From positions 62,001 through 126,000 of the forward strand of contig NZ_CP083667.1 in assembly GCF_020097835.1 (NCBI RefSeq): a stretch of DNA of 64,000 bases, in the 5' to 3' direction. The notes under the pieces are model-generated. The model saw only the letters and a list, made by a program, of their open reading frames with translations, searched no databases and had not been told where the DNA came from. Shown here in pieces: positions 1 through 64,000 of this stretch (positions are counted from its first letter, which is position 1; every line of letters begins with the position of its first letter). Origin of the DNA: Haloprofundus halobius. Lineage in GTDB: Archaea > Halobacteriota > Halobacteria > Halobacteriales > Haloferacaceae. The translations under genes were made by a program, and so were the position numbers.

Positions 1-2
1 AC

Positions 3-509
3 GACCACGAGGCGGTCCTGCCCGCCTACGACGACGCCTACGAGGCCGGTAAGACCCGCAACGTCGGGCTCTCGAACTTCACCTCTAACCTACTTGACGA
101 GGCAATGGACGTACTCGACGCCCCGCTATACGCCCACCAAGCCGAGATGCATCCGCTGCTCCCCCAACGTGATCTGGTCGCACACGCACAGAAACACGAC
201 TACACCTTCGTAGCGTACTCACCACTAGCGAAGGGTGAGGTCTTCGATGTCCCCGAAATCGTGGACGTTGCGGAGAAACACGACGCCACACCAGCACAGG
301 TGAGTTTGGCGTGGATACTCTCACATGATAACGTCGCCGCCATCCCAAAGGCCAGCAGTCGCGAGCACATGACCCAGAACCTCACCGCGCTGGACCTGAA
401 CCTAGACGAGGAGGACATCACGCTGATTGACTCGATTGAACGCCGTCACCGTGTGATCGACGCCGACCACGGTCCGTGGAACTGGGAGGACGATACTCTT
501 CTCGGATGA
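3..509 (+). CDS. Aldo/keto reductase, C-terminal part (5' end outside window)
   Basis: The frame is already open at the window edge and reads about 168 codons to a TGA at 507-509. Visible family features are the strand-helix stretch KTRNVGLSNF, the segment YAHQAEMHPLLPQ (NADPH-dependent reductases usually have YQ-EYHP here), FVAYSPLAKGEV, and the cofactor-binding end VAAIPKASSREHM. Together these are the second half of an aldo/keto reductase TIM barrel, which reduces aldehydes or ketones with NADPH in the cytosol. The catalytic Asp-Tyr-Lys-His residues would lie upstream or near the edge and cannot be checked. The C-terminus looks complete. A second, broken reductase of this superfamily lies at 23255-23866. 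Substrate unknown. Confidence 0.88.
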   Translation, partial: DHEAVLPAYDDAYEAGKTRNVGLSNFTSNLLDEAMDVLDAPLYAHQAEMHPLLPQRDLVAHAQKHDYTFVAYSPLAKGEVFDVPEIVDVAEKHDATPAQVSLAWILSHDNVAAIPKASSREHMTQNLTALDLNLDEEDITLIDSIERRHRVIDADHGPWNWEDDTLLG

Positions 510-613
510 TGATCGACTAGAGACTACCGTTGGACTATCCGAATGTTCATTGGTAGATACAAACTCAATTCTGGTAGAGATGGCCAGTACAACTCGCGAC
601 AACGGTGACTTCT

Positions 614-633
614 CCCACGACTCAAGTCGTGGG
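614..633. repeat. Solo IS200/IS605-type end hairpin
   Basis: A perfect 9-bp stem with a 2-nt loop, CCCACGACTCAAGTCGTGGG, is followed by CTTTCTCCTC. The TnpB element of this window has a hairpin of the same build (9-bp stem, AA loop, then TTTCCTC) at 13191-13210. No transposase gene lies next to this one, so it is read as a leftover element end or a MITE-like relic. It could also act as a transcript-end structure for the reductase gene, which stops 105 nt upstream. Confidence 0.5.
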
Positions 634-979
634 CTTTCTCCTCGAATCTCTGTAAACCCATCTTCACGGAATCTGCAGACTCCGACCGCGTCGGACTCTA
701 GGTGCGGACCCAGCCCGCGATACTAAGCCGTAAGCCAGCATCTCATGCGTATATGACGAACTCTTGGATGCACATGATTTCTCCGTCGATGAAGTGCCAC
801 CTGAGGTCAGCTGACTTCTCTCGTCTGAGGAGAATCGGGCCAATAGCACCAGTGAGACATACGCCGATACTCGATTGCTCCGCGTCGTCCACGAGGTTCA
901 GCCAATCACCTGCAATCCACCGCCGATTCCCTCAAACTGCGATTAGGACGATGGGGAGGGCACGAAGTGGATCATAGCT
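634..979. other. Intergenic region with a decayed reading frame
   Basis: No intact gene is supported here. One plus-strand frame (about 740-935) reads plausibly coding text, with phrases such as DELLDAHDFSVDEVPPEV and ADTRLLRVVHEVQP, but it is broken by an internal TGA. It is probably the relic of a lost gene. The next gene starts at 980. Confidence 0.35.
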
Positions 980-2260
980 ATGACTGATACATCCAATACT
1001 GAGGGCAAGACAATCGAGACGGAGGTGGTCATCGTCGGTGCCGGACCTGCCGGCTGTGTCCTAAGCTATCTGCTCGCGCGTAGTGGCGTCGACACAATTC
1101 TGCTTGAACGCCAACGGAGTCTGCGTCGCGAATTTCGTGGTTTCCTGTTCCAACCACTAGTACTGCGCGTGTTCGACCAAATGGACATGCTCGACCGCGT
1201 TCTCACATTGAATCATACTGAGGTACGCGATATCGAAGTGGAGGTCTATGGGCGGTCCTATCCGATTATGTCCCTCGAAGCGGCGCCTGGTCCGTACAAT
1301 TACGCTCTCTTGATGGAACAGCCATCGCTGCTCCAGGCTCTCATCGATGAAGCATCCCAATTCGAGTCGTTCAGCTACCACAGCGGGATGCCTGCAGCAG
1401 ACCTCTTCCATGATGGGAACCAGGTCGTCGGCGTCCACGCTACCGACAGGGAGCACAACGAATCCGTTACGATTCGGAGCCGTCTCGTTGTCGGGGCGGA
1501 CGGTCGATATTCGACGATTCGAAGCGCGGCCGGCATCGACCCCGGACTGTTCGAGTCAACCCTCGAACTGCTCTGGTTCAAACTCCCCGCGTCAACTATC
1601 GACAAACCAGTCCTGGCGAAAGTCGGTCCCTCCGGGGTGTTGCTTTCCTTTGGACTCGGGGGTGGTGAGGCACAGTTCGGCTGGTCGATCGAAAAGGGAT
1701 CGTACCCACAGCTCCGTGAACGCGGAATCGAATGGTTCCACGAGCAGCTCATTTCCATTGACTCAGAGTTGGCCGAGGTTCTTCCAAACCAGCTCACTGA
1801 TTTCGACCAGTGTTCGCTGTTGCATATCGAACCAGGCATCAGCGACGAATGGACACGAGACGGACTCCTGCTCGTCGGTGATGCTGCCCACGTCGCGTCT
1901 CCGGTCGGCGGCCAGGGGAACGGGATGGCGATTCAGGATGCGGTCGTCGCTCACTCGGTGATTGTGACCGCCCTGGACCAGACCGAGGGGACGCTTTCGA
2001 ACCACGCGCTCGAACGGTACGAATGGATTCGGCGACCCGCAGTCGAAGAGGTCGTTCGATTCCAGCGGCGGGCCGAACGACCGTTCTCCGGGTTCGTCAA
2101 ATATGGCGCTACCGTCCCTGACACGCTAAAACGGCCGCTCATTCGGTCGTTCTTCTGGCTCATCTCCCGAACCCCTCTCCCCAAACGTGCTCGAGACACG
2201 TTCATGTGGGGGCCGTCGCCGGTGGACGTCAATACAATGCACTTCAGTAAGACGAACTGA
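980..2260 (+). CDS. FAD-dependent monooxygenase/oxidoreductase (UbiH/PheA-TfdB type)
   Basis: The 426-residue protein begins with an N-terminal Rossmann motif VVIVGAGPAGCVLSYLLAR (GxGxxG, residues 17-36), followed by an acidic strand end (LLERQ). Near residue 295 is the second flavin motif LLLVGDAAHVASPVGGQGN, whose GD pair binds the FAD ribityl/pyrophosphate. This is the group A flavoprotein monooxygenase layout. Members use NAD(P)H and O2 to hydroxylate aromatic or quinone-like substrates in the cytosol. Length is normal and the ATG start gives the Rossmann motif its usual spacing. The gene stands alone. Substrate cannot be inferred; a dehydrogenase-type relative such as geranylgeranyl reductase is less likely given the GDAAH motif. 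Confidence 0.9.
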   Translation: MTDTSNTEGKTIETEVVIVGAGPAGCVLSYLLARSGVDTILLERQRSLRREFRGFLFQPLVLRVFDQMDMLDRVLTLNHTEVRDIEVEVYGRSYPIMSLEAAPGPYNYALLMEQPSLLQALIDEASQFESFSYHSGMPAADLFHDGNQVVGVHATDREHNESVTIRSRLVVGADGRYSTIRSAAGIDPGLFESTLELLWFKLPASTIDKPVLAKVGPSGVLLSFGLGGGEAQFGWSIEKGSYPQLRERGIEWFHEQLISIDSELAEVLPNQLTDFDQCSLLHIEPGISDEWTRDGLLLVGDAAHVASPVGGQGNGMAIQDAVVAHSVIVTALDQTEGTLSNHALERYEWIRRPAVEEVVRFQRRAERPFSGFVKYGATVPDTLKRPLIRSFFWLISRTPLPKRARDTFMWGPSPVDVNTMHFSKTN

Positions 2261-2391
2261 ACGCGGATACCATCGACCGAGACAGACGTGTCCCCCTGGA
2301 GGTGTGCCCCCTCCTACAGTTACCGTGTCCCCTGCCGCGAGTTCTTCACCGGGTTCGAGATAGTTGGTCAGCTTTCGGAGGAACTCGTGAG

Positions 2392-2484
2392 TGGCGAGAC
2401 CACCTTCGTAGTCAGGAAGGGAGATTATCTCCGTCTGGATCAGAAGTCCCTGACGGTGGCGAGACCACCTTCGTAGTCAGGAAG
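2392..2484. repeat. 28-bp direct repeat across a gene 3' end
   Basis: An identical 28-nt sequence occurs at 2392-2419 and 2457-2484, so the copies are offset by 65 bp, which is not a multiple of three. Read leftward it encodes PDYEGGLAT. The copy nearer the gene is in frame with the small leftward gene at 2440-2664. The second copy, in a shifted frame, continues as ATHEFLRKLTNYLEPGEEL, which looks like the original C-terminus. Confidence 0.75.
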
Positions 2485-2664
2485 CCCATCCTCACGAATT
2501 TCGTCGATCTCGAAGGTGTCGTATCCCCAGATGATGAGCTCTCCTTCTTCGCCCACTTCCCAATTCAGGGTCCCAAAGCAATGTGCATCACAGAGCTGGC
2601 GGACTGCCTGTACATCCGTTACGGTCGCGCCGGTTAACGTCGTCGCTGCTTGGAGCGTTGCCAT
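2440..2664 (-). CDS. Small haloarchaeal protein, C-terminus probably truncated by a repeat
   Basis: The 74-residue protein starts MATLQAATTLTGATVTDVQA and contains ELIIWGYDTFEIDEI; no named domain is recognised. The start at 2664 is preferred because a T-tract plus GC palindrome (2688-2716) lies just upstream, as at four other leftward genes here. The protein ends just after the first copy of PDYEGGLAT. Beyond the stop, the second copy of the 28-bp repeat leads in another frame into HEFLRKLTNYLEPGEEL, so the present stop is probably secondary and the ancestral protein longer. Translation as a short protein cannot be excluded. It runs convergent to the monooxygenase gene. Confidence 0.6.
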   Translation of the reverse strand: MATLQAATTLTGATVTDVQAVRQLCDAHCFGTLNWEVGEEGELIIWGYDTFEIDEIREDGLPDYEGGLATVRDF

Positions 2665-2687
2665 TGTTAGTTCTCGAGGCGCTTTCC

Positions 2688-2720
2688 TGCCCCCGCACCC
2701 CTTCTGGGGAAACAAAATCG
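2688..2720 (-). promoter_or_regulatory. Leader element L1: T-tract plus GC palindrome
   Basis: Read leftward, a T-rich tract (GATTTTGTTT) is followed by CCCCAGAAGGGGTGCGGGG, about 24 nt before the start codon at 2664. It matches four other leftward starts (elements at 13389, 14650, 16693 and 45411). If the T-tract acts as a TATA-like box, the palindrome would sit at or just before the transcription start, an operator position in Archaea. Alternatively it forms a 5' UTR hairpin. Confidence 0.5.
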
Positions 2721-2911
2721 ACTGGAAAAGAAGCTGAACCGAGGCGGCCTCCCGTCGCATTTGGTGAAATTTCCGGAACGGTAGTGACTGTGACGTGCTT
2801 GTCGAAACTAAACTTTCTCTTATCATTACAGGATTTTAATACATTATCCCTCCGGTTATGTCTAATAAGGTAAAATACTGTTTTAGCCCCAAATTGGGTA
2901 ACTCGAAATAT

Positions 2912-3271
2912 ATGGCAACTACAGACCTACTCAACTATCTGGAGAGTCGTTCTGGAAGCTACCTCCGTGGTGTTTTGCAGTACGACGATGACGAAAATGA
3001 GGTTCTCTACCTTCGAGACGATGTCCGGAAAGAACGGATACTGAGCGAAATCGACAGGATGCTCGCACGGTTGAAACCAGAGTCCTCTGCATCAGAAGAG
3101 CGTGCGTTCCCCCTCGGAGATCTGTACGTGACTATTCGTCGATTCGAGGACGCTATCATCATGCACTTCCCTCGAGGACAGAAACGCGGTGTCGTGGTCT
3201 CACTCGAACCAGAGGCCGGACGAGATTTGAACCAATTCACCACAGAGTGTATTCGACTTATTGACGAGTGA
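2912..3271 (+). CDS. Haloarchaeal conserved hypothetical protein (DUF7522-like)
   Basis: The protein is 119 residues from the ATG at 2912. An in-frame ATG at 2858 would add 18 residues (SNKVKYCFSPK...) that do not look haloarchaeal, and an AT-rich promoter-like stretch lies between 2830 and 2910, so 2912 is preferred. Sequence landmarks are MATTDLLNYLESRSGSYLRG, VRKERILSEIDRMLARL and a C-terminal strand pair around RRFEDAIIMHFPRGQKRGVVVSLEP. The pattern resembles the small haloarchaeal family often annotated DUF7522, of unknown role. There is no signal peptide or metal site. Single gene. Confidence 0.7.
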   Translation: MATTDLLNYLESRSGSYLRGVLQYDDDENEVLYLRDDVRKERILSEIDRMLARLKPESSASEERAFPLGDLYVTIRRFEDAIIMHFPRGQKRGVVVSLEPEAGRDLNQFTTECIRLIDE

Positions 3272-3626
3272 ATTCGGGATTCAAGCGCGAATGATATTAC
3301 GCTAAGCTGTCTCTCAAAAACAAATCAGTTAGATTATGTTTCTGCAATCAACAGTAAGAGATGCAGTAGCGTGCTGCATCACCGAAATCGGGCGTCGTAG
3401 TGCTGACACACCCATTACGACAGTCAGAGGCACCCCTGACACTCCCCTTCAATATTAGAAGAGAATAGAGGACTTTCGAGGGTGAATCTGTTGTAGCATC
3501 CACCCGTTCATTAACTCGTTCCTGACTCTCGTTTGAGTTACTGTGTGAGTGTGGATCCACAGCTATCGCACCGGGCTCCTCGACAGTCTGTAGTGACGTG
3601 TCCACCGCATACTGGACAATCAGTAT
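3272..3626. other. Intergenic region, no gene seen
   Basis: This stretch is AT-richer than its neighbours. Reading frames on both strands are broken and carry no recognisable motif. It lies downstream of the leftward pseudogene at 3627-3830. Confidence 0.5.
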
Positions 3627-3830
3627 TTATCCTCCTTGGCAGTTGTGAACCCTGATTCGCTTCGGTAGTCCTACCTTCTAACACACCGGGCACTCAACTA
3701 GAGGAATCGGCGAAAGTGCCTCACAAGACTCTAATGCCGCGTGCAAGTGTGCTTGGACGTCTGGGTTCTCTGTCCGAGAGAGTGCCTGTGTGAGGTATGT
3801 ACTGAGTTCATTGTGTGTGCTCTCAACCAC
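3627..3830 (-). pseudogene. Decayed paralogue of the zinc-finger gene at 4594-4791
   Basis: From a GTG at 3830, the leftward frame reads LTQALSRTENPDVQAHLHAA, LESCEALSPIPLVECPVC, an in-frame TAG, then KVGLPKRIRVHNC and a final TAA. It aligns along its whole length with the intact gene at 4594-4791 (LTQALSRTENPDIQAHLHAS, LVECPVC, KIGLPERIRLHDC). The TAG falls right after the first Cys pair, so the second half of the Cys2-HisCys-like site would be lost. The two copies bracket the Fic module. Confidence 0.75.
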
Positions 3831-3911
3831 CCACGATCGTGGTCACTCAAAACCCAGTAACCTGTAACGGAGAGAAACTCTGATACCCATCCTAGCCAGA
3901 TAGATGGATGA

Positions 3912-4400
3912 ATGACGGACACTCTCTGGTATCCTTCTACTCAAGATGTCGTCAAGATACACGATGACATTGTCTCAGAGTATTCAGAGACCACTCCCGG
4001 TATTCAAAATCTTGGAGATGTAGAGTTTGCACTTGAGTATATTGAGACTGGCAGTTTCGGAGAAGTTCCAGAAACAATCCACGAAAAAGTATTCTACCTG
4101 CTTCGACTATTGGTGGCAAATCACCCGTTCGTTGATGGCAACAAGCGTACTGCCCTCAATACGGCAAACGTCTTTTACTTCCTCAACGGCTACCGATTCG
4201 ACTACGATAACGAAATCAGAACAATTCTCAAGCAATTCGGGATGGACGAAACCGCTGTGGATGAGGATGTAGTCTTAGAGTATCTCCAAGAGCACACCGA
4301 AGAAATTGACTTAGCCGAGGCAATCGAACAATGGCGGAGTGAACTCGTTGACTACGGGTTCACCAAACTAGCGAACGATTCATCAGACTCGAACGAATAA
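3912..4400 (+). CDS. Fic/Doc-family toxin
   Basis: The 162-residue protein carries the Fic motif HPFVDGNKRTALNTANVF (residues 76-93, consensus HPFxxGNxRxA). In this family the His is the catalytic base and the GNKR loop binds the nucleotide phosphates. Size and N-terminus (VVKIHDDIVSEY...) resemble Doc, the death-on-curing toxin, which phosphorylates EF-Tu; larger Fic proteins AMPylate targets. The activity here is inferred. A 46-residue gene follows 24 nt downstream and is the candidate partner. The pair is bracketed by two copies of a small zinc-finger gene, one dead and one intact, suggesting it arrived as a cassette. The role is probably stabilisation or defence. Confidence 0.9.
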   Translation: MTDTLWYPSTQDVVKIHDDIVSEYSETTPGIQNLGDVEFALEYIETGSFGEVPETIHEKVFYLLRLLVANHPFVDGNKRTALNTANVFYFLNGYRFDYDNEIRTILKQFGMDETAVDEDVVLEYLQEHTEEIDLAEAIEQWRSELVDYGFTKLANDSSDSNE

Positions 4401-4424
4401 CGAGAGACAGGAGACCGACCTCGT

Positions 4425-4565
4425 ATGGCAACAAAAGAAGACACAGGCGAGCAATCACCGCTTGATGAAGTAATGGACGATATTCGACGCGAGCTCGTCC
4501 TCCGTGTTGCGAAAGCCGACCGCGACGAACATCGCGATATATACGACGCTCTCGAACACGAATAA
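4425..4565 (+). CDS. Small acidic protein, candidate Fic partner/antitoxin
   Basis: The 46-codon gene starts with MATKEDTGEQSPLDEVMDDI and ends with KADRDEHRDIYDALEHE. It is highly charged and predicted mostly helical, with no DNA-binding motif seen. It begins 24 nt after the Fic stop, in the same direction, so the two are probably co-transcribed. Fic inhibitors are often short helical proteins carrying an S/T-x-x-x-E-G/N motif; no clear copy is visible, so the antitoxin role rests only on position and size. Confidence 0.6.
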   Translation: MATKEDTGEQSPLDEVMDDIRRELVLRVAKADRDEHRDIYDALEHE

Positions 4566-4593
4566 GCGTCGATGGTAGAAATCAATCTAGTAA

Positions 4594-4791
4594 CTATCTC
4601 CCCCGACAGTCGTGGAGCCTAATTCGCTCGGGCAGCCCTATCTTTCGGCAGACTGGACACTCGACTAGAGGAGTCGACGAGAGGTCCTCACACGATTCCA
4701 ATGACGCGTGCAAGTGTGCTTGGATGTCTGGGTTCTCCGTCCGAGATAATGCCTGTGTGAGATGCATTCGCAGTTCTTCGCGTGCGCTCAC
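4594..4791 (-). CDS. Small zinc-finger protein
   Basis: The 65-residue protein starts at a GTG whose TGA-overlap (GTGA) with the upstream gene at 4788-5093 shows translational coupling. It has a helical N-terminal half (LTQALSRTENPDIQAHLHAS) and a C-terminal CPVC...RLHDC arrangement likely to bind zinc. No family name is recognised. A decayed paralogue lies at 3627-3830. Its position in a two-gene unit typical of haloarchaeal plasmids and proviruses suggests an accessory DNA- or protein-binding role, which is inferred. Confidence 0.7.
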   Translation of the reverse strand: MSAREELRMHLTQALSRTENPDIQAHLHASLESCEDLSSTPLVECPVCRKIGLPERIRLHDCRGR

Positions 4792-5093
4792 GCTTGGGCC
4801 TCTTTCTGTCGTGCGTCGACTCTGAGTCCAGTGTGGGCGAGTTGACCCATCGACTCCCAGCCGCGTTTCTGGGCGACATATTGCTGCCAGTGAGAGAGTA
4901 GCCGGCCGTTGAGTGGTTGGTAGTGGTCGAGCTTGCGTCCGTGGTGGACGACGACGGCGTCAGCTGGCTGGTAGTAGTGATGGGTGTAGCCTTCTTCGTC
5001 GACGCCGAGGGTGAATGACTTGGCGAGTGTTCGAGTGAAGTGATTGATGAGCGATACGGTAGGCTCTTGTGTCGCGGCTTTCCTAGTTGACAT
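4788..5093 (-). CDS. Haloarchaeal plasmid/provirus-type hypothetical protein
   Basis: The 101-residue protein begins MSTRKAATQEPTVSLINHFT and has a His/Tyr-rich central part (GYTHHYYQPADAVVVHHGRK) and a C-terminal part with RLLSHWQQYVAQKRGWESMG. No domain is recognised. It is the first gene of a two-gene leftward unit, its stop overlapping the next start. The ATG at 5091-5093 is the only good start. Upstream lie a hairpin (5124-5145) and a 22-bp palindrome (5180-5201) that could control this unit, the divergent winged-helix gene at 5286, or both. Confidence 0.65.
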   Translation of the reverse strand: MSTRKAATQEPTVSLINHFTRTLAKSFTLGVDEEGYTHHYYQPADAVVVHHGRKLDHYQPLNGRLLSHWQQYVAQKRGWESMGQLAHTGLRVDARQKEAQA

Positions 5094-5123
5094 TGGTCTT
5101 CAGGCTTGATTCGGAAGACCAGT

Positions 5124-5145
5124 CCCGCGTGCTACTACACGCGGG
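5124..5145. repeat. Hairpin, possible IS200/IS605-type end relic
   Basis: CCCGCGTG-ctacta-CACGCGGG is a perfect 8-bp stem with a 6-nt loop, followed on the plus strand by CATTCTC. The GGG-CnTTCTC junction resembles the solo hairpin at 614-633. No transposase is adjacent. It could equally be part of the leader of the leftward gene at 4788-5093. Confidence 0.4.
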
Positions 5146-5179
5146 CATTCTCATACCCGAGAGGGACCCGTCTTCCGCA

Positions 5180-5201
5180 CCATAAGACACGTGTCTTATG
5201 G
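5180..5201. promoter_or_regulatory. 22-bp perfect palindrome, candidate operator
   Basis: The core CATAAGACACGTGTCTTATG (5181-5200) is flanked by a matching C and G, giving 11-bp arms with no loop. It sits 85 nt before the winged-helix gene at 5286 and 87 nt before the leftward start at 5093. A dimeric winged-helix regulator such as the adjacent gene product could bind it. No second copy was noticed. Confidence 0.55.
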
Positions 5202-5285
5202 GCATAAGCGTACCGAATTAGCCTGACTCCGGTCAGATGAGACAGGTGTCGCAAGGGCTACGTATGCTGATTCTAAAGGCCACAT

Positions 5286-5516
5286 ATGACGAGAGATCGT
5301 GACGAGAAAGGCAAATTCACCGAACTCACAACATCCGAAGCTGTCCTCAAAATTCTCGAAACCTCCGAAGACCCTGTGATGACAGCAACGGAAATCGCTG
5401 ACAAGCTGGATGTCTCACGCGACACGGTAGGACGGAAGCTTGCTCAATTAGCGGAAGACGACGAAGTCGGGCGAAAGAAGGTTGGTGCCAGATCTGTGGT
5501 TTGGTGGATAAAATAG
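5286..5516 (+). CDS. Small winged-helix DNA-binding protein
   Basis: The 76-residue protein has a basic start (MTRDRDEKGKFTELTTSEAV) and a clear winged helix-turn-helix: MTATEIADKLDVSRDTVGRK is the HTH, and the following LAQLAEDDEVGRKKV is the recognition helix end and wing. It ends VVWWIK. Such short single-domain proteins are frequent on haloarchaeal plasmids and proviruses and act as local regulators. A perfect 22-bp palindrome lies 85 nt upstream, which makes autoregulation plausible. The convergent gene after it starts only 10 nt beyond the stop. Confidence 0.8.
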   Translation: MTRDRDEKGKFTELTTSEAVLKILETSEDPVMTATEIADKLDVSRDTVGRKLAQLAEDDEVGRKKVGARSVVWWIK

Positions 5517-5526
5517 CCGGGGTGAG

Positions 5527-5814
5527 CTACTCCGAGGAGTCTTCCAGAGTGAGGTCTTCAGAGGATATCTCGCCAGACAGGTACTGTTCGCCCTTCTCTG
5601 TGATTTTGTATAATCCCCTCTCTTCGTCGTGGTAGTCGACTAATCCTGCAGCCTTCAATTTCCGGAGTCGCTGGTTAATCGACGAGAGCGCATACGCGAT
5701 GTTGGCCTCAATAACTCCAGGCGTCACTATCAGTGGTCGGTTTCCCTCGTTTAGCAAAAACTCCAGAATCGCATCATCCGCACGGGTCATCCATTCAACG
5801 TGCGGTCGTCTCAT
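5527..5814 (-). CDS. PhiH1 repressor-like winged-helix protein
   Basis: The protein is 95 residues from the ATG at 5814 (MRRPHVEWMTRADDAILEFL); a longer in-frame extension upstream is not haloarchaeal in composition and is rejected. The order matches halovirus phiH1 repressor-like proteins: MTRADDAILEFLLNEGN, then IEANIAYALSSINQRLRKLK (HTH), then a wing LVDYHDEERGLYKITEKGEQ and an acidic tail. These act as transcription regulators in proviruses and plasmids. It is convergent with the winged-helix gene at 5286-5516, leaving a 10-nt gap between stops. Confidence 0.82.
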   Translation of the reverse strand: MRRPHVEWMTRADDAILEFLLNEGNRPLIVTPGVIEANIAYALSSINQRLRKLKAAGLVDYHDEERGLYKITEKGEQYLSGEISSEDLTLEDSSE

Positions 5815-6095
5815 GTTTCTACGAGCCACAGACCACCCAATAAGCATGGCTAATATGTCGGTAAAATGCCTCAAATGATGCGTTCTAACGTAGTGTTTAA
5901 TGCACAAGTTCTAAGTAGCGACAGAGAGAAGCACGGACTAACGACTGTCTACTGGATTATCTGGTCTTCTCAGAAAGGACCCGTGTTGTAGCACGGATCC
6001 GGTGCGGTCGTATCGAACCTTCCGCATGTCACCGAACACGCCCCAACGCAAAAAGCTCTCGTCGCACAGCCATCCCTCACCCTGGAGGACACTCT

Positions 6096-6707
6096 ATGAC
6101 TGAGTCTATCGAAGGCCTCCAGTCGCGCCTCGATGATCTCGAAGACCGCGTTGACGCTTTAGAAGACGAGAAATCAGACCTCGAAGACACAGTCCAAGCG
6201 CAAGCTGAGATGATTGCCTCCCAGCGTGAGCGCTTGGATGAGTACGAGGAGACACTTAGTGTGTCGAGTGACCACCGAAAGCACCTCCAACAACGCGTGC
6301 ACGCCCTCGAAGACTCTGAAGACTCGGATGAGACGAGTCAAAGTAAATCGCCATTGCAGCAACTCATCAGCCTTCCCTCGAAAGCCGTCTCGAAACTTAC
6401 TGCGAACCAAGAACGTGCTCGGTTCATCGCGAAAGACATCCATGAGTACGCCAAGAAAGTTCCTGCCGGCTACGCCATCGACTCAGGCACGATCCGGAAA
6501 GTCCTGAAAGCCAAAGAAGACCGGACACCCCACACGCAGACTGTCAGTCGCGTCATGGACTTCCTCAACCAACTTAAGAAAGAAGATGTCCAAGTGGTCA
6601 AACGTCGCGGAACCAAGCGTGCCGTGTTCACTGAGCGTGCAGTATCTGAACTCGGCAGTACGTCGTCACCTGGTGGTATCACGGACGTTGTGATGAGGTG
6701 GCGCTAA
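6096..6707 (+). CDS. Coiled-coil/winged-helix DNA-binding protein
   Basis: The 203-residue protein opens with about 70 residues of heptad-rich coiled coil (MTESIEGLQSRLDDLEDRVD and onward, ending QQRVHALED), then an acidic linker, then a C-terminal domain around QERARFIAKDIHEYAKKVPA, GTIRKVLKAKEDRTPHTQTV and RVMDFLNQLKKEDVQVVKRR that looks like a winged helix. This layout occurs on haloarchaeal plasmids and integrative elements, where such proteins are usually unannotated DNA-binding factors. It may dimerise via the coil and act in partition or regulation, which is inference. No partner gene is adjacent. Confidence 0.75.
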   Translation: MTESIEGLQSRLDDLEDRVDALEDEKSDLEDTVQAQAEMIASQRERLDEYEETLSVSSDHRKHLQQRVHALEDSEDSDETSQSKSPLQQLISLPSKAVSKLTANQERARFIAKDIHEYAKKVPAGYAIDSGTIRKVLKAKEDRTPHTQTVSRVMDFLNQLKKEDVQVVKRRGTKRAVFTERAVSELGSTSSPGGITDVVMRWR

Positions 6708-7025
6708 CACGGCTGTGATTACAGCGGACTAGTCTCATTCGGGGACGTCGTCCGCTGACATCAACGCGGTAGTCTGCAGTATCGTGAGCAGCAGCACTCG
6801 GAGGATATTCATCGTGGATAGGAGTAGTAGACGGAGAAGAAAGAAGATTAGGACGGATATGCGATTGAGACTCATCACAACGAGTGTGATATGGATGGAT
6901 AGCCTCTCAGCCGGTAGTGTGAGTTATTCAATACTGTATATGGCGACCGATGGAGTGATTCCTGAGTTCTGCCGGAACACCTCGATACGCTTCCTTACGA
7001 GATTGTGAATTGAACATCATGGCTA
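6708..7025. other. Intergenic region, no gene supported
   Basis: A short plus-strand frame at 6784-7008 exists but has a serine/arginine-rich, non-haloarchaeal composition and no motif. Nothing else was recognised. Confidence 0.5.
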
Positions 7026-8077
7026 TCACTCTGTCAAATATTTGCGCCGCTGCTCGGCCTTCTGGCGCCCCGAACGTCGGTCATAATGTTTGTCGAGAAT
7101 CTGCGCCGACGCGTTCAACCGATCACCCACCACCTCACGCGGCACGTTATTCAACCGATACGCCGTCACCCGACCACTCCGAACGTCGTGCGGGCTCCGA
7201 GACGACGGGCACTTGCACGCCTTTAGATAATACGTCGCCTCGCACTCGTCCGGATCAGGGTCGTGCGGACACTCCTCGCCGTACCAACACGGTCGAATCA
7301 CACAGTACATCAAATCTCGAATCGTCGACACCGACGCCCGACCGCGCTGAGTCGAAATAAACGGTTTCCGGCCGTGGTCGTCGGTCTTGTCGATACGTGG
7401 GCCGTCGATGTACTCCTGGACTACGTGCGCGACGAAGTCTGAGAGACTGTTCCATCGCTCGCCCTTCTCCGCATTCTTCAGCGGCGTATCCGTCTCCGGA
7501 CGGTGATTGAACTTCAGCGCCGGACCCTTCCCGTTCGTCCGAGTGCCGTCCAAGTCGAGATCCTTCAGGTCGACCCCACGGAGCACACCGACTCGATACC
7601 CCGTGTGCCACAAGAGCAGGAGTGCGACGTGATTCCGAGAGGCGTAATGATATCGCTCCAGGTAATCCAGAATCGTGGTCACCCGAGCCACTTCGAGCGT
7701 CGTATCGCTCACCGACTCGGCGTACTCACCGCCGGGAGCGGAACCTGAGTGAACAGCTCCTCGTCAACCGCGTCGATGTCCGCGAAGAAGCGGAGGAACG
7801 CCCGGAGCGTCGCAAGGTTCCCGCGAAGCGTGATGAGTGCAAGTTCCTCACCGGAGTCACGGAAATTCCCCTCGCGCCGCCACACTCGATAGGCGTAGAG
7901 ATCTCTCCCGGCCAGCTCGTTCAGATTCTCGATTTCTTCTTCCTCGCACCAGGCGACGAACGCTCTGAGTCGGTTGCGATGACCCCGGAGCGTTTGCTCG
8001 GTGATCTCGTCGCGTCGAGCGTCGAGATAGAGCTTCAGCGTCCTTTCCGGATCGAGCGGTTGGAGGTTGCCGCTCAT
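7026..8077 (-). pseudogene. XerC/D-like tyrosine recombinase (integrase), frameshifted
   Basis: Two overlapping leftward frames make one integrase. The first (8077 to 7709, 122 residues) is the SAM-like core-binding domain (LKLYLDARRDEITEQTLRGH ... LATLRAFLRFFADIDAVDEE). The second (7712 to 7026, 228 residues) is the catalytic domain with WHTGYRVGVLRGVDLKDLDL (first Arg), HDVRSGRVTAYRL (HxxR) and LDKHYDRR (nucleophile Tyr). The frames switch at VPLPAVS / GEYAESVSDTTLE, where homologues are continuous. All catalytic residues remain. The GTGA overlap could allow two separate polypeptides or a programmed shift, but a small deletion is the simpler reading. It is the recombinase of this accessory region; no att site was found. 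Confidence 0.8.
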
Positions 8078-8504
8078 GCGGAGACACCTCCGACAGTGCG
8101 ACTACTTTCGTTCCGTCCGTTATGCTTACTGGCCAGTCGATATCTCTCACGAAGTCCTCGACGACGTCGATAGTTTCTACGACGCAGCAAGCGAAGTCGC
8201 CATGTCACGGGATGGTGCAGTAGTGATTAGCGTCGACGGAGTGATCCAAAAGCAGATGGTTCGGTTCCTCGATTTTACTCCCGACAAGGTACCTCAGGGT
8301 GAACAGGCCATAGAGTATGAAGACTGGATGGGTTCGCGCCACATGAGTGCGGCCGATATGTCGGCTCGGCCCGAAGTGGTGACGACAATTACGCTCAGCG
8401 AAGAAACCGGTCGACTGACTCTTTTCGAGGGAGGAAGGCATGTCACGATGCCATACGATGAAATCCGTGATGAACAGGATATGCAAGGAGACAGCGTCGA
8501 GTAA
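8076..8504 (+). CDS. Haloarchaeal hypothetical protein, divergent from the integrase
   Basis: The protein is about 142 residues from the ATG at 8076, which overlaps the divergent integrase start by 2 nt; the start may lie further in. Content is typical of soluble haloarchaeal proteins: VRYAYWPVDISHEVLDDVDS, VVISVDGVIQKQMVRFLDF and a final TGRLTLFEGGRHVTMPYDEI. No domain is recognised. The head-to-head overlap with the integrase suggests linked regulation or a mobile-element cargo gene. Confidence 0.6.
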   Translation: MRRHLRQCDYFRSVRYAYWPVDISHEVLDDVDSFYDAASEVAMSRDGAVVISVDGVIQKQMVRFLDFTPDKVPQGEQAIEYEDWMGSRHMSAADMSARPEVVTTITLSEETGRLTLFEGGRHVTMPYDEIRDEQDMQGDSVE

Positions 8505-8781
8505 GTTCCATGAATGAACTGTAGAGGTGATAAGTGACTCGGCGTCAACACCATTTTCGTAGGCTCAGAAACGACGAGCGTGGTAAGACTGTGTGACCCT
8601 CAATTATGACGGTCTCGTGAGAGTTACTGGATATCCACACCAAAGTGTTAATTCCGACAATAACTTTCTACAATTATCCGAATACCACAAGACTCGAGGA
8701 GTGTGTTGCGTCGTTTGCTCCTCACCCTGATGATGCTTCATCAGTAGAATCGTCTACCGATAGCTGTAACCGAGACCTCCA

Positions 8782-8934
8782 ATGAAAAAGAAGTTCGTAC
8801 GCTGTAATCGGTGCGGGTATGTTTGTGTGGCGCAAGTGAAACCCGATAACAGCATTGTACTCCCAGTCATGCGTCAAGAGTGCCCAATCTGTGGCGGAAA
8901 TACGTTCTCGAAAGTCAGTCTCGCGTCGAACTGA
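8782..8934 (+). CDS. Small zinc-ribbon protein
   Basis: The 50-residue protein MKKKFVRCNRCGYVCVAQVK... has two Cys pairs, CNRCG and CPICGG, spaced as in rubredoxin-like zinc ribbons. Very small zinc-finger proteins of this kind are common and mostly uncharacterised in haloarchaea. It has its own ATG, stands 130 nt before the universal stress protein gene and is co-directional with it. Function unknown; zinc binding is inferred from the CxxC pairs. Confidence 0.72.
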   Translation: MKKKFVRCNRCGYVCVAQVKPDNSIVLPVMRQECPICGGNTFSKVSLASN

Positions 8935-9064
8935 GACCAACCTATGTATGCAGCACGCGACTTCTGTGAGTTTGTTCCGACGGGCGCGCTGAATAGAGAG
9001 CACGTCTGCGGCACGTTTCTGAGTCAAGGGAAGGTTGTTTACTGTCAGAAGCGGAGTGGCGAGT

Positions 9065-9499
9065 ATGGCCAAGCATGTTCTCGTTCCGGTAGACGTGTCG
9101 TCCAGTTCTGAGAGCGCCTTTGAATACGTCTTAGAAGAGACTCCAAGCCAGAGAATAACCCTCCTACACGTACTCAATCCAGTCACCATTTTCAACTATC
9201 CGACTGCTGAGGGGTTTGATTATGGGAAAGCTGAGAAAAACGAGCAGGAGAGACGTGAAGATGTTGAGCAGATTTTTGAGAGGTACCGTAACAAGGATGC
9301 AGCACGCAATCGGAGAATCGAAACCGCCATCGAGGCAGGAGCTCCCGCAGAAAAAATCCTTGAGTACGCTGAACGTACTGGTGTCGATCACATTGTAATG
9401 GGTAACCGTGGCCGATCTAGTCTCGAAGAAACACTACTTGGAAGTGTGGCTAGAGGTGTTCTGAAACGATCAGCTGTTCCCGTGACAATTGTCCCCTAA
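9065..9499 (+). CDS. Universal stress protein (UspA family)
   Basis: The protein is 144 residues from the ATG at 9065 (MAKHVLVPVDVSSSSESAFE). An upstream in-frame start at 9035 would add ten residues before the conserved first strand and is rejected. The C-terminal ATP-binding signature GNRGRSSLEETLLGSVARGV (G-2x-G-9x-G-S/T) is intact, so the protein is expected to be of the ATP-binding subtype. It also has the first-strand Asp (VPVD) and the LLHVLNP strand. Usp proteins are cytosolic dimers that help cells survive stress. Single gene, no operon partner. Confidence 0.93.
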   Translation: MAKHVLVPVDVSSSSESAFEYVLEETPSQRITLLHVLNPVTIFNYPTAEGFDYGKAEKNEQERREDVEQIFERYRNKDAARNRRIETAIEAGAPAEKILEYAERTGVDHIVMGNRGRSSLEETLLGSVARGVLKRSAVPVTIVP

Positions 9500-9723
9500 C
9501 AATCGGCACACCGAAGACGTACGTGCCGCCAGCTTCAGGCATCGCGGTAGCGAGTTCGCTGGCTGAAAGATAGTGGTTTCTGAGATACTTACGCATGTGA
9601 CACAGAAGGTGTGGTCCATTTCGTCATCGGAGTATAGCCAACTTCTCGCATCTCGTTGAGCACCTCATTCACTCACGTCGCTGAGAGTTGGTTCATTCGG
9701 CTCCCTGTTTCTTAGTCAGTCGG

Positions 9724-10245
9724 TTATTCTTCTATATCATTGAGCATGTGGCGGTAGACATCGAACTGTTTGTGTTCTACCTCTGTAGTCGCGAGGACAG
9801 TCTTGAGGTAACCCCATCGAGTAATAGAGACACTACTAGCGCCCATCAGAGTCGAGAGTGGAATCGGTGGTGGGTGATGGCCTTCGTTGCCGGGTGAATA
9901 GTCGACGAGTGTGAGTTTGCTCGCGTCTGCGCTGAGGACACCGTTTGATTCAACAATCGAGAGCAGTACGACTGCTTCTTCCCAGCCGTCCGTTTTCGGA
10001 TCAACGGCTTTGACTTCGCAACTCTCACATCGGGCAGCGTCCAGTATCCATCCCTCGGGCGGGTTGGTGTACCTTTCAAAAAATGGCAAATCATAGACGC
10101 GCACGATGTCATACATCACTGGCTTCCCAATCGGAATGTGAACTTCACAGAAACCACAAAGAAACGAGTTGTTACAGCCGACTCGCTCGCCATGGATGCC
10201 CCGTTTCATCTGTTCTACATCCCAGTCGGGGTTTGCACTAGACAT
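9724..10245 (-). CDS. Haloarchaeal hypothetical protein with two Cys pairs
   Basis: The protein is 173 residues from the ATG at 10245 (MSSANPDWDVEQMKRGIHGE). It carries CGFCEVHIPIGKPVMYD and, later, AARCESCEVKAVD, two Cys pairs that probably form a zinc site. The C-terminal end reads VEHKQFDVYRHMLNDIEE. That same end is duplicated about 1.2 kb away at 10925-10990, beyond the toxin-antitoxin pair, as a stranded fragment. No family name is recognised. The gene is divergent from the toxin-antitoxin pair. Confidence 0.7.
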   Translation of the reverse strand: MSSANPDWDVEQMKRGIHGERVGCNNSFLCGFCEVHIPIGKPVMYDIVRVYDLPFFERYTNPPEGWILDAARCESCEVKAVDPKTDGWEEAVVLLSIVESNGVLSADASKLTLVDYSPGNEGHHPPPIPLSTLMGASSVSITRWGYLKTVLATTEVEHKQFDVYRHMLNDIEE

Positions 10246-10349
10246 ATCTCGACGTTGAGAGAGACCCACTATAGGCTTTCTCGCATAGTGCTTTCTCCAA
10301 TGCAGGGCCTCGTGACTCGGTCATCTCGTAATAACTCTTAACAGGATGG

Positions 10350-10371
10350 ACAACATTGACAACATTGTCAA
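10350..10371. promoter_or_regulatory. Operator-like repeat at the antitoxin start
   Basis: Two tandem copies of ACAACATTG (10350-10367) overlap an inverted repeat TTGACA-acat-TGTCAA (10356-10371), whose last base is the first base of the antitoxin ATG. Binding there would block initiation, as expected for toxin-antitoxin autoregulation. Confidence 0.6.
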
Positions 10372-10559
10372 TGAGTTCCGAACACCGAATTCCGCTTAGT
10401 GAGGAACGACGCAACGAACTACGAGACCTCAAGGAAGGTGGGCAATCGTACGACGACCTGCTTGCGGAGATGATTCAACACGAAAAAAAGCGCCGTCTAT
10501 CGGAGATGTTCGACCGCTCGCTCGAAGAAGACGAATTCGTCCCCCTTGAGGACGTATAG
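10371..10559 (+). CDS. Antitoxin of a RelE/ParE-type pair
   Basis: The protein is 62 residues from the ATG at 10371 (MSSEHRIPLSEERRNELRDL). An N-terminal strand-helix-helix pattern (HRIPLSEERRNELRDLKEGG then SYDDLLAEMIQHEKKRRLSE) resembles ribbon-helix-helix antitoxins. The acidic C-terminus (SLEEDEFVPLEDV) would wrap the toxin. The stop TAG is directly followed by the toxin ATG with no gap, so expression is coupled. The start codon lies inside an inverted repeat, a likely autoregulatory site. Known family behaviour: the antitoxin neutralises an mRNA interferase or gyrase-type toxin and represses the operon. Confidence 0.82.
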   Translation: MSSEHRIPLSEERRNELRDLKEGGQSYDDLLAEMIQHEKKRRLSEMFDRSLEEDEFVPLEDV

Positions 10560-10853
10560 ATGGGCGATAGCTACCAAGTTCTACTTGGTGAACAACCACG
10601 CACGTTTCTTGCTGCCGCCGACGAGAAGACTGAGCGTATCGTCCGCGAGAACCTTGCAAAACTCGGCGACGACCCCTACCCACGACCCGGTTCGGGAAGC
10701 GGCGACAAAGAGAAACTCCCGATTGATGGCAAGGAACGGTACCGACTCCATATTGGTCGGTCCTACACGGCGTTTTACGCAATTGAGGGTGAAGCTGTAA
10801 AGGTCGTGGAAATTCTCGATATCGACACGGCACACAAACGTTACGGCTGGTAG
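10560..10853 (+). CDS. RelE/ParE-family toxin
   Basis: The 97-residue protein has the compact RelE/ParE fold pattern: an N-terminal helix pair (FLAAADEKTERIVRENLAKL), a basic middle (KEKLPIDGKERYRLHIGRSY) and a final strand pair ending VKVVEILDIDTAHKRYGW. RelE members cleave mRNA on the ribosome and ParE members poison gyrase; the RYRLHIGRSYTAFYAI strand and the C-terminal KRYGW fit RelE better. It abuts the antitoxin gene. The pair is flanked on both sides by copies of the same C-terminal coding segment (9724-10245 and 10925-10990), suggesting cassette insertion. Confidence 0.87.
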   Translation: MGDSYQVLLGEQPRTFLAAADEKTERIVRENLAKLGDDPYPRPGSGSGDKEKLPIDGKERYRLHIGRSYTAFYAIEGEAVKVVEILDIDTAHKRYGW

Positions 10854-10924
10854 TTCGACAAAAACAGGTAATCGGTGAGGAAGTGACGTAGGTGTGCGTA
10901 CCTGGTCAAAATGGTTTTCAGATG

Positions 10925-10990
10925 GTTTCTTTTCCATTTCTTTGAGCCTCTGGCGGTAGACGTCGAACTGTTTGTGTTCTACTACACATT
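10925..10990 (-). pseudogene. Stranded C-terminal fragment of the 9724-10245 protein family
   Basis: The leftward reading gives VEHKQFDVYRQRLKEMEKK, matching the C-terminus VEHKQFDVYRHMLNDIEE of the intact gene at 9724. The nucleotide match is strong over about 50 nt and fades on both sides. No start or upstream domain remains. It marks the far edge of the toxin-antitoxin cassette. Confidence 0.65.
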
Positions 10991-11036
10991 GCTGAAGCAT
11001 CAATGAAATTATTTCCCGCAATGCGAGGCGGGTAGG

Positions 11037-11497
11037 CTAGAGATTGTACTGGCTTTTGACTATCTCTGCAAGCCCCATCTCTTCGAGTTTCTCCATCGGG
11101 ACGAGCATCGACAATTGAACCACACCCGGAAGCCGAGCGATTTCGACACCTCCAGTGAACGTACAGCGTGCACGGATCTCAACCTCAGTCATATCGAGTA
11201 ACGAACTCGCTCTATCGAACGCGTTCTGTGTAGCGTCATTAATCGTCGCACCCGACCCAATAACTTGGATGGGGCCAGCATCGTGCACAGAGTCCACGCT
11301 GTATTCAGACGCAAGTCCCTCACCTGTCTCACGTTCACTGTCAGTGTATGGTTTTGCAATGTGAGGCAGGTCCTCTTCGTTTGGTAGGAGAAGCGGGCCA
11401 CCCAACTTGAGTCCTTTGATAACCTCCACTTCGAGTTCGGTTTTTCCACTCACGTCGGTCGTGTGTAGTGAGAGTTCGCCATCGCCCTGATTCGTTA
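11037..11497 (-). pseudogene. Acetamidase/formamidase, C-terminal fragment
   Basis: The leftward text from about 11497 reads QGDGELSLHTTDVSGKTELE, then EYSVDSVHDAGPIQVIGSGA, then a long helix region and PGVVQLSMLVPMEKLEEMGL. This matches the second half of FmdA-type amidases, which hydrolyse formamide or acetamide to ammonia and the acid. The N-terminal half with most of the metal and active-site residues is absent. In its place, in another frame, sits the end of a SWIM zinc-finger protein. An open frame from 11657 exists but its first 50 residues are out-of-frame SWIM sequence, so a working enzyme is not expected. Confidence 0.75.
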
Positions 11498-11677
11498 GTG
11501 TCACCGCCACGCACGACAGTTCCGCCATCGGCGACCGCCTGCATTGCAACGGCATCAAGGAGTAGGGGCCGAATCGCAACTGCCACCCGGTGTTTGCAGG
11601 CTGAGGAATACTTCGCGTCGGCTGGACACTCACAGGCAACTGGAATCCCGTCGTCAACGGTGACGTGGTACTCGTGA
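11498..11677 (-). pseudogene. SWIM zinc-finger protein, 3' part (interrupted gene)
   Basis: Leftward translation gives HEYHVTVDDGIPVACECPAD followed by AKYSSACKHRVAVAIRP and LLLDAVAMQAVADGGTVVRG. CxC...CxH is the SWIM zinc-binding pattern. The missing first part is at 13233-13363; the two join as ...HAEPTD + HEYHVTV... when the TnpB element between them is removed. The C-terminal tail of the family is also missing, replaced by the acetamidase fragment. Confidence 0.8.
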
Positions 11678-11680
11678 CAT

Positions 11681-11702
11681 CCTCGGCCCTAAAGGGCGGG
11701 GC
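11681..11702 (-). repeat. Right-end hairpin of the TnpB element
   Basis: Read leftward after the tnpB stop: GCCCCGCCCTTTAGGGCCGA, an imperfect stem-loop ending a few bases before the element edge. In IS200/IS605 elements the right end also templates the guide (omega) RNA that overlaps the 3' end of tnpB, so a non-coding RNA may be encoded here. Confidence 0.6.
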
Positions 11703-12965
11703 TTCCTACAAGGGAAGTCTCGTCGTCGGAGGTTTCAGAACTGAAGTCCCCGAGCGTCGTCTGTCGGGATTGCCGACTCTGCTCGCGGTGTCCTGTGGTG
11801 CTGTCACAAGCACTCCCATCCTGTGGCGAGTCATCGGTGTGCAGTTTCAACGCGCACCTCTCTCCCCACGGGTTGACGCGACGTGCGATGTTCACACTCG
11901 CGTTAATGTCTGCTTAATACTCCGTTACCCAACACTCGCCGTTCGTACAGCGGAACATGGCTTGGGAACTACGAGAACCGATGTGTCCGCACTCATGGCA
12001 CGTCTGACTTGTGTACGCAGGATTCACGAATCGGACACAGATGCCCGCGTCACGGGTTTTGTCCTCGATTCGACCAGTTAGTCGTGCGAACGCCCAATTG
12101 TGGAGGCGGCGATTCATCCACTTACCGTAATCCAGATGTTCACGGATGTACGACAGGTCTTCGAGAACGATAACGGGGTTCTCGAAGGAACGGGCGTACT
12201 CGACCGCCTCACGAGATGCCTTCTCGACAATATCTGTGAGAGCGTTCTGGTAGTGGTCGAATCGTTCTTGAATGCGCCACTCGGCGTCTCGTTCTTGGAG
12301 GCGACGGAGCGTCGTGAACATCTCTTTGCGGAGGTGTCGGACACGACCGCCGTCATAGATGTACGGTTGGGTTGGAGTACCGTCCCGAAGGGCACAGCCC
12401 GTCAGGAGTTTGGATTCCCCAATATCGAAGCCGATGTACGTCGGCTCGTCTGGTTCAGTTGGCTCAGCGACCTCGTACTCGACAGTGACGTGAAGCACCC
12501 AATTCGTTCGATGCTCTTGGAGTCGGAACTCTCCGACCGACACGTCGCCGTCAAGGAGGTCGTTCACAACTCTCGCTGTGCAGGATTGATGCGGAGTGGA
12601 ATCCAGAAGGCGTTGCCATGTCCTGCCTGTGGGACGCGCCAGCAGAACTCGTGTCGTCTCTCCTCGGAGTGGTCGAGACGCCATCCACGGTTCGTGAATC
12701 GAACGGGGTGGTCGTCGTTCAACTCCGAAGCGTTGTACGTGTCCCGCAGTTTCGGGACATAGTTCTTGAGAGCGTCTTTCGCGTAGGACATGAGCGTGTA
12801 CGGTGTTACAACGTCATTGACCGCTGTCTGTGTCGTCGCACCACTCTCGAACGATTCGGAGAGAGCGCGACGGTAGGTAGCCACAGTTCGTTGAAGCCGA
12901 CGCTCTTTGTGCGCCGTTGGGGGCGTGAGCGTGGCCTGCAACGTCTTGGTGGCAGTAGCAGTCAC
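11689..12965 (-). pseudogene. tnpB: TnpB, RNA-guided nuclease of IS1341 type (disrupted)
   Basis: Leftward from 12965 the N-terminal part (MTATATKTLQATLTPPTAHK ... HGNAFWIPLRINPAQREL) shifts frame near 12570 into VVNDLLDGDVSVGEF... and the RuvC-like part. GFDIGESKLLTG supplies the first catalytic Asp and VIVLEDLSYIR the Glu. CHECG and FRCTNGEC form the zinc finger. An in-frame TAA follows WVTEY, where relatives read through (an ancestral CAA is likely). Downstream, the same frame continues ADINASVNIARR, so the third catalytic Asp lies beyond the stop. With a frameshift and a nonsense codon the nuclease should be inactive. Confidence 0.85.
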
Positions 12966-13023
12966 AGTAGAATACGCGAAACCATGAAAGTTAAAACTAA
13001 CGAATTGCTAAGTATGAGTAGAG

Positions 13024-13158
13024 ATGCCGAACCTAAACATCGAAGTGAGCGACGAAGAATACGAGAAACTGAGCGAAGTAAAAGAGGCACACGGGCTGAC
13101 GTGGCGTGGACTCGTCATTCAGGGTGCGAAAGTACTGGACACCGAGGGGCCACTGTAG
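13024..13158 (+). CDS. Small TnpB-associated protein (44 residues)
   Basis: MPNLNIEVSDEEYEKLSEVK continues EAHGLTWRGLVIQGAKVLDT and EGPL. The short strand followed by two helices resembles a ribbon-helix-helix N-terminus, so DNA binding is plausible. It is divergent from tnpB (start codons 58 nt apart) and lies inside the element, before the left-end hairpin at 13191. Similar small genes often accompany haloarchaeal TnpB-only elements. Unlike tnpB it is intact here. A role in repressing tnpB or the element is inference. Confidence 0.65.
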   Translation: MPNLNIEVSDEEYEKLSEVKEAHGLTWRGLVIQGAKVLDTEGPL

Positions 13159-13190
13159 GTCGAAGGGTACTGTGTACGAACGCGATTCCT

Positions 13191-13210
13191 CCCCGTCCTA
13201 AAGGACGGGG
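13191..13210 (-). repeat. Left-end hairpin of the TnpB element
   Basis: CCCCGTCCTAAAGGACGGGG: perfect 9-bp arms and an AA loop, followed by TTTCCTC. It lies about 20 nt inside the reconstructed element edge at 13232. It may double as a transcript terminator for the 44-residue gene. Confidence 0.65.
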
Positions 13211-13232
13211 TTTCCTCACTACCGCAAGATGA

Positions 13233-13363
13233 TCCGTTGGCTCGGCGTGACTGCAGTTTCTGACGCGAATACCGCCATCACAGAGTTTGAACTCGAATGC
13301 CTCGTATTGGGCTCGTTTGACGACTCTCCGGGTTGTGTCGAGGTGTGCAAATGCATTCGTCAT
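13233..13363 (-). pseudogene. SWIM zinc-finger protein, 5' part (interrupted gene)
   Basis: From the ATG at 13363 the leftward frame reads MTNAFAHLDTTRRVVKRAQY, EAFEFKLCDGGIRVRNCSHA and EPTD, the usual start of haloarchaeal SWIM zinc-finger proteins (DNA- or protein-binding, role unknown). It is cut at the TnpB element; the rest is at 11498-11677. Its promoter region, leader L2, is still present. Translation into the element would end soon after. Confidence 0.8.
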
Positions 13364-13388
13364 GGGTTGACGAGGCACCTCTTGAGTG

Positions 13389-13420
13389 CCCCGCACCCTT
13401 CGGGGGGTGAAAAAACCCCG
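13389..13420 (-). promoter_or_regulatory. Leader element L2: T-tract plus GC palindrome
   Basis: Leftward GGGGTTTTTTCACCCCCCGA runs on into AGGGTGCGGGGC, 26 nt before the SWIM start. The 30 nt at 13381-13410 are identical to 14645-14674 (L3), a strong match for non-coding DNA. Confidence 0.55.
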
Positions 13421-13507
13421 TGGTGTTTAGCGTTACAGAGTTTTGACCTCGATAAGCCCTGTTGACCTCCCGAACGTATCCACTCCAGTCCTCTCCCCGA
13501 CCTTGAG

Positions 13508-13927
13508 TTAGTCAACGCTAGCAGGGGCACTGTCTGCGTCAACGTCGTCAAGGAGCGGATAGTCGATGTGCATCTCGATCTTGTCGAATGGAACGGCTGG
13601 TTGAATTGCGCCACCGGGACCGCCTTCTTTGAGTTCGAGGATGCCCAGTACCTCCAGATGTTTCAAGTCTGTGTGGACATCGGAGACGTCGCGGTCGACC
13701 AGTCGGGCTGCCTCACGCATACTTGAGGGTTGTTCTGTCGCGATTGCTTGAATGAGTTCGAGACGAAGTGGAGTGAGGCTATCGACGAGATCGTCGTAGG
13801 ATCCAAACTGAAGGATTGCTCGGTCATCCTCTACCGTCCCCTCACCAGCTTCTGCGTTTTGGATGAACTGCAGGGAGTCCTTACGGAGCTGTGCTCGGTC
13901 GCCGACGGTGATGTGAAGTGTCGTCAT
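13508..13927 (-). CDS. Winged-helix antitoxin/regulator (HVO_A0114 family)
   Basis: The 139-residue protein MTTLHITVGDRAQLRKDSLQ... has the HVO_A0114-type winged helix: LTPLRLELIQAIATEQPSSM, then REAARLVDRDVSDVHTDLKH (HTH), then a wing with ILELKEGGPGGA. It is the second gene of a leftward pair, 30 nt after the TumE-like gene. In this family the protein neutralises the TumE-type toxin and represses the operon. Two spaced palindromes just upstream of the pair (14282-14328) are the likely binding sites. It ends with an acidic tail (DDVDADSAPASVD). Confidence 0.85.
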   Translation of the reverse strand: MTTLHITVGDRAQLRKDSLQFIQNAEAGEGTVEDDRAILQFGSYDDLVDSLTPLRLELIQAIATEQPSSMREAARLVDRDVSDVHTDLKHLEVLGILELKEGGPGGAIQPAVPFDKIEMHIDYPLLDDVDADSAPASVD

Positions 13928-13957
13928 AGTGGTCTTGGTTGGGATTGTGATTGTAGT

Positions 13958-14272
13958 TCAGTACGACCGTGGTGGACTGCCCCCGATGGCATCCCAATAC
14001 TCGTCAGCGCTGGCCCAGAATTCGACGAGGAGTTCTTCCATACCCGGGAATTCAACGTCGGTGTCGCCGGCCGCAGTGTGGAGTTCGTGGCCCTTTGTAT
14101 CCTCGTGGGCGTTGTCGTACCGGATGAGCGTGAGATCTTCGAGCGTTCCGAGGTGAAGCGTGTATTTCCATCCGGATGGGTAGGTGTCTGTATCGGTTGT
14201 TCGCCGGATGACGACGTTTTCGACGAGTCCGGCTTCAACGTGCGTATAGCGACGTGTAAGTTCCTGGCCCAT
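13958..14272 (-). CDS. TumE-like toxin (DUF6516 family)
   Basis: The 104-residue protein MGQELTRRYTHVEAGLVENV... has the small alpha/beta pattern of TumE/DUF6516 proteins: LTRRYTHVEAGLVENVVIRR, a strand pair SGWKYTLHLGTLEDLTLIRY, the segment NAHEDTKGHELHTAAG with His/Asp residues, and a C-terminal helix MEELLVEFWASADEYWDAI. TumE is paired with an HVO_A0114-type winged-helix antitoxin in many archaea; the molecular target is not settled. The toxin comes first and the antitoxin follows, the usual order for this family. The ATG at 14270-14272 is preceded within 10 nt by the tandem palindromes. Confidence 0.82.
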   Translation of the reverse strand: MGQELTRRYTHVEAGLVENVVIRRTTDTDTYPSGWKYTLHLGTLEDLTLIRYDNAHEDTKGHELHTAAGDTDVEFPGMEELLVEFWASADEYWDAIGGSPPRSY

Positions 14273-14281
14273 CCGTTATCC

Positions 14282-14328
14282 GTTGGGATGATCCCCAACA
14301 CCAAAAGTGTGTTGGGCTGGTTCCCAAC
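14282..14328. promoter_or_regulatory. Tandem operator palindromes of the TumE pair
   Basis: Two copies of GTTGGG-N6-CCCAAC lie at 14282-14299 and 14311-14328, spaced 29 bp start to start (about three helical turns), directly upstream of the toxin gene. The identical arms and same 6-nt gap point to a dimeric repressor, most simply the winged-helix antitoxin. Confidence 0.7.
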
Positions 14329-14371
14329 ACTCTCCAAATAGACTATTGCCCACAGCCAAAGCACTCAGTAC

Positions 14372-14512
14372 TCAGAATCGGTAGGTCGCGACGTCGGTTG
14401 AATCGCAGACCGAACACGAGTCATCTGTGCTGTTGAGTGTTGTTCCACAGCGACGACACTCGTGGAAAACGGTCTCGTCAGGAGAGAACAGGCGCATGAG
14501 CAACCGTTTCAT
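14372..14512 (-). CDS. Small zinc-ribbon protein
   Basis: The 46-residue protein MKRLLMRLFSPDETVFHECR... carries CRRCGTTL and CSVCDSTD, two CxxC knuckles of a zinc ribbon, and ends ATYRF. Its ATG shares one base with the stop of the preceding tiny gene (TAATG), so translation is coupled. Such mini zinc fingers are abundant in haloarchaea; some affect growth or biofilm, but no function can be given here. The N-terminal basic hydrophobic stretch could contact membrane or RNA. Confidence 0.75.
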   Translation of the reverse strand: MKRLLMRLFSPDETVFHECRRCGTTLNSTDDSCSVCDSTDVATYRF

Positions 14513-14622
14513 TAGTTCACACCTTGCCGTGCGATGTATCTCATCTGATATCCGGTGTTGCTGAGGTTGATACGTCTATTTCCCTTGAGGAACGTCTGAC
14601 TGGTGGTATCTTTCGGTGTCAT
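14512..14622 (-). CDS. Tiny leader-linked protein (36 residues)
   Basis: MTPKDTTSQTFLKGNRRINL continues SNTGYQMRYIARQGVN. It is basic, with no motif. It is supported by an ATG downstream of leader element L3 at the usual distance and by one-base stop/start overlap with the zinc-ribbon gene. It may be a real micro-protein or mainly a translated leader that sets expression of the zinc ribbon. Confidence 0.5.
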   Translation of the reverse strand: MTPKDTTSQTFLKGNRRINLSNTGYQMRYIARQGVN

Positions 14623-14649
14623 TGCTAACCGCGGGACGGTCGTTCTTGA

Positions 14650-14681
14650 GTGCCCCGCACCCTTCGGGGGGTGAATAAAAT
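14650..14681 (-). promoter_or_regulatory. Leader element L3: T-tract plus GC palindrome
   Basis: Leftward ATTTTATTCACCCCCCGAAG continues GGTGCGGGGC, 31 nt before the start at 14622. It shares 30 identical nt with L2. Confidence 0.55.
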
Positions 14682-14695
14682 CTCTCTACGTGAGC

Positions 14696-15568
14696 TTACT
14701 CTCTTTTGCTGGGCTCAGGCCCAAAGCACGGAGTTCCACACAGAGTGCACTCCCAAATTGGCTGTCCGCTCCACCCGTCGTCGGGACTCTCTTCGAACGC
14801 CGAAAACCGATGGACAGTCTCTCGGCCACACTCCCAACACTGCAGCGACCTCTTCGTTGGCAGCGGGTGCTCCCGAGACTCCGAACGCGTCTCCACGGGA
14901 GAACGCTGGAGTGCAATCGCTGGTGCGAGCCAGCCGTCGTCGCCTGCGCTCTTAAGGAGTGTCGAGAGATGCGCTTCATCCTGAATGGTGCTCCCGCTTT
15001 CGTCGTAAAGGTACGTCGAGTGTTTATTCGGTGAACAAGTTGTGCTTCGCCAGATCGTCCGTTCACGGGTAACCTCAAGTACCTCCTCGCCACGCTCTGA
15101 AGCGACTCGTATCGCAGCAGGAAGCGTCGGCCACGCATCGGTCAACGGTGCAGCAGGCTCCTCGTCGAAGTCGCAGATGAGCTGGCATTCGTCGACGGCA
15201 GGGTCGGACTCGCTTGTTGCAAGCAGTCTCGCTGCGGCGGCTCCCTTCGCGACGGCGCCGTAGTACGTCGACGACTCGACAAACAGGTGTACGACGTGCA
15301 GGAGCGACAGCTCAGTGTCCGAGTGACGCTCGTCGTCCGATGGATCGAGATGGTGGGTGAGACAGAATCGGCACTTTGGCTGGCAGGGAGGAATCGACGT
15401 CCCACAAGAGGTACAGTTGGTCTCTTGCTGTTGAGCCTCGGTTGGGTAGCCTGCGATGGAACGCCCGTTGTCCTGAGCGTCGAATCGAGCATTGAGTTCG
15501 TGGTCAGGCACCTGGGTCACTTCACCCACGGAACGGAGTGCTTCGTAGTCAGAATGATGGTCAGTCAT
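14696..15568 (-). CDS. Biosurfactant protein 1-like haloarchaeal protein
   Basis: The protein is 290 residues from the ATG at 15568 (MTDHHSDYEALRSVGEVTQV). Near residue 50 it has the signature TNCTSCGTSIPPCQPKCRFC, the double CxxC knuckle of haloarchaeal proteins annotated 'biosurfactant protein 1'. A second knuckle pair, CWECG and CTLCGTP, closes the C-terminus. The function in haloarchaea is unproven despite the name. It lies 32 nt downstream of the TFB gene in the same direction and is probably co-transcribed, so a link to transcription or its control is possible. Zinc binding is inferred from the four Cys pairs. Confidence 0.8.
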   Translation of the reverse strand: MTDHHSDYEALRSVGEVTQVPDHELNARFDAQDNGRSIAGYPTEAQQQETNCTSCGTSIPPCQPKCRFCLTHHLDPSDDERHSDTELSLLHVVHLFVESSTYYGAVAKGAAAARLLATSESDPAVDECQLICDFDEEPAAPLTDAWPTLPAAIRVASERGEEVLEVTRERTIWRSTTCSPNKHSTYLYDESGSTIQDEAHLSTLLKSAGDDGWLAPAIALQRSPVETRSESREHPLPTKRSLQCWECGRETVHRFSAFEESPDDGWSGQPIWECTLCGTPCFGPEPSKRE

Positions 15569-15600
15569 TGGCTTGTCTCGATTTCGTCCGTCCTGGTATT

Positions 15601-16653
15601 TCAATCTCGAGACGAATCCAGCAAGTGGCAATCGAGCTGTGTACTGCCACAGAACCACCCGTCTTGTCTATGGACGTTGACCCCACCTGAATGACCCTTA
15701 CGCTGGTGTGATTCGGACCCCCCGTCAATCATCTCGGTGAGTTCTGCGTGTCGCGCTCGCAACGTCGCCGGCGTCGTTCCAGCGGCCGCTGCAACCAGTG
15801 TCTGTGTCAACGGTTGTCCGTGTTCACGACTGGCGAGATAGAGACAGGCTGCAGCAACTCCGGACGGCTGACAGCCGTTCGCAACCCTAGATTTGTGCGT
15901 ACGCTCGGCAAGTGTCTGGGCTCGAGTGCGAACTCGTTTATCGACACCGAGTTCCGAGGCGAGTTTGGGAATTAGCGATTGTGGGGCGAGGGGCTTTGTC
16001 GGGAGTCCTAATTCCCTGTTGAGTGTTTTGTACGCGTTCACCACACTCGAGTGGTCGACACGAGCAACGTCGACGATGTCATCACGTGCGACCAGTCGTC
16101 CGTGACACCGACACACTCCATAGACGCTGGCGGCGGCTATGGCTTCGATTGACCGACCCAACAAGAGGTCCTTGCCTTGGGCACTCCGAAAGAGCTGACA
16201 CGCCTGATCACGTGCCGAGTCACCGAGTTCGAGCACGCTTGCGACTCTTCGAACTTCACCCAGCCCGTGTGCGAGGTTCCACTCGGCTTTTGACTGGAAT
16301 CGTCCCCGCGTCTGTTCACGTCGCAGTCGGGCAAGCTGACATCGTTTCGACCCAGAGAGCGTGTTTCCCTTCCCATCGGTCCTGCGACCAATCTCGGTCG
16401 ATAAGCCTCGGTCGTGACGGGCTGCCGTGAGTGCGGACCCTGTCCGTTCGTAGTTGCTGTCATCGTCTTCGAACGAGCGCCATTCAGGACCGTGGTCGAT
16501 CTGCTGGTTGGCGATGACCAGTCCACAGTCTTCACAAACTGTTTCTACTGCGTTAGTCGCCACGTGTCCGTTGCATTCGGGACAGTTGTTCGAACTGGAT
16601 TCATGCTGGACGTCTTCATCGAAGACCGTTTCGTAGATGTTTCTCGTTGCCAT
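15601..16653 (-). CDS. tfb: Transcription initiation factor TFB
   Basis: The protein is 350 residues from the ATG at 16653 (MATRNIYETVFDEDVQHESS). The N-terminal zinc ribbon has CPECNGH...CEDCG, followed by the B-finger region HGPEWRSFEDDDSNYERTGS. Two cyclin-like repeats follow (CQLARLRREQ... to SVVNAYKTLNREL; LIPKLASELGVDKRVRTRAQ... to AGTTPATLRARHAELTEMI). TFB binds TBP-promoter complexes and recruits RNA polymerase. Haloarchaea carry several TFBs that select gene sets, and plasmid-borne ones are usually accessory. The C-terminus extends about 45 residues past the second repeat with a Trp/Cys-containing tail, longer than usual. Leader L4 lies upstream. Confidence 0.93.
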   Translation of the reverse strand: MATRNIYETVFDEDVQHESSSNNCPECNGHVATNAVETVCEDCGLVIANQQIDHGPEWRSFEDDDSNYERTGSALTAARHDRGLSTEIGRRTDGKGNTLSGSKRCQLARLRREQTRGRFQSKAEWNLAHGLGEVRRVASVLELGDSARDQACQLFRSAQGKDLLLGRSIEAIAAASVYGVCRCHGRLVARDDIVDVARVDHSSVVNAYKTLNRELGLPTKPLAPQSLIPKLASELGVDKRVRTRAQTLAERTHKSRVANGCQPSGVAAACLYLASREHGQPLTQTLVAAAAGTTPATLRARHAELTEMIDGGSESHQRKGHSGGVNVHRQDGWFCGSTQLDCHLLDSSRD

Positions 16654-16692
16654 GGTACTCACGAGGGACACCAGACGAATCGCACGTCTCCA

Positions 16693-16725
16693 CGCGCCCC
16701 TCACCCTTCAGGGGCAGAAAAACAG
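16693..16725 (-). promoter_or_regulatory. Leader element L4: T-tract plus GC palindrome
   Basis: Leftward CTGTTTTTCTGCCCCTGAAG continues GGTGAGGGGCGC, 42 nt before the TFB start. Same order and spacing class as L1-L3 and L5. Confidence 0.55.
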
Positions 16726-16768
16726 CCGTGCGGTCTCGTCAAACTTATCATATTCTGACAGGAAGTAC

Positions 16769-16796
16769 GTGCTGAATCTAGAGGGTGTATTCAGCA
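16769..16796. repeat. TATTCAGCA-family repeat, terminal pair
   Basis: TGCTGAAT (16770-16777) and ATTCAGCA (16789-16796) form an 8-bp inverted repeat around ctagagggtgt. It is the first copy of a family seen nine more times up to 30.3 kb. Confidence 0.6.
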
Positions 16797-17060
16797 AGCG
16801 GATGGTGTTAGTTTGAGTCGCGCTATGCGAGATATTACAGGGAATTTGCCGTCATCGACGGCACGGTATACGTCTCCGGGGTTAATGAGGGTAGGATTAC
16901 ACTTACCCTAACTCAATTCAGCTGACCTGCTCTACGTTCACAGTCCCTGAGAACCGGTGATTTTCAGTACTCCAGAAAGCAGCTGTGGAGATTTTTTACT
17001 GTCTTCGATAGCCAACCAACTCCACGATCGATGTATTCATTCCATATCAAAGAACTCGAC
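16797..17060. other. Intergenic region with a short hairpin
   Basis: TGCCGTC-atc-GACGGCA forms a hairpin at 16847-16863. A plus-strand frame around it (YYREFAVIDGTVYVSGV) has an in-frame end but no start; it may be a relic. No gene is supported. Confidence 0.4.
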
Positions 17061-18371
17061 TCAGCGCTCGAAGGCATAGACGCGACCAGCACGAGTGGCT
17101 GTGTACACGGTGTTACCACGGACGACCGGTGAAGTGAGTTCCTCGGTATCTTCGAGCGTGTCCGCGAACGCCGTCTCCCCGGTACTGGCATTGCGTGCAA
17201 CGAGCGTCGGTGAGACTGCAGCGTCTGAGACGGAGGCGACGTATGCAATGAGTGACTCGCCGAGTGCGAGTGTACTGTCCATCTTGGCACTCGTCCCCCA
17301 CAGAAGCTCACCTGACGTGGGGTTGCGGGCATGGATGCCATCATCGAGACGAACAACTAAGCGACCGCCGATTGGGGGCGCGTCGACGAACCCCTGTCCC
17401 CGAATGCTCCAGTGTTCCTCACCTGTCGCCGGGTCGTAGGCGCCTACGCGTTCACCACCAGCATAGAGCACACCATCGGGAGAGGCAGCATGGGTAGTGA
17501 CACGCCAGTCGAGTCCGTCCCAACGTACGTCCCCAGAAACGGAATCAAGTCCGAGAAGCTGTGACGTACCGCTCTGACCGACCGAGAGTATGACCGTGTC
17601 AGCTGCAACCTCAATGTTGCTATCAAGACGAGTTTGCTTCGACCAGCGCTGGCTCCCATCTGTGAGCGAGATAGCGCGCATCCCCCTGTGGGCGGCGACG
17701 TACACGCCACCAGCACCAATCGCCCATCTCAAAGGATCGCCAACCTCTGCGGTCCACTGCACGTCACCAGAGGCCGGGTTGAGACTGAGGAGTTTCTGTC
17801 CCTCGTTCGTGAAATAGTCGTCGCTGGTCGCGACGAGTACATGGCCCTCTTCGACACCAAGGAGTGTGAGAAAGGACGTCTCGTCGATGCTTTGTGACCA
17901 GAGTTTCTCACCAGTCTCGGAGTTGAGTGCGACGGTATCGAATCCTCGGCCGGCGATACCGGATCGAGCACCAGGAATGAGGTATACAGTCCCGTCTGCA
18001 ACTGTGGGCGTCGCCCCTGTGTCGCCAAAGAACCCGACGCCAGCATTAGTGGACCAAAGTTCATCACCAGACAGAGGGTTGAGGGCGACGAATTGGCCAT
18101 CCGCACGACCAACATAGAGTGTATCCTCAATAAGCGTCGGAGCGAGACCGGTTTTCCCGTCAAGGTCGTATGTCCATGCGGCGTGATCTGGACGTGTTGG
18201 AGTAGACGTGGGTGAGGAAGCAGTTGGAGATGAGGTAGGAGACTCTGATGGTGTGATGCTCGTGGTGTCGTCGGTATCGCTTGCGCAGCCTGCGAGCCCA
18301 GAAGCGAGAGCTAGTCCTCCTGCACGGAGGATATTCCGTCGTGTCAATGGAGAGGACACATATGTGACCAC
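17061..18371 (-). CDS. PQQ-like beta-propeller lipoprotein
   Basis: The protein is 436 residues from a GTG at 18371. It begins with a twin-arginine signal (TRRNILRAGGLALASG) ending in a lipobox LAGC, so it should be exported folded by Tat and lipid-anchored outside. A Thr/Ser/Pro linker (SPTSSPTASSPTSTPTR) follows. The rest is repeated strands of the PQQ/WD-like type: TYDLDGKTGLAPTLI, ALNPLSGDELWSTNAGV, LNSETGEKLWSQSID and LNPASGDVQWTAEVG. Each blade has the LxPxSGxxxW signature, consistent with an eight-bladed propeller. Bacterial BamB and quinoprotein dehydrogenases share the fold; in haloarchaea such lipoproteins are numerous and of unknown function. No cofactor-site residues were identified. 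Confidence 0.9.
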   Translation of the reverse strand: MVTYVSSPLTRRNILRAGGLALASGLAGCASDTDDTTSITPSESPTSSPTASSPTSTPTRPDHAAWTYDLDGKTGLAPTLIEDTLYVGRADGQFVALNPLSGDELWSTNAGVGFFGDTGATPTVADGTVYLIPGARSGIAGRGFDTVALNSETGEKLWSQSIDETSFLTLLGVEEGHVLVATSDDYFTNEGQKLLSLNPASGDVQWTAEVGDPLRWAIGAGGVYVAAHRGMRAISLTDGSQRWSKQTRLDSNIEVAADTVILSVGQSGTSQLLGLDSVSGDVRWDGLDWRVTTHAASPDGVLYAGGERVGAYDPATGEEHWSIRGQGFVDAPPIGGRLVVRLDDGIHARNPTSGELLWGTSAKMDSTLALGESLIAYVASVSDAAVSPTLVARNASTGETAFADTLEDTEELTSPVVRGNTVYTATRAGRVYAFER

Positions 18372-18467
18372 CGAAGAGACCCGATATATGTTTTCTGTAC
18401 TGTGGATAAATTACTGTACCACTTTTAGTATCTGACCGAAAATTGCACTAACTATCCAGTACTGGCC

Positions 18468-18497
18468 GATACGCGCCCTCTATTCAGCACCACCGGA
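18468..18497. repeat. TATTCAGCA-family half-repeat
   Basis: GATACGCGCCCTCTATTCAG followed by CACCACCGG lies between the PQQ lipoprotein gene and the integrase, 38 nt before the latter's start. It is nearly identical to the half-copies at 20475 and 30207. Confidence 0.6.
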
Positions 18498-18534
18498 CGA
18501 TACTTCCAACTCAACAGCACGAAGACGGCTTCAG

Positions 18535-19239
18535 GTGTCTCATCACAACCAACCTGCTACAGAGCGGGCGGACCGACACCGAAGGGAACTAACTACCCGA
18601 CACACTCATGAGGATGTCCTCACAGACCGGCAGTTCGAACTCCTACTGGAGGCGTGTTCGGCACTCCCGGAACCGCACGACTTCGAGGCACGATTCATCT
18701 GTCTCACCGCAGGCCGACTTGGGTTGCGAGCGGGCGAGATTGCACATTTTCAGACCGCATGGGTGAACTGGAACCGCCGAACGATTCGCATCCCACAGCA
18801 CGAGCCGTGCCGGTGTGGATACTGCCGACGACAGGCCCGACAGGAAGCCACCCACAACGATGATCTGTCCGTCGCGGATGCCATCGCGTCTCGGTGGCAC
18901 CCCAAGACCGTCGCCTCGGCTCGACTCATCCCGTTCGATCTCTCGCTCCGGCTGGAGCTGTGTTTCGAACGTTTTGCTTCTAGATACGATGCGTTTCCCC
19001 GTTCACGGTCAACGATCAATAGACGGGTGCAGGCTGCGGCTACCGAAGCTGATCTCCCGGGTCGTGTCTATCCATACTGTCTGCGAGCAACCGCCGCCAG
19101 CTACCATGCGTACAAAGGCGTCGCCCCGGTGCCGCTACAGGCCCTGATGGGCTGGAGTGACCTAGCGACTGCCCAGAAGTATATCCGTATCTCGGGGACA
19201 GCAACTGCTGACGCATTGCGTCGAGTCCACCACCGGTAG
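18535..19239 (+). CDS. Tyrosine recombinase/integrase with His-to-Tyr change in HxxR
   Basis: The 234-residue protein starts at a GTG (MSHHNQPATERADRHRRELT). It is of the short haloarchaeal integrase type: LTAGRLGLRAGEIAHFQTAW holds the first catalytic Arg; CRCGYCRRQARQE is a typical Cys insert; LMGWSDLATAQKYIRIS holds the Trp and nucleophile Tyr. The HxxR box reads YPYCLRATAASYH where relatives have YPHALR, so the catalytic His is replaced by Tyr. Tyr-recombinases without this His are usually weakened. Length is normal for this group. It may be a decayed integrase or a repurposed DNA-binding protein. A TATTCAGCA-type repeat flanks each side. Confidence 0.82.
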   Translation: MSHHNQPATERADRHRRELTTRHTHEDVLTDRQFELLLEACSALPEPHDFEARFICLTAGRLGLRAGEIAHFQTAWVNWNRRTIRIPQHEPCRCGYCRRQARQEATHNDDLSVADAIASRWHPKTVASARLIPFDLSLRLELCFERFASRYDAFPRSRSTINRRVQAAATEADLPGRVYPYCLRATAASYHAYKGVAPVPLQALMGWSDLATAQKYIRISGTATADALRRVHHR

Positions 19240-19269
19240 AGACCCCTCAAACGTCCCTCAAGAACCTCC

Positions 19270-19302
19270 TTCTGAATAGAGAGGATGAGTGCAGCACGAC
19301 GG
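19270..19302. repeat. TATTCAGCA-family half-repeat
   Basis: TTCTGAATAGAGAGGATGAG followed by TGCAGCACGACGG lies 31 nt after the integrase stop. The integrase is thus bracketed by repeats at 18468 and 19270. Confidence 0.55.
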
Positions 19303-19387
19303 CATCGTATATTTCCCGTTAAAATCGGTGATCCATCCGCCCACTACACATGCGAGTGTATCACTCTGATGTCCGTCAGTTCATAGT

Positions 19388-20353
19388 CTACCGATAGGGT
19401 CTACTTCCCGCGAATGAGTCGAGAGCGTCACGCTTCAGTCTGGTCATAGTGTCGCTACCGGTATGTCCTGAATCCTCGACCACGGTCAACTCCGAATCGG
19501 GCCACTGGCGATTCAACTCCCACGCCGTACCAAGCGGTGCGGCCAAATCGAAACGACCGTGAATCAGCACGCCGGGAATGCCAGCTAATCGGTCAGCGTT
19601 CCGCAGCAGTATCCCGTCCTCCAACCACGCCCTGTGAGCGAAGTAGTGTGCGGCGATGCGGACGAACGAGTGTTTCTTGTCTCTCGGCAGTCCACTGAAG
19701 AAGTTCGCTGTTCCGTTGAGTTCCTCGGAGATGACCGTGTCCTCCCACGCGCACCACGCGTCCGCTGTTCGCCTCCTGACCTCGGGGTCCGGGTCCGCCA
19801 TCTGTCGAGCGTATGCGGCGATGAGTTCGTCGTCTTCGGCGTCTACACCCTCACGGAACCGCTCCCAAGCCTCTGGGAAGAACCGTGCCAACCCATGATA
19901 GAGCCACTCAATTTCAGTCGGTCGAGTGGTCGTGACTCCTGAAAGGACGATCTCAGAAACCCGCTGTGGGTACGCCTCGGCGTAGGCTAGACTCAACGTG
20001 GCTCCCCACGAGCCGCCGAACAACAACCAGCGATTGATTCCGAGATGTTCACGAAGGTGTTCTATATCGGCGAGAAGGTGGTCAGTAGTATTTTGCTGCA
20101 TGTCCGTCTCGGGGTCGCTGGCGGGAGGCTTACTTTGGCCACAGCCGCGCTGGTCGAATAGAATGACTTGGTATCGCTCGGGGTCGAAGTACCTGCGGTG
20201 TTCGGGTGTGAACCCGAACCCCGGCCCACCGTGGACGACGAGAGCAGGCTTTCCATCCGGAGTGCCACAGGCTTCCCAGTAGATGAGGTTCCCCTCTCCG
20301 ACATCAAGCATCCCAGTCTCGTATGGCTCGATTTGGGGGTACAAATCAGTCAT
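19388..20353 (-). CDS. pip: Proline iminopeptidase
   Basis: The protein is 321 residues from the ATG at 20353 (MTDLYPQIEPYETGMLDVGE). Family features in order: GNLIYWEACG, the oxyanion motif HGGPGFG, ILFDQRGCGQSKP, the nucleophile elbow GGSWGATLSLAYA (Ser), the Asp in HGRFDLAAP and the His in EDSGHTGSD. The enzyme is an alpha/beta hydrolase (S33) that removes N-terminal proline from peptides in the cytosol. Length matches bacterial Pip. An in-frame extension to 20425 is rejected because it precedes the conserved start. Repeats lie downstream (19270) and upstream (20475). Catalytic residues are all present. Confidence 0.95.
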   Translation of the reverse strand: MTDLYPQIEPYETGMLDVGEGNLIYWEACGTPDGKPALVVHGGPGFGFTPEHRRYFDPERYQVILFDQRGCGQSKPPASDPETDMQQNTTDHLLADIEHLREHLGINRWLLFGGSWGATLSLAYAEAYPQRVSEIVLSGVTTTRPTEIEWLYHGLARFFPEAWERFREGVDAEDDELIAAYARQMADPDPEVRRRTADAWCAWEDTVISEELNGTANFFSGLPRDKKHSFVRIAAHYFAHRAWLEDGILLRNADRLAGIPGVLIHGRFDLAAPLGTAWELNRQWPDSELTVVEDSGHTGSDTMTRLKRDALDSFAGSRPYR

Positions 20354-20474
20354 CGCGCAAGTAGAGCGGGCGACAAGCGAACAAAGTTGTTCCGACAAAG
20401 CGCCGTGACTCGCCGACAAACACACGCTCTGTACTGAGCGATCACAACGTTCGTAGATCGGTCACAAACTCGTG

Positions 20475-20504
20475 CGATATTCGCGCCCTCTATTCAGCAC
20501 GGTC
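20475..20504. repeat. TATTCAGCA-family half-repeat
   Basis: CGATATTCGCGCCCTCTATT followed by CAGCACGGTC lies between pip and the histidine kinase gene and is almost the same as the copy at 18468. Confidence 0.6.
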
Positions 20505-20570
20505 ATGACGTAAGGAAAGATGAATTGGCTCATCGGAACACTATAGAAGTCTCTCGACAGAGTACGGGTG

Positions 20571-22454
20571 ATGATTCGCGGGAAATGGTCGGACTCCTCT
20601 CCGTTCGGAAGGGACATTATCGTGGCCCTCGGTGGACTCTTCTTCTTACTCGTAGTCGCCTATCCGACCCTCCCCATCGTCAACGAGACATCGGTCGAGC
20701 TCCGGGTCGTACTCGGCATCCTTGTCGGTATTCCCGGTCTCGTCTTGGTGTATGGTGGCTATCGGTTGCCACGAACCGACATCCGTCCCGAACTCTACTC
20801 TACCGTCAGCATGTGGTGTCTCCGCGGCATCGTGGTAGGGCTCGCCATCCTGCTTCCTATCGTTCTTGCGAGCGACGATCCGAATCTCGTTGGAAATACA
20901 CTCTTGCTCACGGCACTGGGCAGTCTCGCAGGCTTCGGCGCGGGGAGGTACGACGCAAGGGCCAAAACACGGCAGCTCGAACTTGAAGAAACGGTCAAGG
21001 AACTAGAAGCCTCGAACGAGCGCCTTGAACGACACCAGCAGTTCACCGACGATATTCTCGGCGCAATTGATGACGTGTTCTATGTGATGGACGAAGACGG
21101 AGCTCTCAGACGGTGGAACCGAAGCCTCTCGGAGGTATCTGGCTATACGGACGAGGAAATAGCATCGATGACTATAGCCGACTTCTTCGGGGACGACCGG
21201 GATGCAGCTGTGGCTGCGGTCCGCGACGGCTTCGAGAGCGACTCGGTAAGTATCGAACTGAATCTACGCACTAAAGACGGCGAGACCATCCCCTTCGAGT
21301 TCGTTGGATCTACGCTTGAGAACCATTCCGGTGACCCTGTTCTGGCTGGCATTGGGCGTGACGTTACGGACCGGATAGAGCGCGAACAGGAACTCCAACG
21401 CGTTCGTGAGCGGATGGAGTTCGCCCTCAATGCGACCGATTCGGTCGTCTGGGACTGGAACGTCGATGACGATCGGGCCTCGTTCTATCCCTCGGCGGAG
21501 TCGCTGTACGGAACCGCCGTCGAAAACTGGGAGGACTTCATCGAGGTAATTCACCCCGAGGACAGACAGGCGGTCCAAGAGGGGATCGCGACCGCCCTCG
21601 AAACGGGCGAGCCGAAGGACGAAGAGATTCGGATCGTTCGAGACGGGGAAGTGCGCTGGATCGAAGCCCCTGGGTACCCGGTTCAAGATGACGACGGTCC
21701 GACGCGGATGGTCGGCGTGGCTCGGGATATCACCGAGCGGAAGACCTACGAGCGCAAGCTCAAGGAGTCGAACGAGCGCCTCGAACAGTTCGCGTACGCG
21801 GCCAGCCATGACCTCCAGGAACCCCTTCGGATGATCTCGAGTTATCTACAGTTAATCGAGAGCCGGGCCGACGAGGAACTGACCGAGGAGACCGAGGAGT
21901 TCCTCGAGTTCGCCGTGGACGGGGCCGACCGCATGCGTAACATGATCGACGGGTTACTAGCGTACTCACATGTGGAGGCCCAGGGAGAACCGCTCGAATC
22001 GATCGACCTCAACGAATTTGTTGAAGACGTGCGCGGCGACCTTGACATGTGTCTCACTGAAAGTAATGCCAACGTAGATATCGAGGAGTTGCCTCGTGTG
22101 ATGGGAGATAAACGGCAGCTGCGGCAGGTGTTTCAGAATCTGCTAAAGAACGCGATCCGATATAGCGGTGACGAGCCCCCACGGGTGTATATTTCCGCCA
22201 CCCGGAACAGTTCGATGTGGGAAGTGTCGGTTCGGGACGAGGGGATTGGGATCGACCCGGACGAACAATATCGTATCTTCGAGGTGTTCCAGCAGCTCCA
22301 CCCCCGGAACGACTACGGGGGCTCGGGCATTGGCCTGGCGCTTTGCGAACGGATCGTCGAACGCCACGGCGGCACCATCTGGGTCGAGTCCGAACCTGGC
22401 GAGGGATCGACGTTCTCATTTACCCTTCCAGTCGAGGATGTTCATGACGAGTGA
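20571..22454 (+). CDS. Membrane PAS-domain sensor histidine kinase
   Basis: The protein is 627 residues from the ATG at 20571; a GTG directly before it (20568) is an alternative. Four hydrophobic segments occupy residues 13-130 (IIVALGGLFFLLVVAYPTL; VVLGILVGIPGLVLVYGGY; GIVVGLAILLPIVLAS; TLLLTALGSLAGFGAG), then a coiled coil. A PAS domain (DDILGAIDDVFYVMDEDGAL) and a PAS/PAC domain (EFALNATDSVVWDWNVDDDR) follow. The H-box is FAYAASHDLQEPLRMISSYL, the N-box is QNLLKNAIRYSG, and the G-boxes are DEGIGIDPD and GGSGIGLALC. It senses an unknown cue and phosphorylates a regulator. The response regulator gene overlaps its 3' end and is the evident partner. Confidence 0.94.
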   Translation: MIRGKWSDSSPFGRDIIVALGGLFFLLVVAYPTLPIVNETSVELRVVLGILVGIPGLVLVYGGYRLPRTDIRPELYSTVSMWCLRGIVVGLAILLPIVLASDDPNLVGNTLLLTALGSLAGFGAGRYDARAKTRQLELEETVKELEASNERLERHQQFTDDILGAIDDVFYVMDEDGALRRWNRSLSEVSGYTDEEIASMTIADFFGDDRDAAVAAVRDGFESDSVSIELNLRTKDGETIPFEFVGSTLENHSGDPVLAGIGRDVTDRIEREQELQRVRERMEFALNATDSVVWDWNVDDDRASFYPSAESLYGTAVENWEDFIEVIHPEDRQAVQEGIATALETGEPKDEEIRIVRDGEVRWIEAPGYPVQDDDGPTRMVGVARDITERKTYERKLKESNERLEQFAYAASHDLQEPLRMISSYLQLIESRADEELTEETEEFLEFAVDGADRMRNMIDGLLAYSHVEAQGEPLESIDLNEFVEDVRGDLDMCLTESNANVDIEELPRVMGDKRQLRQVFQNLLKNAIRYSGDEPPRVYISATRNSSMWEVSVRDEGIGIDPDEQYRIFEVFQQLHPRNDYGGSGIGLALCERIVERHGGTIWVESEPGEGSTFSFTLPVEDVHDE

Positions 22455-22905
22455 GCGTGGACGGGCCGAACCGTGCGACATTCTCCTCGTTGAGGATAAT
22501 CCTGGCGACATCCGTCTCACCGAAGAGGCGTTCAAAACTGGGAGGATCGCGAACACACTCCACGTCGTCGAAGACGGTGTCAAGGCCCTTGATTTCCTCT
22601 TTCAGCGAAACGAGTACGCCGACGCACCGCAGCCCGACCTCGTGCTGTTAGATCTCAACCTCCCACGAAAGAACGGGGACGAAGTGCTCAAAGAACTTCA
22701 CGAGGACCCTGACCGCCGGCGCATTCCGGTTATCGTCCTTACGAGTTCGGAAGCCGAAATGGACGTTGTCAATTCCTACGAACTCTGTGCGAGCGGGTAC
22801 CTGACGAAGCCGGTTGATCCCAACGAGTTTATCGACATGATACTGGAGTTAGAGCGGTTTTGGTTCTCAATTATGCGGTTGCCGTCTGACACAGCTCTTG
22901 ATTGA
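22444..22905 (+). CDS. Response regulator, Rcp1-like single receiver domain
   Basis: The protein is 153 residues from the ATG at 22444, overlapping the kinase stop by 11 nt, so the two are translationally coupled. Receiver signature: acidic pair in DILLVEDNPGDIRLTEEAF, phosphoacceptor Asp in LVLLDLNLPRKNG, Thr/Ser in VIVLTSSEAE, and Lys in GYLTKPVDPNEF. The 'EDNPGDI' and 'LPRKNGDEVL' wording is that of the Rcp1/Cph1-linked family. There is no output domain, so it probably acts by protein-protein contact after phosphotransfer from the adjacent kinase. The tail adds WFSIMRLPSDTALD. Confidence 0.94.
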   Translation: MTSERGRAEPCDILLVEDNPGDIRLTEEAFKTGRIANTLHVVEDGVKALDFLFQRNEYADAPQPDLVLLDLNLPRKNGDEVLKELHEDPDRRRIPVIVLTSSEAEMDVVNSYELCASGYLTKPVDPNEFIDMILELERFWFSIMRLPSDTALD

Positions 22906-23050
22906 GAACTGTGTTGTATTCGGCCCACCCGTGGGAACAGACTCAGTCCTTGTCATAAGTAACGTACGAGATACAGAGAGTGGATACTGCAGTCGGCAAT
23001 CGGTGATTCAATGCCGCCCGCACGCTCACATTCCGCCAACCCACACAAAT

Positions 23051-23254
23051 TCACAGGAACAAGCTGTCTGATGAACACGTGGTCTGGGTGAACCTGACTC
23101 CACCGCCCGCGTTGAGGGTGACGAGGACACCGATTTCGTACGGTTCGTTATCGGAGCAGTCTGGTTGATAATGGTAGTAATGTGAATTCCGGCTATCCCC
23201 GACCTCGATCCGATAGGGGCGGTCCGGGGCGACATCTTCGACTGTCCAAAGTCA
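23051..23254 (-). pseudogene. C-terminal fragment of an unknown protein
   Basis: Leftward frame: TVEDVAPDRPYRIEVGDSRN, SHYYHYQPDCSDNEPYEIGV and LVTLNAGGGVRFTQTTCSSD, then SLFL and a TGA at 23051-23053. It reads like the last domain of an exported beta-rich protein. No start or signal is attached; instead it begins where the aldo/keto reductase pseudogene breaks off, which marks a deletion junction. Confidence 0.55.
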
Positions 23255-23866
23255 TCAGCGTTCTCCCTCGCGGTAGGTGAGGTTGTAGTGGTCCTGCATC
23301 GTGACGAACCGTTCGAGACCACGGTGTTCGCTGGTGTAGAGCGCCTTGGCGAACTGGTGGGTCCACATCGATGATGCACCGATGTACCGCACTTTCCCGC
23401 GACGGACTGCGTCGTCGAGGGCGCGCAGCGTCTGCTCGATGGGCGTATCGTAGTCCCAGCGGTGGATCTGGTAGAGGTCGATGGTGTCCATTCCCAGTCG
23501 GCCCAACGAATTCTCCAGTTCTTACTCGACAGTCTTCCGAGAGAGTCCAGATGCGTCCGGGTGCGGCTCGTCCTCGTCGGAGAAGAGGTTCGTAGGGAAG
23601 TAGCATTTCGTTGCGACGACGTGTTCGTCTCGGTCGTACTCTCCGAGAACATCCCCGATGATCTCCTCGGATTCTCCGTTCGAGTACGCATTCGCCGCGT
23701 CGAAGAAGTTGATGCCAAGATCGATGGCATGTTCGATGATCTCGCGTGAGCCCTCCTCGTCAAGCGTCCAGTCGTGAAGGTCGCTCACACCGAAACTCAT
23801 CCCGCCGAGACAGATGCGGCTGACCTCCATCCCGGTCGAACCGAGTGTTGTGTATTCCATGGTCAT
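23255..23866 (-). pseudogene. Aldo/keto reductase, nonsense-mutated and 3'-truncated
   Basis: Leftward from 23866 (or the ATG two codons later): MEYTTLGSTGMEVSRICLGG, LGINFFDAANAYSNGESEEI (catalytic Asp and Tyr), HVVATKCYFPTN (Lys), then SRKTVE followed by a TAA at 23522-23524. The same frame goes on ELENSLGRLGMDTIDLYQIH, RWDYDTPIEQTLRALDDAVR and IGASSMWTHQFA and ends at NLTYREGER. Relatives have Gln (CAA) at the TAA, so one C-to-T change made the stop. They also continue for some 100 residues after EGER, so the C-terminal cofactor-binding part is gone. Confidence 0.85.
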
Positions 23867-23899
23867 GGTTCTTCGAGGACAGTCAGAACGATCGGTGGC

Positions 23900-25060
23900 T
23901 CACAGACCTAACCCGGTACTATATTCCAATGTTCCGAATCCGGTACCCATTGACTTGTCGTCGATTGATATGCCGCCGACGTGTCCGTCGAGTCCGGTCA
24001 TCCGGAACATGAACTCGTTGTAACTCCAGTGAGACGCAAGCCGACCACCGAGTCTCGGACGGTCGAGCCAGTTTCGCGCATGGCCATAGGTCCGGGCAAC
24101 GAACCGCACGTAATCGCCCTCCTCGTTCTCGACGCGAACGTCGAAGTCAGGGTGCTCGCCAGTACCCAGTAATGGCTCGACAGTAACCGTATCGAACTCG
24201 ACATGCCCCTCTTCTGAGCCCCAGTTCCAGAACCCGGATTGTCGAAGGGGTATCGTCAGGCGTTCGAGTCTGTCCGAGGAGAAGAATTTGTAGCCCCGTC
24301 GGAACAGTTGTGGCCCGATAAACGGAATTAACACGGAAAACGAGGTCCCGTCCGGGAAGATCGCCCATACCCACTTCCAGGGTAACAGCGGCATGTCGAA
24401 ACACACGCGCTGGAAGTAACATGATCCAGACAACGTCTCGGGACCGTCGGGCAGGTCAAAATCCCCTTCGAACTCCATCCGGCGCCAAGCCACGACCTCG
24501 GCGCCACCCAGCGGTGTGTCGATATCCAGTGAGTGGTGTGGAGAGCTCATCTTCGAGTCGAGGTCGCCCCACGCCTCGAACTCCGCCTCAGCGTCGTCAC
24601 CGATGACGTGGGCTCTCAGACCGAGGGAGCGGTCCGAGAGCGCTGCCATTTCGCTTCCGCGTCTGGTGCCGTCCTCGCGGTCTGCCCAGGCTTCGAGACG
24701 CTGGTCCTCGCGAGAGAGCACCGCTTCGGCTGATTGCCTGACGACATGGTCGTGGACCGCTTCGTCGTCGCCGGTCCAGCCAACCGTTGTCGCGTTGAAT
24801 CTGTCCACACCATCGACGGCGGGGCGGTCAGAGTCCATTTTTTGGGACGGGAGGTCGTTCACACGGCACTGGTCACCCACACAGGCAGCTATCGAGAACA
24901 TAAGCTGTTTCGGACCGTAGCCTTCCTCGCCCTCCGGGAACAGGAGAAAGAACCACCAAGACGAGGAAGTCTTGTTCTGTCGCTCGGGGTTTTGCCACCA
25001 TATCTTCTCGAAAATACGCCGGTGCTCAGTGAAGGTCCTGTCTGCGAACGCGTCAGTCAT
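23900..25060 (-). CDS. Haloarchaeal protein with possible AttH/CrtC-type lipocalin fold
   Basis: The protein is 386 residues from the ATG at 25060 (MTDAFADRTFTEHRRIFEKI). It has an aromatic N-terminal part (KTSSSWWFFLLFPEGEEGYG). The centre and C-terminus are rich in paired strands such as SGSCYFQRVCFDMPLLPWKW and GTSFSVLIPFIGPQLFRRGY. It ends FRMTGLDGHVGGISIDDKSM, then GTGFGTLEYSTG. The CYFQR...PWKW wording recalls carotenoid 1,2-hydratase (CrtC) and AttH-like lipocalin-fold proteins that bind hydrophobic ligands; this link is tentative. No signal peptide, no metal site. It runs the same way as the reductase pseudogene downstream. Confidence 0.72.
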   Translation of the reverse strand: MTDAFADRTFTEHRRIFEKIWWQNPERQNKTSSSWWFFLLFPEGEEGYGPKQLMFSIAACVGDQCRVNDLPSQKMDSDRPAVDGVDRFNATTVGWTGDDEAVHDHVVRQSAEAVLSREDQRLEAWADREDGTRRGSEMAALSDRSLGLRAHVIGDDAEAEFEAWGDLDSKMSSPHHSLDIDTPLGGAEVVAWRRMEFEGDFDLPDGPETLSGSCYFQRVCFDMPLLPWKWVWAIFPDGTSFSVLIPFIGPQLFRRGYKFFSSDRLERLTIPLRQSGFWNWGSEEGHVEFDTVTVEPLLGTGEHPDFDVRVENEEGDYVRFVARTYGHARNWLDRPRLGGRLASHWSYNEFMFRMTGLDGHVGGISIDDKSMGTGFGTLEYSTGLGL

Positions 25061-25367
25061 TGGCTTACCTCCTGCTGGGTCGCTCAAATAAGCCGTGCAT
25101 CTGTTGCTGGGCTTTCATGGATTACCCAACACAACGGTGCAATTTCGGTCTCCGTTGGTTACAATGCTCCCTCAACCGATCCAATCACTCGAGTTCTGAC
25201 AGTATCGACGTGACCGATTCAGAGGGTGAGTTCAGCACGGCAACTTTGGTTATTACACACAAAAACCGGTGAAACAACCGCTCACTACACCTGCTTACGG
25301 AAGATGAGTAGTATCTGCTTCCGACCCCAGAAGCAAGTACTGACTCCGCCCTGCGTAGTTTACGACT
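25061..25367. other. Intergenic region with a half-repeat
   Basis: GACCGATTCAGAGGGTGAGT followed by TCAGCACGGC at 25212-25241 belongs to the TATTCAGCA family. No gene is supported in the remainder. Confidence 0.5.
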
Positions 25368-25847
25368 CTATCTCGTGAAAGAACACATCCGGTTGTAATC
25401 ACCTCGGTCACAACCATCTTCGAGATAGATGCCGAGTGTGGACCGATATTCGACATCGGCGACGACACAATCCACGTCTCTGGATGTAGCGAACTCCGTA
25501 ACCGACTTTTCTATCCACTCGTTTCCGTCTACACGGGCACGAACTGTATAATCGCCTGGAGTACTTCCCCAGTCACACTCCGCTACAGCCCCATCGTTGT
25601 ATTGTCCCCCATTCTCGAATTCGCGTGCTGCTTCAACCCTATGTGAAGAGGAATGGACAATCTCTCCGTCTCGTTCTACCTCGAGATCGAACTGGTGTGG
25701 CGAATCTGTGTCGGCATTATGGACTCCAAACCATCCGAGCTGAGTGGTTGGGTTCACGGTTTCCCGAATAGAGGAGACACACCCGGCACTGACGGCAGGT
25801 ATCAGTATGCCAAATGTCGCGATGACACTCCGACGTTGCATACCCAT
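25368..25847 (-). CDS. Haloarchaeal secreted lipoprotein
   Basis: The 159-residue protein starts MGMQRRSVIATFGILIPAVS and reaches a lipobox at SAGC, so it is likely exported and lipid-anchored; the RR pair suggests Tat. The mature part is a small beta-rich domain: TTQLGWFGVHNADTDSPHQF, then DLEVERDGEIVHSSSHRVEA, then GDYTVRARVDGNEWIEKSV, with several Cys (CDWG, VDCVVAD, DGCDRGDYNRMC) that could form disulfides. It resembles the generic 'PGDYTVRA' surface domain common in haloarchaeal lipoproteins, as do the genes at 35589 and 38833. Ligand unknown. A start two codons later (MQRRS) is equally possible. Confidence 0.8.
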   Translation of the reverse strand: MGMQRRSVIATFGILIPAVSAGCVSSIRETVNPTTQLGWFGVHNADTDSPHQFDLEVERDGEIVHSSSHRVEAAREFENGGQYNDGAVAECDWGSTPGDYTVRARVDGNEWIEKSVTEFATSRDVDCVVADVEYRSTLGIYLEDGCDRGDYNRMCSFTR

Positions 25848-25910
25848 TTTTCAAGAGACCATCGGTAAGTGCTTTCCCTGTATCGAACGTCGCAGCCGAT
25901 TAGGTTCTGT

Positions 25911-26003
25911 GACCGACTCGCGCTATCTATTCAGCGGGATGTGAACGAACTTCTCGACAGTTGTCAGTAAGGGCGTGCAAGATATAGAGGCTGTATCCAT
26001 CAT
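25911..26003. repeat. TATTCAGCA-family full-length repeat (about 93 bp)
   Basis: GACCGACTCGCGCTATCTAT then TCAGCGGGATGTGAACGAAC, TTCTCGACAGTTGTCAGTAA and GGGCGTGCAAGATATAGAGG with a degenerate TGTATCCATCATGC end. Full copies also lie at 27031 and 30205. Confidence 0.65.
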
Positions 26004-26104
26004 GCCGAATATTCTCTATTCACATTACTCCAAGCAAATCAACTGTGGCATTATCCTACATATCGAACAGGTTGAAGTGCTGTGAGAACTCGACCGTGGA
26101 CTCG

Positions 26105-26938
26105 TTAGTTCGTTTTCCGGACGAACGTGCGTATTTCATCGATGAAGCGATCCGGCGCGGTGAGCATCGCCGCATGTCCGTGGCCATCGAAGGTGACGAC
26201 GCGGCTGTTCGGGAGTGCGTCATCGAGCGCTTCGGTTGTCTCTTTCCCCCATTGACCGCTTTCGCTCCCGGCTACTAGCAATGTCGGCGTGGTCAACTCT
26301 GCAAAGCGTGCGGGATCGTAGTCGTAGTCCGGGATTTTAGCATACTTCGGAATCAGTGTTGGGAACCCGTCTACGTACTCCTGCCATATCGGTGCCGATC
26401 GAATTGCGTCCACTTCCTCTGGCGTCCATTCCGCGATTTTTTCGATGAAGACTACGTACGCCTGCTCGGTCTTACCGGCTTCCAGTAGCGACAGCATTTC
26501 GGTGCGAGCCGCTTCGGAGCCAACTCTATACCCGTTAATCGACATGGCCGGTTCGTACAGAACCAGCGCGCTAAGATTCTCAGTCCGCATGGCCGCTTCT
26601 AGGGCATAGAATCCACCAGCGGAATGACCAAGGAGGGCCACTGGTTCGTCAATCGACTCGACGACTGCAGCCACGTCTTCGAACTCCCGTTCTGGTGCGT
26701 ACGCCTCGGCGTCACCGCTCCCGCCACGACCGCGCCGGTCAATCGCGTATACCGTGGCATCCTCAGCGAGGGTAGCACGGACGTCGGAGAGTTCCCATAC
26801 TCTGTGGTCAGCGGTAGCACAGTGAACGAGCACAAGTGGTGGTCCACTCCCCGTCCGTTCGTAGGCGATCTTAGTCCCATCCGGGGCGGTGACGGTTTCC
26901 AATTCTTTACCCGCGTCTGGTGGTGTTGCTTTGACCAT
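26105..26938 (-). CDS. Alpha/beta hydrolase
   Basis: The 277-residue protein starts MVKATPPDAGKELETVTAPD. Fold landmarks: strand-oxyanion segment GPPLVLVHCATADHRVWELS, YAIDRRGRGGSGDAEAYAPE, nucleophile elbow LLGHSAGGFYALEAA (Ser), a lid with many Glu/Ala, TLLVAGSESGQWG (Asp/Glu region) and a catalytic His in FDGHGHAAML. It looks like an epoxide-hydrolase/haloperoxidase/esterase-type enzyme without an assigned substrate. It is complete in length. Full copies of the 93-bp repeat lie on both sides (25911 and 27031), so it is one of several single genes set between such repeats. Confidence 0.92.
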   Translation of the reverse strand: MVKATPPDAGKELETVTAPDGTKIAYERTGSGPPLVLVHCATADHRVWELSDVRATLAEDATVYAIDRRGRGGSGDAEAYAPEREFEDVAAVVESIDEPVALLGHSAGGFYALEAAMRTENLSALVLYEPAMSINGYRVGSEAARTEMLSLLEAGKTEQAYVVFIEKIAEWTPEEVDAIRSAPIWQEYVDGFPTLIPKYAKIPDYDYDPARFAELTTPTLLVAGSESGQWGKETTEALDDALPNSRVVTFDGHGHAAMLTAPDRFIDEIRTFVRKTN

Positions 26939-27030
26939 GAGCTGGCTTCCCTTCGTTCATCTATGGTACACTGCCACAAACCGTTATCTCGTGAAAAATC
27001 TGCATAGGCTGAACGGGATTCAGGTGATGA

Positions 27031-27123
27031 GAGACACGCGTTCTGTATTCAGCAACCGGTGAGAGAACTCCTCAACCACTGTCAGTAACGGGGTGCGAGA
27101 TATAGAGGCTGTATTCAGCAAGC
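27031..27123. repeat. TATTCAGCA-family full-length repeat (about 93 bp)
   Basis: GAGACACGCGTTCTGTATTC then AGCAACCGGTGAGAGAACTC, CTCAACCACTGTCAGTAACG, GGGTGCGAGATATAGAGGCT and GTATTCAGCA. This is the cleanest copy, with both TATTCAGCA termini. Confidence 0.7.
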
Positions 27124-27238
27124 CGCCGCTCTTTGTTTCACACCGGATGAGCTGAAGAGACCAATAGGAAGGGCGTGCGAACCTCTCATCGAACCATCTC
27201 GGAGTGGCCAAATTGTTAAGAGGCTAAGTGTATGACCA

Positions 27239-27682
27239 ATGAAAATGCACGCCGGACAAATGGAATCAATTCTTTTCGGTGAATTGAGAGGGGATATACG
27301 AGAGTACATCAAAATTGGGGGAACTGCGTTTCTAGCAGTTGTAGCCCTGAGTTTTGGGGAGACTGCCAACTGGCCTATTACGACTGGCTTCGAGACGGTT
27401 GAGGTCGGCGTCATTTCTGTTCGGTTGTCAATTTCATCGAGCATTTTCATCTTTGGACTTATTCCTCTTGGAGTGTTCATGGCATCCATCCCTGCCCGGC
27501 AGAACAATGGTGTGATTTGGAGTTTTCTATTCGGGTCAGTCCCAATATTCGGTCACTATTTCGGAAGTACTCTCTACTATGGGATTTTTTGGGGAGTCAG
27601 CTCTCTCTCATTTCCCCCGTTCATGCTACTGTGGGTGACTGTCATCGGGATAACAGGGTATATTCTAGGCTGTAAGTGGTGA
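27239..27682 (+). CDS. Small integral membrane protein
   Basis: The 147-residue protein starts MKMHAGQMESILFGELRGDI. Three or four hydrophobic segments are visible: GGTAFLAVVALSFG, SSSIFIFGLIPLGVFMASI, FLFGSVPIFGHYFGSTLYYG and FMLLWVTVIGITGYILG. It ends CKW. The sequence is less acidic than most proteins here, and the DNA is AT-richer, suggesting separate acquisition. No family recognised; no operon partner. Repeats flank it (27031 and 27739). Confidence 0.75.
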   Translation: MKMHAGQMESILFGELRGDIREYIKIGGTAFLAVVALSFGETANWPITTGFETVEVGVISVRLSISSSIFIFGLIPLGVFMASIPARQNNGVIWSFLFGSVPIFGHYFGSTLYYGIFWGVSSLSFPPFMLLWVTVIGITGYILGCKW

Positions 27683-27738
27683 GAGAGTCAAAGACTGTGT
27701 CTGTCACCTCGTTTCTCTACCAGATGATGACCGGCCAG

Positions 27739-27772
27739 TGACCGATTCGCGCTGTGTATTCAACACGGCTTC
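27739..27772. repeat. TATTCAGCA-family half-repeat, diverged
   Basis: GACCGATTCGCGCTGTGTAT followed by TCAACACGGCTTC. It lies at the left edge of the GC-rich provirus-like patch that follows. Confidence 0.5.
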
Positions 27773-27825
27773 TGAAACCCATCACCAGGTGAGGGTATCA
27801 ATAAGGCGAAAAAGACGTCCTCTGG

Positions 27826-28044
27826 CTACTCGTTTTCCATCGACTCGGCGTACCACTGCGAGTGAACGAACCGCTGACTGCAGTCCTTCTTGTGCGGTAT
27901 CTCGTCGATGTTTTTGTGAGTTCGACGGCACTCACAGCACTCGATTTGACCGGTCGGCTCGCCGAGCGCGAAGCCGTCGACGGTGATCGGCGTGTCCGAG
28001 ACGACTACGTGGAAGTGAGTCGACCGGTCGGCGAACGACCTCAT
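27826..28044 (-). CDS. Small halovirus-type zinc-finger protein
   Basis: The 72-residue protein MRSFADRSTHFHVVVSDTPI contains CCECRRTHKNIDEIPHKKDC followed by SQRFVHSQWYAES, a Cys2-His-Cys knuckle with an aromatic tail that recurs in haloarchaeal proviruses and tailed viruses. It is probably a DNA- or protein-binding accessory factor; no function is established. The start at 28044 is the only ATG that keeps the viral-type length. It faces the rightward viral-type genes at 28206-29118. Confidence 0.65.
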   Translation of the reverse strand: MRSFADRSTHFHVVVSDTPITVDGFALGEPTGQIECCECRRTHKNIDEIPHKKDCSQRFVHSQWYAESMENE

Positions 28045-28205
28045 GGCCCTCGCTCCACTCGCGCGTTCCCGCGCACCGGACTCTCCTTGACGACGACGTC
28101 GCTGACGGGCTCTCTCCCCACAGGCCTCCATGAGCACCCCGTCCACTCGCTCTCGCCGACGGTCATCCCCGCGACCGGGTCTGCCTCGAAGATGAGTCGC
28201 CGGCG

Positions 28206-28372
28206 CTGCTCGCGACGAGCCACACGAGGTCCTGGGCGTGTCACCGGACGCTCCCGAGTCCGTCGTCGAGGCCGCGGCGCGAGCTCGCAAAGCCGAGACG
28301 CACCCCGACGTCGGCGGGAGTCGTGAGGAGTTCAACTCGGTCGTGAAGGCCGAGGAGGCGATGCTGGGATGA
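28206..28372 (+). pseudogene. J-domain-like protein, 5'-truncated
   Basis: The frame (ARDEPHEVLGVSPDAPESVV, EAAARARKAETHPDVGGSRE, EFNSVVKAEEAMLG) is a J domain with its HPD motif. DnaJ-type domains bind Hsp70 (DnaK), and small J proteins occur in halovirus genomes. No start codon with plausible N-terminus precedes it; upstream frames are broken. The stop overlaps the next gene's ATG (ATGA), the mark of a compact viral operon. Confidence 0.65.
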
Positions 28373-28560
28373 GCGCTGACGAAACAGAGATTCGGAGCGA
28401 CAGGGAGAACGACCGCGTCATCGTCGGCGACGTCGCGGTAACGCTCCGCGGCGAGGACGGCGTCAAAATCCCTATCGACCATGCGTCGCCGGCGGATGGT
28501 TACGTCGCGTTCACGGGGGGCTACCTTCACCTGCAGTTCCAGGAGGTCGACAATGGGTGA
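28369..28560 (+). CDS. Provirus-type hypothetical protein
   Basis: The 63-residue protein MSADETEIRSDRENDRVIVG... is acidic and strand-rich (VAVTLRGEDGVKIPID, GYVAFTGGYLHLQFQEVD). It starts inside the stop of the J-domain frame and its own stop overlaps the next start, so it belongs to the overlapping viral-type string. No family recognised. Confidence 0.62.
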   Translation: MSADETEIRSDRENDRVIVGDVAVTLRGEDGVKIPIDHASPADGYVAFTGGYLHLQFQEVDNG

Positions 28561-28891
28561 GTACGCCGACTTCGAGTACCGCAACAAGCCGGAGCCGCAG
28601 GTCATCATCCAGCCCGTCGGCGAGGAACCGTCCGTGACGTGGGTAGTCGACTTCCCCGAACAGGGTGCACCGCGCCCCGAGCAGTTCGCCGCGATCGGGG
28701 CGGCCGAGATCAAGCTCCTCACGTCGACGACGGAGTTCGATGGCGAGCTCCGCGAGAAGGCCGACGCCGCTCACGACGCACTCGTCGAACTGCAGAAAGC
28801 GATGTGCGACGCTCGCGGCCTCGACGACGAGGCTCGTAAGGAAGTAATCCTTGGGAATCTCGACGCGCTGCCAGAGGTCGAGAAGCGATGA
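28553..28891 (+). CDS. Provirus-type hypothetical protein
   Basis: The 112-residue protein MGEYADFEYRNKPEPQVIIQ has EEPSVTWVVDFPEQGAPRPE and a long C-terminal helix region (AADAAHDALVELQKAMCDAR-like). Both ends overlap neighbours (8 nt upstream; ATGA downstream), confirming the compact operon. GC content is much higher than in flanking regions. Function unknown; the gene looks intact. Confidence 0.65.
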   Translation: MGEYADFEYRNKPEPQVIIQPVGEEPSVTWVVDFPEQGAPRPEQFAAIGAAEIKLLTSTTEFDGELREKADAAHDALVELQKAMCDARGLDDEARKEVILGNLDALPEVEKR

Positions 28892-29118
28892 GTGAGACAG
28901 AACTCACCGCTGAAGAGCGCCGTCGCCCGAGCCATGCCAGGTAGCGATTCGAGAGATAATGGACGCCGACGACTGACTCGGAGTGCCAGCGCTGCGGCGT
29001 CGCGACCTCGTCGAGGACGCTCGCCGGCGAGCCACTTTGTCCAAAGTGCCAGGAGATCCGTCGCGACGAGCAAATCTCTCGCGACGTCGACCAAGAAAAC
29101 CTCAGCAGCTACGAATAA
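28888..29118 (+). pseudogene. Zinc-ribbon gene at the end of the provirus string, frameshifted
   Basis: An ATG at 28888 opens MSETELTAEERRRPSHAR and stops at 28944. Later an ATG at 28959 reads MDADD and hits TGA; one extra T before GACTCGG explains this. The remaining frame gives DSECQRCGVATSSRTLAGEP, LCPKCQEIRRDEQI and SRDVDQENLSSYE, a CxxC...CxxC zinc ribbon with an acidic tail, ending in TAA at 29116-29118. These are probably one or two viral-type genes in decay. Confidence 0.55.
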
Positions 29119-29445
29119 GTGTACTCGGGAAAGTGGCAAAGATGTACCTATTCAGCCAGTTTTATATCAAAAGTACAAACTCTCTACTGATAGGGAGTAA
29201 CTGATCTCCCCGGGAAGACGTAGAATCTGACACACCACTACGTTCCCTCCCAGGTTTGACACACCACCTTTTGAGGTGCCTACCGGCGAGCAATTGCTAT
29301 GGGGAGCGTCACTCACCACTACTGAGTAGTCGCTTTTCGAGTATTAGTGCTGTGGCTAATTGTTTAGGTACTACGAGACTTGTTAGAAGGACACATCCCT
29401 GTTTATTGATGAAATGGTCCCGACGCGTTCGCAGAGTAGCTGTTT
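29119..29445. other. Intergenic region, no gene seen
   Basis: Contains two copies of TGACACACCAC (near 29228 and 29258) and a small hairpin CACCT-TTTG-AGGTG at 29265-29278. No open frame with coding character. Confidence 0.45.
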
Positions 29446-29811
29446 TCAGACGTCTCGGAAGTCGGGATGCAGCCAGTCAAGGCCGTCTATCCTCGTTAAG
29501 AGCCACGTCTCGAAGTCATCGTCCGTCTCTTCGTCAGCGCCGCGCCAAATCTGGATTCCGTTCTTTCCGTCGACGCCCTTGAGGTCGAACGGTGATATCA
29601 ACACGAAGCCGGGCGAGAAATCCCACCAGTAGACCGCCCGACGCCCGTCGTCGGTGAGTCCGACCAGCTTCGTCGACGAGTAGGCGCGACTGAGGACTTT
29701 ACTCGCCATCAACTCGGCGTCCTCGCTGGGACACTCGCGCAGCGCCTCGATCTCTTCGGCGAGCTCGGCGACGAGTTCCGTCCGGCCGTACGGGACGAGC
29801 TTCTCGTTCAT
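29446..29811 (-). CDS. Haloarchaeal hypothetical protein
   Basis: The 121-residue protein starts MNEKLVPYGRTELVAELAEE. Composition is acidic and coding-like throughout: IEALRECPSEDAELMASKVL, SRAYSSTKLVGLTDDGRRAV and YWWDFSPGFVLISPFDLKGV. It then has NGIQIWRGADEETDDDFETW and ends with the segment LLTRIDGLDWLHPDFRDV. No domain is recognised. It lies beyond the provirus patch, leftward and alone. The ATG at 29811 is well supported by the drop in coding character before it. Confidence 0.65.
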   Translation of the reverse strand: MNEKLVPYGRTELVAELAEEIEALRECPSEDAELMASKVLSRAYSSTKLVGLTDDGRRAVYWWDFSPGFVLISPFDLKGVDGKNGIQIWRGADEETDDDFETWLLTRIDGLDWLHPDFRDV

Positions 29812-29913
29812 ACGCTCAGGTCGTCAACGTGTCCGATATAGCTCAGCCACGCACGGCGAAACTGAAAGTGAAATAACCGGCTCTGTTGAAATCCTCAGAA
29901 CGTGACAGGAATA

Positions 29914-29944
29914 GCGTGCTGAATACAGAGGTTATATTCATCAG
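29914..29944. repeat. TATTCAGCA-family repeat, terminal pair
   Basis: GCGTGCTGAATACAGAGGTT followed by ATATTCATCAG: diverged inverted termini as at 16769, 28 nt before the small membrane-protein gene. Confidence 0.5.
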
Positions 29945-29971
29945 AACCGGTTTATAGAATACTATTGAAGA

Positions 29972-30154
29972 ATGCGTATGGTGTCAAGTTTTCTTCAAGG
30001 TGCAAGGGAGCTTGTCCCTACGCTCAAATGGTGGATTTTGGTAATTCTCCTTCTTGCTTTCTCAGCCCTTTTACTTCCACTTTCAGAATCGCCGTTTTTC
30101 TTCGGAGCCTCTCTCGCCCTCATCTTGTGGATACTCAGAAAATATCTATCTTAG
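29972..30154 (+). CDS. Small two-segment membrane protein
   Basis: The 60-residue protein MRMVSSFLQGARELVPTLKW has two hydrophobic stretches, WILVILLLAFSALLLPL and FFFGASLALILWILRKYL, with a basic end (RKYLS). It fits a helical hairpin in the membrane. It has no homology cue. It lies between two copies of the dispersed repeat (29914 and 30205), in AT-rich DNA. Supported by hydrophobic pattern and a plausible ATG only. Confidence 0.5.
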   Translation: MRMVSSFLQGARELVPTLKWWILVILLLAFSALLLPLSESPFFFGASLALILWILRKYLS

Positions 30155-30204
30155 AGGCCTGTACTAAGTGATTTGGTTCGCTCACACCGAACGCCGAGTC
30201 AGTA

Positions 30205-30301
30205 GCCCGATACGCGCTCTCTATTCAGTAGTCGATGAGCGAACATCTCAACTGCTGTCAGTAACGGGCTGCGAGATACAGAGGATGAGTTTAGCACGAG
30301 G
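30205..30301. repeat. TATTCAGCA-family full-length repeat (about 95 bp)
   Basis: CCGATACGCGCTCTCTATTC then AGTAGTCGATGAGCGAACAT, CTCAACTGCTGTCAGTAACG and GGCTGCGAGATACAGAGGAT, ending GAGTTTAGCACGAGG. Third long copy; a further TATTCAGG remnant follows at 30311. Confidence 0.65.
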
Positions 30302-30673
30302 TGCGCATTCTATTCAGGCGTGTACAACTGAATCAGCCGTTAGGTACGACTGCGTATTGACCGCCAGGGACGTTGCCAATCTACGTCGCTCTTCAGAAGT
30401 CGTGCAGAATGCACAGCGCATGTCAGTCAGCTCCACGGTCGTGAGTGACACTCATCACTTGACTCGCGATGGGACTTATGTAGCGCGATGCCCGCAATAC
30501 GACTTCTCTTTCAGCAGACAGTTCGTGACGGTTCTGGGAAGCTAATGTCTTGACATGATATCTTCGCTGTCGTACCAGAACAACCCCGGTTCGGATGCCC
30601 TTGCGATGTAGGGAGACTGATTATGGAGAGGGCCTGCTATATCTCATTCGAACCTCTCCAAGGTTGTGACATC
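30302..30673. other. Intergenic region, no gene supported
   Basis: A plus-strand frame crosses the repeat and this stretch but has mixed, non-acidic composition. Nothing else recognised before the HalOD1 gene. Confidence 0.5.
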
Positions 30674-31001
30674 ATGAGTGACCTAAATACTCATCTGCCC
30701 GAGCCCGGATCTGGCACAGACATTGAGCAAACCGTTATCTCATCAAAATGTAACCAAACGGATTGTGAATCCGCAACTCACACGATTGCTACCGCTATCT
30801 CGAAAGTGACTGGGAAGGACCCCACCGAGATCCCCCCCGCTCTACAATACTATTGATATAGATGCCCTCGTGGATCTCTTCGGACCACAATCTATGGATT
30901 CGCATCGGTTCCCATCGGATACTGTGAACTTCCAGTACGAGGGCTGTGACATCACGGTTTTCGCAGATGGGGTTGTGGTCGTGAAGCGGCCTGAACCATA
31001 G
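30674..31001 (+). pseudogene. HalOD1 output-domain protein, frameshifted in a C7 run
   Basis: The ATG frame reads MSDLNTHLPEPGSGTDIEQT ... ATAISKVTGKDPTEIPPALQ and stops at 30856. Dropping one C from the seven at 30832-30838 gives EIPPLYNTIDIDALVDLFGP ... VNFQYEGCDITVFADGVVVV and KRPEP with a stop at 31001. This is exactly the HalOD1 layout (PPLYxTIDxDALxxLF ... Y-GC-ITV--DG-V-V), about 108 residues. HalOD1 domains are haloarchaeal signal-output modules, often with receiver domains. The lesion may be a true mutation, a slippery switch or a sequencing error in the homopolymer. Confidence 0.8.
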
Positions 31002-31049
31002 CCGAAGGCAGATTGGGGGGTCTGTTAGCAACCACGCTTGTGACCGAAA

Positions 31050-31631
31050 TTAGTGCCCGGCCTCGGGTCCGTTGAACATAATCGTGAGCAATTTCCGCTC
31101 AGCGGCTTGAATATGCTCGGAAAATGTAGCTGAGGTAATATCGAGTTCAGCAGCGACGTCTTCTCCAGTACATTCTCGTGGCCACTCATAATATCCTGCT
31201 TCGAACGCAGTTTTGAGAACCTCACGTTGGCGATCCGTGAGATGTTTCTGGAGCACTTGTCGGAATTCGGCGTCGGGAAATCGTGGTGCAATACCGTCCT
31301 TTTCCCGCTTAGAGAGCAGCGATGCATCCGGATACTCTTGGAGAAAGGTCTCAACGACTTCGGAGGGGCTTGCCTCGGCGGGGATTTCGGCCACGAGCCG
31401 ACCTTGGCCTTCTATTCCACGGATTTCGCGCGGGAGCGCGCCAAGTTCGGTGAGTCGAAACGCGGGACAATTCCCTGAAACGAGAAATTCCAGACTGCCA
31501 CCGTCTTCATACTCGGCGAGGATCGTGATGTCTACGGTCTCCATCTCGGTCCCATAGGCTTCTACTCGCTCCGGTTCGACGCCGCTGACGTAGAAGTATT
31601 CGGCGTACCGTCCATCGGGACGAGGGAGCAT
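31050..31631 (-). CDS. HTH_10 (bacterio-opsin-activator type) regulator, probably 5'-truncated
   Basis: The protein is 193 residues from an ATG at 31631. The N-terminal sensor part is short (YAEYFYVSGVEPERVEAYGT, DITILAEYEDGGSLEFLVSG). The C-terminus is a clear HTH_10 domain: LTDRQREVLKTAFEAGYYEW, PRECTGEDVAAELDITSATF and SEHIQAAERKLL. Relatives begin some 40-50 residues earlier; here the frame opens exactly where a truncated PIN gene stops making sense (about 31635). It is therefore read as the 3' part of a regulator joined to another gene fragment by deletion. It may still be translated. Confidence 0.8.
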   Translation of the reverse strand: MLPRPDGRYAEYFYVSGVEPERVEAYGTEMETVDITILAEYEDGGSLEFLVSGNCPAFRLTELGALPREIRGIEGQGRLVAEIPAEASPSEVVETFLQEYPDASLLSKREKDGIAPRFPDAEFRQVLQKHLTDRQREVLKTAFEAGYYEWPRECTGEDVAAELDITSATFSEHIQAAERKLLTIMFNGPEAGH

Positions 31632-31638
31632 CTCGGCC

Positions 31639-31839
31639 CCACCCTTCGTTGATTGCCGTGTCGATCGGGGGTGTCTCGACGTCGGGCGCGTTGACGGTCA
31701 GTTCGTCGTAGACACGTTCCGGGAGGACGAACGTCATGTCGTTCCGGCGTGCAAACGTCCGGACGACCTGATACCGACGGTTCGACGGTTGCCCCATCGC
31801 GACGAACAGACCGGTATCAGCGATATGGATGGCGCTCAC
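31639..31839 (-). pseudogene. PIN-domain toxin, N-terminal fragment
   Basis: From a GTG overlapping the upstream stop (GTGA), the frame reads MSAIHIADTGLFVAMGQPSN, RRYQVVRTFARRNDMTFVLP, ERVYDELTVNAPDVETPPID and TAINEGW, then becomes nonsense. It matches the start of the intact PIN protein at 43323-43850 (IIDSSVLFAMGGPSNEKYQA). The first catalytic Asp is present, but the later acidic residues of the PIN nuclease site are lost. Its winged-helix partner (31836-32438) is intact. Confidence 0.8.
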
Positions 31840-32438
31840 GCGTCGTCGCCGGCGAGGTCCCGGTCGACACCCTCGATATCCGCGACCGACGCGCCTGCCT
31901 CCTCGATATCGAAGTGCTCGTGGACGACGGGGCGGAGCGCCTGCAGGATGATCTCGACGGCGAGCGGCGAGATGTCGAGATCACGGGCCATCAGCCGATG
32001 GGTGACCTCGCCACGTTCCCGGTCGACGGTGTAGGTGAGTGCCGTTGCGAGTCCGGCGATGCCGTGGCGGTCGATGTAGGTATCGATGTCGTCGTCGGTT
32101 GTGCGACGGGCGATGGCGTCGATGAGCGCGGGCGTGATCGTGTACTCGCGAGCGCCATTAGCTGCTGTGACGGTCAGATTGATGTCGCGAGCGACGTACA
32201 CCCGGGGTTGCTCGTCGGTGGTCGCCTCGATGACGCCGGCGTCGACCAGCCGGTTCACATAGGTGTAGGCCGTACCCTGCGCGAGGTCGAGTTCATTCAT
32301 GAGTTCCTGAACGGTTGCTTCGTCCTCTCGAGCGAGATACGCGTACAGTTTGGCGAGCTGTGGCTCCTCAAGGAGGTCCGCGACCGAGAGGAAGTCACGG
32401 ATGACGTCGCCGTTGGTTCGGTTTGACGTGCGTGACAT
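31836..32438 (-). CDS. Winged-helix regulator/antitoxin of a PIN module (DUF7437-like)
   Basis: The protein is 200 residues from the ATG at 32438 (MSRTSNRTNGDVIRDFLSVA). N-terminal winged helix: LEEPQLAKLYAYLAREDEAT, VQELMNELDLAQGTAYTYVN, RLVDAGVIEATTDEQPRVYV. The C-terminal domain (ITPALIDAIARRTTDDDIDT, YIDRHGIAGLATALTYTVDR) matches the second half of the 42757-43323 protein. The two are paralogues, and both overlap a PIN gene downstream. The likely role is repression and neutralisation. Here the toxin is truncated, leaving a possible orphan antitoxin. Confidence 0.82.
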   Translation of the reverse strand: MSRTSNRTNGDVIRDFLSVADLLEEPQLAKLYAYLAREDEATVQELMNELDLAQGTAYTYVNRLVDAGVIEATTDEQPRVYVARDINLTVTAANGAREYTITPALIDAIARRTTDDDIDTYIDRHGIAGLATALTYTVDRERGEVTHRLMARDLDISPLAVEIILQALRPVVHEHFDIEEAGASVADIEGVDRDLAGDDA

Positions 32439-32802
32439 GGGCAATTGAGGTTTACAGTTTACAGCGAATCAGTAAAGAGTGTTGCGGTCAATCTATCCGG
32501 ACTAGGTGCGAGCGACGCGGAGGGCGGAAGCGGCGAGCGGGGCGTGCCGTAACAAAGAACCTGTTCAACCGGGCTCGACGCTCAGTAACACAGCCGACAT
32601 CCTGGCGGACTCAGAAAGAGCGAGGCCGTCTCGGTCGTCCCCCGACCCCGCAAGCACCGCAGGCACGAGGAGCGCAGCGGTGGTCGCGGGATGCCGAGCG
32701 GCTGAGGGCTTTCATCTGTTGTGCCCACGTCCTCGACAGAGTCAGATCTGTGTTGCAAAATACCGAAGTGATTTATATATTGGTTCGCTAGTATGCAACA
32801 GT
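32439..32802. other. Intergenic region with promoter of the next gene
   Basis: The GC-rich part (32500-32740) has no coding signature. A TATA box, ATTTATATAT at 32771-32780, lies 23 nt before the ATG at 32803, so the transcript is probably leaderless or nearly so. Confidence 0.55.
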
Positions 32803-33726
32803 ATGCTCACAGAAGGCGAGGTTCGCGCCCTTACTGCCCTCCACGGTGAGCAGATGGTCTCTGCACTCGCAACAAGTCTTGATCGGAGTCTCAGCTACAC
32901 CTCTGAACTCGTCGAGCGGCTCGAAACGGCTGGCCTCGTCGAGACACGTCGACAGGGGAAAACAAAGCAGATTCGACTGTCGGACGCGAAGGCACTCGAG
33001 TTACTCACGAACCTCACGCAGCAGTATTCACACATCGACTGGCCGGAGCTGTTGTCAGGGGCAGCCCTCAGGGTTTGCTACTTCCTCGACACTCCTCGGA
33101 CTGCGAGCGAACTCGCACACCGCGCCGACGTCCACCGAAGCACCGTCCACCGTGCGCTTTCCCCGCTTCAACATCGCGGAATCGTCTACCAAACCGACGA
33201 CGGCGCGTACGCACTGAATGACGGCTTCGAACAGCTGAGTACATTCGCTCGTGAGCTCGCTCATCAGGTCCACCGCCAGGCTGTCGAAGAACAGACCGAC
33301 ACGTACACGATTCTGTGGGAGTCTCTCGACGAGTTCCTTGTACAGACGGGGACTGAGGTCAGCGACGAACACTTCATCCCGACAGGGCCAGACCAATTCC
33401 AGCGATATGGTCTTCCACTCTTAGCACGTGACCGCAGACACTACCTCTATTCGGAGACTACGAGTGAGCTCTCGCCGGAGACATTGTGCTGTCACATGCT
33501 CGTGATTGATTCCGGCCCACGAACGCAGTCATACTGCCTGCTCTTGCTCAGTCACGTCGACATCGACCGCGACGAACTCCGAACCCAAGCCACCAAGTAC
33601 GGCGTCGGCGACGTCGTCGACGACCTCTGCACGTATCTCGACACCAGCGGTGCCCAACGGACGTCGCGACTCCCCGAGTGGGAGGACTTCCAGGAACTGG
33701 CTGAGGAGTACGAGGTGATGCTATGA
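32803..33726 (+). CDS. Double winged-helix transcription regulator (MarR/ArsR type)
   Basis: The protein is 307 residues from the ATG at 32803 (MLTEGEVRALTALHGEQMVS); an open extension to 32506 is rejected for composition and because the TATA box sits just before 32803. First winged helix: LATSLDRSLSYTSELVERLE, TAGLVETRRQGKTKQIRL. Second: SELAHRADVHRSTVHRALSP, LQHRGIVYQTDDGAYALNDG. The C-terminal 130 residues form an uncharacterised sensor part with FIPTGPDQFQRYGLPLLARD and CLLLLSHVDIDRDELRTQAT. Two-winged-helix regulators of this length often sit next to toxin-like or nucleotidyltransferase modules in haloarchaea. Confidence 0.82.
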   Translation: MLTEGEVRALTALHGEQMVSALATSLDRSLSYTSELVERLETAGLVETRRQGKTKQIRLSDAKALELLTNLTQQYSHIDWPELLSGAALRVCYFLDTPRTASELAHRADVHRSTVHRALSPLQHRGIVYQTDDGAYALNDGFEQLSTFARELAHQVHRQAVEEQTDTYTILWESLDEFLVQTGTEVSDEHFIPTGPDQFQRYGLPLLARDRRHYLYSETTSELSPETLCCHMLVIDSGPRTQSYCLLLLSHVDIDRDELRTQATKYGVGDVVDDLCTYLDTSGAQRTSRLPEWEDFQELAEEYEVML

Positions 33727-33845
33727 GGTCGCGATTCGATAGCTCATACATTCGTTCAAACACTGGCAATAGAGATATAACTCGGCAAAGAGGTCAAAAG
33801 GAAGCATAAGGCTTCACTCTCCGCAAGAATTTAGCTGTTTTAGCA

Positions 33846-33908
33846 ATGCAAGTACTCGACTTTGAAGACAAAGCATTTAGCATGGACTGGTTTGATCTGT
33901 CGCTTTGA
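33846..33908 (+). CDS. Possible 20-residue peptide at the edge of the AT-rich cassette
   Basis: ATG...TGA encodes MQVLDFEDKAFSMDWFDLSL, an acidic, aromatic peptide. There is no Shine-Dalgarno and no homology cue; it is listed because it lies just upstream of a protease gene and its composition is not random-looking. It could be a spurious frame. Confidence 0.25.
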   Translation: MQVLDFEDKAFSMDWFDLSL

Positions 33909-33935
33909 GGAGAAAATCAAGAAATACAAAGATTT

Positions 33936-33946
33936 AAGTTATAATA
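33936..33946 (+). promoter_or_regulatory. TATA-like promoter of the metzincin cassette
   Basis: The stretch AAGTTATAATAC in AT-rich DNA lies about 25 nt before an ATG at 33964 (a 14-codon frame) and about 70 nt before the protease ATG. Archaeal transcription starts about 25 nt after the TATA box, so the message would begin near 33964. Confidence 0.45.
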
Positions 33947-33963
33947 CTTTTTTGTATGTTTTG

Positions 33964-34008
33964 ATGAGCGTTGAAGACAAAAATAAATCTCGAGTACAGG
34001 TGATTTAG
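33964..34008 (+). CDS. Possible upstream micro-ORF of the protease gene
   Basis: ATG to TAG encodes MSVEDKNKSRVQVI; its stop is 1 nt before the protease ATG at 34010. With the predicted transcription start at about 33964 it would be translated leaderless and could couple into the protease gene. Prediction only. Confidence 0.3.
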   Translation: MSVEDKNKSRVQVI

Positions 34009-34009
34009 C

Positions 34010-34696
34010 ATGACGATTCATGGTACAATGTCCATGAGTCGTAGAGTGAGTGATCAAATCGATGATTGGTGTCTGACTGTCGTAAAGCAGTATCTCAAAG
34101 ATGCTCTGGACAGTGAGAACGTATCGTACAGCATTTCTATATCAAGCGATCATAGTTTCGATCCTTTCCTTGATGTAGCAACGGCAGCAGGGAATGACTA
34201 CCCACACGAAGACTCAGATGGAACGAATCATTCATCTTGCATGATCAAGTTGAAAAGGTACTGGGAGGACTGGGTATCTGGCCACCCAGATGAAGCCTCA
34301 GACTTCAACCTCTGTCTGGTACTTCAAGACGACTACGAAGACAGGTACGGAATCTACGGTCGTGCTGGTGGCAACGCCGGAGTTTGCCGTGGAGCAAAGC
34401 GGATTGACAGCGAGACCGACAGCAACTTCCCTAGATTCGACAGTGGAAACTATCCTGCTCATGTAGCGATCCATGAAATTGGACATATGATTGGGGTAAG
34501 CCACGATGATGGTGCATGCTATCAGCTACCTTCCAGTGGAGACGCTCAGACACCTCATTATAGCGGAGCCAGCCAGAACAACTGCGGCTATAATAACGTC
34601 AACCAGGTAGCTATGGCACCAATTACCATGATTTCCGTTTCTGGGGATCGTGTGCCGGCGAAGCTATCAGAAAATACGATTAAAGGTAGATGTTGA
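34010..34696 (+). CDS. Metzincin-type zinc metalloprotease, no signal peptide
   Basis: The protein is 228 residues. HEIGHMIGVSHDDG at about residues 161-174 is the extended HExxHxxGxxH zinc-binding motif of metzincins: three His ligands and the catalytic Glu. A Met about 45 residues later (QVAMAPITM) may be the Met-turn. Cys residues flank the site (GVCRGAKR, GACYQLPS, NNCGYNN). The N-terminus (MTIHGTMSMSRRVSDQIDDW) has no Tat or Sec signal, so the product would stay inside unless exported otherwise. The gene is AT-rich with Asn/Ser/Lys-rich product, unlike its neighbours. The next gene, a Tat substrate, starts 1 nt after its stop. Proteolytic target unknown. Confidence 0.85.
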   Translation: MTIHGTMSMSRRVSDQIDDWCLTVVKQYLKDALDSENVSYSISISSDHSFDPFLDVATAAGNDYPHEDSDGTNHSSCMIKLKRYWEDWVSGHPDEASDFNLCLVLQDDYEDRYGIYGRAGGNAGVCRGAKRIDSETDSNFPRFDSGNYPAHVAIHEIGHMIGVSHDDGACYQLPSSGDAQTPHYSGASQNNCGYNNVNQVAMAPITMISVSGDRVPAKLSENTIKGRC

Positions 34697-34697
34697 C

Positions 34698-35588
34698 ATG
34701 ACACAATACAATCGCCGATCAATCCTCGCAGCAGGTGGCGCAGCAATTGGAATCAAACTCACTCCAAAAATCGTCGGTGCGAGTGATTCCGAAGAGATAA
34801 TCAATTGGAAACACGATGTCGGAAAACTTCTAGCAGAGAGCTCTGCTTTTGTTGAGAAAGCTTATGGGACGATTAGTGTATCAAACCCAGAGTCGGAGCA
34901 ATTTCTCTTTGTGAATGTAGAATCTGACATGAGTAGCAACACCGATAATATTCCAGATATAGATAGCTTTGTACTAAAAATCGGTGATAAGAAATATAGG
35001 GCTCTGAAGAGCCTTGAAGGAGTCCGATCCAATCAAGTCGCGATTGCGAATGGACTCAAGAAAGCATACGCGAAAGAGCGACAGCTGCGCTGGGAAGATG
35101 GGAGAACAAAGACAATACCGGATGGAAACGGTACTTTAATCTTCAAAATCCCCAACTCAATATCAGAGGACAAGATTAGCCTATCCATCAGACCAAATGG
35201 TTCAGAATCAGAAGTCGCAAGTTGGCAGATCTCGGGAGATTTAGCAAAACAAATTCGTCAAACACCTTCATTTCAAATCTCCGAATTTGAACCACCAACC
35301 AGGATGGATCCGGAACTAGGCGGAACCGGTTCTATTACAGTGACGAACACTGGTGAACGAGACGCTGTTTTCCGTGCCGTTACCGGAAATACAGAAAGCC
35401 AGCACACTCTCCCAGTCTCTATTAACGTTCCTGAGGGACAGAGTGTAACTGAAAAGATATTCTTCGATGCTACTCGGGGTAAACCGCCGGTATCGGTTGG
35501 TATGTCCAGTACTCAGTCGATAGGGTTATCGATAAGCACAGGTAGATCTGAGATCAGAAAATCAGTCCCGCAGACAAGGGCAGATTAG
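34698..35588 (+). CDS. Tat-exported protein of the metzincin cassette
   Basis: The protein is 296 residues from the ATG at 34698, one base after the protease stop, so the pair is co-transcribed. The signal MTQYNRRSILAAGGAAIGIK has the twin arginines and a hydrophobic core but no lipobox Cys, so a soluble or loosely held exported protein is likely. The C-terminal half contains ELGGTGSITVTNTGERDAVF and NVPEGQSVTEKIFFDATRGK, a CARDB/Ig-like beta-sandwich pattern common on haloarchaeal surfaces. The middle has an Arg/Lys-rich helix (NGLKKAYAKERQLRWEDGRT). No family named. The gene has the same AT-rich, Ser/Asn/Lys-rich character as the protease gene. Confidence 0.78.
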   Translation: MTQYNRRSILAAGGAAIGIKLTPKIVGASDSEEIINWKHDVGKLLAESSAFVEKAYGTISVSNPESEQFLFVNVESDMSSNTDNIPDIDSFVLKIGDKKYRALKSLEGVRSNQVAIANGLKKAYAKERQLRWEDGRTKTIPDGNGTLIFKIPNSISEDKISLSIRPNGSESEVASWQISGDLAKQIRQTPSFQISEFEPPTRMDPELGGTGSITVTNTGERDAVFRAVTGNTESQHTLPVSINVPEGQSVTEKIFFDATRGKPPVSVGMSSTQSIGLSISTGRSEIRKSVPQTRAD

Positions 35589-36113
35589 TTACTGAACTGA
35601 GGATCCCAGTTCTCCTTCTTTAGTTATGTAAAAACGCACTCCTTGATTCATTGCTTCCCGATCTGACTGAGGTGACCACTCAATTTCAGAACGTTGGCCA
35701 TCAGAAAGTTCAGCAATAAATTTATACGTACCGGTATCTGTCACAAGTTCTTCTACCAGAATTTCCTCAAACGAATTGATCGTATGTGTTTGATCGTATA
35801 TTTTTGTATTGTCATTCATGTCTGTGGCTTGAATGGATATTTCTATCGTCTCATTGTATCGGTTGTAAACTGCTAAATCACTATTCGGGTCTTTGACAAA
35901 TGTCGTGGTTGTTGACTCAGTTGTCTCTGTGGGGGAGGGCGATCTGGTGACTCGTGTCGTTGTATTCTGCTGGTCAGCAGTCGGGTTGGTTGTCTTAGTT
36001 GTGTTCTCCGCAGTGCCCTCTGCGTTATCTTGCGGATCACTAAGACAACCTGTTGACAAAGCTATTGACCCAGTTGCGACCAGAAAGCGTCTTCTATTCA
36101 CTTCCATGGTCAT
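35589..36113 (-). CDS. Tat lipoprotein convergent to the metzincin pair
   Basis: The protein is 174 residues (MTMEVNRRRFLVATGSIALS, with a start two codons later possible). Twin-arginine signal RRRFLVATG and lipobox STGC predict an exported, lipid-anchored protein. A long Thr/Ser/Asn linker follows (NTTKTTNPTADQQNTTTRVT ...), then a beta-sandwich: DLAVYNRYNETIEISIQATD, YDQTHTINSFEEILVEELVT, TGTYKFIAELSDGQRSEIEW. Its stop codon directly abuts the stop of the preceding gene (35588/35589) with no gap, an unusually tight convergent arrangement. It shares the AT-rich composition, so it likely belongs to the same acquired cassette. Confidence 0.82.
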   Translation of the reverse strand: MTMEVNRRRFLVATGSIALSTGCLSDPQDNAEGTAENTTKTTNPTADQQNTTTRVTRSPSPTETTESTTTTFVKDPNSDLAVYNRYNETIEISIQATDMNDNTKIYDQTHTINSFEEILVEELVTDTGTYKFIAELSDGQRSEIEWSPQSDREAMNQGVRFYITKEGELGSSVQ

Positions 36114-36223
36114 GATTTAAGGGGTGTAATTAAGTATTTTGCGGAAATGAAGAACAACGAAATTTGAATCAGAATTCAGAGCCAGAAAGTTCGATTCCCA
36201 AGCTAGTTACTAGCGTAATATTG

Positions 36224-36877
36224 CTACCCAGGTCCAAACGCGGCGATATCGGCACCGACCGTCGCTAACGCGTCAGCGGGGTTCGGATCGCTGTCGGCTA
36301 GATGCGTGTACTGATGTTCCGGGACACTCGACAGTGCCGCTGCAATAGCCTTGCTGTACGTCTCCACGCCCGGTTCTGTCGGGGCGTTCCCCTCCCAGAC
36401 ATCTCGAATGACCGTCATCGAGTCGATACGCACCTCCAGACTGTGTGGCTCGTATCGGGCCAACAGTTCGGCAAGTCCCAGTTCGAGGGCGACGTACTCG
36501 GCAGTGTTGTTTCCTGCATGGGAGCCGACAGGGCGGCCGAGACGGGCGAGTTGATTCTCCGCGGCATCCATGATAACAGCGCCCGCCCCTGCGGGGCCGG
36601 GATTGCCGCGTGAGCTGCCGTCAACGTAGAGGACAAACGTATCGTCCGCCGGTTCTGCGGTCGGTGGCTGGGTGAGTTCTGATGCTAGTAAATCTTTGAG
36701 CGCCTGGCACAGCTCTGACGGGGTAGTTGCGGGGTCGAACAAGCCGCCGTAGCCGGGGACAGCGTCGTCGATCGTATCGACAGCGACTGGCATTTCATAG
36801 CCAACGGATGCAAGTACTTCATCAACGAGCGTGGCGAGTGGCGAGAGGTGTTCAGCTGGGAGCGATTCGCTGGTCAC
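36224..36877 (-). CDS. rnhA: Ribonuclease HI-type protein
   Basis: The 217-residue protein starts MTSESLPAEHLSPLATLVDE. About 75 N-terminal residues of unknown helical character precede an RNase HI domain: FVLYVDGSSRGNPGPAGAGA (first Asp), NTAEYVALELGLAELL (Glu), LEVRIDSMTVIRDVWEG (second Asp) and LADSDPNPADALA (fourth acidic Asp). RNase HI degrades the RNA strand of RNA-DNA hybrids and so removes primers or R-loops. Haloarchaeal chromosomes carry similar enzymes; this one sits in plasmid-type DNA near an OB-fold protein and primase. The N-terminal extension is usual for the haloarchaeal form. Confidence 0.92.
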   Translation of the reverse strand: MTSESLPAEHLSPLATLVDEVLASVGYEMPVAVDTIDDAVPGYGGLFDPATTPSELCQALKDLLASELTQPPTAEPADDTFVLYVDGSSRGNPGPAGAGAVIMDAAENQLARLGRPVGSHAGNNTAEYVALELGLAELLARYEPHSLEVRIDSMTVIRDVWEGNAPTEPGVETYSKAIAAALSSVPEHQYTHLADSDPNPADALATVGADIAAFGPG

Positions 36878-37251
36878 ACTACCATCTCCTTCTGGCCTTG
36901 GTACTGAAACTTCGAGTCCTCACTCTTAAATTGACTCATCAGTTGGTCGAACCACTGCATATCGGTCCTCAGTGACCAAGCGGGATAATCTCTTCAGGTA
37001 CTCGCGCTTGCGGTTCATTGTCTTCTCCCTCTGGTACGCCCCTTCGAGACACTACCCGAACCCTCAATCACCGAAGCCTCTGTCACTTCACGAGGTTGTG
37101 GCTGCGCGCACAACGATGTTCTCGTGAGCATCGCGAACGAGAGCCTGTGAGACGAGTAACGCGAGTCTCACTGAGTGAGCACGGAGCGGTGGGTGGGGAG
37201 GCGGGGTTTGGGTCGGTCCGGCAAAGAAAAAGAAAGAACCACCTTCTCAGC
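36878..37251. other. Intergenic region, no gene seen
   Basis: Contains a GC-rich stretch with short inverted segments around 37120-37190 (GAGCATCGCGAACGAGAGCC, ACGCGAGTCTCACTGAGTGA). No coding signature on either strand. Confidence 0.45.
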
Positions 37252-38148
37252 CTACTCCCACCATTGACCGCGCTCGGGGAACAATACCGTACTCCAGCCA
37301 GTCACCGCCAAGGAGACACGTCCGTTGTACCAGTTCCGTGCTGCGCCATGAATCCGAACTTGCTCACCCTCACTCACCCGCGGTTGATTTGAACGCTCCC
37401 ACACAGTCACTTTCGTCCGCCCACTCTCATCACCGATTAGTCCTACTTGCGCAATCTTCGGAGAACTCGGCTCCCACAACGTCTCTACGCGACCCTCGAT
37501 GCTCACGTCTCGTCTATCCACCTCACCGAGCATTCCAATCGACACAATACGCCCCGGTGCCGTCTGCAGTTCCTCGAACACTCCCACGACCGCGCTCAAC
37601 ACATCCGTGCCGTCGACGACGCGTTCTGCTAACCGCCGACTTATCGCCGCCTGCGACCACCCACCGAGTTTCTCACGCATCCGCGCTGCCTGTGTGTTCA
37701 CCGCCGCCAGCTCCTCTCGCGACAACTCTTCGCGAGGATCTTGTCGATCCGGTGCTGCCCACGGGTCCACACTTGCCGCTCGCTTCTGAAACTCACGCCG
37801 CCACTGCCGACTCTGCGTTCCGACGTTCTCTCGCGTTCTTTCTGCACGACCTTCCTGTAACCCCAGCGTCGCTTGGGTACTGATATGCTCTAATTCTGCT
37901 TCCCGTGCTCGGATGCGTTCTTCCTGCGCCAACGTCGCGCCCCGAATACGTTCATCACTCGAATCGACGATGCCATCTGGATGGTTGAAATCGACTTTCG
38001 CCTGTACCTCCATCCTCACCGTCGCCCGCAATTCCGATGTCTCATCGACAACCTCGAATCCGTCTTCATCGACCGCTCTCTCGTTCGTTTCTCGAAGTGC
38101 CTGTTCATCGACCGAAACAACCTTGCTACTCGCATTTGTACTCGACAT
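37252..38148 (-). CDS. OB-fold single-strand DNA-binding protein (RPA-like), plasmid type
   Basis: The protein is 298 residues from the ATG at 38148 (MSSTNASSKVVSVDEQALRE). The N-terminal 180 residues are charged and helical with repeated Glu/Arg (QEERIRAREAELEHISTQAT; ENVGTQSRQWRREFQKRAAS). The C-terminal about 100 residues form an OB-like domain: VSIEGRVETLWEPSSPKIAQ, VGLIGDESGRTKVTVWERSN, QPRVSEGEQVRIHGAARNWY, NGRVSLAVTGWSTVLFPERG. The wording 'GDESGRTKVTVW' is typical of archaeal RPA-related proteins that bind single-stranded DNA. It probably serves replication or repair of this replicon. No zinc finger is seen. Confidence 0.85.
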   Translation of the reverse strand: MSSTNASSKVVSVDEQALRETNERAVDEDGFEVVDETSELRATVRMEVQAKVDFNHPDGIVDSSDERIRGATLAQEERIRAREAELEHISTQATLGLQEGRAERTRENVGTQSRQWRREFQKRAASVDPWAAPDRQDPREELSREELAAVNTQAARMREKLGGWSQAAISRRLAERVVDGTDVLSAVVGVFEELQTAPGRIVSIGMLGEVDRRDVSIEGRVETLWEPSSPKIAQVGLIGDESGRTKVTVWERSNQPRVSEGEQVRIHGAARNWYNGRVSLAVTGWSTVLFPERGQWWE

Positions 38149-38832
38149 TGCAGTTACACCGAAGGCGCTCACTCGGCGTCTTCTTCCAACACTACGATTC
38201 TCCAGCCGCGGCTCTCTACATCATCCAACTCAACCATTGCGTGCTCTCGCTCGCGCCTTCGTGAGCGACCACCGGGAGCGAGCGAGAGCACAACCAACGT
38301 GAAGCAATCAAGCATGCGCGCCGGAGCGGCCGGACCGAGTGGCCAGCGGAGTTAGTCTCGTCGGCGACGAGCACGCCGCGCGAGCGCAGTCTGTCGACTG
38401 ACTAACCCGCTGGCGCTTCGGGAGAAGCGAACGACGTCTGGGACGACCACCGGGAGTCCCAGAGCGTGGCGAGGCGAACATCGTGAGCCGAGTCCACGCG
38501 TCCGGCCGCTGGGGACGGCGAGCGGGCGTACCAGTTCGTCATACCCAGCAGTCATCAAGGAAACGACACTGACCACTCTACATTGGGCGGGAGTGAAAGG
38601 GGCCGGGCGCTTGGTGAGCGAGCCGACACGAGGACCACAGCGGAGCGAGGACCGCAGCGAGGGTCCCGTGAGCAGCGCGAACGGGGCTCAGCGAGACCCT
38701 AGTCTCGCTAGACGCAGCCGTCGAGCGTCCAGGGGCTTTCAGAGGCTTTTATTCACAGCTGTCGCTCCACACCTCTCGATACGGAAGTGAGCAAACACTC
38801 CGAGCACGTCGACGAGGTCGGAACGTCTCGCG
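38149..38832. other. Long GC-rich intergenic region
   Basis: About 680 nt without a supported gene. It is rich in GAGCGAG/CGCGAGC-type words and short inverted pairs (e.g. around 38260-38290 and 38620-38700). No reading frame has coding character. It could be a relic or structural region of the plasmid backbone. Confidence 0.45.
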
Positions 38833-39723
38833 TTAGTGTCTACAGACGCCATTCGACGGCACGCCCACCTCCTCATTTGGGTACCATCGTTTGACAGCCA
38901 ATCTTCCACCAGCCGTGATTGCCAGACAGAGTGCCCACCAACTGGGAGTCTCCGGTGTTGAGAGGTCCCACTCATACTGAACCGTCGGTCCATCGGCAAG
39001 CGAGGCAGCGAGTGTATACGACCCCGGTGTCTCGGTGACTGCAGGCTGAATCGTCAACGGAAGTGATGTTTGATACGCCTGCTCTAAGATGGCCTCCCCG
39101 CTATCGTTCCAGACGGTGACGTTGACTGTCCGTCCACCTTGCTCAGGGTGCTCGTAATCGGGGTCAGACTCGAAGTCATAGATCTGTAACCGAGCAAGTG
39201 GCTTGTCACTATTGTTCGCAGTGGACGTCTGAACGACAGGCCGTTCACACCGATAGGCATTGAACGGGATTCGTCGGTGTCGCTCATTGCTCACGAAGTG
39301 GGCGACACTCGAAGCGTTACGGGTTGCGCTACTCGCGGAGCTACCCGAACGGTAATAACGGGCAGACCCTCGACATGAGGACAACACGTAGTACCCTGAG
39401 TCAGTCGTGTGGACGACAGCGACACGTGCTGGCTCAACCGTAATCTCCGTCGCTACGCCTGAACTTCCGAATCCGCCGACGAGTTCGTTATACACGTAGC
39501 GTTGTTCGTATGTCTCAACAAACGATTGAGCAACTGCAGAGCTAGACACCTCACTCGGTTCGGGGAGGGGTTTCGTCTCGGTGAGTGTCGTCACGTCTGG
39601 TGGCGGTGTTGGCTGAGACGTTGAGACCGAGCTGCGGCTGTCTCTCTCGCGGGTTGCACAGCCAGCCAGTATACTTGTCCCACACGCTATCGATGCGAGC
39701 ACTCTACGGCGTCGCATCAGCAT
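38833..39723 (-). CDS. Haloarchaeal secreted lipoprotein
   Basis: The protein is 296 residues. MLMRRRRVLASIACGTSILA leads to the lipobox LAGC, so it is exported and lipid-anchored, probably by Tat. A Ser/Pro/Thr linker follows (STSQPTPPPDVTTLTETKPL). The mature part has ELVGGFGSSGVATEITVEPA, RVAVVHTTDSGYYVLSSCRG, SARYYRSGSSASSATRNASS and YDFESDPDYEHPEQGGRTVN, then a PGSYTLAASLADGPTVQYEW domain of the kind seen in the lipoproteins at 25368 and 35589. The last 30 residues (WWALCLAITAGGRLAVKRWY) look hydrophobic-basic and may contact the membrane. Function unknown. Confidence 0.82.
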   Translation of the reverse strand: MLMRRRRVLASIACGTSILAGCATRERDSRSSVSTSQPTPPPDVTTLTETKPLPEPSEVSSSAVAQSFVETYEQRYVYNELVGGFGSSGVATEITVEPARVAVVHTTDSGYYVLSSCRGSARYYRSGSSASSATRNASSVAHFVSNERHRRIPFNAYRCERPVVQTSTANNSDKPLARLQIYDFESDPDYEHPEQGGRTVNVTVWNDSGEAILEQAYQTSLPLTIQPAVTETPGSYTLAASLADGPTVQYEWDLSTPETPSWWALCLAITAGGRLAVKRWYPNEEVGVPSNGVCRH

Positions 39724-39936
39724 CTACTCTCCCAGTCGCTGAGACAGTCGTCGTATCGGTCGGAGGGCATCAGAATGTGACCTGACTTCGTGTATTGCCA
39801 GCATATATTATTTGATATTAGACAATCCGATGTCGAGGATGAGGAATCGGAGACGCCGAGCTCACACAATAAACTGAAACCCAAGAAGCCAACATAATCC
39901 CAACAGTCTCGGTGGTCGCTGTCAGAGACACAGATA

Positions 39937-40155
39937 ATGCGGCATTCGTCGACACCGCTGACGCCGTCACAGCAAACTGCTCTGGAACTGATAGCGCAGG
40001 GTACCGATGAGGACGGGATGACTACACACGACGCAGCTGTTGATCTCCTCACTGACGGTGGTTTCGAGCGGCCAGAGGCACAGGATTTGCTTGAGCAGCT
40101 GTTGTTGAAAGGCTATCTCTACGAAGCAACGGATGGGCTTCGGCTCACTGGTTGA
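39937..40155 (+). CDS. Small winged-helix-like protein
   Basis: The 72-residue protein MRHSSTPLTPSQQTALELIA continues QGTDEDGMTTHDAAVDLLTD and FERPEAQDLLEQLLLKGYLY. The helix order and the final strand pair (YEATDGLRLTG) fit a minimal winged helix. The gene is alone, 54 nt before the edge of the IS630 element. No partner seen. Confidence 0.65.
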   Translation: MRHSSTPLTPSQQTALELIAQGTDEDGMTTHDAAVDLLTDGGFERPEAQDLLEQLLLKGYLYEATDGLRLTG

Positions 40156-40235
40156 ATCCACTCATACGAGCCTTCGAAACTGAGACGCAACGCACTCGCG
40201 ATTTTGTTAACCAACACTCCTTGGTCTTTTCACTT

Positions 40236-40805
40236 CTAATGCGACTCACTAAACTCGAACCCAGCCCATCTGACAAAGGATTTGAGTAGTTCTGGTCTAG
40301 CTTGTACTGCTCGGAGTGATTGATCGAGTCGCGCTTTCAGCGCGGCGAGATCTGTGGGCACGTAGTTCGCGAGATCGTCGTATTTCACCGATTTCCAGAC
40401 CTGTTCAACCGGGTTGAAATCTGGCGTGTAGGTCGGGAGGTACTGGATGTCGATGGCGACCTTGGGAGCCATCGGCCATCCAGGTGTTGTCATCATCCTT
40501 GCTGTCGGTTTGTGCGCTGGGTAATTGTCCCAGATCAGGATACAATCTTGTCCTCGTTGATTGAATAAATCGCGTAGCAAGAACGCCATTTTTTCGCTGT
40601 CGATGCTTTTCTCAGAGAGCCAATAATCCAAGGCGGTCGCGCCGGTTTTCGGTGTAACCGTCAGGGCTGCAATCGTACGAATACTATCCCAACTGCCTGA
40701 ATTCCGGTGGATTGGCGTGTGACCCCGCGGCGCCCACGTTCGTCGAACTGTCGATTGCATTCGGACGGTACTCTCGTCGAGAAACACCAGCGCAAGGTCG
40801 TTCAC
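40236..40805 (-). CDS. IS630 transposase, catalytic DDE part
   Basis: The 189-residue frame starts at a GTG overlapping the stop of the HTH frame (GTGA). DDE residues: ALVFLDESTVRMQSTVRRTW (first Asp), CILIWDNYPAHKPTARMM (second Asp) and DFNPVEQVWKSVKYDDLANY (Glu). The protein is the DDE_3 superfamily nuclease that cuts and joins IS ends. In IS630 elements it is normally fused to the HTH part by ribosomal frameshifting; a run of seven A (40812-40818 on the minus strand) lies just upstream, and a -1 shift there gives LEKKKARVNDLALVF. Confidence 0.9.
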   Translation of the reverse strand: MNDLALVFLDESTVRMQSTVRRTWAPRGHTPIHRNSGSWDSIRTIAALTVTPKTGATALDYWLSEKSIDSEKMAFLLRDLFNQRGQDCILIWDNYPAHKPTARMMTTPGWPMAPKVAIDIQYLPTYTPDFNPVEQVWKSVKYDDLANYVPTDLAALKARLDQSLRAVQARPELLKSFVRWAGFEFSESH

Positions 40806-41284
40806 TCGCGCTTTTTTTCAAGTGTCGGAATCGTCTCTTGTTCCCAGCGACGAATCGCGCTCGCGTCGCGCTTAAGAGCGCGCCGCTCGGGTTTCTGGCA
40901 ACTCCAGCCCATTTTCTGGAGATATCGCCAGACGGTTGTTTGCCCGACAGAGACGCCGAATCCCTGTTCAATCACCGCCGCGATGCGTTTGAGCGTCCAG
41001 AGATCGGTGTCGAAGCCATGCGCTTGCGGCCCCTCTTCGAGGAGGGCTGCAAGCGCTGCCAGCTGCTCGTCCAATAACTTCGTCGACGGGCCGCCTTTGA
41101 CTGGTTTTGAGATGAGGCCAGCGTCGCCACCGGCTTCGTAGGCGTCCTTCCAGCGGTAAACCGAGCTTGGCCAGACGTCAACGGCTTGCGCAACCTCGGA
41201 GACGCTGTAACCTAACCGAAGCAAGGCGACGGCAAGCCGTCGCCGCGCTTCTAACTCCATTTGCGTTCCAACCGGCCGTGTCAC
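40802..41284 (-). CDS. IS630 transposase, N-terminal HTH part
   Basis: The 160-residue protein MTRPVGTQMELEARRRLAVA has an HTH_29-type helix-turn-helix (LLRLGYSVSEVAQAVDVWPS then SVYRWKDAYEAGGDAGL), a linker (KGGPSTKLLDEQLAALAALL), and a second HTH-like part (TLKRIAAVIEQGFGVSVGQT, TVWRYLQKMGWSCQKPERRA). It binds the IS ends. Its 3' end contains the A7 slippery run (TLEKK) where a -1 frameshift would fuse it to the catalytic frame. Confidence 0.9.
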   Translation of the reverse strand: MTRPVGTQMELEARRRLAVALLRLGYSVSEVAQAVDVWPSSVYRWKDAYEAGGDAGLISKPVKGGPSTKLLDEQLAALAALLEEGPQAHGFDTDLWTLKRIAAVIEQGFGVSVGQTTVWRYLQKMGWSCQKPERRALKRDASAIRRWEQETIPTLEKKRE

Positions 41285-41488
41285 AACGCTAGAGATACGC
41301 TCTCAGAGGATATCTCCCTTTCTCGCCCGGAAAGACCAACCGTAACAATACCATTTGTGTTGGTTAACGCGCTAGCGAACCTGACACAGACACCACCGTT
41401 TCCGGTGTCTTGAACACAGACCTCATCGACCGATGCGTGATTGGATTCTGAGTACAGTCGTGAACGTTGTATCAGTATCGGACATACG

Positions 41489-41971
41489 TCATCGTTGTCG
41501 GTCGTGTCTCTCGGATGCCGGACCACTAGACCCGCTGAGATGCGCATCAATCTTCGTGAGTGCGTCGTCGAAGCGTTCGCGTGGCGACCGGGAATCAGAC
41601 GATCTGTCGGTCACACGCCGCCGAAGTTCCTCGGCGTGTTCCGGGTCGCCAACAAGGAGGATTCCCTCCTCGAAGACTGATGCAGCAACGCCTGGTGGGA
41701 GGGTGTGGATATCGACGAGGTCTACGTCATCTGTTTCGAGTGCTTCACTCAAGTCAGCGCTCAGACTGAAGAACGCCTCATTGTACGCTTGATCCTCGCG
41801 CTGAGTCGTTTTCAACTCGACTGCGATGTCGATGTCACTCGTTGGGTGAGTCGTCGCTGTCTCATGGGAACCGAAGCAAAGTGCACACTGCACCAAGTGC
41901 TCCCGAAGAATCCCCCGAATCGTCTCAATGGGGATGGAATCGTCGATGGTAGCCGACTCAACGGGTCTCAT
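41489..41971 (-). CDS. Nucleotidyltransferase (MNT/MjA-type) of a toxin-antitoxin-like pair
   Basis: The 160-residue protein has the pol-beta-type signature GSH...SDIDIAVE (residues 33-52, GSx(9-12)DxD). The motif is LCFGSHETATTHPTSDIDIA. A second acidic stretch is DDVDLVDIHTL. Minimal nucleotidyltransferases pair with HEPN toxins in MNT-HEPN systems, where they AMPylate the toxin. Here the partner is instead a winged-helix protein whose stop overlaps this start (ATGA). This winged-helix/nucleotidyltransferase pairing is frequent in haloarchaea and its function is not established. No HEPN gene is adjacent. Confidence 0.85.
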   Translation of the reverse strand: MRPVESATIDDSIPIETIRGILREHLVQCALCFGSHETATTHPTSDIDIAVELKTTQREDQAYNEAFFSLSADLSEALETDDVDLVDIHTLPPGVAASVFEEGILLVGDPEHAEELRRRVTDRSSDSRSPRERFDDALTKIDAHLSGSSGPASERHDRQR

Positions 41972-42492
41972 TGTTGATTGTCGCCGCGACAGCGTTGCAG
42001 GCGAGCTCGTTTAGCGAGCTTCCGCTCCTCTTGAGCAGTCACCCAATCACGGAGGTTACTGTACACATCGTCGATTGTCCGGTCACCACTCGCCTCTGCA
42101 ACAGTGGCAGCGTCAACGGCTGCCGGTGTCGATGCGTCGTACGCCGCTTCGTAGTCTGCGATTCGGGCAGTCAATTCACGAATTCGTTCTTGGAGTTCCT
42201 CGACACTATGTTCGGTCCAGAGCTGGTCGATTCGTCGCCACTCGAAGTAGGCGTCATTGCGTTCGTAGGTAGCTGGGTCGTCGCTCGGGTTCTTCACAAC
42301 ACCAAGTTCTGTGAGGAAGTTGAGGTGCTCCCGTGCGGTATCCGGTGTGATGCCTGCCCGGTCTGCGATGTCAGCGACACGCAGTAGCTCCCTGAGTTGG
42401 AGGGCGACGTCGTATATCTTTTCGACCGTCGTCCGGCGCTCGAGCTCAGCCTCCCACTCGGCCACGAGATTTATCGACGGTGGCTCGCTCAT
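41968..42492 (-). CDS. Winged-helix protein paired with the nucleotidyltransferase (DUF7342-like)
   Basis: The 174-residue protein MSEPPSINLVAEWEAELERR has a winged helix (VALQLRELLRVADIADRAGI, TPDTAREHLNFLTELGVVKN), then IDQLWTEHSVEELQERIREL and a heptad-like helix TARIADYEAAYDASTPA. It ends with an Arg/Lys-rich tail (EERKLAKRARLQRC). It is the first gene of a two-gene unit, overlapping the nucleotidyltransferase gene by 4 nt. It probably acts as the DNA-binding autoregulator of the pair. The pattern matches the haloarchaeal family annotated DUF7342. Confidence 0.82.
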   Translation of the reverse strand: MSEPPSINLVAEWEAELERRTTVEKIYDVALQLRELLRVADIADRAGITPDTAREHLNFLTELGVVKNPSDDPATYERNDAYFEWRRIDQLWTEHSVEELQERIRELTARIADYEAAYDASTPAAVDAATVAEASGDRTIDDVYSNLRDWVTAQEERKLAKRARLQRCRGDNQQ

Positions 42493-42585
42493 GATGCTCG
42501 TGAAGAGATTCGTTTGAGAAGCTCATTAACTCACCTCTCGAAGCCGCCCTTCGTGTTCCTTGAAACGCTGAACGCTCGCGGTTCT

Positions 42586-42600
42586 GTTAACCAACAGCAC
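42586..42600. repeat. Solo GTTAACCAACA motif
   Basis: GTTAACCAACAGCAC, preceded by CTCGCGGTTCT, matches the outer end of the IS630 element (40206, preceded by CTCGCGATTTT). No transposase is attached. It lies in the 264-nt gap between two toxin-antitoxin-like pairs, which otherwise holds nothing recognised. Confidence 0.5.
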
Positions 42601-42756
42601 CGGTAATAGCGGCCATGTTGCTTACCGTAAGTGGTCAACCTCAGGAACTTGAGTTCGCGCCAAGGACGAGAGTCCACTCGCGCTCTGTGCATATTCCGAG
42701 AACTCGAACACGGCCTCACCAAGAGTTAATACACTATCCATAGTACATAGATTGTG

Positions 42757-43323
42757 ATGTCTGCCGATGACCGAATTGCAACCACGCCGAACCCTGAGGC
42801 GACGTTCAATGATCTGCTCACCTACGCCGAGTTGCTGAACACGCCGCGACTCGCTCGCCTCTATAGCTACATCCTCCGGCACGGCCCCGTCGAGATTGAG
42901 GCCATCAAGACTGACCTCGACATGGCGCACTCGACGACGTACAAGTACATCGGACAACTTGAGGAAATGGGCGTGCTCACGCGGGACGAGGACGTGACGC
43001 CAGCAACGGTCACGGTCGATCCGATTCGACTCCAGCTCGACACCGAACACGGGGAAGTGCTCGCAACGCCGACGCTCGTTGATGCGATTGGACGACAACT
43101 TGATACCGAAGATATCCGCGTCTTCGTTGAGCGCCAAGGAATCGCCAAACTAGCCGCTGCACTCCACTACACGCTTCGTATCATGGCCGGTGAACTCACA
43201 CAGCGGACTGCGGCAACGAAACTTGGTGTCCACCCTGTCGAAGGGATGACTGTGTTCACCGCCCTCCAAGACGTCGTCGAGGAAGCGGCCTCGTATGACC
43301 CGTATCTGGCGCGCCCTGAGTGA
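42757..43323 (+). CDS. Winged-helix regulator/antitoxin of the PIN module (DUF7437-like)
   Basis: The protein is 188 residues from the ATG at 42757, one codon after a GTG. It has a winged helix (TPRLARLYSYILRHGPVEIE, AIKTDLDMAHSTTYKYIGQL, EEMGVLTRDEDVTPATVTVD) and a C-terminal domain (VDAIGRQLDTEDIRVFVERQ, GIAKLAAALHYTLRIMAGEL) shared with the 31836-32438 protein. Its TGA overlaps the ATG of the PIN gene by one base (TGATG), so the pair is coupled. Expected role: autoregulation and neutralisation of the PIN nuclease. Confidence 0.85.
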   Translation: MSADDRIATTPNPEATFNDLLTYAELLNTPRLARLYSYILRHGPVEIEAIKTDLDMAHSTTYKYIGQLEEMGVLTRDEDVTPATVTVDPIRLQLDTEHGEVLATPTLVDAIGRQLDTEDIRVFVERQGIAKLAAALHYTLRIMAGELTQRTAATKLGVHPVEGMTVFTALQDVVEEAASYDPYLARPE

Positions 43324-43850
43324 TGTCCGGAGCGGACATTCCCAGCGACAGCACCGCCATCATCGACAGTAGCGTTCTCTTCGCGATGGGTGGTCCCTCG
43401 AACGAAAAGTACCAAGCGTTCGAGCGGTTTGTTCGTCGGCAGGGAATCACTGTTACCGTCCCCGAGCAGGTGGCCGAAGAGTTGGGTGAAAGCCCTGATG
43501 CATACGAATACCAGCGTGATCGCCTCCGCTCAGCGCAGGATGCCGGCTGGCTGAAATCTGGACACATCGACTTCTCTGTGCCGCGTGTACCAGAAGTCGT
43601 AGACAAAACACGAGCACGGATGGGAGCACTCTCAGCAGACGACGTCACGGAAGACGAAATCGAGAAAACGGATACGATTCTCGCCGGGCTTGCGTATCAA
43701 TACGTCGCAGAAGGTGCCTCCCACGTCACTGTCCTTGTTAGTGACCGCATTGCCGAACGGGCCATCGCCGATATACTTTCTGCGGTTGGGGTTGGCGATC
43801 GGACATCAATCGTCGAAGGACGTGAATTCCTGAACGAACTCACGAGTTGA
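43323..43850 (+). CDS. PIN-domain ribonuclease toxin (VapC-like)
   Basis: The 175-residue protein has the acidic PIN residues in order: TAIIDSSVLFAMGGPSNEKY (Asp), VPEQVAEELGESPDAYEY (Glu), DEIEKTDTILAGLAYQY (Asp) and VTVLVSDRIAERAI (Asp). PIN toxins cut RNA with two metal ions. It is longer than classic VapC and has a wHTH partner rather than an AbrB- or RHH-type antitoxin. A truncated paralogue is at 31639-31839. It is intact and coupled to its partner, so it is a good candidate for a working module. The RNA target is unknown. Confidence 0.88.
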   Translation: MSGADIPSDSTAIIDSSVLFAMGGPSNEKYQAFERFVRRQGITVTVPEQVAEELGESPDAYEYQRDRLRSAQDAGWLKSGHIDFSVPRVPEVVDKTRARMGALSADDVTEDEIEKTDTILAGLAYQYVAEGASHVTVLVSDRIAERAIADILSAVGVGDRTSIVEGREFLNELTS

Positions 43851-43853
43851 TAC

Positions 43854-44105
43854 TCACGCACTCAGACCCCACTGAACATCGTTTTCAACGGTCTGCAATT
43901 CGCGTTCTACTCGCTTGACACGGTCTCGACCGACAAACCCGATCGCTGTTTCGCGATCGATTTCATCGTTTATGTGTTGCGAGAGGACAAGGTCGACCCA
44001 GAGGTCTTCGACACCGCGTTCTAACGCCTGTTCGAGGATCTCTGACTCGGGGATACCCCGCGCTTCGGCGAGTTCTTGCACCCGTTCGGTGAGATCCGTG
44101 GCCAT
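43854..44105 (-). CDS. Ribbon-helix-helix/VapB-like antitoxin, orphan
   Basis: The protein is 83 residues from the ATG at 44105 (MATDLTERVQELAEARGIPE). The segment SEILEQALERGVEDLWVDLV and the C-terminal IDRETAIGFVGRDRVKRVER resemble RHH antitoxins. A toxin normally follows such genes; here the stop faces the convergent PIN gene (43850) with only 3 nt between, and no leftward toxin is present. It may be an orphan, or may act in trans. Confidence 0.68.
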   Translation of the reverse strand: MATDLTERVQELAEARGIPESEILEQALERGVEDLWVDLVLSQHINDEIDRETAIGFVGRDRVKRVERELQTVENDVQWGLSA

Positions 44106-44158
44106 GGCTAGACGATTGTACTGTGGTAGCTTAAACGTCTGTGGGCGCCATCGCGGTG

Positions 44159-45388
44159 TTATTCGGCGTCTGTTCGAAAAAGACGCTTTGTTCGCCCCCA
44201 TAACGATTCCGACTCCGATCCCCCATCACTACCCTCCTCTCCGCTCACTGACTCAGTATCGTCGCCTGAGAGCTTCAACTCCAGTCGCTGAACCTCCGCT
44301 TCAAGCCACTCAATCCGCTTGTCCTTGCGCTTGATACGTGTCTCCAACGTCTCCACACGTTCTGCCAACAACCGATTCTTCTCACCTACGTATGCATCAT
44401 CACGATTCTCAGAAGCAGTAGATGGCTCCGATGGCTCTGAGACAGACTTAGTCGTCTCTTTTTTCGCGGGCGTATAGAACTCAGACGTCGTCTGTACCGC
44501 CCGCTCTATCGTTTTCTCTCCATACGTCGACCCATCCGCGTAATGGACGTCATCCCATTTCCCACGTAGTAAGCCTGACCGCCGGAAGAGTCGGTCCATT
44601 TGGGTCTTGTCACCGCCACTCCAAAACGCCAGCAGACAACACAACGCCATATCCGCCTCCGAATTACTGTCATACCCACTCGTATTCCCGTTCCAGAGTC
44701 GCTCGAACTTCGCGCCATTCGATGCACCCATCGCCTTCTCAACCAACCCTGAATCCGAAAGCCCAACCCCTTCTACTGAACTATCATCCTCACTAGCTGT
44801 TACAGTCTTAGGGCTGTGTCTCGATTGCGACTCACTCACATCCGAAATATACTCTCGATGAATTCCCGCTACTGCGTCCTGTCTGCGTTTTGCCACCTGA
44901 GGTGTACCGTCAACGTGCTTGCCTGTCACCGTGAAGAACCGCGCATTGTCATAACACTCAATCTTCCCACGTCGATTCCGTCCGTCGGGGAGTTCACCCT
45001 GAACAAGTACGTGGAACCCACTCCCTGACGGCGACACCTCCGTATAGGAGTCTAAGCGTTCGATGATATCCTGTGCATCCTCGTCGACGTCACCCGACTC
45101 CGGGTCACGACAATCATCGAGGTCGATGCCGACAATCGGATCCTCGTCAGTGAACACAAATCCGAGTCCATCCGCACCCCCAGACTGAAGATATTCGAGT
45201 GCTGTCTCGAAGTCCGACCAAGTCTCTGAATCCGTCGACGACGCGAACGAACCCACTCCAGGCTCAACCGGGACTTTTGTCGACTTCCCACCACGTTTCT
45301 CACTCCGCCAACACACCCACTGGTCTCGCTCAACCAACACATCCGGCAATCCACCCTGTGTCAACATTCTAGTAGTTACCTCACTCAT
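44159..45388 (-). CDS. PrimPol-like primase/polymerase (NrS-1 type)
   Basis: The 409-residue protein starts MSEVTTRMLTQGGLPDVLVE. It has a bifunctional primase-polymerase-like N-terminal domain: VCWRSEKRGGKSTKVPVEPG, GLGFVFTDEDPIVGIDLDDC (the DxD metal pair), VSPSGSGFHVLVQGELPDGR and IECYDNARFFTVTGKHVDG. It then has the NrS-1-type helical domain (SGYDSNSEADMALCCLLAFW, MDRLFRRSGLLRGKWDDVH). A C-terminal coiled coil follows (RVETLETRIKRKDKRIEWLE). Such enzymes start and extend DNA on plasmids and viruses. It sits near the Orc gene, consistent with a replication module. A GCGATACGG motif cluster lies upstream. Haloarchaeal versions are often annotated as phage NTP-binding proteins. Confidence 0.88.
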   Translation of the reverse strand: MSEVTTRMLTQGGLPDVLVERDQWVCWRSEKRGGKSTKVPVEPGVGSFASSTDSETWSDFETALEYLQSGGADGLGFVFTDEDPIVGIDLDDCRDPESGDVDEDAQDIIERLDSYTEVSPSGSGFHVLVQGELPDGRNRRGKIECYDNARFFTVTGKHVDGTPQVAKRRQDAVAGIHREYISDVSESQSRHSPKTVTASEDDSSVEGVGLSDSGLVEKAMGASNGAKFERLWNGNTSGYDSNSEADMALCCLLAFWSGGDKTQMDRLFRRSGLLRGKWDDVHYADGSTYGEKTIERAVQTTSEFYTPAKKETTKSVSEPSEPSTASENRDDAYVGEKNRLLAERVETLETRIKRKDKRIEWLEAEVQRLELKLSGDDTESVSGEEGSDGGSESESLWGRTKRLFRTDAE

Positions 45389-45410
45389 TGACCTTCCTCA
45401 CTCATCGCCG

Positions 45411-45436
45411 CGCCCCTCCGGGCGCCAGAAAAAATC
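45411..45436 (-). promoter_or_regulatory. Leader element L5: T-tract plus GC palindrome
   Basis: Leftward GATTTTTTCTGGCGCCCGGA continues GGGGCGCGGC, 23 nt before the primase start. A seven-codon frame (ATGAGTGAGGAAGGTCAATGA) between them overlaps the primase start (ATGA) and may be a leader peptide. Confidence 0.5.
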
Positions 45437-45493
45437 TCCCTAGAGTCGCTTCGCTCACTTGCACCGGCATACCCCCCGTCTATACTAGTTGCT

Positions 45494-45721
45494 TTTTGCG
45501 ATACGGAAGTGCGGAAACAGTCGGTAGGAGCGCTATATCGCAGTCCTACCGCATATATCGTATTTTTCTGAAATGGTGTTTCTAATATCGCATAGCGATA
45601 CGGCATGGAACACCGCCACGTCTTGCGATTTTGCAGATTTCTCCGTATCGCAAAACACGAGTTCTGTAACCTCGTCGCTGAATGCGATACAACTGCAGTA
45701 GAAGCCCTATACCGTACGATA
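45494..45721. promoter_or_regulatory. GCGATACGG motif cluster, candidate iterons or operators
   Basis: GCGATACGG occurs at 45498-45506 and 45595-45603 and inverted (CCGTATCGC) at 45643-45651. Partial copies are TATCGC at 45536, TATCGT at 45556, GCGATT at 45625, GCGATAC at 45684 and TACGATA near 45715. TATCGC-ata-GCGATA at 45586-45600 is a perfect inverted repeat. The AT-rich 230 nt hold no gene and lie between the primase and the plasmid protein gene. Confidence 0.6.
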
Positions 45722-45724
45722 TTG

Positions 45725-47133
45725 CTATTCATTGGGTTCCTCCGAATTGCGGAGTGAAATCCCTGAATAGTAGACTGTTGCTTCCCCATTTGGGTGGCGT
45801 GTCACCCGTTCAAAATCTATCTGATTACTGAGACGACGCCCAAACCAATTCTTCGAATCGACAGTGGCATTATGATTTTTTGCCCACAGTTGGTACCGTT
45901 CATAGACATCCGCTGACTTGACTGCGCTTCCCTCATCGACCACCAAACATTCCTTCGCAAACTGTTCGGTGACGACATTCGGGTCGTCTCTCCAACCCGA
46001 ATCGAGTTCAGGATGAGCCGCATCATTGTTCTCCTGAGATGCAGTTGTCTGTGGGTCGTTCGCAGAGACAAACGATGCCTCAAGAAGTATTTCAAGTGAC
46101 TTGGTGGACCGTCCATCATAGACGACCGGATCACCATCATCACGAAGGATGACGATTGCATAGCTGTCTGTGCCGTATGTCGGATTCGTCAACTCCTCTG
46201 CAGGGATGAACGGCTTGCTGATTTTCACCCACTCTGCCTCGAACGCGTCCTTTGACTCATAGGCGTGAATCTCCCCACGCTCGTAGACGAGATACTCTTC
46301 GACCGGACGATCGTAGCTGTAGGTTGCTGGCACGCGATCTTTCGTCACTTCGTCCCACGTAGAGACACGGAAATGCTCTGTCCCAGTTCCATCTCGGAAG
46401 GCAATCTCGTCTCCATCTTTTACCCACACAGAGCGCTTTGAGTCGTCACTCCCACTTACTGGGCGAACAGCCGTCACGCCACCACGCTCGGTCGCTCCAC
46501 CATTGAACGTGAGTGGGACGTCATGGGTATAGAATCGAGTCTCCCCGTTTGCGAGCTCACGAACCGGGGATGAGAGGACTCGGTCAAGTCGCTCGGCCCA
46601 GTAGGTCTCTGTCTCACCCGGTTGGACGACAAAGAGCGGAACTGTGCTCTCCGCTTGTGCCTTCTGGAGGTTCGTGAGTACCTTCGCTGGGTTTTTCGGG
46701 GTTGTCGTCTCGACCTCGATTACGAACGGCGTTTCGAGGTCCGGATGTGTCGCTCTCGCGTCCGGTTTCTCACACCCATCTTGCGTGAGAACCGAGACGG
46801 TGAATCCTAGGGGCGACAACGCCTGTTCGATCTCCAAGAGAGCATCGTCGTGGTCACCCCCACCGGCGGATTGTACGTCGCCTGTGTCGGGTTCGGCTTC
46901 GGTTTCTCCGGCGTCGGTGAGTCGGACGATGAGTTCGTCGGCGTCGATATCGACCGTGGTATCGAGCAGCCGGGACCGTGTCCGGATTTCTGTGAGTTCC
47001 TCATAGGTCGGTGGCTCTGCTTCGACCTCTGCGAGTGTAGCGGGTGTTTGATACGGACTGCAGACTTCCTCACTAAGTTTCTGCCTTACCGATGTAGCGA
47101 GGCCAAATATCGTCGAATTGCTGGAGACGACAT
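45725..47133 (-). pseudogene. Plasmid-type protein with C-terminal winged helix, probable frameshift near its 5' end
   Basis: From about 47090 leftward the frame reads SVRQKLSEEVCSPYQTPATL ... DTTVDIDADELIVRLTDAGE ... HDDALLEIEQALSPLGFTVS and on to the stop at 45725. It then has QAQAESTVPLFVVQPGETET-like text and a C-terminal part DVYERYQLWAKNHNATVDSK, NWFGRRLSNQIDFERVTRHP, which resembles primase-linked winged helices. No ATG or GTG opens this frame. An ATG at 47133 gives MSSPAIRRYLASLHR and stops at 47088-47090; a single-base shift there would join both parts. Function unknown; it belongs to the replication region. A TTG at 46837 is an alternative internal start. Confidence 0.6.
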
Positions 47134-47327
47134 CGAGGACGCCGGAACGGGCGTCTGAGTTACGGGTCAGACACCCGGAGCAGAATATCTGAAAACGTCA
47201 GTTCGACTGCTCGTTAATCCTCGGCAGTACAACAGCAAAAGCGGGCTTACCGACGCCCGCTATTACCACGGTGGATCCTTCCGCAGGAATGTATGCTGAA
47301 CTTCTTCCGAGTCGAGAAAGGAGAGAC

Positions 47328-47390
47328 TCCTCTATCGATTTGTTGTGGGAGAAACCACCAATCGCCAGAGACACACCCCTATCGATTTGT
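47328..47390 (+). repeat. Origin-type repeats downstream of orc
   Basis: CCTCTATCGATTTGTT (47328-47343) and CCCCTATCGATTTGTT (47375-47390) are in the same orientation as the repeats upstream of the gene. They lie just after the orc stop at 47403 in transcription terms, so the gene has origin-type repeats on both sides. Confidence 0.8.
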
Positions 47391-47402
47391 TCCGAGAAGG
47401 AG

Positions 47403-48725
47403 TTATTGATTGATCTGAGCCTTCACGACTGTCTGTAGTTCGTCCACGTGGACGTCCTTCAGTCGCGAATCTTCCCGAAGTGTCTCGATGATGGTGTTCG
47501 GATTCTCTCCAAACGTAAACTCGAGGTAGCTTCCCGAGTGTGGCCCCTGGCTTTTCCGCTCTGTCTCGACCAAGGAATACGTCGTGAGCTCCTTCATCTT
47601 GTTCACGTACGTCTCCTGGTGATACTGATCTGCATCGAGTGTCCCCGTCAGATACTGATACACGCGGTAGCCGAGCGGACTTTTCGCTGCCCCCCCGGTC
47701 TCCCGGGCAACGGCAGCAGTCGCGAAGAGACAGAGCTTCTTCTGGGTACTAATCCCACGAGTCACTTCGAGTACGCGGTTCTTCTCGACTTTGTCTTGGG
47801 CCTCTCGAATGTGCTCTTCGCGAACCTGGTCCACATTTGCTTTTTCAGCGATTGATCCTGCTGTTCGCATGAGGTCGATTGCCTTCCGTGCGTCCCCGTT
47901 CGTTTGGGCGGCGAACGCTGCTGCTAGTGGGATGACATCGCTACTGAGTGCACCCTCGTGGAAGGCATCTTCGCGGGCCCACAGAATTTCTCGGAGCTGG
48001 TTGGCGTCGTAGTCGCTGAAGTGGACGTCCTCGGGCGTAAACGAACTGAGTGCTCGACTGCCAACGTTCTCCATCATCTTCGTGTCGTTGGTGATGGCGG
48101 TCACCGAAACCTGGGCGGTAATCTCATCCGTACTGCCAGCACGAGACAACTGGTAAAGAAGACGAGAGAAGGCCGGTTCGTCCATATCTCGGCGGCCAAC
48201 AAGCATATCGAGTTCGTCGAGGATGAAGACGACTGTGTCGTAGTGCTCGTTGATTAGACGATAGAGTTCTCGCCATTTCTTCTTGTTTGGGATGCCGTGT
48301 TCTGGAACCTCGACGGTTGTTCCGACGTCGTTGGCGACTTTGCGGGCTAACTCATAGACAGCTGAGCCGAGAGTCCCGATGTTCTGGCAGTTCATCTGGA
48401 TTACGCCGAATCTAATATCACGGCTTTCGCAGAGTTCGACGATGTTCGTACAGACGGCGTTGATGATGAGTGACTTCCCGGTCCCTGATGGGCCATAGAG
48501 GAAGAGATTCGGGGGACGTTCGTTTCTGATCGCGACGCGAAGATGCTGGGTAATGTCCGTAAGTTGGGAGTCGCGACCGACGATACGTTCCTCGTCGACG
48601 ATCTCGTTCGGTTCGAGAAGAGATCGGTTCTTGATGAGGCTCGCGGCTTCTTCCTGCTCGAGGATGAGATCTTTAATAGAACTCGTGGACTCGGGTGTTT
48701 CCTCGGGACCAGGATCCGTGGGCAT
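47403..48725 (-). CDS. orc: Orc1/Cdc6 replication initiator
   Basis: The protein is 440 residues from the ATG at 48725 (MPTDPGPEETPESTSSIKDL). AAA+ features: Walker A LFLYGPSGTGKSLIINAVCT, Walker B VVFILDELDMLVG, sensor 1 VSVTAITND, sensor 2 region with TNGDARKAIDLMRTAGSIAE. A C-terminal winged helix (LGYRVYQYLTGTLDADQYHQ, ETYVNKMKELTTYSLVETER) binds origin repeats. Archaeal Orc1/Cdc6 binds its cognate repeats, melts the AT-rich core and recruits MCM. The specific repeat family (CCCCTATCGATTTGTT) lies upstream and downstream, so gene and origin are a matched pair. It probably drives replication of this replicon. Confidence 0.95.
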   Translation of the reverse strand: MPTDPGPEETPESTSSIKDLILEQEEAASLIKNRSLLEPNEIVDEERIVGRDSQLTDITQHLRVAIRNERPPNLFLYGPSGTGKSLIINAVCTNIVELCESRDIRFGVIQMNCQNIGTLGSAVYELARKVANDVGTTVEVPEHGIPNKKKWRELYRLINEHYDTVVFILDELDMLVGRRDMDEPAFSRLLYQLSRAGSTDEITAQVSVTAITNDTKMMENVGSRALSSFTPEDVHFSDYDANQLREILWAREDAFHEGALSSDVIPLAAAFAAQTNGDARKAIDLMRTAGSIAEKANVDQVREEHIREAQDKVEKNRVLEVTRGISTQKKLCLFATAAVARETGGAAKSPLGYRVYQYLTGTLDADQYHQETYVNKMKELTTYSLVETERKSQGPHSGSYLEFTFGENPNTIIETLREDSRLKDVHVDELQTVVKAQINQ

Positions 48726-48759
48726 ACCCCACCCCACTCTATCAGGATACTAAAAGATT

Positions 48760-49570
48760 CCCCTGTCGATTTCTTTTTTCCCTCTACGAGGCTCAGAGGC
48801 AGAGAATCAAAGAGTTCTAGTGTTTTGCTCGTAGACCCCCGACGATTTGTTCGGGAGGATTTCGTGGCACGATATCGAGAGGGACGAAGAACACCCTCTC
48901 ACCCCTATCGATTTGTTCTGGCCACAAAGGATGGGTGGGGGTGACTCGATTCCGATTACGTTGTTACTACCTCTAGACCGAGAACTCCATTGAATCGGTT
49001 GTTGTTCTCTATCTCTTCTTCTTTCTTCTAGTTCTAACACTAGCCTAGATAGAGTAGACACACTCCTATCGATTTGTTCTAACTAACCGATGTCGTCCGA
49101 TTTGCTTCTGTATACTCACTTAAACAGGTGTCTTTAGCGTGGATACGAATGGTCTCAATTTCTCCGATATAAGTTCTTAGACACCAATCTAAATTTGTCC
49201 GGTCTCCCCTATCGATTTGTTCGATATCAACGCCGCCTCCCGGAAACCGATAAAATAGTAATTTAAACGAGGGGAATTACGCCAGGAGGTCCCCAGCAGC
49301 GAGACATCCAATTACTTCCATTGGTCCAAAACTCGTCCTGTGGTGCTCTTTCGTACGGGAACAAATCGATAGGGGGTGAGAGAGTGGTTCCAGAGTCGGT
49401 ACCACAATATAGAGCCCAGTTATCAACTGATATCTTCTCATTAGCAGATTCACGTCGTATCTCAGGGTGTTTCGGGTGAGTCACCATCCTCCTTGGAGGC
49501 ATTTCTCCGAACAAATCGATAGGGGTGACTCTGTGTCTGCACGTGGTTTCGCAAAACAAGTCGATAGGGG
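48760..49570. other. Replication origin with inverted iterons and AT-rich core
   Basis: On the plus strand CCCCTATCGATTTGTT or close variants lie at 48760-48775 (weak), 48836-48851 (weak), 48902-48917, 49063-49078 and 49206-49221. In reverse, AACAAATCGATAGGGG lies at 49360-49375, 49510-49525 and (one mismatch) 49555-49570. The inward-facing sets flank AT-rich stretches (about 49000-49060, 49080-49200, 49240-49270). This is the usual haloarchaeal origin plan: Orc-specific repeats in inverted orientation around an unwinding region next to the orc gene. No coding frame is seen. Confidence 0.85.
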
Positions 49571-49660
49571 TGAGCCTCCCCATCCAGTCAATCAGAATAC
49601 GAGCAACGGAATCTACAGAAGAAACAAGGCGAGTGCCTCGGAGCTTGACCCCGAGAAGGT

Positions 49661-50503
49661 TCACTCGGCAGCGCTAGTTTCCAAACCCTGTTCTTCGGCT
49701 ATTAGCTCGACAAGGTCCGCTCTGGTGAGCGGATCGATCTCAACACGAGTCCCTTCGGCGGTATAGAAAATACCTGCAGCCACATCTCGGCCAGGGAACA
49801 ATTCAGCCAACACATGATAGTACACGCTGAGTTGCTTCCGATACTCATCCTCAGCGTGCCGTCCGAGATCTGTCTTGAAGTCGATGATTTCGACGGTATC
49901 GGGACGAATGTGAACGAGGTCGACGATTCCTGAGATGGTGACCTGTTCGCCATCGACGGTGAGCGGGAGATAGGCGTCCTCCTCGACTCGGAATTTTCCA
50001 TCGAGGGAGTCCAGGAACGACTTGATGTGACGCTCGTCGTCGTTCGAGGGTTCGACGTACCCCTCCAGTACGTACCGCTCAGCGAATTCGTGGGTTTGCG
50101 TTCCGAACGCGGTCCCTCTTCTGTCGTCGACGTCCTCGAACACATCGTCGCGCATGAGCGTGTGCGGCGAGTGTCCGACCGGGCCGTCCGGCGTCGGCAC
50201 AGCAATCTGCAAGTGTGCCTGTGTCGCCTCGTCGATATCGTCTTCCTGAACGTTGGGTTCTAGTTCCTCGAGGTCGACCGGGAACTCTTCAATGAACGTG
50301 TTCGGGCTCTCGCCTGCAGCGAACACGAGGTGGTTCTCTGCCCGCGTCATCGCGACGTAGAGCAAGCGTCGTTCCTCATCGTATCCACGCGGCAGGCACT
50401 TCCGGAGGATGTCACTCCGCCAGTTGTCGTGAATGTGGGGATATCCGTGGTCGCCGGCGTAGAGTTTCCGCTGGCGTATCCCGATCGGATCGTCGCCATG
50501 TAG
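49661..50503 (-). pseudogene. UvrD/RecB-like helicase-nuclease, C-terminal part
   Basis: Leftward from about 50503: DDPIGIRQRKLYAGDHGYPH, then helicase motif VI YDEERRLLYVAMTRAENHLV, then a PD-(D/E)XK nuclease domain of AddB/RecB type: RGTAFGTQTHEFAERYVLEG, VDGEQVTISGIVDLVHIRPD and TVEIIDFKTDLGRHAEDEYR with the DFKT acidic/Lys pair. Helicase motifs I-V, expected upstream, are missing: the frame instead runs into unrelated sequence next to the hutH stop (50566). The parent enzyme would process DNA ends. The break coincides with the change to GC-rich DNA at about 50.5 kb. Confidence 0.8.
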
Positions 50504-50565
50504 ACGTTCGCCGGGAACACGGCGAGCAGTAACGCGATGAGTTCCCACGCTGAGAGAGAGACTGC

Positions 50566-52140
50566 TCACGTGAGTTTCGTATCGAGCGCTGCCTCCACAT
50601 TTTCGAGCAAGATGTCGGAACGAAGAAGCTCCGCCATTACCTCTATATCTCGGTGAATCGGCCGGTCGTCGTCGAGGCGCGCGAGATGCTCCCGAACCGT
50701 CTCGTAGGCGGCTTCAGTTCCGACGCCCGGCGTCTGTCCCTCGACGAAATCGAGCGCCTGCGCACCACAGGCCAGTTCGACTCCGACGACGCACAGCGTC
50801 GATTCGACGACTTCACGAGCGACGTACGCGCTTTGGGCGCTCATGCTGACGTGGTCTTCCTGATTCCCGCTGACGGGGATGTTGTCCGTCGACGGCCGCC
50901 CGTGTGATCGGTTCGTGCTCACGAGGTCGGCAGCTGTGTACTGCGCAATCATGTACCCCGAACGAAGTCCGCTCCCCGCAGTCAGGAACGGCGGGAGGTG
51001 CTCCTCTTGGATGTTGGGATTGAGCATCCGGTCGATTCGGCGCTCCGAGATCGAAGCCAGTTCCGAAAGGCCGCTCGTGACGTAATCGAGACGGAGCGCG
51101 AGTGGCTGACCGTGGAAGTTTCCACCGGAGAGCACAGCGGCCTCAGTCGTACCGCTGGCTCGCTCGTCGGCTTCGTCGGCGGCGAACACGAGCGGATTGT
51201 CAGTCGCGCTGTTGAGTTCCGTCTCGACTGCCCCTCGGAGATGCCGAATGGAATCTCGGACTGCCCCATGAACCTGCGGCAGACAGCGAATCGAGTACGC
51301 GTCCTGCACTCGGTCGCAGTTGCGGTGCGACTCGACGATTTCGGAGTCCCGAGTGAGTCGACGAACGTTCTTCGCACTCTCGGCTTGCCCTCGGTGTGGG
51401 CGAACGCGTTGGATACTGGAGTGCGAACTCGCCGTCGTCCCCATCGTCGCCTCGGTGGTCATCGCACCGGCAATATCGGCAGCACGCATCGCTCGTTCGG
51501 CGTCACAGACCACGAGCGAGGCCAGTCCGACGGTCAGTTGCGTCCCGTTGATGAGCGCCAGCCCCTCCTTCGCGCGGAGCGTCACCGGTTCGAGGTCTTG
51601 CCGTCTCAGAGCCTCGTCGCCGGGCAGCCGTTCCCCGTCCACGATGGCTTCACCCTCGCCGATCACGACGAGCGCGAGGTGCGCCAACGGTGCGAGGTCA
51701 CCGCTGGCACCCAAACTGCCCTTGGCCTTCACGACAGGGTGAACGCCCTCGTTCAGCATCCCCACGAGGACGTCGACGATTCGCTCACGGACGCCGCTGT
51801 ACCCTTTCACCAGCGCGTTTAGTCGGGTGACGAGCATCGCCCGAACCTCCTCGTCGTCGAGTTCGCGGCCGGTCCCGGCCGCGTGACTCCGGACGAGGTT
51901 CTGTTGGAGCGTCTCGATATCGTCTCTGGGAATGCGCTCCTGCACGAGTTCGCCGAAGCCGGTGTTCACGCCGTAGACGGCCTGCCCGGATTCGACGATG
52001 TCGACGATGCGTTCGCGTGACTCGCGAACTCGCTCGCGGGCGCTCTCGGTGACTCGGACGCGCGCTCCTTCCCGTGCGACGCGTTCGACGGCCTCCGGTG
52101 TGAGGGATTCACCGTCGACGACGACGGCGTCGTCAGTCAC
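50566..52140 (-). CDS. hutH: Histidine ammonia-lyase
   Basis: The protein is 524 residues from a GTG at 52140 that overlaps the hutI stop by 8 nt. It carries the MIO-forming Ala-Ser-Gly in KGSLGASGDLAPLAHLALV, together with YGVNTGFGELVQERIP, INGTQLTVGLASLVV, LSGGNFHGQPLALRLDYV and QEDHVSMSAQSAYVA. The enzyme removes ammonia from L-histidine to give urocanate, the first step of histidine catabolism, in the cytosol as a tetramer. It is the last gene of the hut operon, leftward. Its length and all conserved blocks are normal. The GTG start is preferred because an upstream extension is read in the hutI frame. Confidence 0.97.
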   Translation of the reverse strand: MTDDAVVVDGESLTPEAVERVAREGARVRVTESARERVRESRERIVDIVESGQAVYGVNTGFGELVQERIPRDDIETLQQNLVRSHAAGTGRELDDEEVRAMLVTRLNALVKGYSGVRERIVDVLVGMLNEGVHPVVKAKGSLGASGDLAPLAHLALVVIGEGEAIVDGERLPGDEALRRQDLEPVTLRAKEGLALINGTQLTVGLASLVVCDAERAMRAADIAGAMTTEATMGTTASSHSSIQRVRPHRGQAESAKNVRRLTRDSEIVESHRNCDRVQDAYSIRCLPQVHGAVRDSIRHLRGAVETELNSATDNPLVFAADEADERASGTTEAAVLSGGNFHGQPLALRLDYVTSGLSELASISERRIDRMLNPNIQEEHLPPFLTAGSGLRSGYMIAQYTAADLVSTNRSHGRPSTDNIPVSGNQEDHVSMSAQSAYVAREVVESTLCVVGVELACGAQALDFVEGQTPGVGTEAAYETVREHLARLDDDRPIHRDIEVMAELLRSDILLENVEAALDTKLT

Positions 52141-53350
52141 GGTGGACCACCTCCCCGCCCTTGACGACCGTCTCGACGTTCCGCACGCCGAAGTTGTACG
52201 GGAGGTGCTCGTAGCCGGGCACGTCGGCGACGACCAGGTCGCCGGGCGAACCCACCTGGAGCGTGCCCGTACCGTCCGTTCGGTCGAGGGCCGCGGCGGC
52301 CGTCTTCGTCGCCGCGCGGATGGCCGAAGCGGGCGACAGTCGCATGCCGTTGCAGGCGAGTTCGATTGCGAACTCCATACTCTGTGAGAAGCAGTTCGGG
52401 TTACAGTCGGTCGCAATCGCGACCGGGATGTCTGCTTCCTCGAAGGCGGTCGCGTCGGCGTAGTCGGTCGCAAGCGCGAACGCCGTTCCCGGTAGCAGAA
52501 CTGGCGTCACCGCCGAGTCGCCGAGCGTCTCGATATCTTCCGCTGTCGACTGCAGAAGGTGGTCTGCACTCGTGGCACCGAGTTCAGCCGCCAACCCTGC
52601 GCCGCCGAGTCGCTCGAACTCGTCGGCGTGAATCTTCGTTTTTAACCCGTGTTCTCGCCCTGCTTCGAGGACCCGGCGAGACTGGTCGACCGAGAAGACG
52701 CCCGCCTCACAGAAGACGTCGCAGAACTCGGCGAGGTCGCGCTCGGCGACTGCGGGTAACTGTTCCTCGACGACGTGGTCGACGTAGCTGTCGGCGTCCA
52801 TCCCTTCTGGAACCGCATGCGCACCCATGAACGTCGAGACGACGTCTATCGCGTGGCGGTCGTCCGCTTCGGCGATGGCTCCGAGCATCTTCACCTCGGT
52901 TTCTACGTCGAGGCCGTAGCCGGACTTCACCTCGACTGTCGCCGTCCCGTGAGCGAGCATGACGTCGAGTTGCTGGAGCAGGTTCGCCACGAGTTCGTCG
53001 CGAGTGGCTTCGCGCACCGCTCGGACGGTTCGCAAGATGCCGCCTCCCTCCGCAAGAATCTCCTGGTAGGTCGTACCCCGCAATTTCGCGGTGAACTCGT
53101 CGGCGCGGTCACCCGCGAACAGCGCGTGTGTATGCGGATCAACGAAGCCCGGTAACACCGTCGCTCCGGAGGCGTCGATGGCCGTCACCGCATTCTCTGG
53201 AGGGTACTCTCGAACGATATCGTCGGTCGGCCCGCGCGCGACGACCGTTCCGTCGTCGATGGCCACGGCACCGTCACGAATCGTCTCCAGTTCGGCGTCG
53301 TCGGTCGGCGTCGCGACCTGCGATGCGTTGTAGACGACGAGGTCGGTCAC
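52133..53350 (-). CDS. hutI: Imidazolonepropionase
   Basis: The protein is 405 residues from a GTG at 53350 overlapping the hutG stop (GTGA). Amidohydrolase metal and substrate residues: [20 protein letters not shown] (HxH), [20 protein letters not shown] (the Lys/Tyr-Gly segment), [10 protein letters not shown] (His, Glu), [10 protein letters not shown] and [16 protein letters not shown] (Asp). It hydrolyses 4-imidazolone-5-propanoate to N-formimino-L-glutamate, step three of the pathway. The family uses Zn or Fe. Length is standard. Its stop overlaps the hutH GTG. Confidence 0.96.
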
Positions 53351-54267
53351 GCAGACCACCCCGCGAGGAAGTGTGCAATCGTCCGGGCGGCGGCATCGAC
53401 AGTTCGTCCCTCGGCGTCGAGCGGCGGGGCACACTCGACGACTTCGAAGCCCGCAAGTCGTTCGTCGGCGGCGACGAGGCGGACGAGTTGGAATAACTCG
53501 CGCGGCAGTAGACCACCGGGCGTTGGGGCGCTGCAGCCACAGTACGTCGCATCGAGGACGTCGATATCGACGCTGCAGTAGAGGTGGTCGACCGAGTCCA
53601 GTCCCGAGAGCGCTCGATCGACGGCCGCAACGAGGTCGTCTGAGACCTCTGCTGTCGTTACGACAGTTCCGCCGTTCTCGCGGACGTAGTCGTGATACGT
53701 CGAACTCGTCTCGAAATGTCGAGCGCCGATACAGGCGTAGGCGTCGAGTCCCGCTTCGTGTAACTGTCGATACGGCGTCCCGCTCGTCGGACCGTCTCGG
53801 GCCGCTCGAACGTCGAGATGGGCATCGACGTTGAGGACACCGACGCTCCCCTGTTCGAGCAACGGCGCGACGTTCGGGACGGTGAGCGAGTTATCGCCGC
53901 CGAGGAACACGGGAAGCGCGTCGAGCGCGTGCACGGACGTTGTGGTTTCTCGAATCGTCTCCTGTACTTCCGCGACCGCTTCTGTCTCTGCAGGTATCTC
54001 CACGTCGCCGAGGTCGGCGATACCGTCGACGGGCCCCACGTCGAAGTGATGCGTCTTCACCGCCGCCAGCGCGTCTCTGATAGCCGACGGCCCCTCCGCG
54101 GCACCCCGTCGGGAGATAACCCCGCCGTCGTACGGTTCGCCGACGAGAACGACGTCGTACCCGTTTGCGCTTTCGAGGTCCGCGCTCTCGACGATGTCGC
54201 CGAACTGTTCGTCCATCGGGTCCGACGACGTGCCCTCCCAAGCGACCGGTTCGGTGAGCGTGCTCAT
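53347..54267 (-). CDS. hutG: Formimidoylglutamase (agmatinase/arginase family)
   Basis: The protein is 306 residues from the ATG at 54267, which overlaps the hutU stop (ATGA). Binuclear manganese ligands are present: [13 protein letters not shown] (where arginases have GGDHS), [12 protein letters not shown] and [14 protein letters not shown]. The usual His in GGDH is Asn here, which leaves the second metal ligand set altered; many haloarchaeal hutG proteins should be compared. It turns N-formimino-L-glutamate into glutamate and formamide, the last step. The third hut enzyme in reading order. Confidence 0.93.
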
Positions 54268-56009
54268 TGGTCCTCCCGCATCGGGATGTGGACGCCCGAC
54301 GCCGTCGCCTCCTCCAGTGCATCTTCGTATCCGGCGTCGACGTGGCGAACGATACCCATCCCGGGGTCCGTCGTGAAGACGCGTTCGGCCTTCTCGGCGG
54401 CGAGGTCGGAGCCGTCGAGGACGACGTGGTTGTTGGCGTGTAGCGAGTTCCCGATGCCGACGCCGCCGCCGTCGTGGACGCTCACGATGTCGGCACCCGC
54501 CGCGCAGTTGAGCAAGGCGTTGAGAATCGGCCAGTCCGCAATCGCGTCGGAGCCGTCGCGCATCGCTTCGGTCTCACGGTTCGGGCTAGCGACGCTCCCG
54601 GCGTCTAAGTGGTCGCGCGTGACGACGACCGGCGCTGCAATCTCGCCATCGGCGACGAGTTCGTTGATTCGGAGTGCGAACCGTGCACGCTCGGTCAGAC
54701 CCTCCTCGTCGGTTTCGTATCCGAGCCAACAGACGCGACTCGGCAGTCCCTGAAACGAGACCTGCTCCTGTGCGAGGGCTATCCAGCGGTGCAGCATCTC
54801 CTTCTCGGGAAACAGTTCCGTCACCGCTCGGTCGGTCCGGTGGATGTCCGCTTCCTCCCCGGAGAGCGCGACCCAGCGGAACGGCCCTTTCCCGCGGCAG
54901 AACAGCGGCCGGATGTACGCCGGGACGAACCCCGGGAAATCGAACGCGTTCGCCATTCCTCGGTGGGTCTGGACCTGTCCCCGGATGTTGTTCCCGTACT
55001 CGAAGGCCACCGCCCCGCGCTCCTGCATAGCGAGGATGCCTTCGACGTGTCGTTGCATCGTGTCGAGGCTCGCTTCGACGTACCGTTCGGGGTCCTCTTC
55101 GCGGAGCCTGTCGGCTTCTTCGACGGTGTAACCCGCCGGGTAGTACCCTTCCAGTTCGTCGTGGGCGCTCGTCTGGTCGGTGACGAGGTCGGGGACGAAC
55201 TCGCGTTCGAGCAGTCCGTCGAACATCTCCGCGGCGTTCATGTGGAGCCCGATAGAGAGCGGTTCACCGTTTTCGGCGGCCGTCTCGGCTAGTTCGATGG
55301 CCTCGTCGAGGCCGTCGGTTTTCTCCATACAGTAACCGGTCTCGAGCCGTCGGTCGATTCGACCTTCGTCGACTTCGGCCGCGAGACAGACACCGTGGTT
55401 CATCGTCACCGCCAGCGGTTGCGCTCCGCCCATCCCACCCAGGCCGGCGGTGACCGTAATCGTCCCTCGAAGCCCCTCGTGGTCGGGGAAGTGTTGCCGG
55501 GCCGCTTCGGCCAGCGTCTCGAACGTCCCCTGGATGATTCCCTGCGTGCCGATGTAGGCCCACGACCCGGCGGTCATCTGCCCGTACATGATGAGGCCCT
55601 TCGATTCGAGTTCGTGGAACTGCTCCCAGTTGTCCCAGGCACCGACGAGATTCGAGTTCGCAATCAGCACTCGCGGCGCGCGCTCGTGGGTCGCGAATCG
55701 GCCGACCGGTTTCCCCGACTGGACGAGCAACGTCTCGTCGTCGGCGAGCGTCCGGAGCTCAGAGAGGATGCTGTCGTACGCGTCCCAACTGCGGGCCGCT
55801 CGGCCGGTGCCGCCGTACACCACGAGTTTCTCCGGTTTCTCTCCGACCTCCGGGTCGAGGTTGTTGTTGAGCATGCGGAGGGCGGCCTCCTGTCGCCACC
55901 CCTCGCACTCGATTTCGGTGCCCGTCGGCGACCCCTGGTAGTCAAGCCATTGCGCCGATGGCGCGCCGATGTCGTCCGTCGGTTCGTTTTCGGGATGTTG
56001 TTCGGCCAT
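54264..56009 (-). CDS. hutU: Urocanate hydratase
   Basis: The protein is 581 residues from the ATG at 56009 ([20 protein letters not shown]). Conserved urocanase blocks: [80 protein letters not shown] and [20 protein letters not shown]. The NAD+-binding glycine stretch is [20 protein letters not shown]. It adds water to urocanate to give imidazolonepropionate, using NAD+ as electrophile. First gene of the operon hutU-hutG-hutI-hutH, with every junction overlapping. An 87-nt gap separates it from a divergent regulator gene. Confidence 0.97.
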
Positions 56010-56096
56010 GCGTACATATACCACAGGCGAGCAGACCCATAGTTTGGGCTATCCATGCGGAAAGGGTTTTAAATATTGAACTGCGAGTGCGAGACG
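56010..56096. promoter_or_regulatory. Divergent promoter region of hut operon and HTH_10 gene
   Basis: The 87 nt hold TTTAAATATT (56069-56078) about 19-28 nt before the HTH_10 ATG, a TATA-like box for the regulator, and ACATATACC (56013-56021) close to hutU. Both transcripts are likely to be leaderless or have short leaders. No clear palindrome was seen. Confidence 0.5.
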
Positions 56097-56741
56097 ATGC
56101 ACAAGGCGGTGTTCCGAATCCGAAGCGACAGTCCGTACGCGAGTGCGACGGCGAGAAACGACACTCGAATCGAACTGTGGTGCAACGACCACTGCGATTT
56201 ACTTCACATCGAAGGTGACCGGCAGTCCGATGTCGTCGACCACGTCGAATCGACGGTCGGCGTCCGCGAGCGGATCGAAAACGGTGACGACCGCACTATC
56301 GTCACCGACGCGTGCCTCAAGGAGTACCGAGACGATTACATCGAGCGCCATATCGCCGCGAGTGGTTGTCTCCTCCTACCGCCGCTTCGCTACGAACGCG
56401 GCGCGAAAGTCGTCCGCGTGCTCGCCTTGGACCCGGCGAACCTGGCGACGTTGTACGCCGATATCTCGGCGGACCACGACGTGACGGTCGAGTCGAAACA
56501 GGAACTGACGTCGGTGAAGTCAGAGACGCCCGTGCTCTCGGCGAGCGCGTTCCTCCCGGACCTCTCGGTACGACAGCGAGAGGTGTTTCTCACCGCCTAC
56601 GAGCGGGGGTACTACGAGATTCCGCGCGGGACGACGACAGCGGAAATCGCTGCCGTCGTCGGTGTGGGTCGTCGAACTGCAGAACACCACCTCAGGCGTG
56701 CCGAAGAGAAACTGGCGACGGCGTTCGCGGCGTATCTGTGA
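56097..56741 (+). CDS. HTH_10 (bat-type) regulator, candidate hut regulator
   Basis: The protein is 214 residues from the ATG at 56097 (MHKAVFRIRSDSPYASATAR); an in-frame ATG at 56076 lies inside the TATA region and is rejected. The N-terminal 140 residues are a small sensing domain (RIELWCNDHCDLLHIEGDRQ; YIERHIAASGCLLLPPLRYE). The C-terminal HTH_10 reads LSVRQREVFLTAYERGYYEI, PRGTTTAEIAAVVGVGRRTA, EHHLRRAEEKLATAF. Transcribed away from hutU across an 87-nt intergenic region, it is the obvious candidate to control histidine use. The ligand is not known. Complete, unlike the related gene at 31050. Confidence 0.88.
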   Translation: MHKAVFRIRSDSPYASATARNDTRIELWCNDHCDLLHIEGDRQSDVVDHVESTVGVRERIENGDDRTIVTDACLKEYRDDYIERHIAASGCLLLPPLRYERGAKVVRVLALDPANLATLYADISADHDVTVESKQELTSVKSETPVLSASAFLPDLSVRQREVFLTAYERGYYEIPRGTTTAEIAAVVGVGRRTAEHHLRRAEEKLATAFAAYL

Positions 56742-56820
56742 GGCGACAGCGCGTAACCTCCGGGAGGGGGGTGTCCCACCAGAAAACTTTTTATCGGATA
56801 TCTGAATGGAGCGAACGAGA

Positions 56821-58188
56821 ATGAATCGACGTGAAATCCTGGCGCTGTCGGGGGCGCTCGCTGCTGCGACGCTCGCAGGCTGTACCGACGGCGAGCAGAC
56901 ACCGTCGGGAGCCGAGACGCCGGTCGATACACCGACGGAGACACCAACCGAGGAACCGTCGACCGAGGATCCGCCGACCGAGGAACCGCCGACCGGTGAA
57001 CCCGGCGTCGACGACGAGCGACTGGCCGCCCTCGCCGCCGGCAACGCAGCGTTTGCCCTCGACCTCCACAAGTACCTCGCTTCTGAGAAGGAGACCAACC
57101 TGTTTCTGTCCCCGTACAGCGTCTCGGCGGCGCTCGCGATGACGTACGCCGGTGCTCGCGGTGAGACCCGAAAACAAATGGAAGATACCCTCCACTACAC
57201 GCTGGGTGAGGAGCTTCATCCGACCTTCGCCGACGTTCGGGCCGCCCTCGACGAGCGAGAGACGACCGAAGACCAGACGAACGGCGAGGAAGTCGACGCC
57301 TTCCAACTTGCGGTCGCTAACGCGCTCTGGGGCCGAGAGGACTACCCCTTCGACGAGGACTACCTCGCCTTGTTGGAGGAGCACTACGCGGCGGGGCTCC
57401 GTCGGAGCGACTTCGGCAACGACCCCGACGGAGAGCGCGAGCGAATCAACGACTGGGTCGCCGATGCGACCAACGACCGTATCGAAGACTTGCTGCGACC
57501 GGGCTCGATTACCCCCGCGACGGTTCTCGTCCTGACGAACGCCATCTATTTCATGGCGAGTTGGCAGTTCGAGTTCGACCCCCAAGATACCGAGGACGGC
57601 ACGTTCACCGCGCTGGACGGGTCCAAGTCGACTGTTCCGATGATGCACCAGAACCTCCGGACGAACTACGCGTCCATCCCCGGCGCGCAGGCCATCGAAC
57701 TGCCGTACGTCGGCGAGGAGGTTTCGATGGTGTTGATTCTTCCCGACGAAGGTGAGTTCGAGGCCGTCGAACAGGACCTCGACGCAGACCGACTGTTCGG
57801 CATCTTCGACGAGTTGAGCGACGCTGCTGGAGACTTGGCACTCCCGAAGTTCGAGTTCGAGACGGAAGCTGACCTCTCGAAGACGCTGCGAGAGCTCGGC
57901 ATGCCGGTGGCATTCGAGGGGAGCGCCGACTTCGGCGGGATGGTCGAAGGAGATGCTGGCGACCTCTGGATCGACCAGATAACCCACAAGGCGTTCATCT
58001 CAGTCGACGAAGAGGGCACCGAGGCCGCGGCTTCCACGGCCGTCGTGATGATCGAGTCCATGCCACCGGACTGGGGCGAACTACGGTTCGACCGACCGTT
58101 CCTGTTCTGTATCCGGGACCGTCCCACGGACACCGTCTTGTTCCTCGGTCGGGTCGTCGACGCGGACGCCATGCAGGGAGACCTGTAA
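56821..58188 (+). CDS. Serpin, lipoprotein form
   Basis: The protein is 455 residues from the ATG at 56821. MNRREILALSGALAAATLAG ends in a lipobox LAGC, giving Tat export and lipid anchoring. A Pro/Thr/Glu linker (VDTPTETPTEEPSTEDPPTE) follows, then a full serpin fold: NLFLSPYSVSAALAMTYAGA, VLTNAIYFMASWQFEFDPQD, VEQDLDADRLFGIFDEL and LPKFEFETEADLSKTLRELG. It has a hinge of HKAFISVDEEGTEAAASTAV, then IESMPPDW in the reactive loop, and closes RPFLFCIRDRPTDTVLFLG. The small-residue hinge (EEGTEAAAST) fits an inhibitory serpin; counting back from it puts P1-P1' near Ser-Met. It would trap a serine or cysteine protease at the cell surface. Confidence 0.95.
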   Translation: MNRREILALSGALAAATLAGCTDGEQTPSGAETPVDTPTETPTEEPSTEDPPTEEPPTGEPGVDDERLAALAAGNAAFALDLHKYLASEKETNLFLSPYSVSAALAMTYAGARGETRKQMEDTLHYTLGEELHPTFADVRAALDERETTEDQTNGEEVDAFQLAVANALWGREDYPFDEDYLALLEEHYAAGLRRSDFGNDPDGERERINDWVADATNDRIEDLLRPGSITPATVLVLTNAIYFMASWQFEFDPQDTEDGTFTALDGSKSTVPMMHQNLRTNYASIPGAQAIELPYVGEEVSMVLILPDEGEFEAVEQDLDADRLFGIFDELSDAAGDLALPKFEFETEADLSKTLRELGMPVAFEGSADFGGMVEGDAGDLWIDQITHKAFISVDEEGTEAAASTAVVMIESMPPDWGELRFDRPFLFCIRDRPTDTVLFLGRVVDADAMQGDL

Positions 58189-58246
58189 TTGTCCACCACA
58201 GGGGTCGACAAAGGGCTGATTTGGGCAGGGAGTATATACTGTATAC

Positions 58247-58449
58247 ATGGGGACGAATAACGTTCGTCTCGACGAAGACGTATACGCCCGAATCGCGGCG
58301 AAAAACGGGACGACGAGACGTTTTCTGAGGCGATCGACTGACTCACGTCAGAGAGCGACATGTTCGACCTCTACGGAATCGCAGCCCCCTACACCAAGGA
58401 GGACTTGCGAGAGGCTATCGAGTCGTCGGAGAAACGCCAAGAGGAGTGA
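58247..58449 (+). pseudogene. VapB-type antitoxin, degenerate
   Basis: The ATG frame begins MGTNNVRLDEDVYARIAAKN, the usual antitoxin start. A shift after KNG leads to the frame DETFSEAID, a TGA (probably once CGA), then LTSESDMFDLYGIAAPYTKE and DLREAIESSEKRQEE with a stop at 58449. Both lesions are visible against the common family wording. No toxin follows. GTATA-tactg-TATAC (58232-58246) just upstream may be its old promoter/operator. Confidence 0.7.
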
Positions 58450-58535
58450 AGTGAAGAACTCCGTCGCCAGGCACGAGAGCACACGTCCAGATACTCGTCG
58501 AGATGTCGGTCCTCTTGGATCTCATACCCGCCGAC

Positions 58536-59471
58536 TTACCGGCCATCGAATGCGTCCACTACGTCCCCAGCGACGTCCGAAATCGCCTCGCGAGTTCGGT
58601 CGACGTCGCGCATCGTCATGAAGCCGTGTACCATGGCCTCGTAGTTCTCGTAGCGTGTCGGAACCCCGTCACCGACGAGTTGTTCGGCGTACGCCTTGCC
58701 GCCGTCGCGGAGGGGGTCGAATCCGGCGGTAACGACCGTCGCCGGGGCGACATCGGAGACGTCGGCGGCGTTCGTCGGGTCGGCGTACGGGTTTCGTCTG
58801 TGGATGTCGTTTCCGTAGTAGCAGTCGCCGAACCACTCCATGTCGGCCTCGCTGAGGACGATTCCGGCGTTCTCTCGGACGGACTGCTGGTCTTCGTCGA
58901 TGCCGACGGCGGGGTAGATGAGGAGTTGGTGAGCGAGTTCGGGGCCGTCGCGCTCGGCGGCCATGAGCGCCGTGACGGCGGCGAGATTCCCGCCGGCGGA
59001 GTCGCCAGCGACGGCGATCTCACCGGTTCCGTGGAGAGCGTCTGTACTCTCCGCCGCCCACTCGACGGCGGCGTAGGCGTCTTCGACCGCCGCAGGAAAG
59101 GGGTGCTCGGGAGCGAGGCGGTAATCGACCGAGAGGACGGCGCAGTCGCTCTCACGGGTGAGCTGTCGGCAGAGCCAGTCGTGCGTGCCGATACTCCCGA
59201 GGACGAACCCGCCGCCGTGAAAGAAGACGACGGTGGGGACGGGCCCATCCCCGCCCGGAAGATAGAGTCGGACGTCTAGTTCGCCCGTCGGACCGGGAAT
59301 CGTTCGGTCGATGGTGGCCCCGACGCTCGGCGAATTCCGGTTCTGGATCCACGTTGCCGGCCGCGTGAGGAGACGGAGAAGCTTCAGCCCACGACGGCTG
59401 TGCGGAAGCGGAAATCGATTCTGCCGTTCGACCGCCGCGCGCGCCTGTGGATCGATCTCGTCGGCTTGCAT
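58536..59471 (-). CDS. Alpha/beta hydrolase, hormone-sensitive-lipase type esterase
   Basis: The 311-residue protein MQADEIDPQARAAVERQNRF has the HSL signature: VVFFHGGGFVLGSIGTHDWL (HGGG oxyanion hole), SVDYRLAPEHPFPAAVEDAY, nucleophile elbow VAGDSAGGNLAAVTAL (Ser), FDPLRDGGKAYAEQLVGDGV (Asp) and ENYEAMVHGFMTMRDV (His). It hydrolyses carboxylic esters, preferably short-chain, in the cytosol; no signal peptide. Length matches bacterial and archaeal HSL-type esterases. Single gene, convergent to the serpin side. All catalytic residues are intact. Confidence 0.94.
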   Translation of the reverse strand: MQADEIDPQARAAVERQNRFPLPHSRRGLKLLRLLTRPATWIQNRNSPSVGATIDRTIPGPTGELDVRLYLPGGDGPVPTVVFFHGGGFVLGSIGTHDWLCRQLTRESDCAVLSVDYRLAPEHPFPAAVEDAYAAVEWAAESTDALHGTGEIAVAGDSAGGNLAAVTALMAAERDGPELAHQLLIYPAVGIDEDQQSVRENAGIVLSEADMEWFGDCYYGNDIHRRNPYADPTNAADVSDVAPATVVTAGFDPLRDGGKAYAEQLVGDGVPTRYENYEAMVHGFMTMRDVDRTREAISDVAGDVVDAFDGR

Positions 59472-59727
59472 ACCTGACTGTTTGGTCAGACAACCACAAA
59501 CCGCTTGTGTTCGAGCGGCCGCGGCTCACGGTGTGACAGGCGGTGAGTTGCAGACGGTGAATTGCAGACGATGAGGCTCGTATCGAACGCAACGGTCACT
59601 CGGCCCATCGATTGGCTTCGGTCGCCCTGGTGGCCGCTCGCCAGAACCCAGTACGCTGTCGCTCGTCATCGCGTTGGGTTCCGGCGCGGACGGCTGCCAT
59701 CCGGTGGATATATTTCACGGTAGGAAC

Positions 59728-60354
59728 ATGTCTGGGACGATGTCCTCCGTCTCCAGACGACACGCTCTCCACTCGATAATCGGCGCTCTGAGTGTGGTCT
59801 CCGGATGTGGTACCCGGTCTCAGTCTCAGTCCTCCCCGACCCCGACGGCGAGAGGCCCAGCAGACGACGCGCTCACCGACCCTCCGACGGTGGGTCTCCG
59901 GAACCCGAACGTCGCGCCGGTTCTGCGCAGTCACGACCCGGAGACCCCGACCGACGAGGAGTCTGCGGATACCGACTGGCAATCCATCTTCGTCACGGAC
60001 GCAGAGACCGCAGCAGCACTCGACTTCGCGGATGTCGAGGGCGTCTCTCATGCCAAACAGTTCCTCGAAGAGACCGACTTCGAGTCGGAGACCGTCTACG
60101 TTGAGCAACGTCGAATCGGCGAGTGCTACGAGCAACGACTCTGTTGGATTCGGTGGACCGAGTCGTCCGTCGAGACTTCCTACGCGACGGGCTATCGTGA
60201 CGCCGATGTCGCCTGTAGTGCAGAGTCGAACGACGTCGTTGCCGTACTCGTTCGCCTACCAGTCGCCCTTGATGCTGACCGGATCCGAAGTCGTTGCACA
60301 CGTACTAGCACGGGGTCCTGTCAGTCACTCGCTGTCGGAGAGCGGAAGCCATGA
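59728..60354 (+). CDS. Haloarchaeal lipoprotein, first of a coupled pair
   Basis: The protein is 208 residues from the ATG at 59728 (MSGTMSSVSRRHALHSIIGA; MSSVSRR four codons later is also possible). Tat signal SRRHALHSIIGALSVVSGC with lipobox SGC. Mature part acidic: NPNVAPVLRSHDPETPTDEE, DWQSIFVTDAETAAALDFAD, VEGVSHAKQFLEETDFESET, YEQRLCWIRWTESSVETSYA. No domain recognised. It ends 4 nt into the next gene (ATGA), so the two are coupled. Probably a cell-surface protein; function unknown. Confidence 0.8.
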   Translation: MSGTMSSVSRRHALHSIIGALSVVSGCGTRSQSQSSPTPTARGPADDALTDPPTVGLRNPNVAPVLRSHDPETPTDEESADTDWQSIFVTDAETAAALDFADVEGVSHAKQFLEETDFESETVYVEQRRIGECYEQRLCWIRWTESSVETSYATGYRDADVACSAESNDVVAVLVRLPVALDADRIRSRCTRTSTGSCQSLAVGERKP

Positions 60355-61679
60355 TAGCGTCACTACGTCGGCGACAGATCCTGTCGCTGATTGCAGCAAC
60401 ATCGTTCACCGGCTGTGTCGACCACGTGTCGGTGCTCGGCCCGAAAGAGATTGAGGCCGCCCGACTCCAGCCGATAGTCGAGAAAGCGGTTCCGTCGGCT
60501 CCGGAGACGGTCCCGGTACCCATCGAGGCGTCTTTCGTTGCCACCCAACTCGATGAGGCGCAGAGACTGTTGAGTGAGGTTCCCGCACCCTTCGACAGCG
60601 ACGAAATCCCGAACGGAGCCATCAGAGAACGGATGAACAGGCTCGCCGACGTCGTCGACGAACGTCTGCGTACCGTCTCCGACGGAGCGACACCCTTCGA
60701 GCGACTCCACCACGCCGGCTACGTCCGGGCCGACGCTCGTGAACTCCACGCGGCGTGGCAAACCATCGATGCGGAGTTCACCGCGGACGAGATTCGCCGC
60801 GATGCGGAGTCGATTCGCGGTGCGCTCGATACGTTCGCCTCCCGGTGGTCCTATCTCGGAGACGACCCGGTGAGGGCCGTTCGCGTCCACGGCGAGATCG
60901 AGCGCTACCTCCTCGGAGCTCGAAACTGGGCGACGTTCGAGGCTCACGAGCAGCCGACGAGTAACACCGACCCGTTCGAGGTCGCCGAGATGGCGTGCGA
61001 CCTCGAACGCGCCCGATTCGATTTGGCCGTCGCCAGATACCTCTTCGAACGACTCCGCGAAGATATCGACCGAGAACGGACGCTTCGCCCGACTTTCGAG
61101 AAAGCGCGACGGGAGCTGTACGACCGAGTGCGGCAGCGAAGCGAGTTACTGCCGGAACGGACCGGCGGCGATTCGCCAACCGAGTTAGTCGACCGGAACG
61201 TAAACGAAACCGCCGGTGTATGGGCGCTTCACTCACTCTACGAGGGAGTAACAGGGACGATCCGCCGACTTGACACGACACGGGAGGTTGAATCGTCTCC
61301 GAGCGTCTCGCTCGATATCCTCGAAGCGTTTGGAACGCTCGTCTCACTTCGTGGATTCGAGCAGCTTCGCACGCGTATCGAGGACGGCGACACCGTCGAG
61401 ATCTCTTCGGTATCCGACCTGCGGACCGCTCGCCGCAACGCTGTGGCCGCCGTCGAGTCTGCCCGCGAGACGACTCGACGGCAGGCGTTGATTCGTCACT
61501 ATCTTCCCCGTTACGTCAACCACATCAGTTGGGGCGACGAGCAGTTCGAGGGTCGCTCCGGTACGATTCCGGTTCCGAGTATCCAACGTGACGCATCGGA
61601 GTACGTCATCGCAGCGACGCTCTGTCGAGTCCTCCCCGAGGTGAGCGAGTCGGTTGCGGCAGTACTCCGTGGGGCTTGA
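60351..61679 (+). CDS. Helical haloarchaeal lipoprotein, second of the pair
   Basis: The 442-residue protein starts MIASLRRRQILSLIAATSFT and reaches a lipobox (FTGC), so it is exported and lipid-anchored, likely by Tat. The mature protein is mostly helical, with many Arg and Glu heptads: ASFVATQLDEAQRLLSEVPA, ERLHHAGYVRADARELHAAW, SIRGALDTFASRWSYLGDDP, LERARFDLAVARYLFERLRE and TARRNAVAAVESARETTRRQ. It resembles a helical bundle scaffold, but no named family was recognised. It overlaps the preceding lipoprotein gene by 4 nt. The two may form one surface complex, which is inferred from coupling only. Confidence 0.8.
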   Translation: MIASLRRRQILSLIAATSFTGCVDHVSVLGPKEIEAARLQPIVEKAVPSAPETVPVPIEASFVATQLDEAQRLLSEVPAPFDSDEIPNGAIRERMNRLADVVDERLRTVSDGATPFERLHHAGYVRADARELHAAWQTIDAEFTADEIRRDAESIRGALDTFASRWSYLGDDPVRAVRVHGEIERYLLGARNWATFEAHEQPTSNTDPFEVAEMACDLERARFDLAVARYLFERLREDIDRERTLRPTFEKARRELYDRVRQRSELLPERTGGDSPTELVDRNVNETAGVWALHSLYEGVTGTIRRLDTTREVESSPSVSLDILEAFGTLVSLRGFEQLRTRIEDGDTVEISSVSDLRTARRNAVAAVESARETTRRQALIRHYLPRYVNHISWGDEQFEGRSGTIPVPSIQRDASEYVIAATLCRVLPEVSESVAAVLRGA

Positions 61680-61693
61680 CTTTCGTCTGTCGC

Positions 61694-62086
61694 TCACTCG
61701 ATATCGTCCCACGCACCGACGTCGCTCCGCCGGAGTTCGCCGGTCGCATGCCAGATGCGCGGACGGAACGTAATCGCGACCAGTACCAGGTAGAACGCCG
61801 CGACGACCCCTGTCACGAGTGTCCCAGAAATCACTCCTATCGAGGCACTCACCGGCCACGGCTGGACTCCGGGCGTGACGACAGTCCGAAACAGCCACGC
61901 GGCGAGCAGCACGGTGAAAAGCGGGAGGTACACCCGACGCAGGCGATGGGCGATGGCCTCTTCGTAGGAGATTTTCGCCCGAGGCTCGCGGTAGCCTTTC
62001 GAGAGTCGCGGCCGCCAATCGGGGTCTTCGATACCCTGCGAAGGGTCCAGCGAGTACGCGAACAGGTTTCGCTGGAGTATCCGCAC
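61694..62086 (-). pseudogene. DUF2270-type membrane protein, N-terminally truncated
   Basis: A leftward GTG at 62086 opens RILQRNLFAYSLDPSQGIED, then PRAKISYEEAIAHRLRRVYL, PLFTVLLAAWLFRTVVTPGV and SASIGVISGTLVTGVVAAFY with a soluble end WHATGELRRSDVGAWDDIE. The KISYxEAxxxRLRRxY phrase is the DUF2270 signature; family members carry about 90 more N-terminal residues with two further membrane segments. Upstream the frame runs into sequence of a different, opposite-strand gene remnant, so this is a truncation junction. Confidence 0.75.
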
Positions 62087-62098
62087 CCGGGAGCGCCC

Positions 62099-62363
62099 TC
62101 GGCGCTCGAATCGGCGCGGGCGCGACGAAACTCGTCGACGAGGACGCCATCAAGGGGTACTTCGCGGCGATGCTGCTCGCGGGGAGCGTCGCCGTCGCGG
62201 CGAAGGAGCTCGGAAACGCTTACGGCGTCGAGTTGCTGAACACGGTGATATCGTACTCATCTTCGGCGCGGCCGTCCTCGTCAGCGGAGCGGTCGTTCTC
62301 GCCGCAATCTGTCGACTCAGGGGCGAGCAGACGGGAACGTGGTGTCGACTCATCACGTCCTGA
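62099..62363 (+). pseudogene. Membrane-protein remnant, frameshifted
   Basis: The plus strand reads GAGATKLVDEDAIKGYFAAM, LLAGSVAVAAKELGNAYGVE and LLNT, shifts frame near 62245, then DIVLIFGAAVLVSGAVVLAA, ICRLRGEQTGTWCRLITS and a TGA at 62361-62363. Hydrophobic segments with acidic linkers suggest the C-terminal part of a multi-span transporter. It has no start and abuts the truncated DUF2270 gene head-to-head, marking a deletion or rearrangement. Confidence 0.55.
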
Positions 62364-62447
62364 GCACGTCGGTATTCGTCCGGATTCACCGTCCAGTACT
62401 CGACGGGGGTTACATAGCAAACGTCTTTGCCTCTCGGCGGTTCGATT

Positions 62448-62458
62448 GTTAACCAACA
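62448..62458. repeat. Solo GTTAACCAACA motif
   Basis: GTTAACCAACA preceded by GCGGTTCGATT lies 84 nt before the sensor gene. It matches the IS630 element ends at 40206 and the solo copy at 42586. Confidence 0.45.
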
Positions 62459-62541
62459 ATGAGCGCGAATCCCGACTGTGTACAGCAACGGACTCGGACC
62501 GATGTAGGGGCTCGCTCCCCCAGATCCTCGGTTATCGATCG

Positions 62542-64000
62542 ATGACGGCTTCCCCTACTGTCCTCGATTCGTCGACCGTACTGCTCGTCGGAACGAGCGA
62601 GTGGATCTCCCGGTTCGCAGCGACGCTCGAAACGCGGACCGAGGCGACTGTCCGGAGCGCTCGAACCGAAGCGGACGCGTTCGATATCTTCCGGAATCAG
62701 TCCGTGGACTGCTTCGTCAGCGAGCACGCGCTCGACGGGACGACCGGACTCGAACTGCTCAGAGAGATTCGTGCCGAGACTACCGTGCTCCCCGTGATAC
62801 TCGGCACCGACTCCGGAAGCGAAGCCATCGCTAGCGAAGCGATCAGGGCCGGAGTGACCGAGTACGTCGCGCTGACGGAGTCGACCGAACAGATGGTAGC
62901 CGAGCTCCTCGACCGGACCGAACGGGCGATTCGGTCCGCACGACGGGCGGCTACCCGGCGGGAACGCGCCAGACAGTTCGACGCCATCTTCAACGATTCG
63001 CGGACCGCGACGTGGGTGCTCGATCCGGAGGGGTCGCTCGTCCGAGTGAACCGGACGGCACGCGAGATGGTCGACGAAGACGTCGAAACCGTCGTCGGCG
63101 AGCCGTTTTGGACGCTTCCGTGGTGGTCGCAGTCCAACGAAACGGAGACCGAGGTGCGACAGGTCGTCGAGAAGGCGCTCGACGGAACGTTCGGCAACGT
63201 CGTCGTCCCACAGCCGTCACACATCGCGAACCCACGCGTTATCGAACTCTCGGTGCGGCCGGTCGAGGACGAACGCGGTGACCTCGCCTCGGTCGTCGTC
63301 GAGGGCGTCGATATCACAGAGCGGGTCGATCTCGAACAGGATCTCCGTCGCTCCGAGGAACTCCATCGCGTCACGCTCAACAACATGACCGACACCGTCC
63401 TCATCACGGACGAAGCCGGCGAGTACACCTACGTCTGTCCCAACGTCCACTTCATCTTCGGGTACACGGCCGCGGAGATCCGCGAACGGGGGACGATCGA
63501 CGGACTCCTCGGCGAGGATCTCTTCGACCGCGACGAACTCGCAGAAGAGGGCGTCCTCAAGAACATCGAGTGCACGGCGACCGACAAAGCGGGACGCGAA
63601 CACACGCTCTTGGTCAACGTCCGTGAAGTCTCGATTCAGGACGGCACGCTCCTCTTTAGCTGTCGGGATATCACGAAACGGAAGCAGCGCGAGGAGGCGC
63701 TGGCGACGCTTCACGAGACCGCTCGGGACTTTCTGTACGCCGAAACTCACCAGGAGATCGCCCAGCACGTCGTCGGCAACACCCTTGGCGTGCTCGGCCT
63801 CGATGCGAGTGCCGTCTACCTGTTCGACGTCGACACCAACGACCTCCGCCCCGCGGCGCATTCACGGGCGATGCGAACACTGAACGGCCCACTTCCGACC
63901 GTTCACGCCGACGGTGAGACGCTCCCGAGTTACAGTTTCGTCGAGGACGAAGTGCTGTTCCTCGACGACGTCCACGAGACGGACCGACTCGAAAACAGGG
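62542..64000 (+). CDS. Multidomain signal-transduction protein: degenerate receiver, PAS, PAS, GAF (3' end outside window)
   Basis: From the ATG at 62542 one frame stays open to the window end (486 codons). Residues 12-120 look like a receiver domain (VLLVGTSEWISRFAATLETR; DCFVSEHALDGTTGLELLRE; ILGTDSGSEAIASEAIRAGV). Where the phospho-acceptor Asp is expected there is Glu (VSEHALDG), and the Lys loop reads YVALTE, so it is likely not phosphorylated. Then PAS (FDAIFNDSRTATWVLDPEGS), PAS (LNNMTDTVLITDEAGEYTYV), and a GAF start (LHETARDFLYAETHQEIAQH). Haloarchaeal proteins of this order usually end in an HTH_10 (bat) or kinase domain, which would lie beyond the edge. Confidence 0.9.
   Translation, partial: MTASPTVLDSSTVLLVGTSEWISRFAATLETRTEATVRSARTEADAFDIFRNQSVDCFVSEHALDGTTGLELLREIRAETTVLPVILGTDSGSEAIASEAIRAGVTEYVALTESTEQMVAELLDRTERAIRSARRAATRRERARQFDAIFNDSRTATWVLDPEGSLVRVNRTAREMVDEDVETVVGEPFWTLPWWSQSNETETEVRQVVEKALDGTFGNVVVPQPSHIANPRVIELSVRPVEDERGDLASVVVEGVDITERVDLEQDLRRSEELHRVTLNNMTDTVLITDEAGEYTYVCPNVHFIFGYTAAEIRERGTIDGLLGEDLFDRDELAEEGVLKNIECTATDKAGREHTLLVNVREVSIQDGTLLFSCRDITKRKQREEALATLHETARDFLYAETHQEIAQHVVGNTLGVLGLDASAVYLFDVDTNDLRPAAHSRAMRTLNGPLPTVHADGETLPSYSFVEDEVLFLDDVHETDRLENR

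Follow-up and report, generated by a model that had tools for sequence, protein, structure and literature searches.

A recurrent haloarchaeal gene triad suggests Tat-dependent hitch-hiking of a leaderless metzincin on interchangeable partners

The closest described parallels to the locus reported here come from proteins that leave the cell on the twin-arginine (Tat) signal of another protein. In Streptomyces, the leaderless tyrosinase MelC2 is secreted on the Tat-bearing MelC1, as has been established experimentally (PMC2758597). NiFe hydrogenases and formate dehydrogenase (PMC10924467) and PaoABC (PMC4273604) likewise carry a single Tat-bearing subunit, and hitch-hiking by untagged subunits has been described (PMC10924467). 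Our locus shares with the MelC operon a leaderless enzyme beside a small helper with a Tat signal, but MelC2 is a bacterial copper enzyme whose copper incorporation likewise depends on the helper, and there is no lipoprotein (PMC2758597). The redox complexes differ in being cofactor-containing redox enzymes rather than proteases, whereas the subunit that bears the signal varies between those systems, as it does in two of our loci (L118 and L120, below). The partners in such hitch-hiker redox complexes are conserved in sequence. Among metzincins, serralysin and its inhibitor Inh resemble our locus in pairing the protease with a neighboring exported beta-rich protein, but serralysin is secreted by the type I route, guided by a signal at its C terminus.

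Within the haloarchaea, a peptidase with its own Tat signal, annotated as "peptidase M10A and M12B matrixin and adamalysin" (WP_276256961.1, WP_247004927.1), has the same catalytic domain family and C-terminal cysteine pair as our protease; it differs in carrying its own signal, in lacking a partner, and in often lying beside trehalose genes. The VARTIG modules of Thermococcales are likewise hypervariable archaeal surface modules with Ig domains and varying neighbors, but they belong to another lineage, and the text of the paper mentions neither a metzincin nor Tat (PMC8416519). The synergistic antagonism of halolysin and HapP in haloarchaea also combines an extracellular protease with a second secreted protein; that protease is a serine protease, however, and protease and precursor come from different strains and are not cotranscribed (PMC12893001). 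The initial annotation of our locus recognized no described haloarchaeal system of this shape, and our search of the open-access literature agrees, having found no description of a haloarchaeal metzincin or hitch-hiker system so arranged. Tat hitch-hiking is known chiefly from redox enzymes and tyrosinase; a protease counterpart that recurs with exchangeable carriers would, if true, put it to a new use.

We examined three genes in the window, by which we mean the whole 64,000-nucleotide stretch of Haloprofundus halobius DNA that was analyzed (Table 1). They form a cassette with a GC content of 45.5%, 12 points below the 57.3% of its flanks, which confirms that three AT-rich, abutting genes lie here in a GC-richer setting. 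The left edge of the cassette falls inside a gene for a DUF6036 nucleotidyltransferase, whose first 12 codons remain. Downstream of the same regulator, this gene is intact in another genome (G019) and in several haloarchaeal plasmids; with only 12 codons left in the window, the cassette has thus replaced most of the DUF6036 gene on contig 2 (423 kb). No clear terminal repeats were found at the cassette, where we saw short imperfect matches only.

Table 1. Features of the AT-rich cassette, in window coordinates
Feature	Position	Strand	Basis
DUF6036 nucleotidyltransferase remnant, 12 codons, MRSRFDSSYIRS	33722..33758	+	Gene interrupted by cassette
AT-rich cassette with all three genes	33759..36223	.	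GC content; left edge is the DUF6036 remnant
P0001, leaderless metzincin (reprolysin-like metalloprotease), 228 aa	34010..34696	+	Pfam, family alignment, ADAMTS profile match
Zinc-binding motif HEIGHMIGVSH, residues 155-165	34472..34504	+	Sequence, alignment
P0002, Tat-exported partner, 296 aa, without lipobox	34698..35588	+	1 nt after protease stop
Twin-arginine signal of P0002 (RRSIL...IVGAS)	34698..34784	+	Direct reading
P0003, convergent Tat lipoprotein, 174 aa, Thr-rich linker and Ig-like domain	35589..36113	-	Sequence; hhalign
Tat signal and lipobox of P0003 (RRRFLVATGSIALSTGC)	36045..36113	-	Direct reading

The first gene, P0001, had been described as a protease with a perfect HExxHxxGxxH motif and no export signal, and both points were borne out. 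The motif reads HEIGHMIGVSH (residues 155 to 165), and an in-frame TGA three codons 5' of the ATG makes an N-terminal extension impossible in that frame, confirming the leaderless start; the remaining frames upstream are interrupted by stops. Pfam Reprolysin_3 matches P0001 above its cutoff (24.3 versus 22.4 bits), and a profile of the 20-member family weakly matches the PDB chains of ADAMTS-1 (E, 0.0015) and ADAMTS-5 (E, 0.0066), so that profile comparison places the family domain nearest to the adamalysins/ADAMTS. These features are not due to chance: E156, H159, T181, C192, and C228 are invariant across 20 aligned sequences, the members other than P0001 sharing 16 to 23% identity with it. 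The C-terminal cysteine pair, kept in 20 of 20, is better conserved than the first zinc histidine, and cysteine makes up 2.7% of the protease, about three times the 0.9% of acidic neighboring ORFs. Together, the invariant pair and the high cysteine content fit a disulfide-bonded extracytoplasmic protein. In the Met-turn region, TPM occurs in many relatives; the aligned residues of P0001 are TPH, and further methionines follow later. Single-sequence AlphaFold models reached pLDDT values of 32 and 36, too low to be of use. Neither plasmids, phages, nor viral contigs yielded a match to P0001, and viral scans with two of its relatives likewise gave none. The sole genome-contig match, a Pedobacter protein, was set aside, its similarity being local, around the zinc motif.

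Catalysis by P0001 itself is likely, but it probably does not extend to every member of the family. Four loci have another residue in place of the first zinc histidine (QEVGH in L121, EELGH in L200, EEVGH in L201, and EEVAH in L256), and catalysis is doubtful there; several relatives show either this loss or a relaxed spacing of the zinc motif. Ratios of dN/dS were 0.09 to 0.14 in the tested pairs of leaderless proteases. The L256 pair, despite the lost histidine, has a value of 0.14, indicating purifying selection and thus suggesting a nonproteolytic role or an altered metal site.

One base separates the TGA of P0001 from the ATG of P0002, whose N terminus (MTQYNRRSILAAGGAAIG...IVGASD) reads as a cleavable-type Tat signal with a likely cleavage site and no lipobox. 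The earlier description of this gene as a Tat substrate starting 1 nt downstream therefore stands, while the Ig-like half attributed to it is weakly supported (Pfam E, 0.16). At other loci, proteins related to P0002 are for the most part Tat lipoproteins that adjoin no protease. P0003, which begins MEVNRRRFLVATGSIALSTGC, a Tat lipoprotein signal, is convergent with P0002, and their stop codons do touch, at 35588/35589, as had been noted. The P0003 domain matches the profile of Ig-like partners (A5) from other loci (hhalign E, 2.3e-6), and the lipoprotein domains of L201 and L128 give comparable or weaker matches; partner and lipoprotein roles thus draw on overlapping domain pools. No plasmid relatives of either P0002 or P0003 were found.

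Relatives of P0001 in haloarchaeal genomes fall into two groups. One is a large clade of proteases with their own Tat signal (the own-Tat clade), to which the annotation quoted above belongs; the other is a diverse leaderless set, with reading frames that open right at the initial strand of the catalytic domain. Across six haloarchaeal families, we compared 20 independent loci of the leaderless kind, and in 18 of them the protease adjoins, on its own strand, a gene with a Tat signal, mostly at a spacing of -4 to +12 nt (the window, L044, L119, L121, L124, L126, L127, L129, L130, L199, L200, L201, L203, L204, L205, L212, L213, and L256). The order is reversed, partner first, in L124, L204, L205, and L256, with the coupling retained. 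A credible abutting Tat gene was found in none of about 53 own-Tat relatives, a difference (Fisher P, ∼3e-15) that is indicative only, because the loci counted are not independent of one another and the own-Tat relatives come close to forming a single clade. Both counts were assigned by hand, and each leaderless member was inspected. A lipoprotein gene also lies beside the pair in 17 of the 18 and is absent from the L123-L125 group, a count not strictly comparable with the own-Tat loci, many of which were read with 1.5-kb flanks only. The Tat neighbor of L128 is divergent and of a propeller type, and one conserved leaderless clade within a single family (L206, L207, L216, and L217) has no Tat partner.

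Several of these assignments depend on reading by eye. The automatic scan missed the signal of the window partner, the L205 partner, and the own-Tat signals of L081 and L083, and the partners of L119 and L205 require an inferred non-ATG start codon. Conversely, we judged as spurious reading frames the automatic Tat flags beside the own-Tat L048, L116, and L210 and a second, downstream flag beside L124; an own-Tat flag on L201 was likewise judged spurious.

The idea that the three genes form a system thus survived both of the refuting conditions set for it: the arrangement recurs in about 20 loci, and the homologues do not all carry a signal of their own, the leaderless start being genuine. It needs two qualifications. 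What the loci have in common is the arrangement, with neither the partner nor the lipoprotein keeping its sequence, and catalysis is probably not shared by the whole family. The partners fall into three or more families that look unrelated: most share a small Ig-like domain (A5/A7) with no significant Pfam match, a second type has a repeat (L044, L204, L205, and perhaps L119), and P0002 represents a third. Codivergence of protease and partner was not detected (rho, 0.06; P, 0.31), in a test made weak by identities of about 20%, nor was any detectable between protease and lipoprotein.

In two loci the signal has changed places. In L118 (4191 to 5614) and L120 (4099 to 5522), the protease has a Tat signal and its Ig-like neighbor, overlapping by 4 nt, has none. 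These proteases group with the leaderless ones and not with the own-Tat clade, in a tree whose backbone is weakly supported. There is thus one Tat signal per pair, on the partner in 18 loci and on the protease in these two, which is what export of the pair as a folded complex would predict. This exchange provides indirect support for export of the cargo on the signal of its partner, and its occurrence in two genomes renders the hypothesis directly testable.

The sequences themselves show how the genes are arranged, that this layout recurs, that the protease lacks a signal, that signals have been exchanged in nature, and that two cysteines never vary; binding of protease and partner, export, and the role of the lipoprotein are what we infer. 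The three genes would then probably constitute a module whose leaderless metzincin is exported by hitch-hiking through Tat on its partner. Protease and partner would be translated jointly and would fold and associate while in the cytosol; the Tat translocase would then carry the complex out on the partner signal alone. After cleavage of that signal, the complex would be released or kept at the surface, where the lipoprotein may dock it or shield the producer from it. Of the three options put forward in the initial annotation, such coexport is the best supported. We count against it that at least three partner families would be odd for one fixed interface, that codivergence was not detectable, that a partnerless leaderless clade and the divergent L128 neighbor exist, and that the L118 neighbor matches the Ig-like partner profile weakly (E, 0.04). 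If export by hitch-hiking is correct, genome-based secretome lists overlook leaderless cargo, and the haloarchaea possess a testable interaction module.

The genomic setting bears on what such a module might do. AT-rich cassettes were found in 18 of the 19 loci tested, L118 being the exception, and the protease tree does not track host families, though its backbone is weak and the window lies on a long branch. By these signs the three-gene set is a mobile haloarchaeal module. One genome (G417; L256:4406-9899) carries three tandem lipoprotein/partner/protease units, which have diverged similarly at all three genes (55 to 71% identity); the protease is truncated in copy 2, and the partner is frameshifted in copy 3.

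Interference, surface processing, and a trans-inhibitor pair are all possible functions. Once outside, the metzincin could harm competing haloarchaea, either by itself or together with its partner, while the lipoprotein confers immunity on the producer, a reading of function that is compatible with hitch-hiker export and that we offer tentatively. The patchy distribution across families, the AT-rich mobile cassettes, the strong divergence, the tandem amplification of the whole unit, and the variable lipoproteins drawn from several domain families all point this way. Loss of the first zinc histidine in four loci, with purifying selection in the L256 pair, argues against it, as does the result of PADLOC, whose anti-phage defense models matched none of P0001, P0002, and P0003. 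A broader reading would be of a widespread, undescribed, polymorphic haloarchaeal module in which an active or pseudoprotease metzincin travels on interchangeable Tat carriers against competitors and the lipoprotein serves as immunity factor or receptor; we regard this as no better than possible.

A zymogen-type pair, in which the Tat partner, as a trans-acting inhibitor or chaperone, holds the protease inactive in the cytosol and the lipoprotein is a second inhibitor at the surface, comparable to Inh for serralysins, is also compatible with coexport. The Ig-like partner family has a domain type in common with the window lipoprotein, so that both could bind the protease; the partner families vary among loci, however, and the partner persists where the first zinc histidine has been lost, so we consider it rather unlikely. 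Processing of the partner by a cytosolic protease before export would account for the gene coupling and for a protease without a signal, but we judge it improbable, given that members lacking the first zinc histidine retain the partner, that the protease is cysteine rich with two invariant cysteines, and that exported homologues are the common form.

Chance juxtaposition of Tat genes in fast-evolving surface-gene islands would suit the AT-rich cassettes and the commonness of Tat proteins in haloarchaea, but it is hardly credible against 18 of 20 versus none of about 53, distances of a few nucleotides, and tandem repeats of the unit. Decay of a gene that simply lost its signal peptide is very improbable as well, as truncated or IS-interrupted relatives (L208, L214, and L265) are set against an intact window gene, leaderless starts that recur in many families, and dN/dS values of 0.09 to 0.14. 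In L265 (3850 to 5337), on a plasmid of Haloarcula sp. JP-L23, the triad is present with the 5' end of its protease gene replaced by an ISH3 element. At another locus, L257 (1571 to 2891), an Ig-like Tat partner occurs as an orphan: the protease is missing, although a gene for a lipoprotein lies close by.

Follow-up and report, generated by a model that had tools for sequence, protein, structure and literature searches.

We find that a cluster of short repeats beside a primase gene of Haloprofundus halobius is probably part of a transfer origin (oriT/clt-like) for a relaxase-less type of haloarchaeal conjugation. As read from the sequence, the repeats are putative sites for the winged helix of a HerA/TraD-type coupling ATPase, and together with an adjoining conserved block they would make up the origin. 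Sequence and structure both support this reading, through the match between site and domain, the fixed geometry of the sites, the fold assignments and the gene neighborhood. The cluster lies in a 64,000-nt stretch of DNA (the window), which covers bases 62001 to 126000 of contig C2 (422,800 bases) in a five-contig genome.

Six exact GCGATA/TATCGC cores occur at 45498 to 45689, in the interval bounded by the primase start (45388) and the upstream gene's stop (45725), and three of them extend to the 9-mer GCGATACGG (45498 +, 45595 + and 45643 −). A motif search places full copies (TGCGATACGG) at 45497 to 45506 (+), adjoining the conserved block, and at 45643 to 45652 (−), with partial copies at 45533 to 45542 (−; TGCGATATAG) and 45683 to 45692 (+; TGCGATACAA). 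The arms of an inverted repeat, TATCGC-ATA-GCGATA (45586 to 45600), belong to copies at 45583 to 45592 (−) and 45594 to 45603 (+; AGCGATACGG). Further partial copies lie at 45553, 45624 and approximately 45707 to 45722. Read on the primase strand, the block-side copy (45497 to 45506) is CCGTATCGCA, immediately 5' of AAAAGCAACTAGTATAG. The preliminary description of this region had reported about eight full or partial copies in both orientations, a perfect inverted repeat and an AT-rich setting (46.5% GC in 45494 to 45721 versus 56.8% in the whole window), and all of this is a fair account. Its view of the repeats as an iteron-type cluster, likely to be recognized by a protein and lying next to a primase, also appears right from the sequence.

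The cluster holds 6 of the 28 GCGATA/TATCGC hexamers of the 64-kb window, the other 22 being scattered outside it, and three of the four GCGATACGG 9-mers. In the 234 nt from the upstream stop to the conserved block, the best 9-mer has five non-overlapping copies (at most one mismatch, both strands), and none of 500 Markov shuffles of that stretch reached five or more. However, 24 of the 911 overlapping stretches of 280 nt in the window also reach a raw count of five or six (the top listed examples are GC-rich words past 52 kb), so that the count alone is unconvincing. We therefore dropped raw repeat number as evidence, and it is the comparative evidence that bears the case.

We searched 391 genomes of the class for the primase, of which 158 were positive (E ≤ 1e-60). 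The comparison set consisted of 120 primase loci and the window (121 loci), and a homologue of the window's upstream gene, which encodes 370 amino acids (hereafter the tail gene), was found upstream on the same strand in 113 of the 121. Filtering left 111 loci with the tail gene within 700 nt, 104 with the conserved block at two mismatches or fewer, 91 after removal of tail proteins outside 300 to 440 amino acids and of six loci without a clear repeat (L144, L193, L199, L204, L208 and L221), and finally 75 non-redundant loci. Repeats were called blind to the protein sequences; the distances between them depend on the consensus calling.

One word is repeated at nearly every locus, mostly three to six times, and the exact word usually differs between loci (TGTTACGGCA, TGTTCCACCCA, TGTTCAGGGCA, TGTCCACGCA, TGTCCGGGGTA, GTTACGACA, TGTCCAGGCA, GGTCAGGGG and others). 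The ATCGCA word of the window was found in locus L107, from the same genus, and in L006 (the latter by eye). The best count averages 4.37 across the 104 loci versus 2.29 in shuffles, and at least four copies are present in 92 of the 104 loci versus 39 of 2080 shuffles. Positions are kept while words differ. Relative to the block, one layout has sites at approximately −180 (+), −120 (+), −100 (−), often −65 (−), and −15 (+), and a second has them at approximately −100, −82, −58 and −27, mostly (+); each layout is common to several unrelated words. Nine repeat classes recur in at least two loci. The preliminary description expected the motif itself to be enriched at homologous loci. Taken literally, this result goes against it, as the exact word is not common to the loci, but the presence of other words at the same positions offsets the failure.

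Beside the repeats, and adjoining the last of them, is a near-invariant block (AAAACCRACTAGTATAG), with the consensus caAaAAcCaACTAGtATAga over the 75 loci; in the window it reads AAAAAGCAACTAGTATAG (45480 to 45497, −). A 16-mer pattern of the block (AAACCRACTAGTATAS) has 75 matches in 49 of the 391 genomes, whereas the reversed control has one, and 59 of the 75 matches lie no more than 500 nt upstream of a primase listed in the 391-genome search. The window and the second copy in its genome (on contig C3) have AAAGC for AAACC and thus are not among these matches. The other 16 matches fall in 15 loci, nine of which contain whole or broken primase or ATPase-tail sequence. A separate search for an exact 15-mer of the block in viral contigs gave 29 stretches, approximately the number estimated for chance, and was discarded. 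The region immediately precedes the primase start and its block is AT-rich and TATA-like, so the repeats and block could instead be the promoter and operator of the primase operon, autoregulated by the C-terminal domain of the ATPase. We consider this very unlikely: six loci keep repeats and block with no recognized primase or ATPase tail within approximately 2 kb, and, unlike a general promoter, the 16-mer is nearly restricted to the loci described here.

The tail gene of the window (45725 to 46837, −) is the C-terminal remnant of a coupling ATPase. In annotated plasmids, it corresponds to the tail of a protein of 1,387 to 1,436 amino acids, annotated as 'conjugal transfer protein' or 'primase-like DNA-binding domain-containing protein', whose ATPase part matches the SXT_TraD, CedB and HerA profiles. 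Furthermore, in 102 of 111 loci no stop interrupts the frame of the tail before the fetched stretch ends. Our own first reading, a 370-amino-acid initiator at an iteron origin, was displaced by this correspondence to an approximately 1,400-amino-acid ATPase, and the 'plasmid-type protein' of the preliminary description is more exactly a remnant of a conjugation-type ATPase.

The 370-amino-acid tail protein of the window, modeled with AlphaFold2 (mean pLDDT 88), has two parts, at residues ~1 to 257 and ~285 to 365. The C-terminal domain of the model matches RFX5 (8zjr; Z 11.9), RFX1 bound to its X-box (1dp7; Z 11.0) and the origin-binding domain of phage P4 (1ka8; Z 8.8 over 77 residues). Among 64 family members, the Pox_D5 profile was found in 50 and RFX in 10, and a sequence search of solved structures gave four weak matches (E 0.015 to 0.33), two of them to RFX. 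Judged by its modeled fold, this domain is a P4/RFX-type winged helix. The modeled N-terminal part resembles PD-(D/E)XK nucleases, namely PaqCI (Z 8.8), DdmD (7.3), the archaeal Hjc (7.1) and FokI (5.8), and likely has that fold. Acidic and lysine positions are conserved across 103 sequences (E4 in 93, D26 in 102, E41 and E43 in 101 each, and K52 in 97). Note that Z values below 8 are weak, so that the nuclease is a likely fold rather than a demonstrated activity.

The repeat word tracks one domain of this protein. Before partialling, repeat distance correlates with every domain, because all of them are linked. Across the 75 non-redundant loci, the partial correlation is confined to the C-terminal winged helix (partial Mantel test, r = 0.396, P = 0.002), with r ranging from −0.04 to 0.07 (P = 0.07 to 0.79) for every other domain of both the upstream protein and the primase. 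When nearest neighbors are assigned by winged helix, their words agree in 64 of 75 cases, compared with 58 for the mid part and 42 for the N-terminal part of the fragment, and with 27, 21 and 26 for the PrimPol domain, the HBD and the tail of the primase. Similarly, the thirteen word classes require a minimum of 14 changes on the winged-helix tree, 21 on that of the rest of the fragment and 36 on the primase tree (74 rows), versus 43 to 53 (about 48) for shuffled labels.

The window's own genome contains a clear example. The C3 locus is nearly the same as the window in PrimPol (91% identical), HBD (95%) and the N-terminal (93%) and mid (90%) parts of the fragment, but its winged helix is only 53% identical and its word differs (TGTTACGGCA). 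L107 is 68% identical to the window in PrimPol and 77% in the winged helix, and its last repeat is one position apart (CCGCATCGCA versus CCGTATCGCA). Within the winged helix, many of the strongest mutual-information columns fall in the wing (344 to 356) and others in the helices, which is a hint only, being uncorrected for phylogeny. The primase was considered as the reader of the repeats, given that the NrS-1 polymerase is template-specific, but we rejected it as the main reader, since none of its parts (PrimPol, HBD and tail) is partially correlated with the word. Physical linkage joins the ATPase, winged helix, repeats and primase, and hitch-hiking could account for part of the covariation; the word is also predicted by the fragment's mid part. 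Yet the primase, which is about equally close on the other side, is not tracked, and this argues against linkage as the whole cause.

The wider neighborhood is one of conjugation genes. VirB4 is encoded within 10 kb upstream at 31 of 38 primase loci from 26 genomes, on the same strand and 4.5 to 8.8 kb away; the window is one of the seven loci without it. Upstream of the ATPase, one plasmid has a gene annotated VirB4 and another a TrbL/VirB6 protein (E 2e-139). Six sister VirB4/ATPase clusters (L282 to L287) have the same ATPase body with no match to the nuclease or winged helix, and both block and primase are absent from the downstream stretch fetched for all six. One of these, L282, is on contig C4 of the window's genome. 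By profile comparison, its tail is unrelated to the nuclease/winged-helix tail, and neither this tail nor the two following genes have an informative Pfam match.

By three relaxase-type profiles, the relaxase expected near a classical oriT is essentially absent. Among 23 genomes, PF03432 was matched in one (borderline and on another contig), and PF08751 and PF02486 in none. MOB-suite typing in PLSDB classes 133 of 135 primase plasmids as non-mobilizable, a figure that fits a missing relaxase and equally fits no transfer.

Downstream of the repeats, the primase gene (44159 to 45388, −) encodes a 409-amino-acid NrS-1-type primase-polymerase. It matches PF22763 (E 1.9e-29), the NrS-1 helix-bundle domain, at residues 243 to 307, after the PrimPol domain. 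Its nearest named relatives are from Haloprofundus (Haloferacaceae), and all 497 records of bacterial phage primases are less than 60% identical to it. The window also encodes an OB-fold single-strand-binding-like protein (37252 to 38172, −; PF01336, E 1.6e-6), a homologue of which (56% identity) lies downstream of the primase in a plasmid of Halobacterium sp. GN101. Two adjacent genes, at 43320 to 43850 (no Pfam match) and 42754 to 43323 (a winged-helix DUF7437 protein), have relatives near the primase in several other loci and are possibly a stabilization module. A third, diverged primase copy (L045; 50% identity) is on C1, the largest contig of the window's genome, with neither a tail gene nor clear repeats.

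A primase and a P4-type domain would be equally at home in replication and in transfer, which counts against a transfer origin. The winged-helix protein might therefore be an iteron-binding initiator that opens the DNA, as P4 alpha does, with the NrS-1-type primase starting at the invariant block and the words acting as incompatibility groups. The P4 origin-binding fold, the prevalence of Pox_D5 in the family and the NrS-1-family primase directly downstream are all consistent with such a replication origin, as is the coexistence of two same-family loci with different words in one genome. In addition, NrS-1 polymerase is reported to start on 5'-TTTGGTTA-3' (PMC8718748), and TTGGTT occurs on the lower strand of the consensus block (TTGCTT in the window), although this could just as well mark where the transferred strand is primed, or be accidental. 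However, in relatives, the binding domain belongs to a coupling-type ATPase within a VirB4/VirB6 cluster, which would be unusual for an initiator. The gene beside the repeats, which at an iteron origin might be the initiator, encodes a coupling-type ATPase that also has a P4-type domain. An Orc1/Cdc6 gene is on the same contig as the cassette in all eight fully listed genomes that were checked, so another replication route exists, even if this is compatible with a second origin. We thus consider a replication origin the less likely reading, though it is the main rival and a serious one. The preliminary description favored a replication control site, which is no longer the likeliest role now that the neighbor is recognized as a remnant of a conjugation-type ATPase, and for this reason we rank a transfer origin above it.

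The window's copy is itself incomplete. It retains the equivalent of ATPase residues 945 to 1377 (47083 to 45752), the homologous frame continuing to 47083, and the best available start of the fragment is a TTG. Beyond the truncation is an Orc1/Cdc6 initiator gene (47403 to 48737, −; TIGR02928, E 1.1e-119) with its own, different origin repeats (CCCCTATCGATTTGTT at 47376, 48902 and 49206, and in reverse at 49360 and 49510). These repeats are real and a wholly different word, as the preliminary description had stated, but they are not simply '3 kb away': the nearest copy is at 1.7 kb and the others at approximately 3 to 4 kb. The truncation adjoins the extra copy at 47376, and the position of the breakpoint (47083 to 47403) beside it suggests that the origin module was inserted or that a deletion ended there. 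Other primase loci had no Orc1/Cdc6 match, within flanks of 4 kb at most.

In the same genome, the C3 copy has a full-length ATPase, VirB4 upstream and different repeats. Having lost the ATPase part of the protein as well as VirB4, the window's copy would depend on a matching protein supplied in trans, unless it is a relic; on its sequence, the site is an orphan or a relic. The truncated ATPase, the lack of VirB4 nearby, the TTG as only start and the Orc1/Cdc6-type repeat at the truncation are what a non-functional relic of a lost transfer region would look like. Nevertheless, the block remains intact together with five or more repeats, what is left of the nuclease-like and winged-helix sequence is still an open frame, and a complete plasmid in the same genus (L107) has nearly the same last repeat and a similar winged helix. 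We see a substantial but less than even chance that the cluster is such a relic, a reading that is compatible with the transfer origin.

Stand-alone sites (L258, L259, L264, L266, L268 and L269), with repeats and block and no recognizable primase or tail within approximately 2 kb, are located mid-stretch, on large contigs or chromosomes, and could be relics or else serve for mobilization in trans. The word at L258 is that of the full locus L202 in the same genome; likewise, L264 matches L141 in its word, and L268 approximately matches L257, each within one genome, whereas the word at L266 is unlike that of its genome's full locus, L137. Genome G246 encodes a coupling ATPase on contig C1 whose binding domain shares 94% identity with that of L202 (word GTCCAGGCA). 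In the same genome, L269, a stand-alone site, lies on C2, unlinked to this gene, yet carries exactly that word. The ATPase gene is followed, and apparently truncated, by a transposase. At L289 (near 4943 to 4964), a chromosomal copy of the coupling ATPase apparently ends early, just past the recognition helix, and a DDE transposase gene comes directly after it.

Under the transfer-origin reading, the winged helix would dock the coupling ATPase on its own plasmid, and the nuclease domain of the same protein would cut or nick nearby, perhaps at the invariant block. The ATPase would then pump DNA through a VirB4/VirB6 channel, and the second strand would be made by the primase and the OB-fold protein. 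Repeat words would diverge between plasmids so that each coupling protein selects its own DNA.

This logic, a sequence-specific domain on a DNA-pumping ATPase combined with plasmid-varying repeats, is that of TraB and its TRS repeats in Streptomyces, and it is why we take the locus as a transfer origin. TRS words differ between Streptomyces plasmids and follow the C-terminal winged helix of TraB. As described for the TraB/clt system, this DNA-pumping ATPase recognizes 8-bp TRS repeats on its own plasmid and is the single plasmid protein that transfer needs (PMC4170104, PMC12857230). Here, too, plasmid-specific short repeats covary with the winged helix of a putative pumping ATPase, by all three measures given above. 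However, TraB is FtsK-like and has no known T4SS subunits, whereas the ATPase here is archaeal and HerA/TraD-like, occurs with VirB4/VirB6 and a primase, and carries a predicted PD-(D/E)XK fold with an RFX/P4-type winged helix.

Other systems share single features with this locus. P4 has short repeats in an intergenic region near its primase function, and P4 alpha, a replication protein, unites primase, helicase and binding domain. The repeats here are similarly placed and the modeled winged-helix fold is like that of P4 alpha, but here the primase is encoded separately and the binding domain forms part of a coupling ATPase. Iteron plasmid origins have repeat clusters, a cognate binding protein and sequence diversification. 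The locus likewise has a repeat cluster, a candidate cognate protein and diversified words, although it differs in that none of the four annotated regions that we viewed, in which many neighbors are hypothetical proteins, shows a Rep-type initiator next to the repeats. At haloarchaeal orc1/cdc6 origins, the binding protein and adjacent ORB repeats are described as linked in sequence family (PMC3528665). Such a link between repeats and an adjacent predicted binding protein is also found here, but with other words, which do not qualify as ORBs, and another protein. Finally, accounts of the Ced/Ted systems and of archaeal conjugative plasmids describe VirB4 with a HerA/VirD4-type ATPase and recognize no relaxase (PMC9905601, PMC12857230). 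The present locus is alike in both respects, but a sequence-specific recognition site is proposed here and none is described in these accounts. We found no description of such a site among the titles and abstract openings of the open-access literature searched.

The locus bears on how DNA is selected and processed in archaeal conjugation. More speculatively, and with the balance somewhat against it, haloarchaeal conjugative plasmids could dispense with a relaxase because their coupling ATPase combines a site-specific winged helix of its own with a nuclease, reads plasmid-specific repeats, cuts at the invariant ACTAGTATAG block and pumps the DNA; stand-alone sites would then let chromosomes and megaplasmids be mobilized in trans. 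With a site of approximately 250 nt, a predicted reader domain, nine recurring repeat classes and a group that includes genetically tractable members, the proposal is directly testable, for instance by exchanging specificities among natural plasmids. Together, the repeats and block make a candidate plasmid-address site, a component missing from descriptions of archaeal conjugation.
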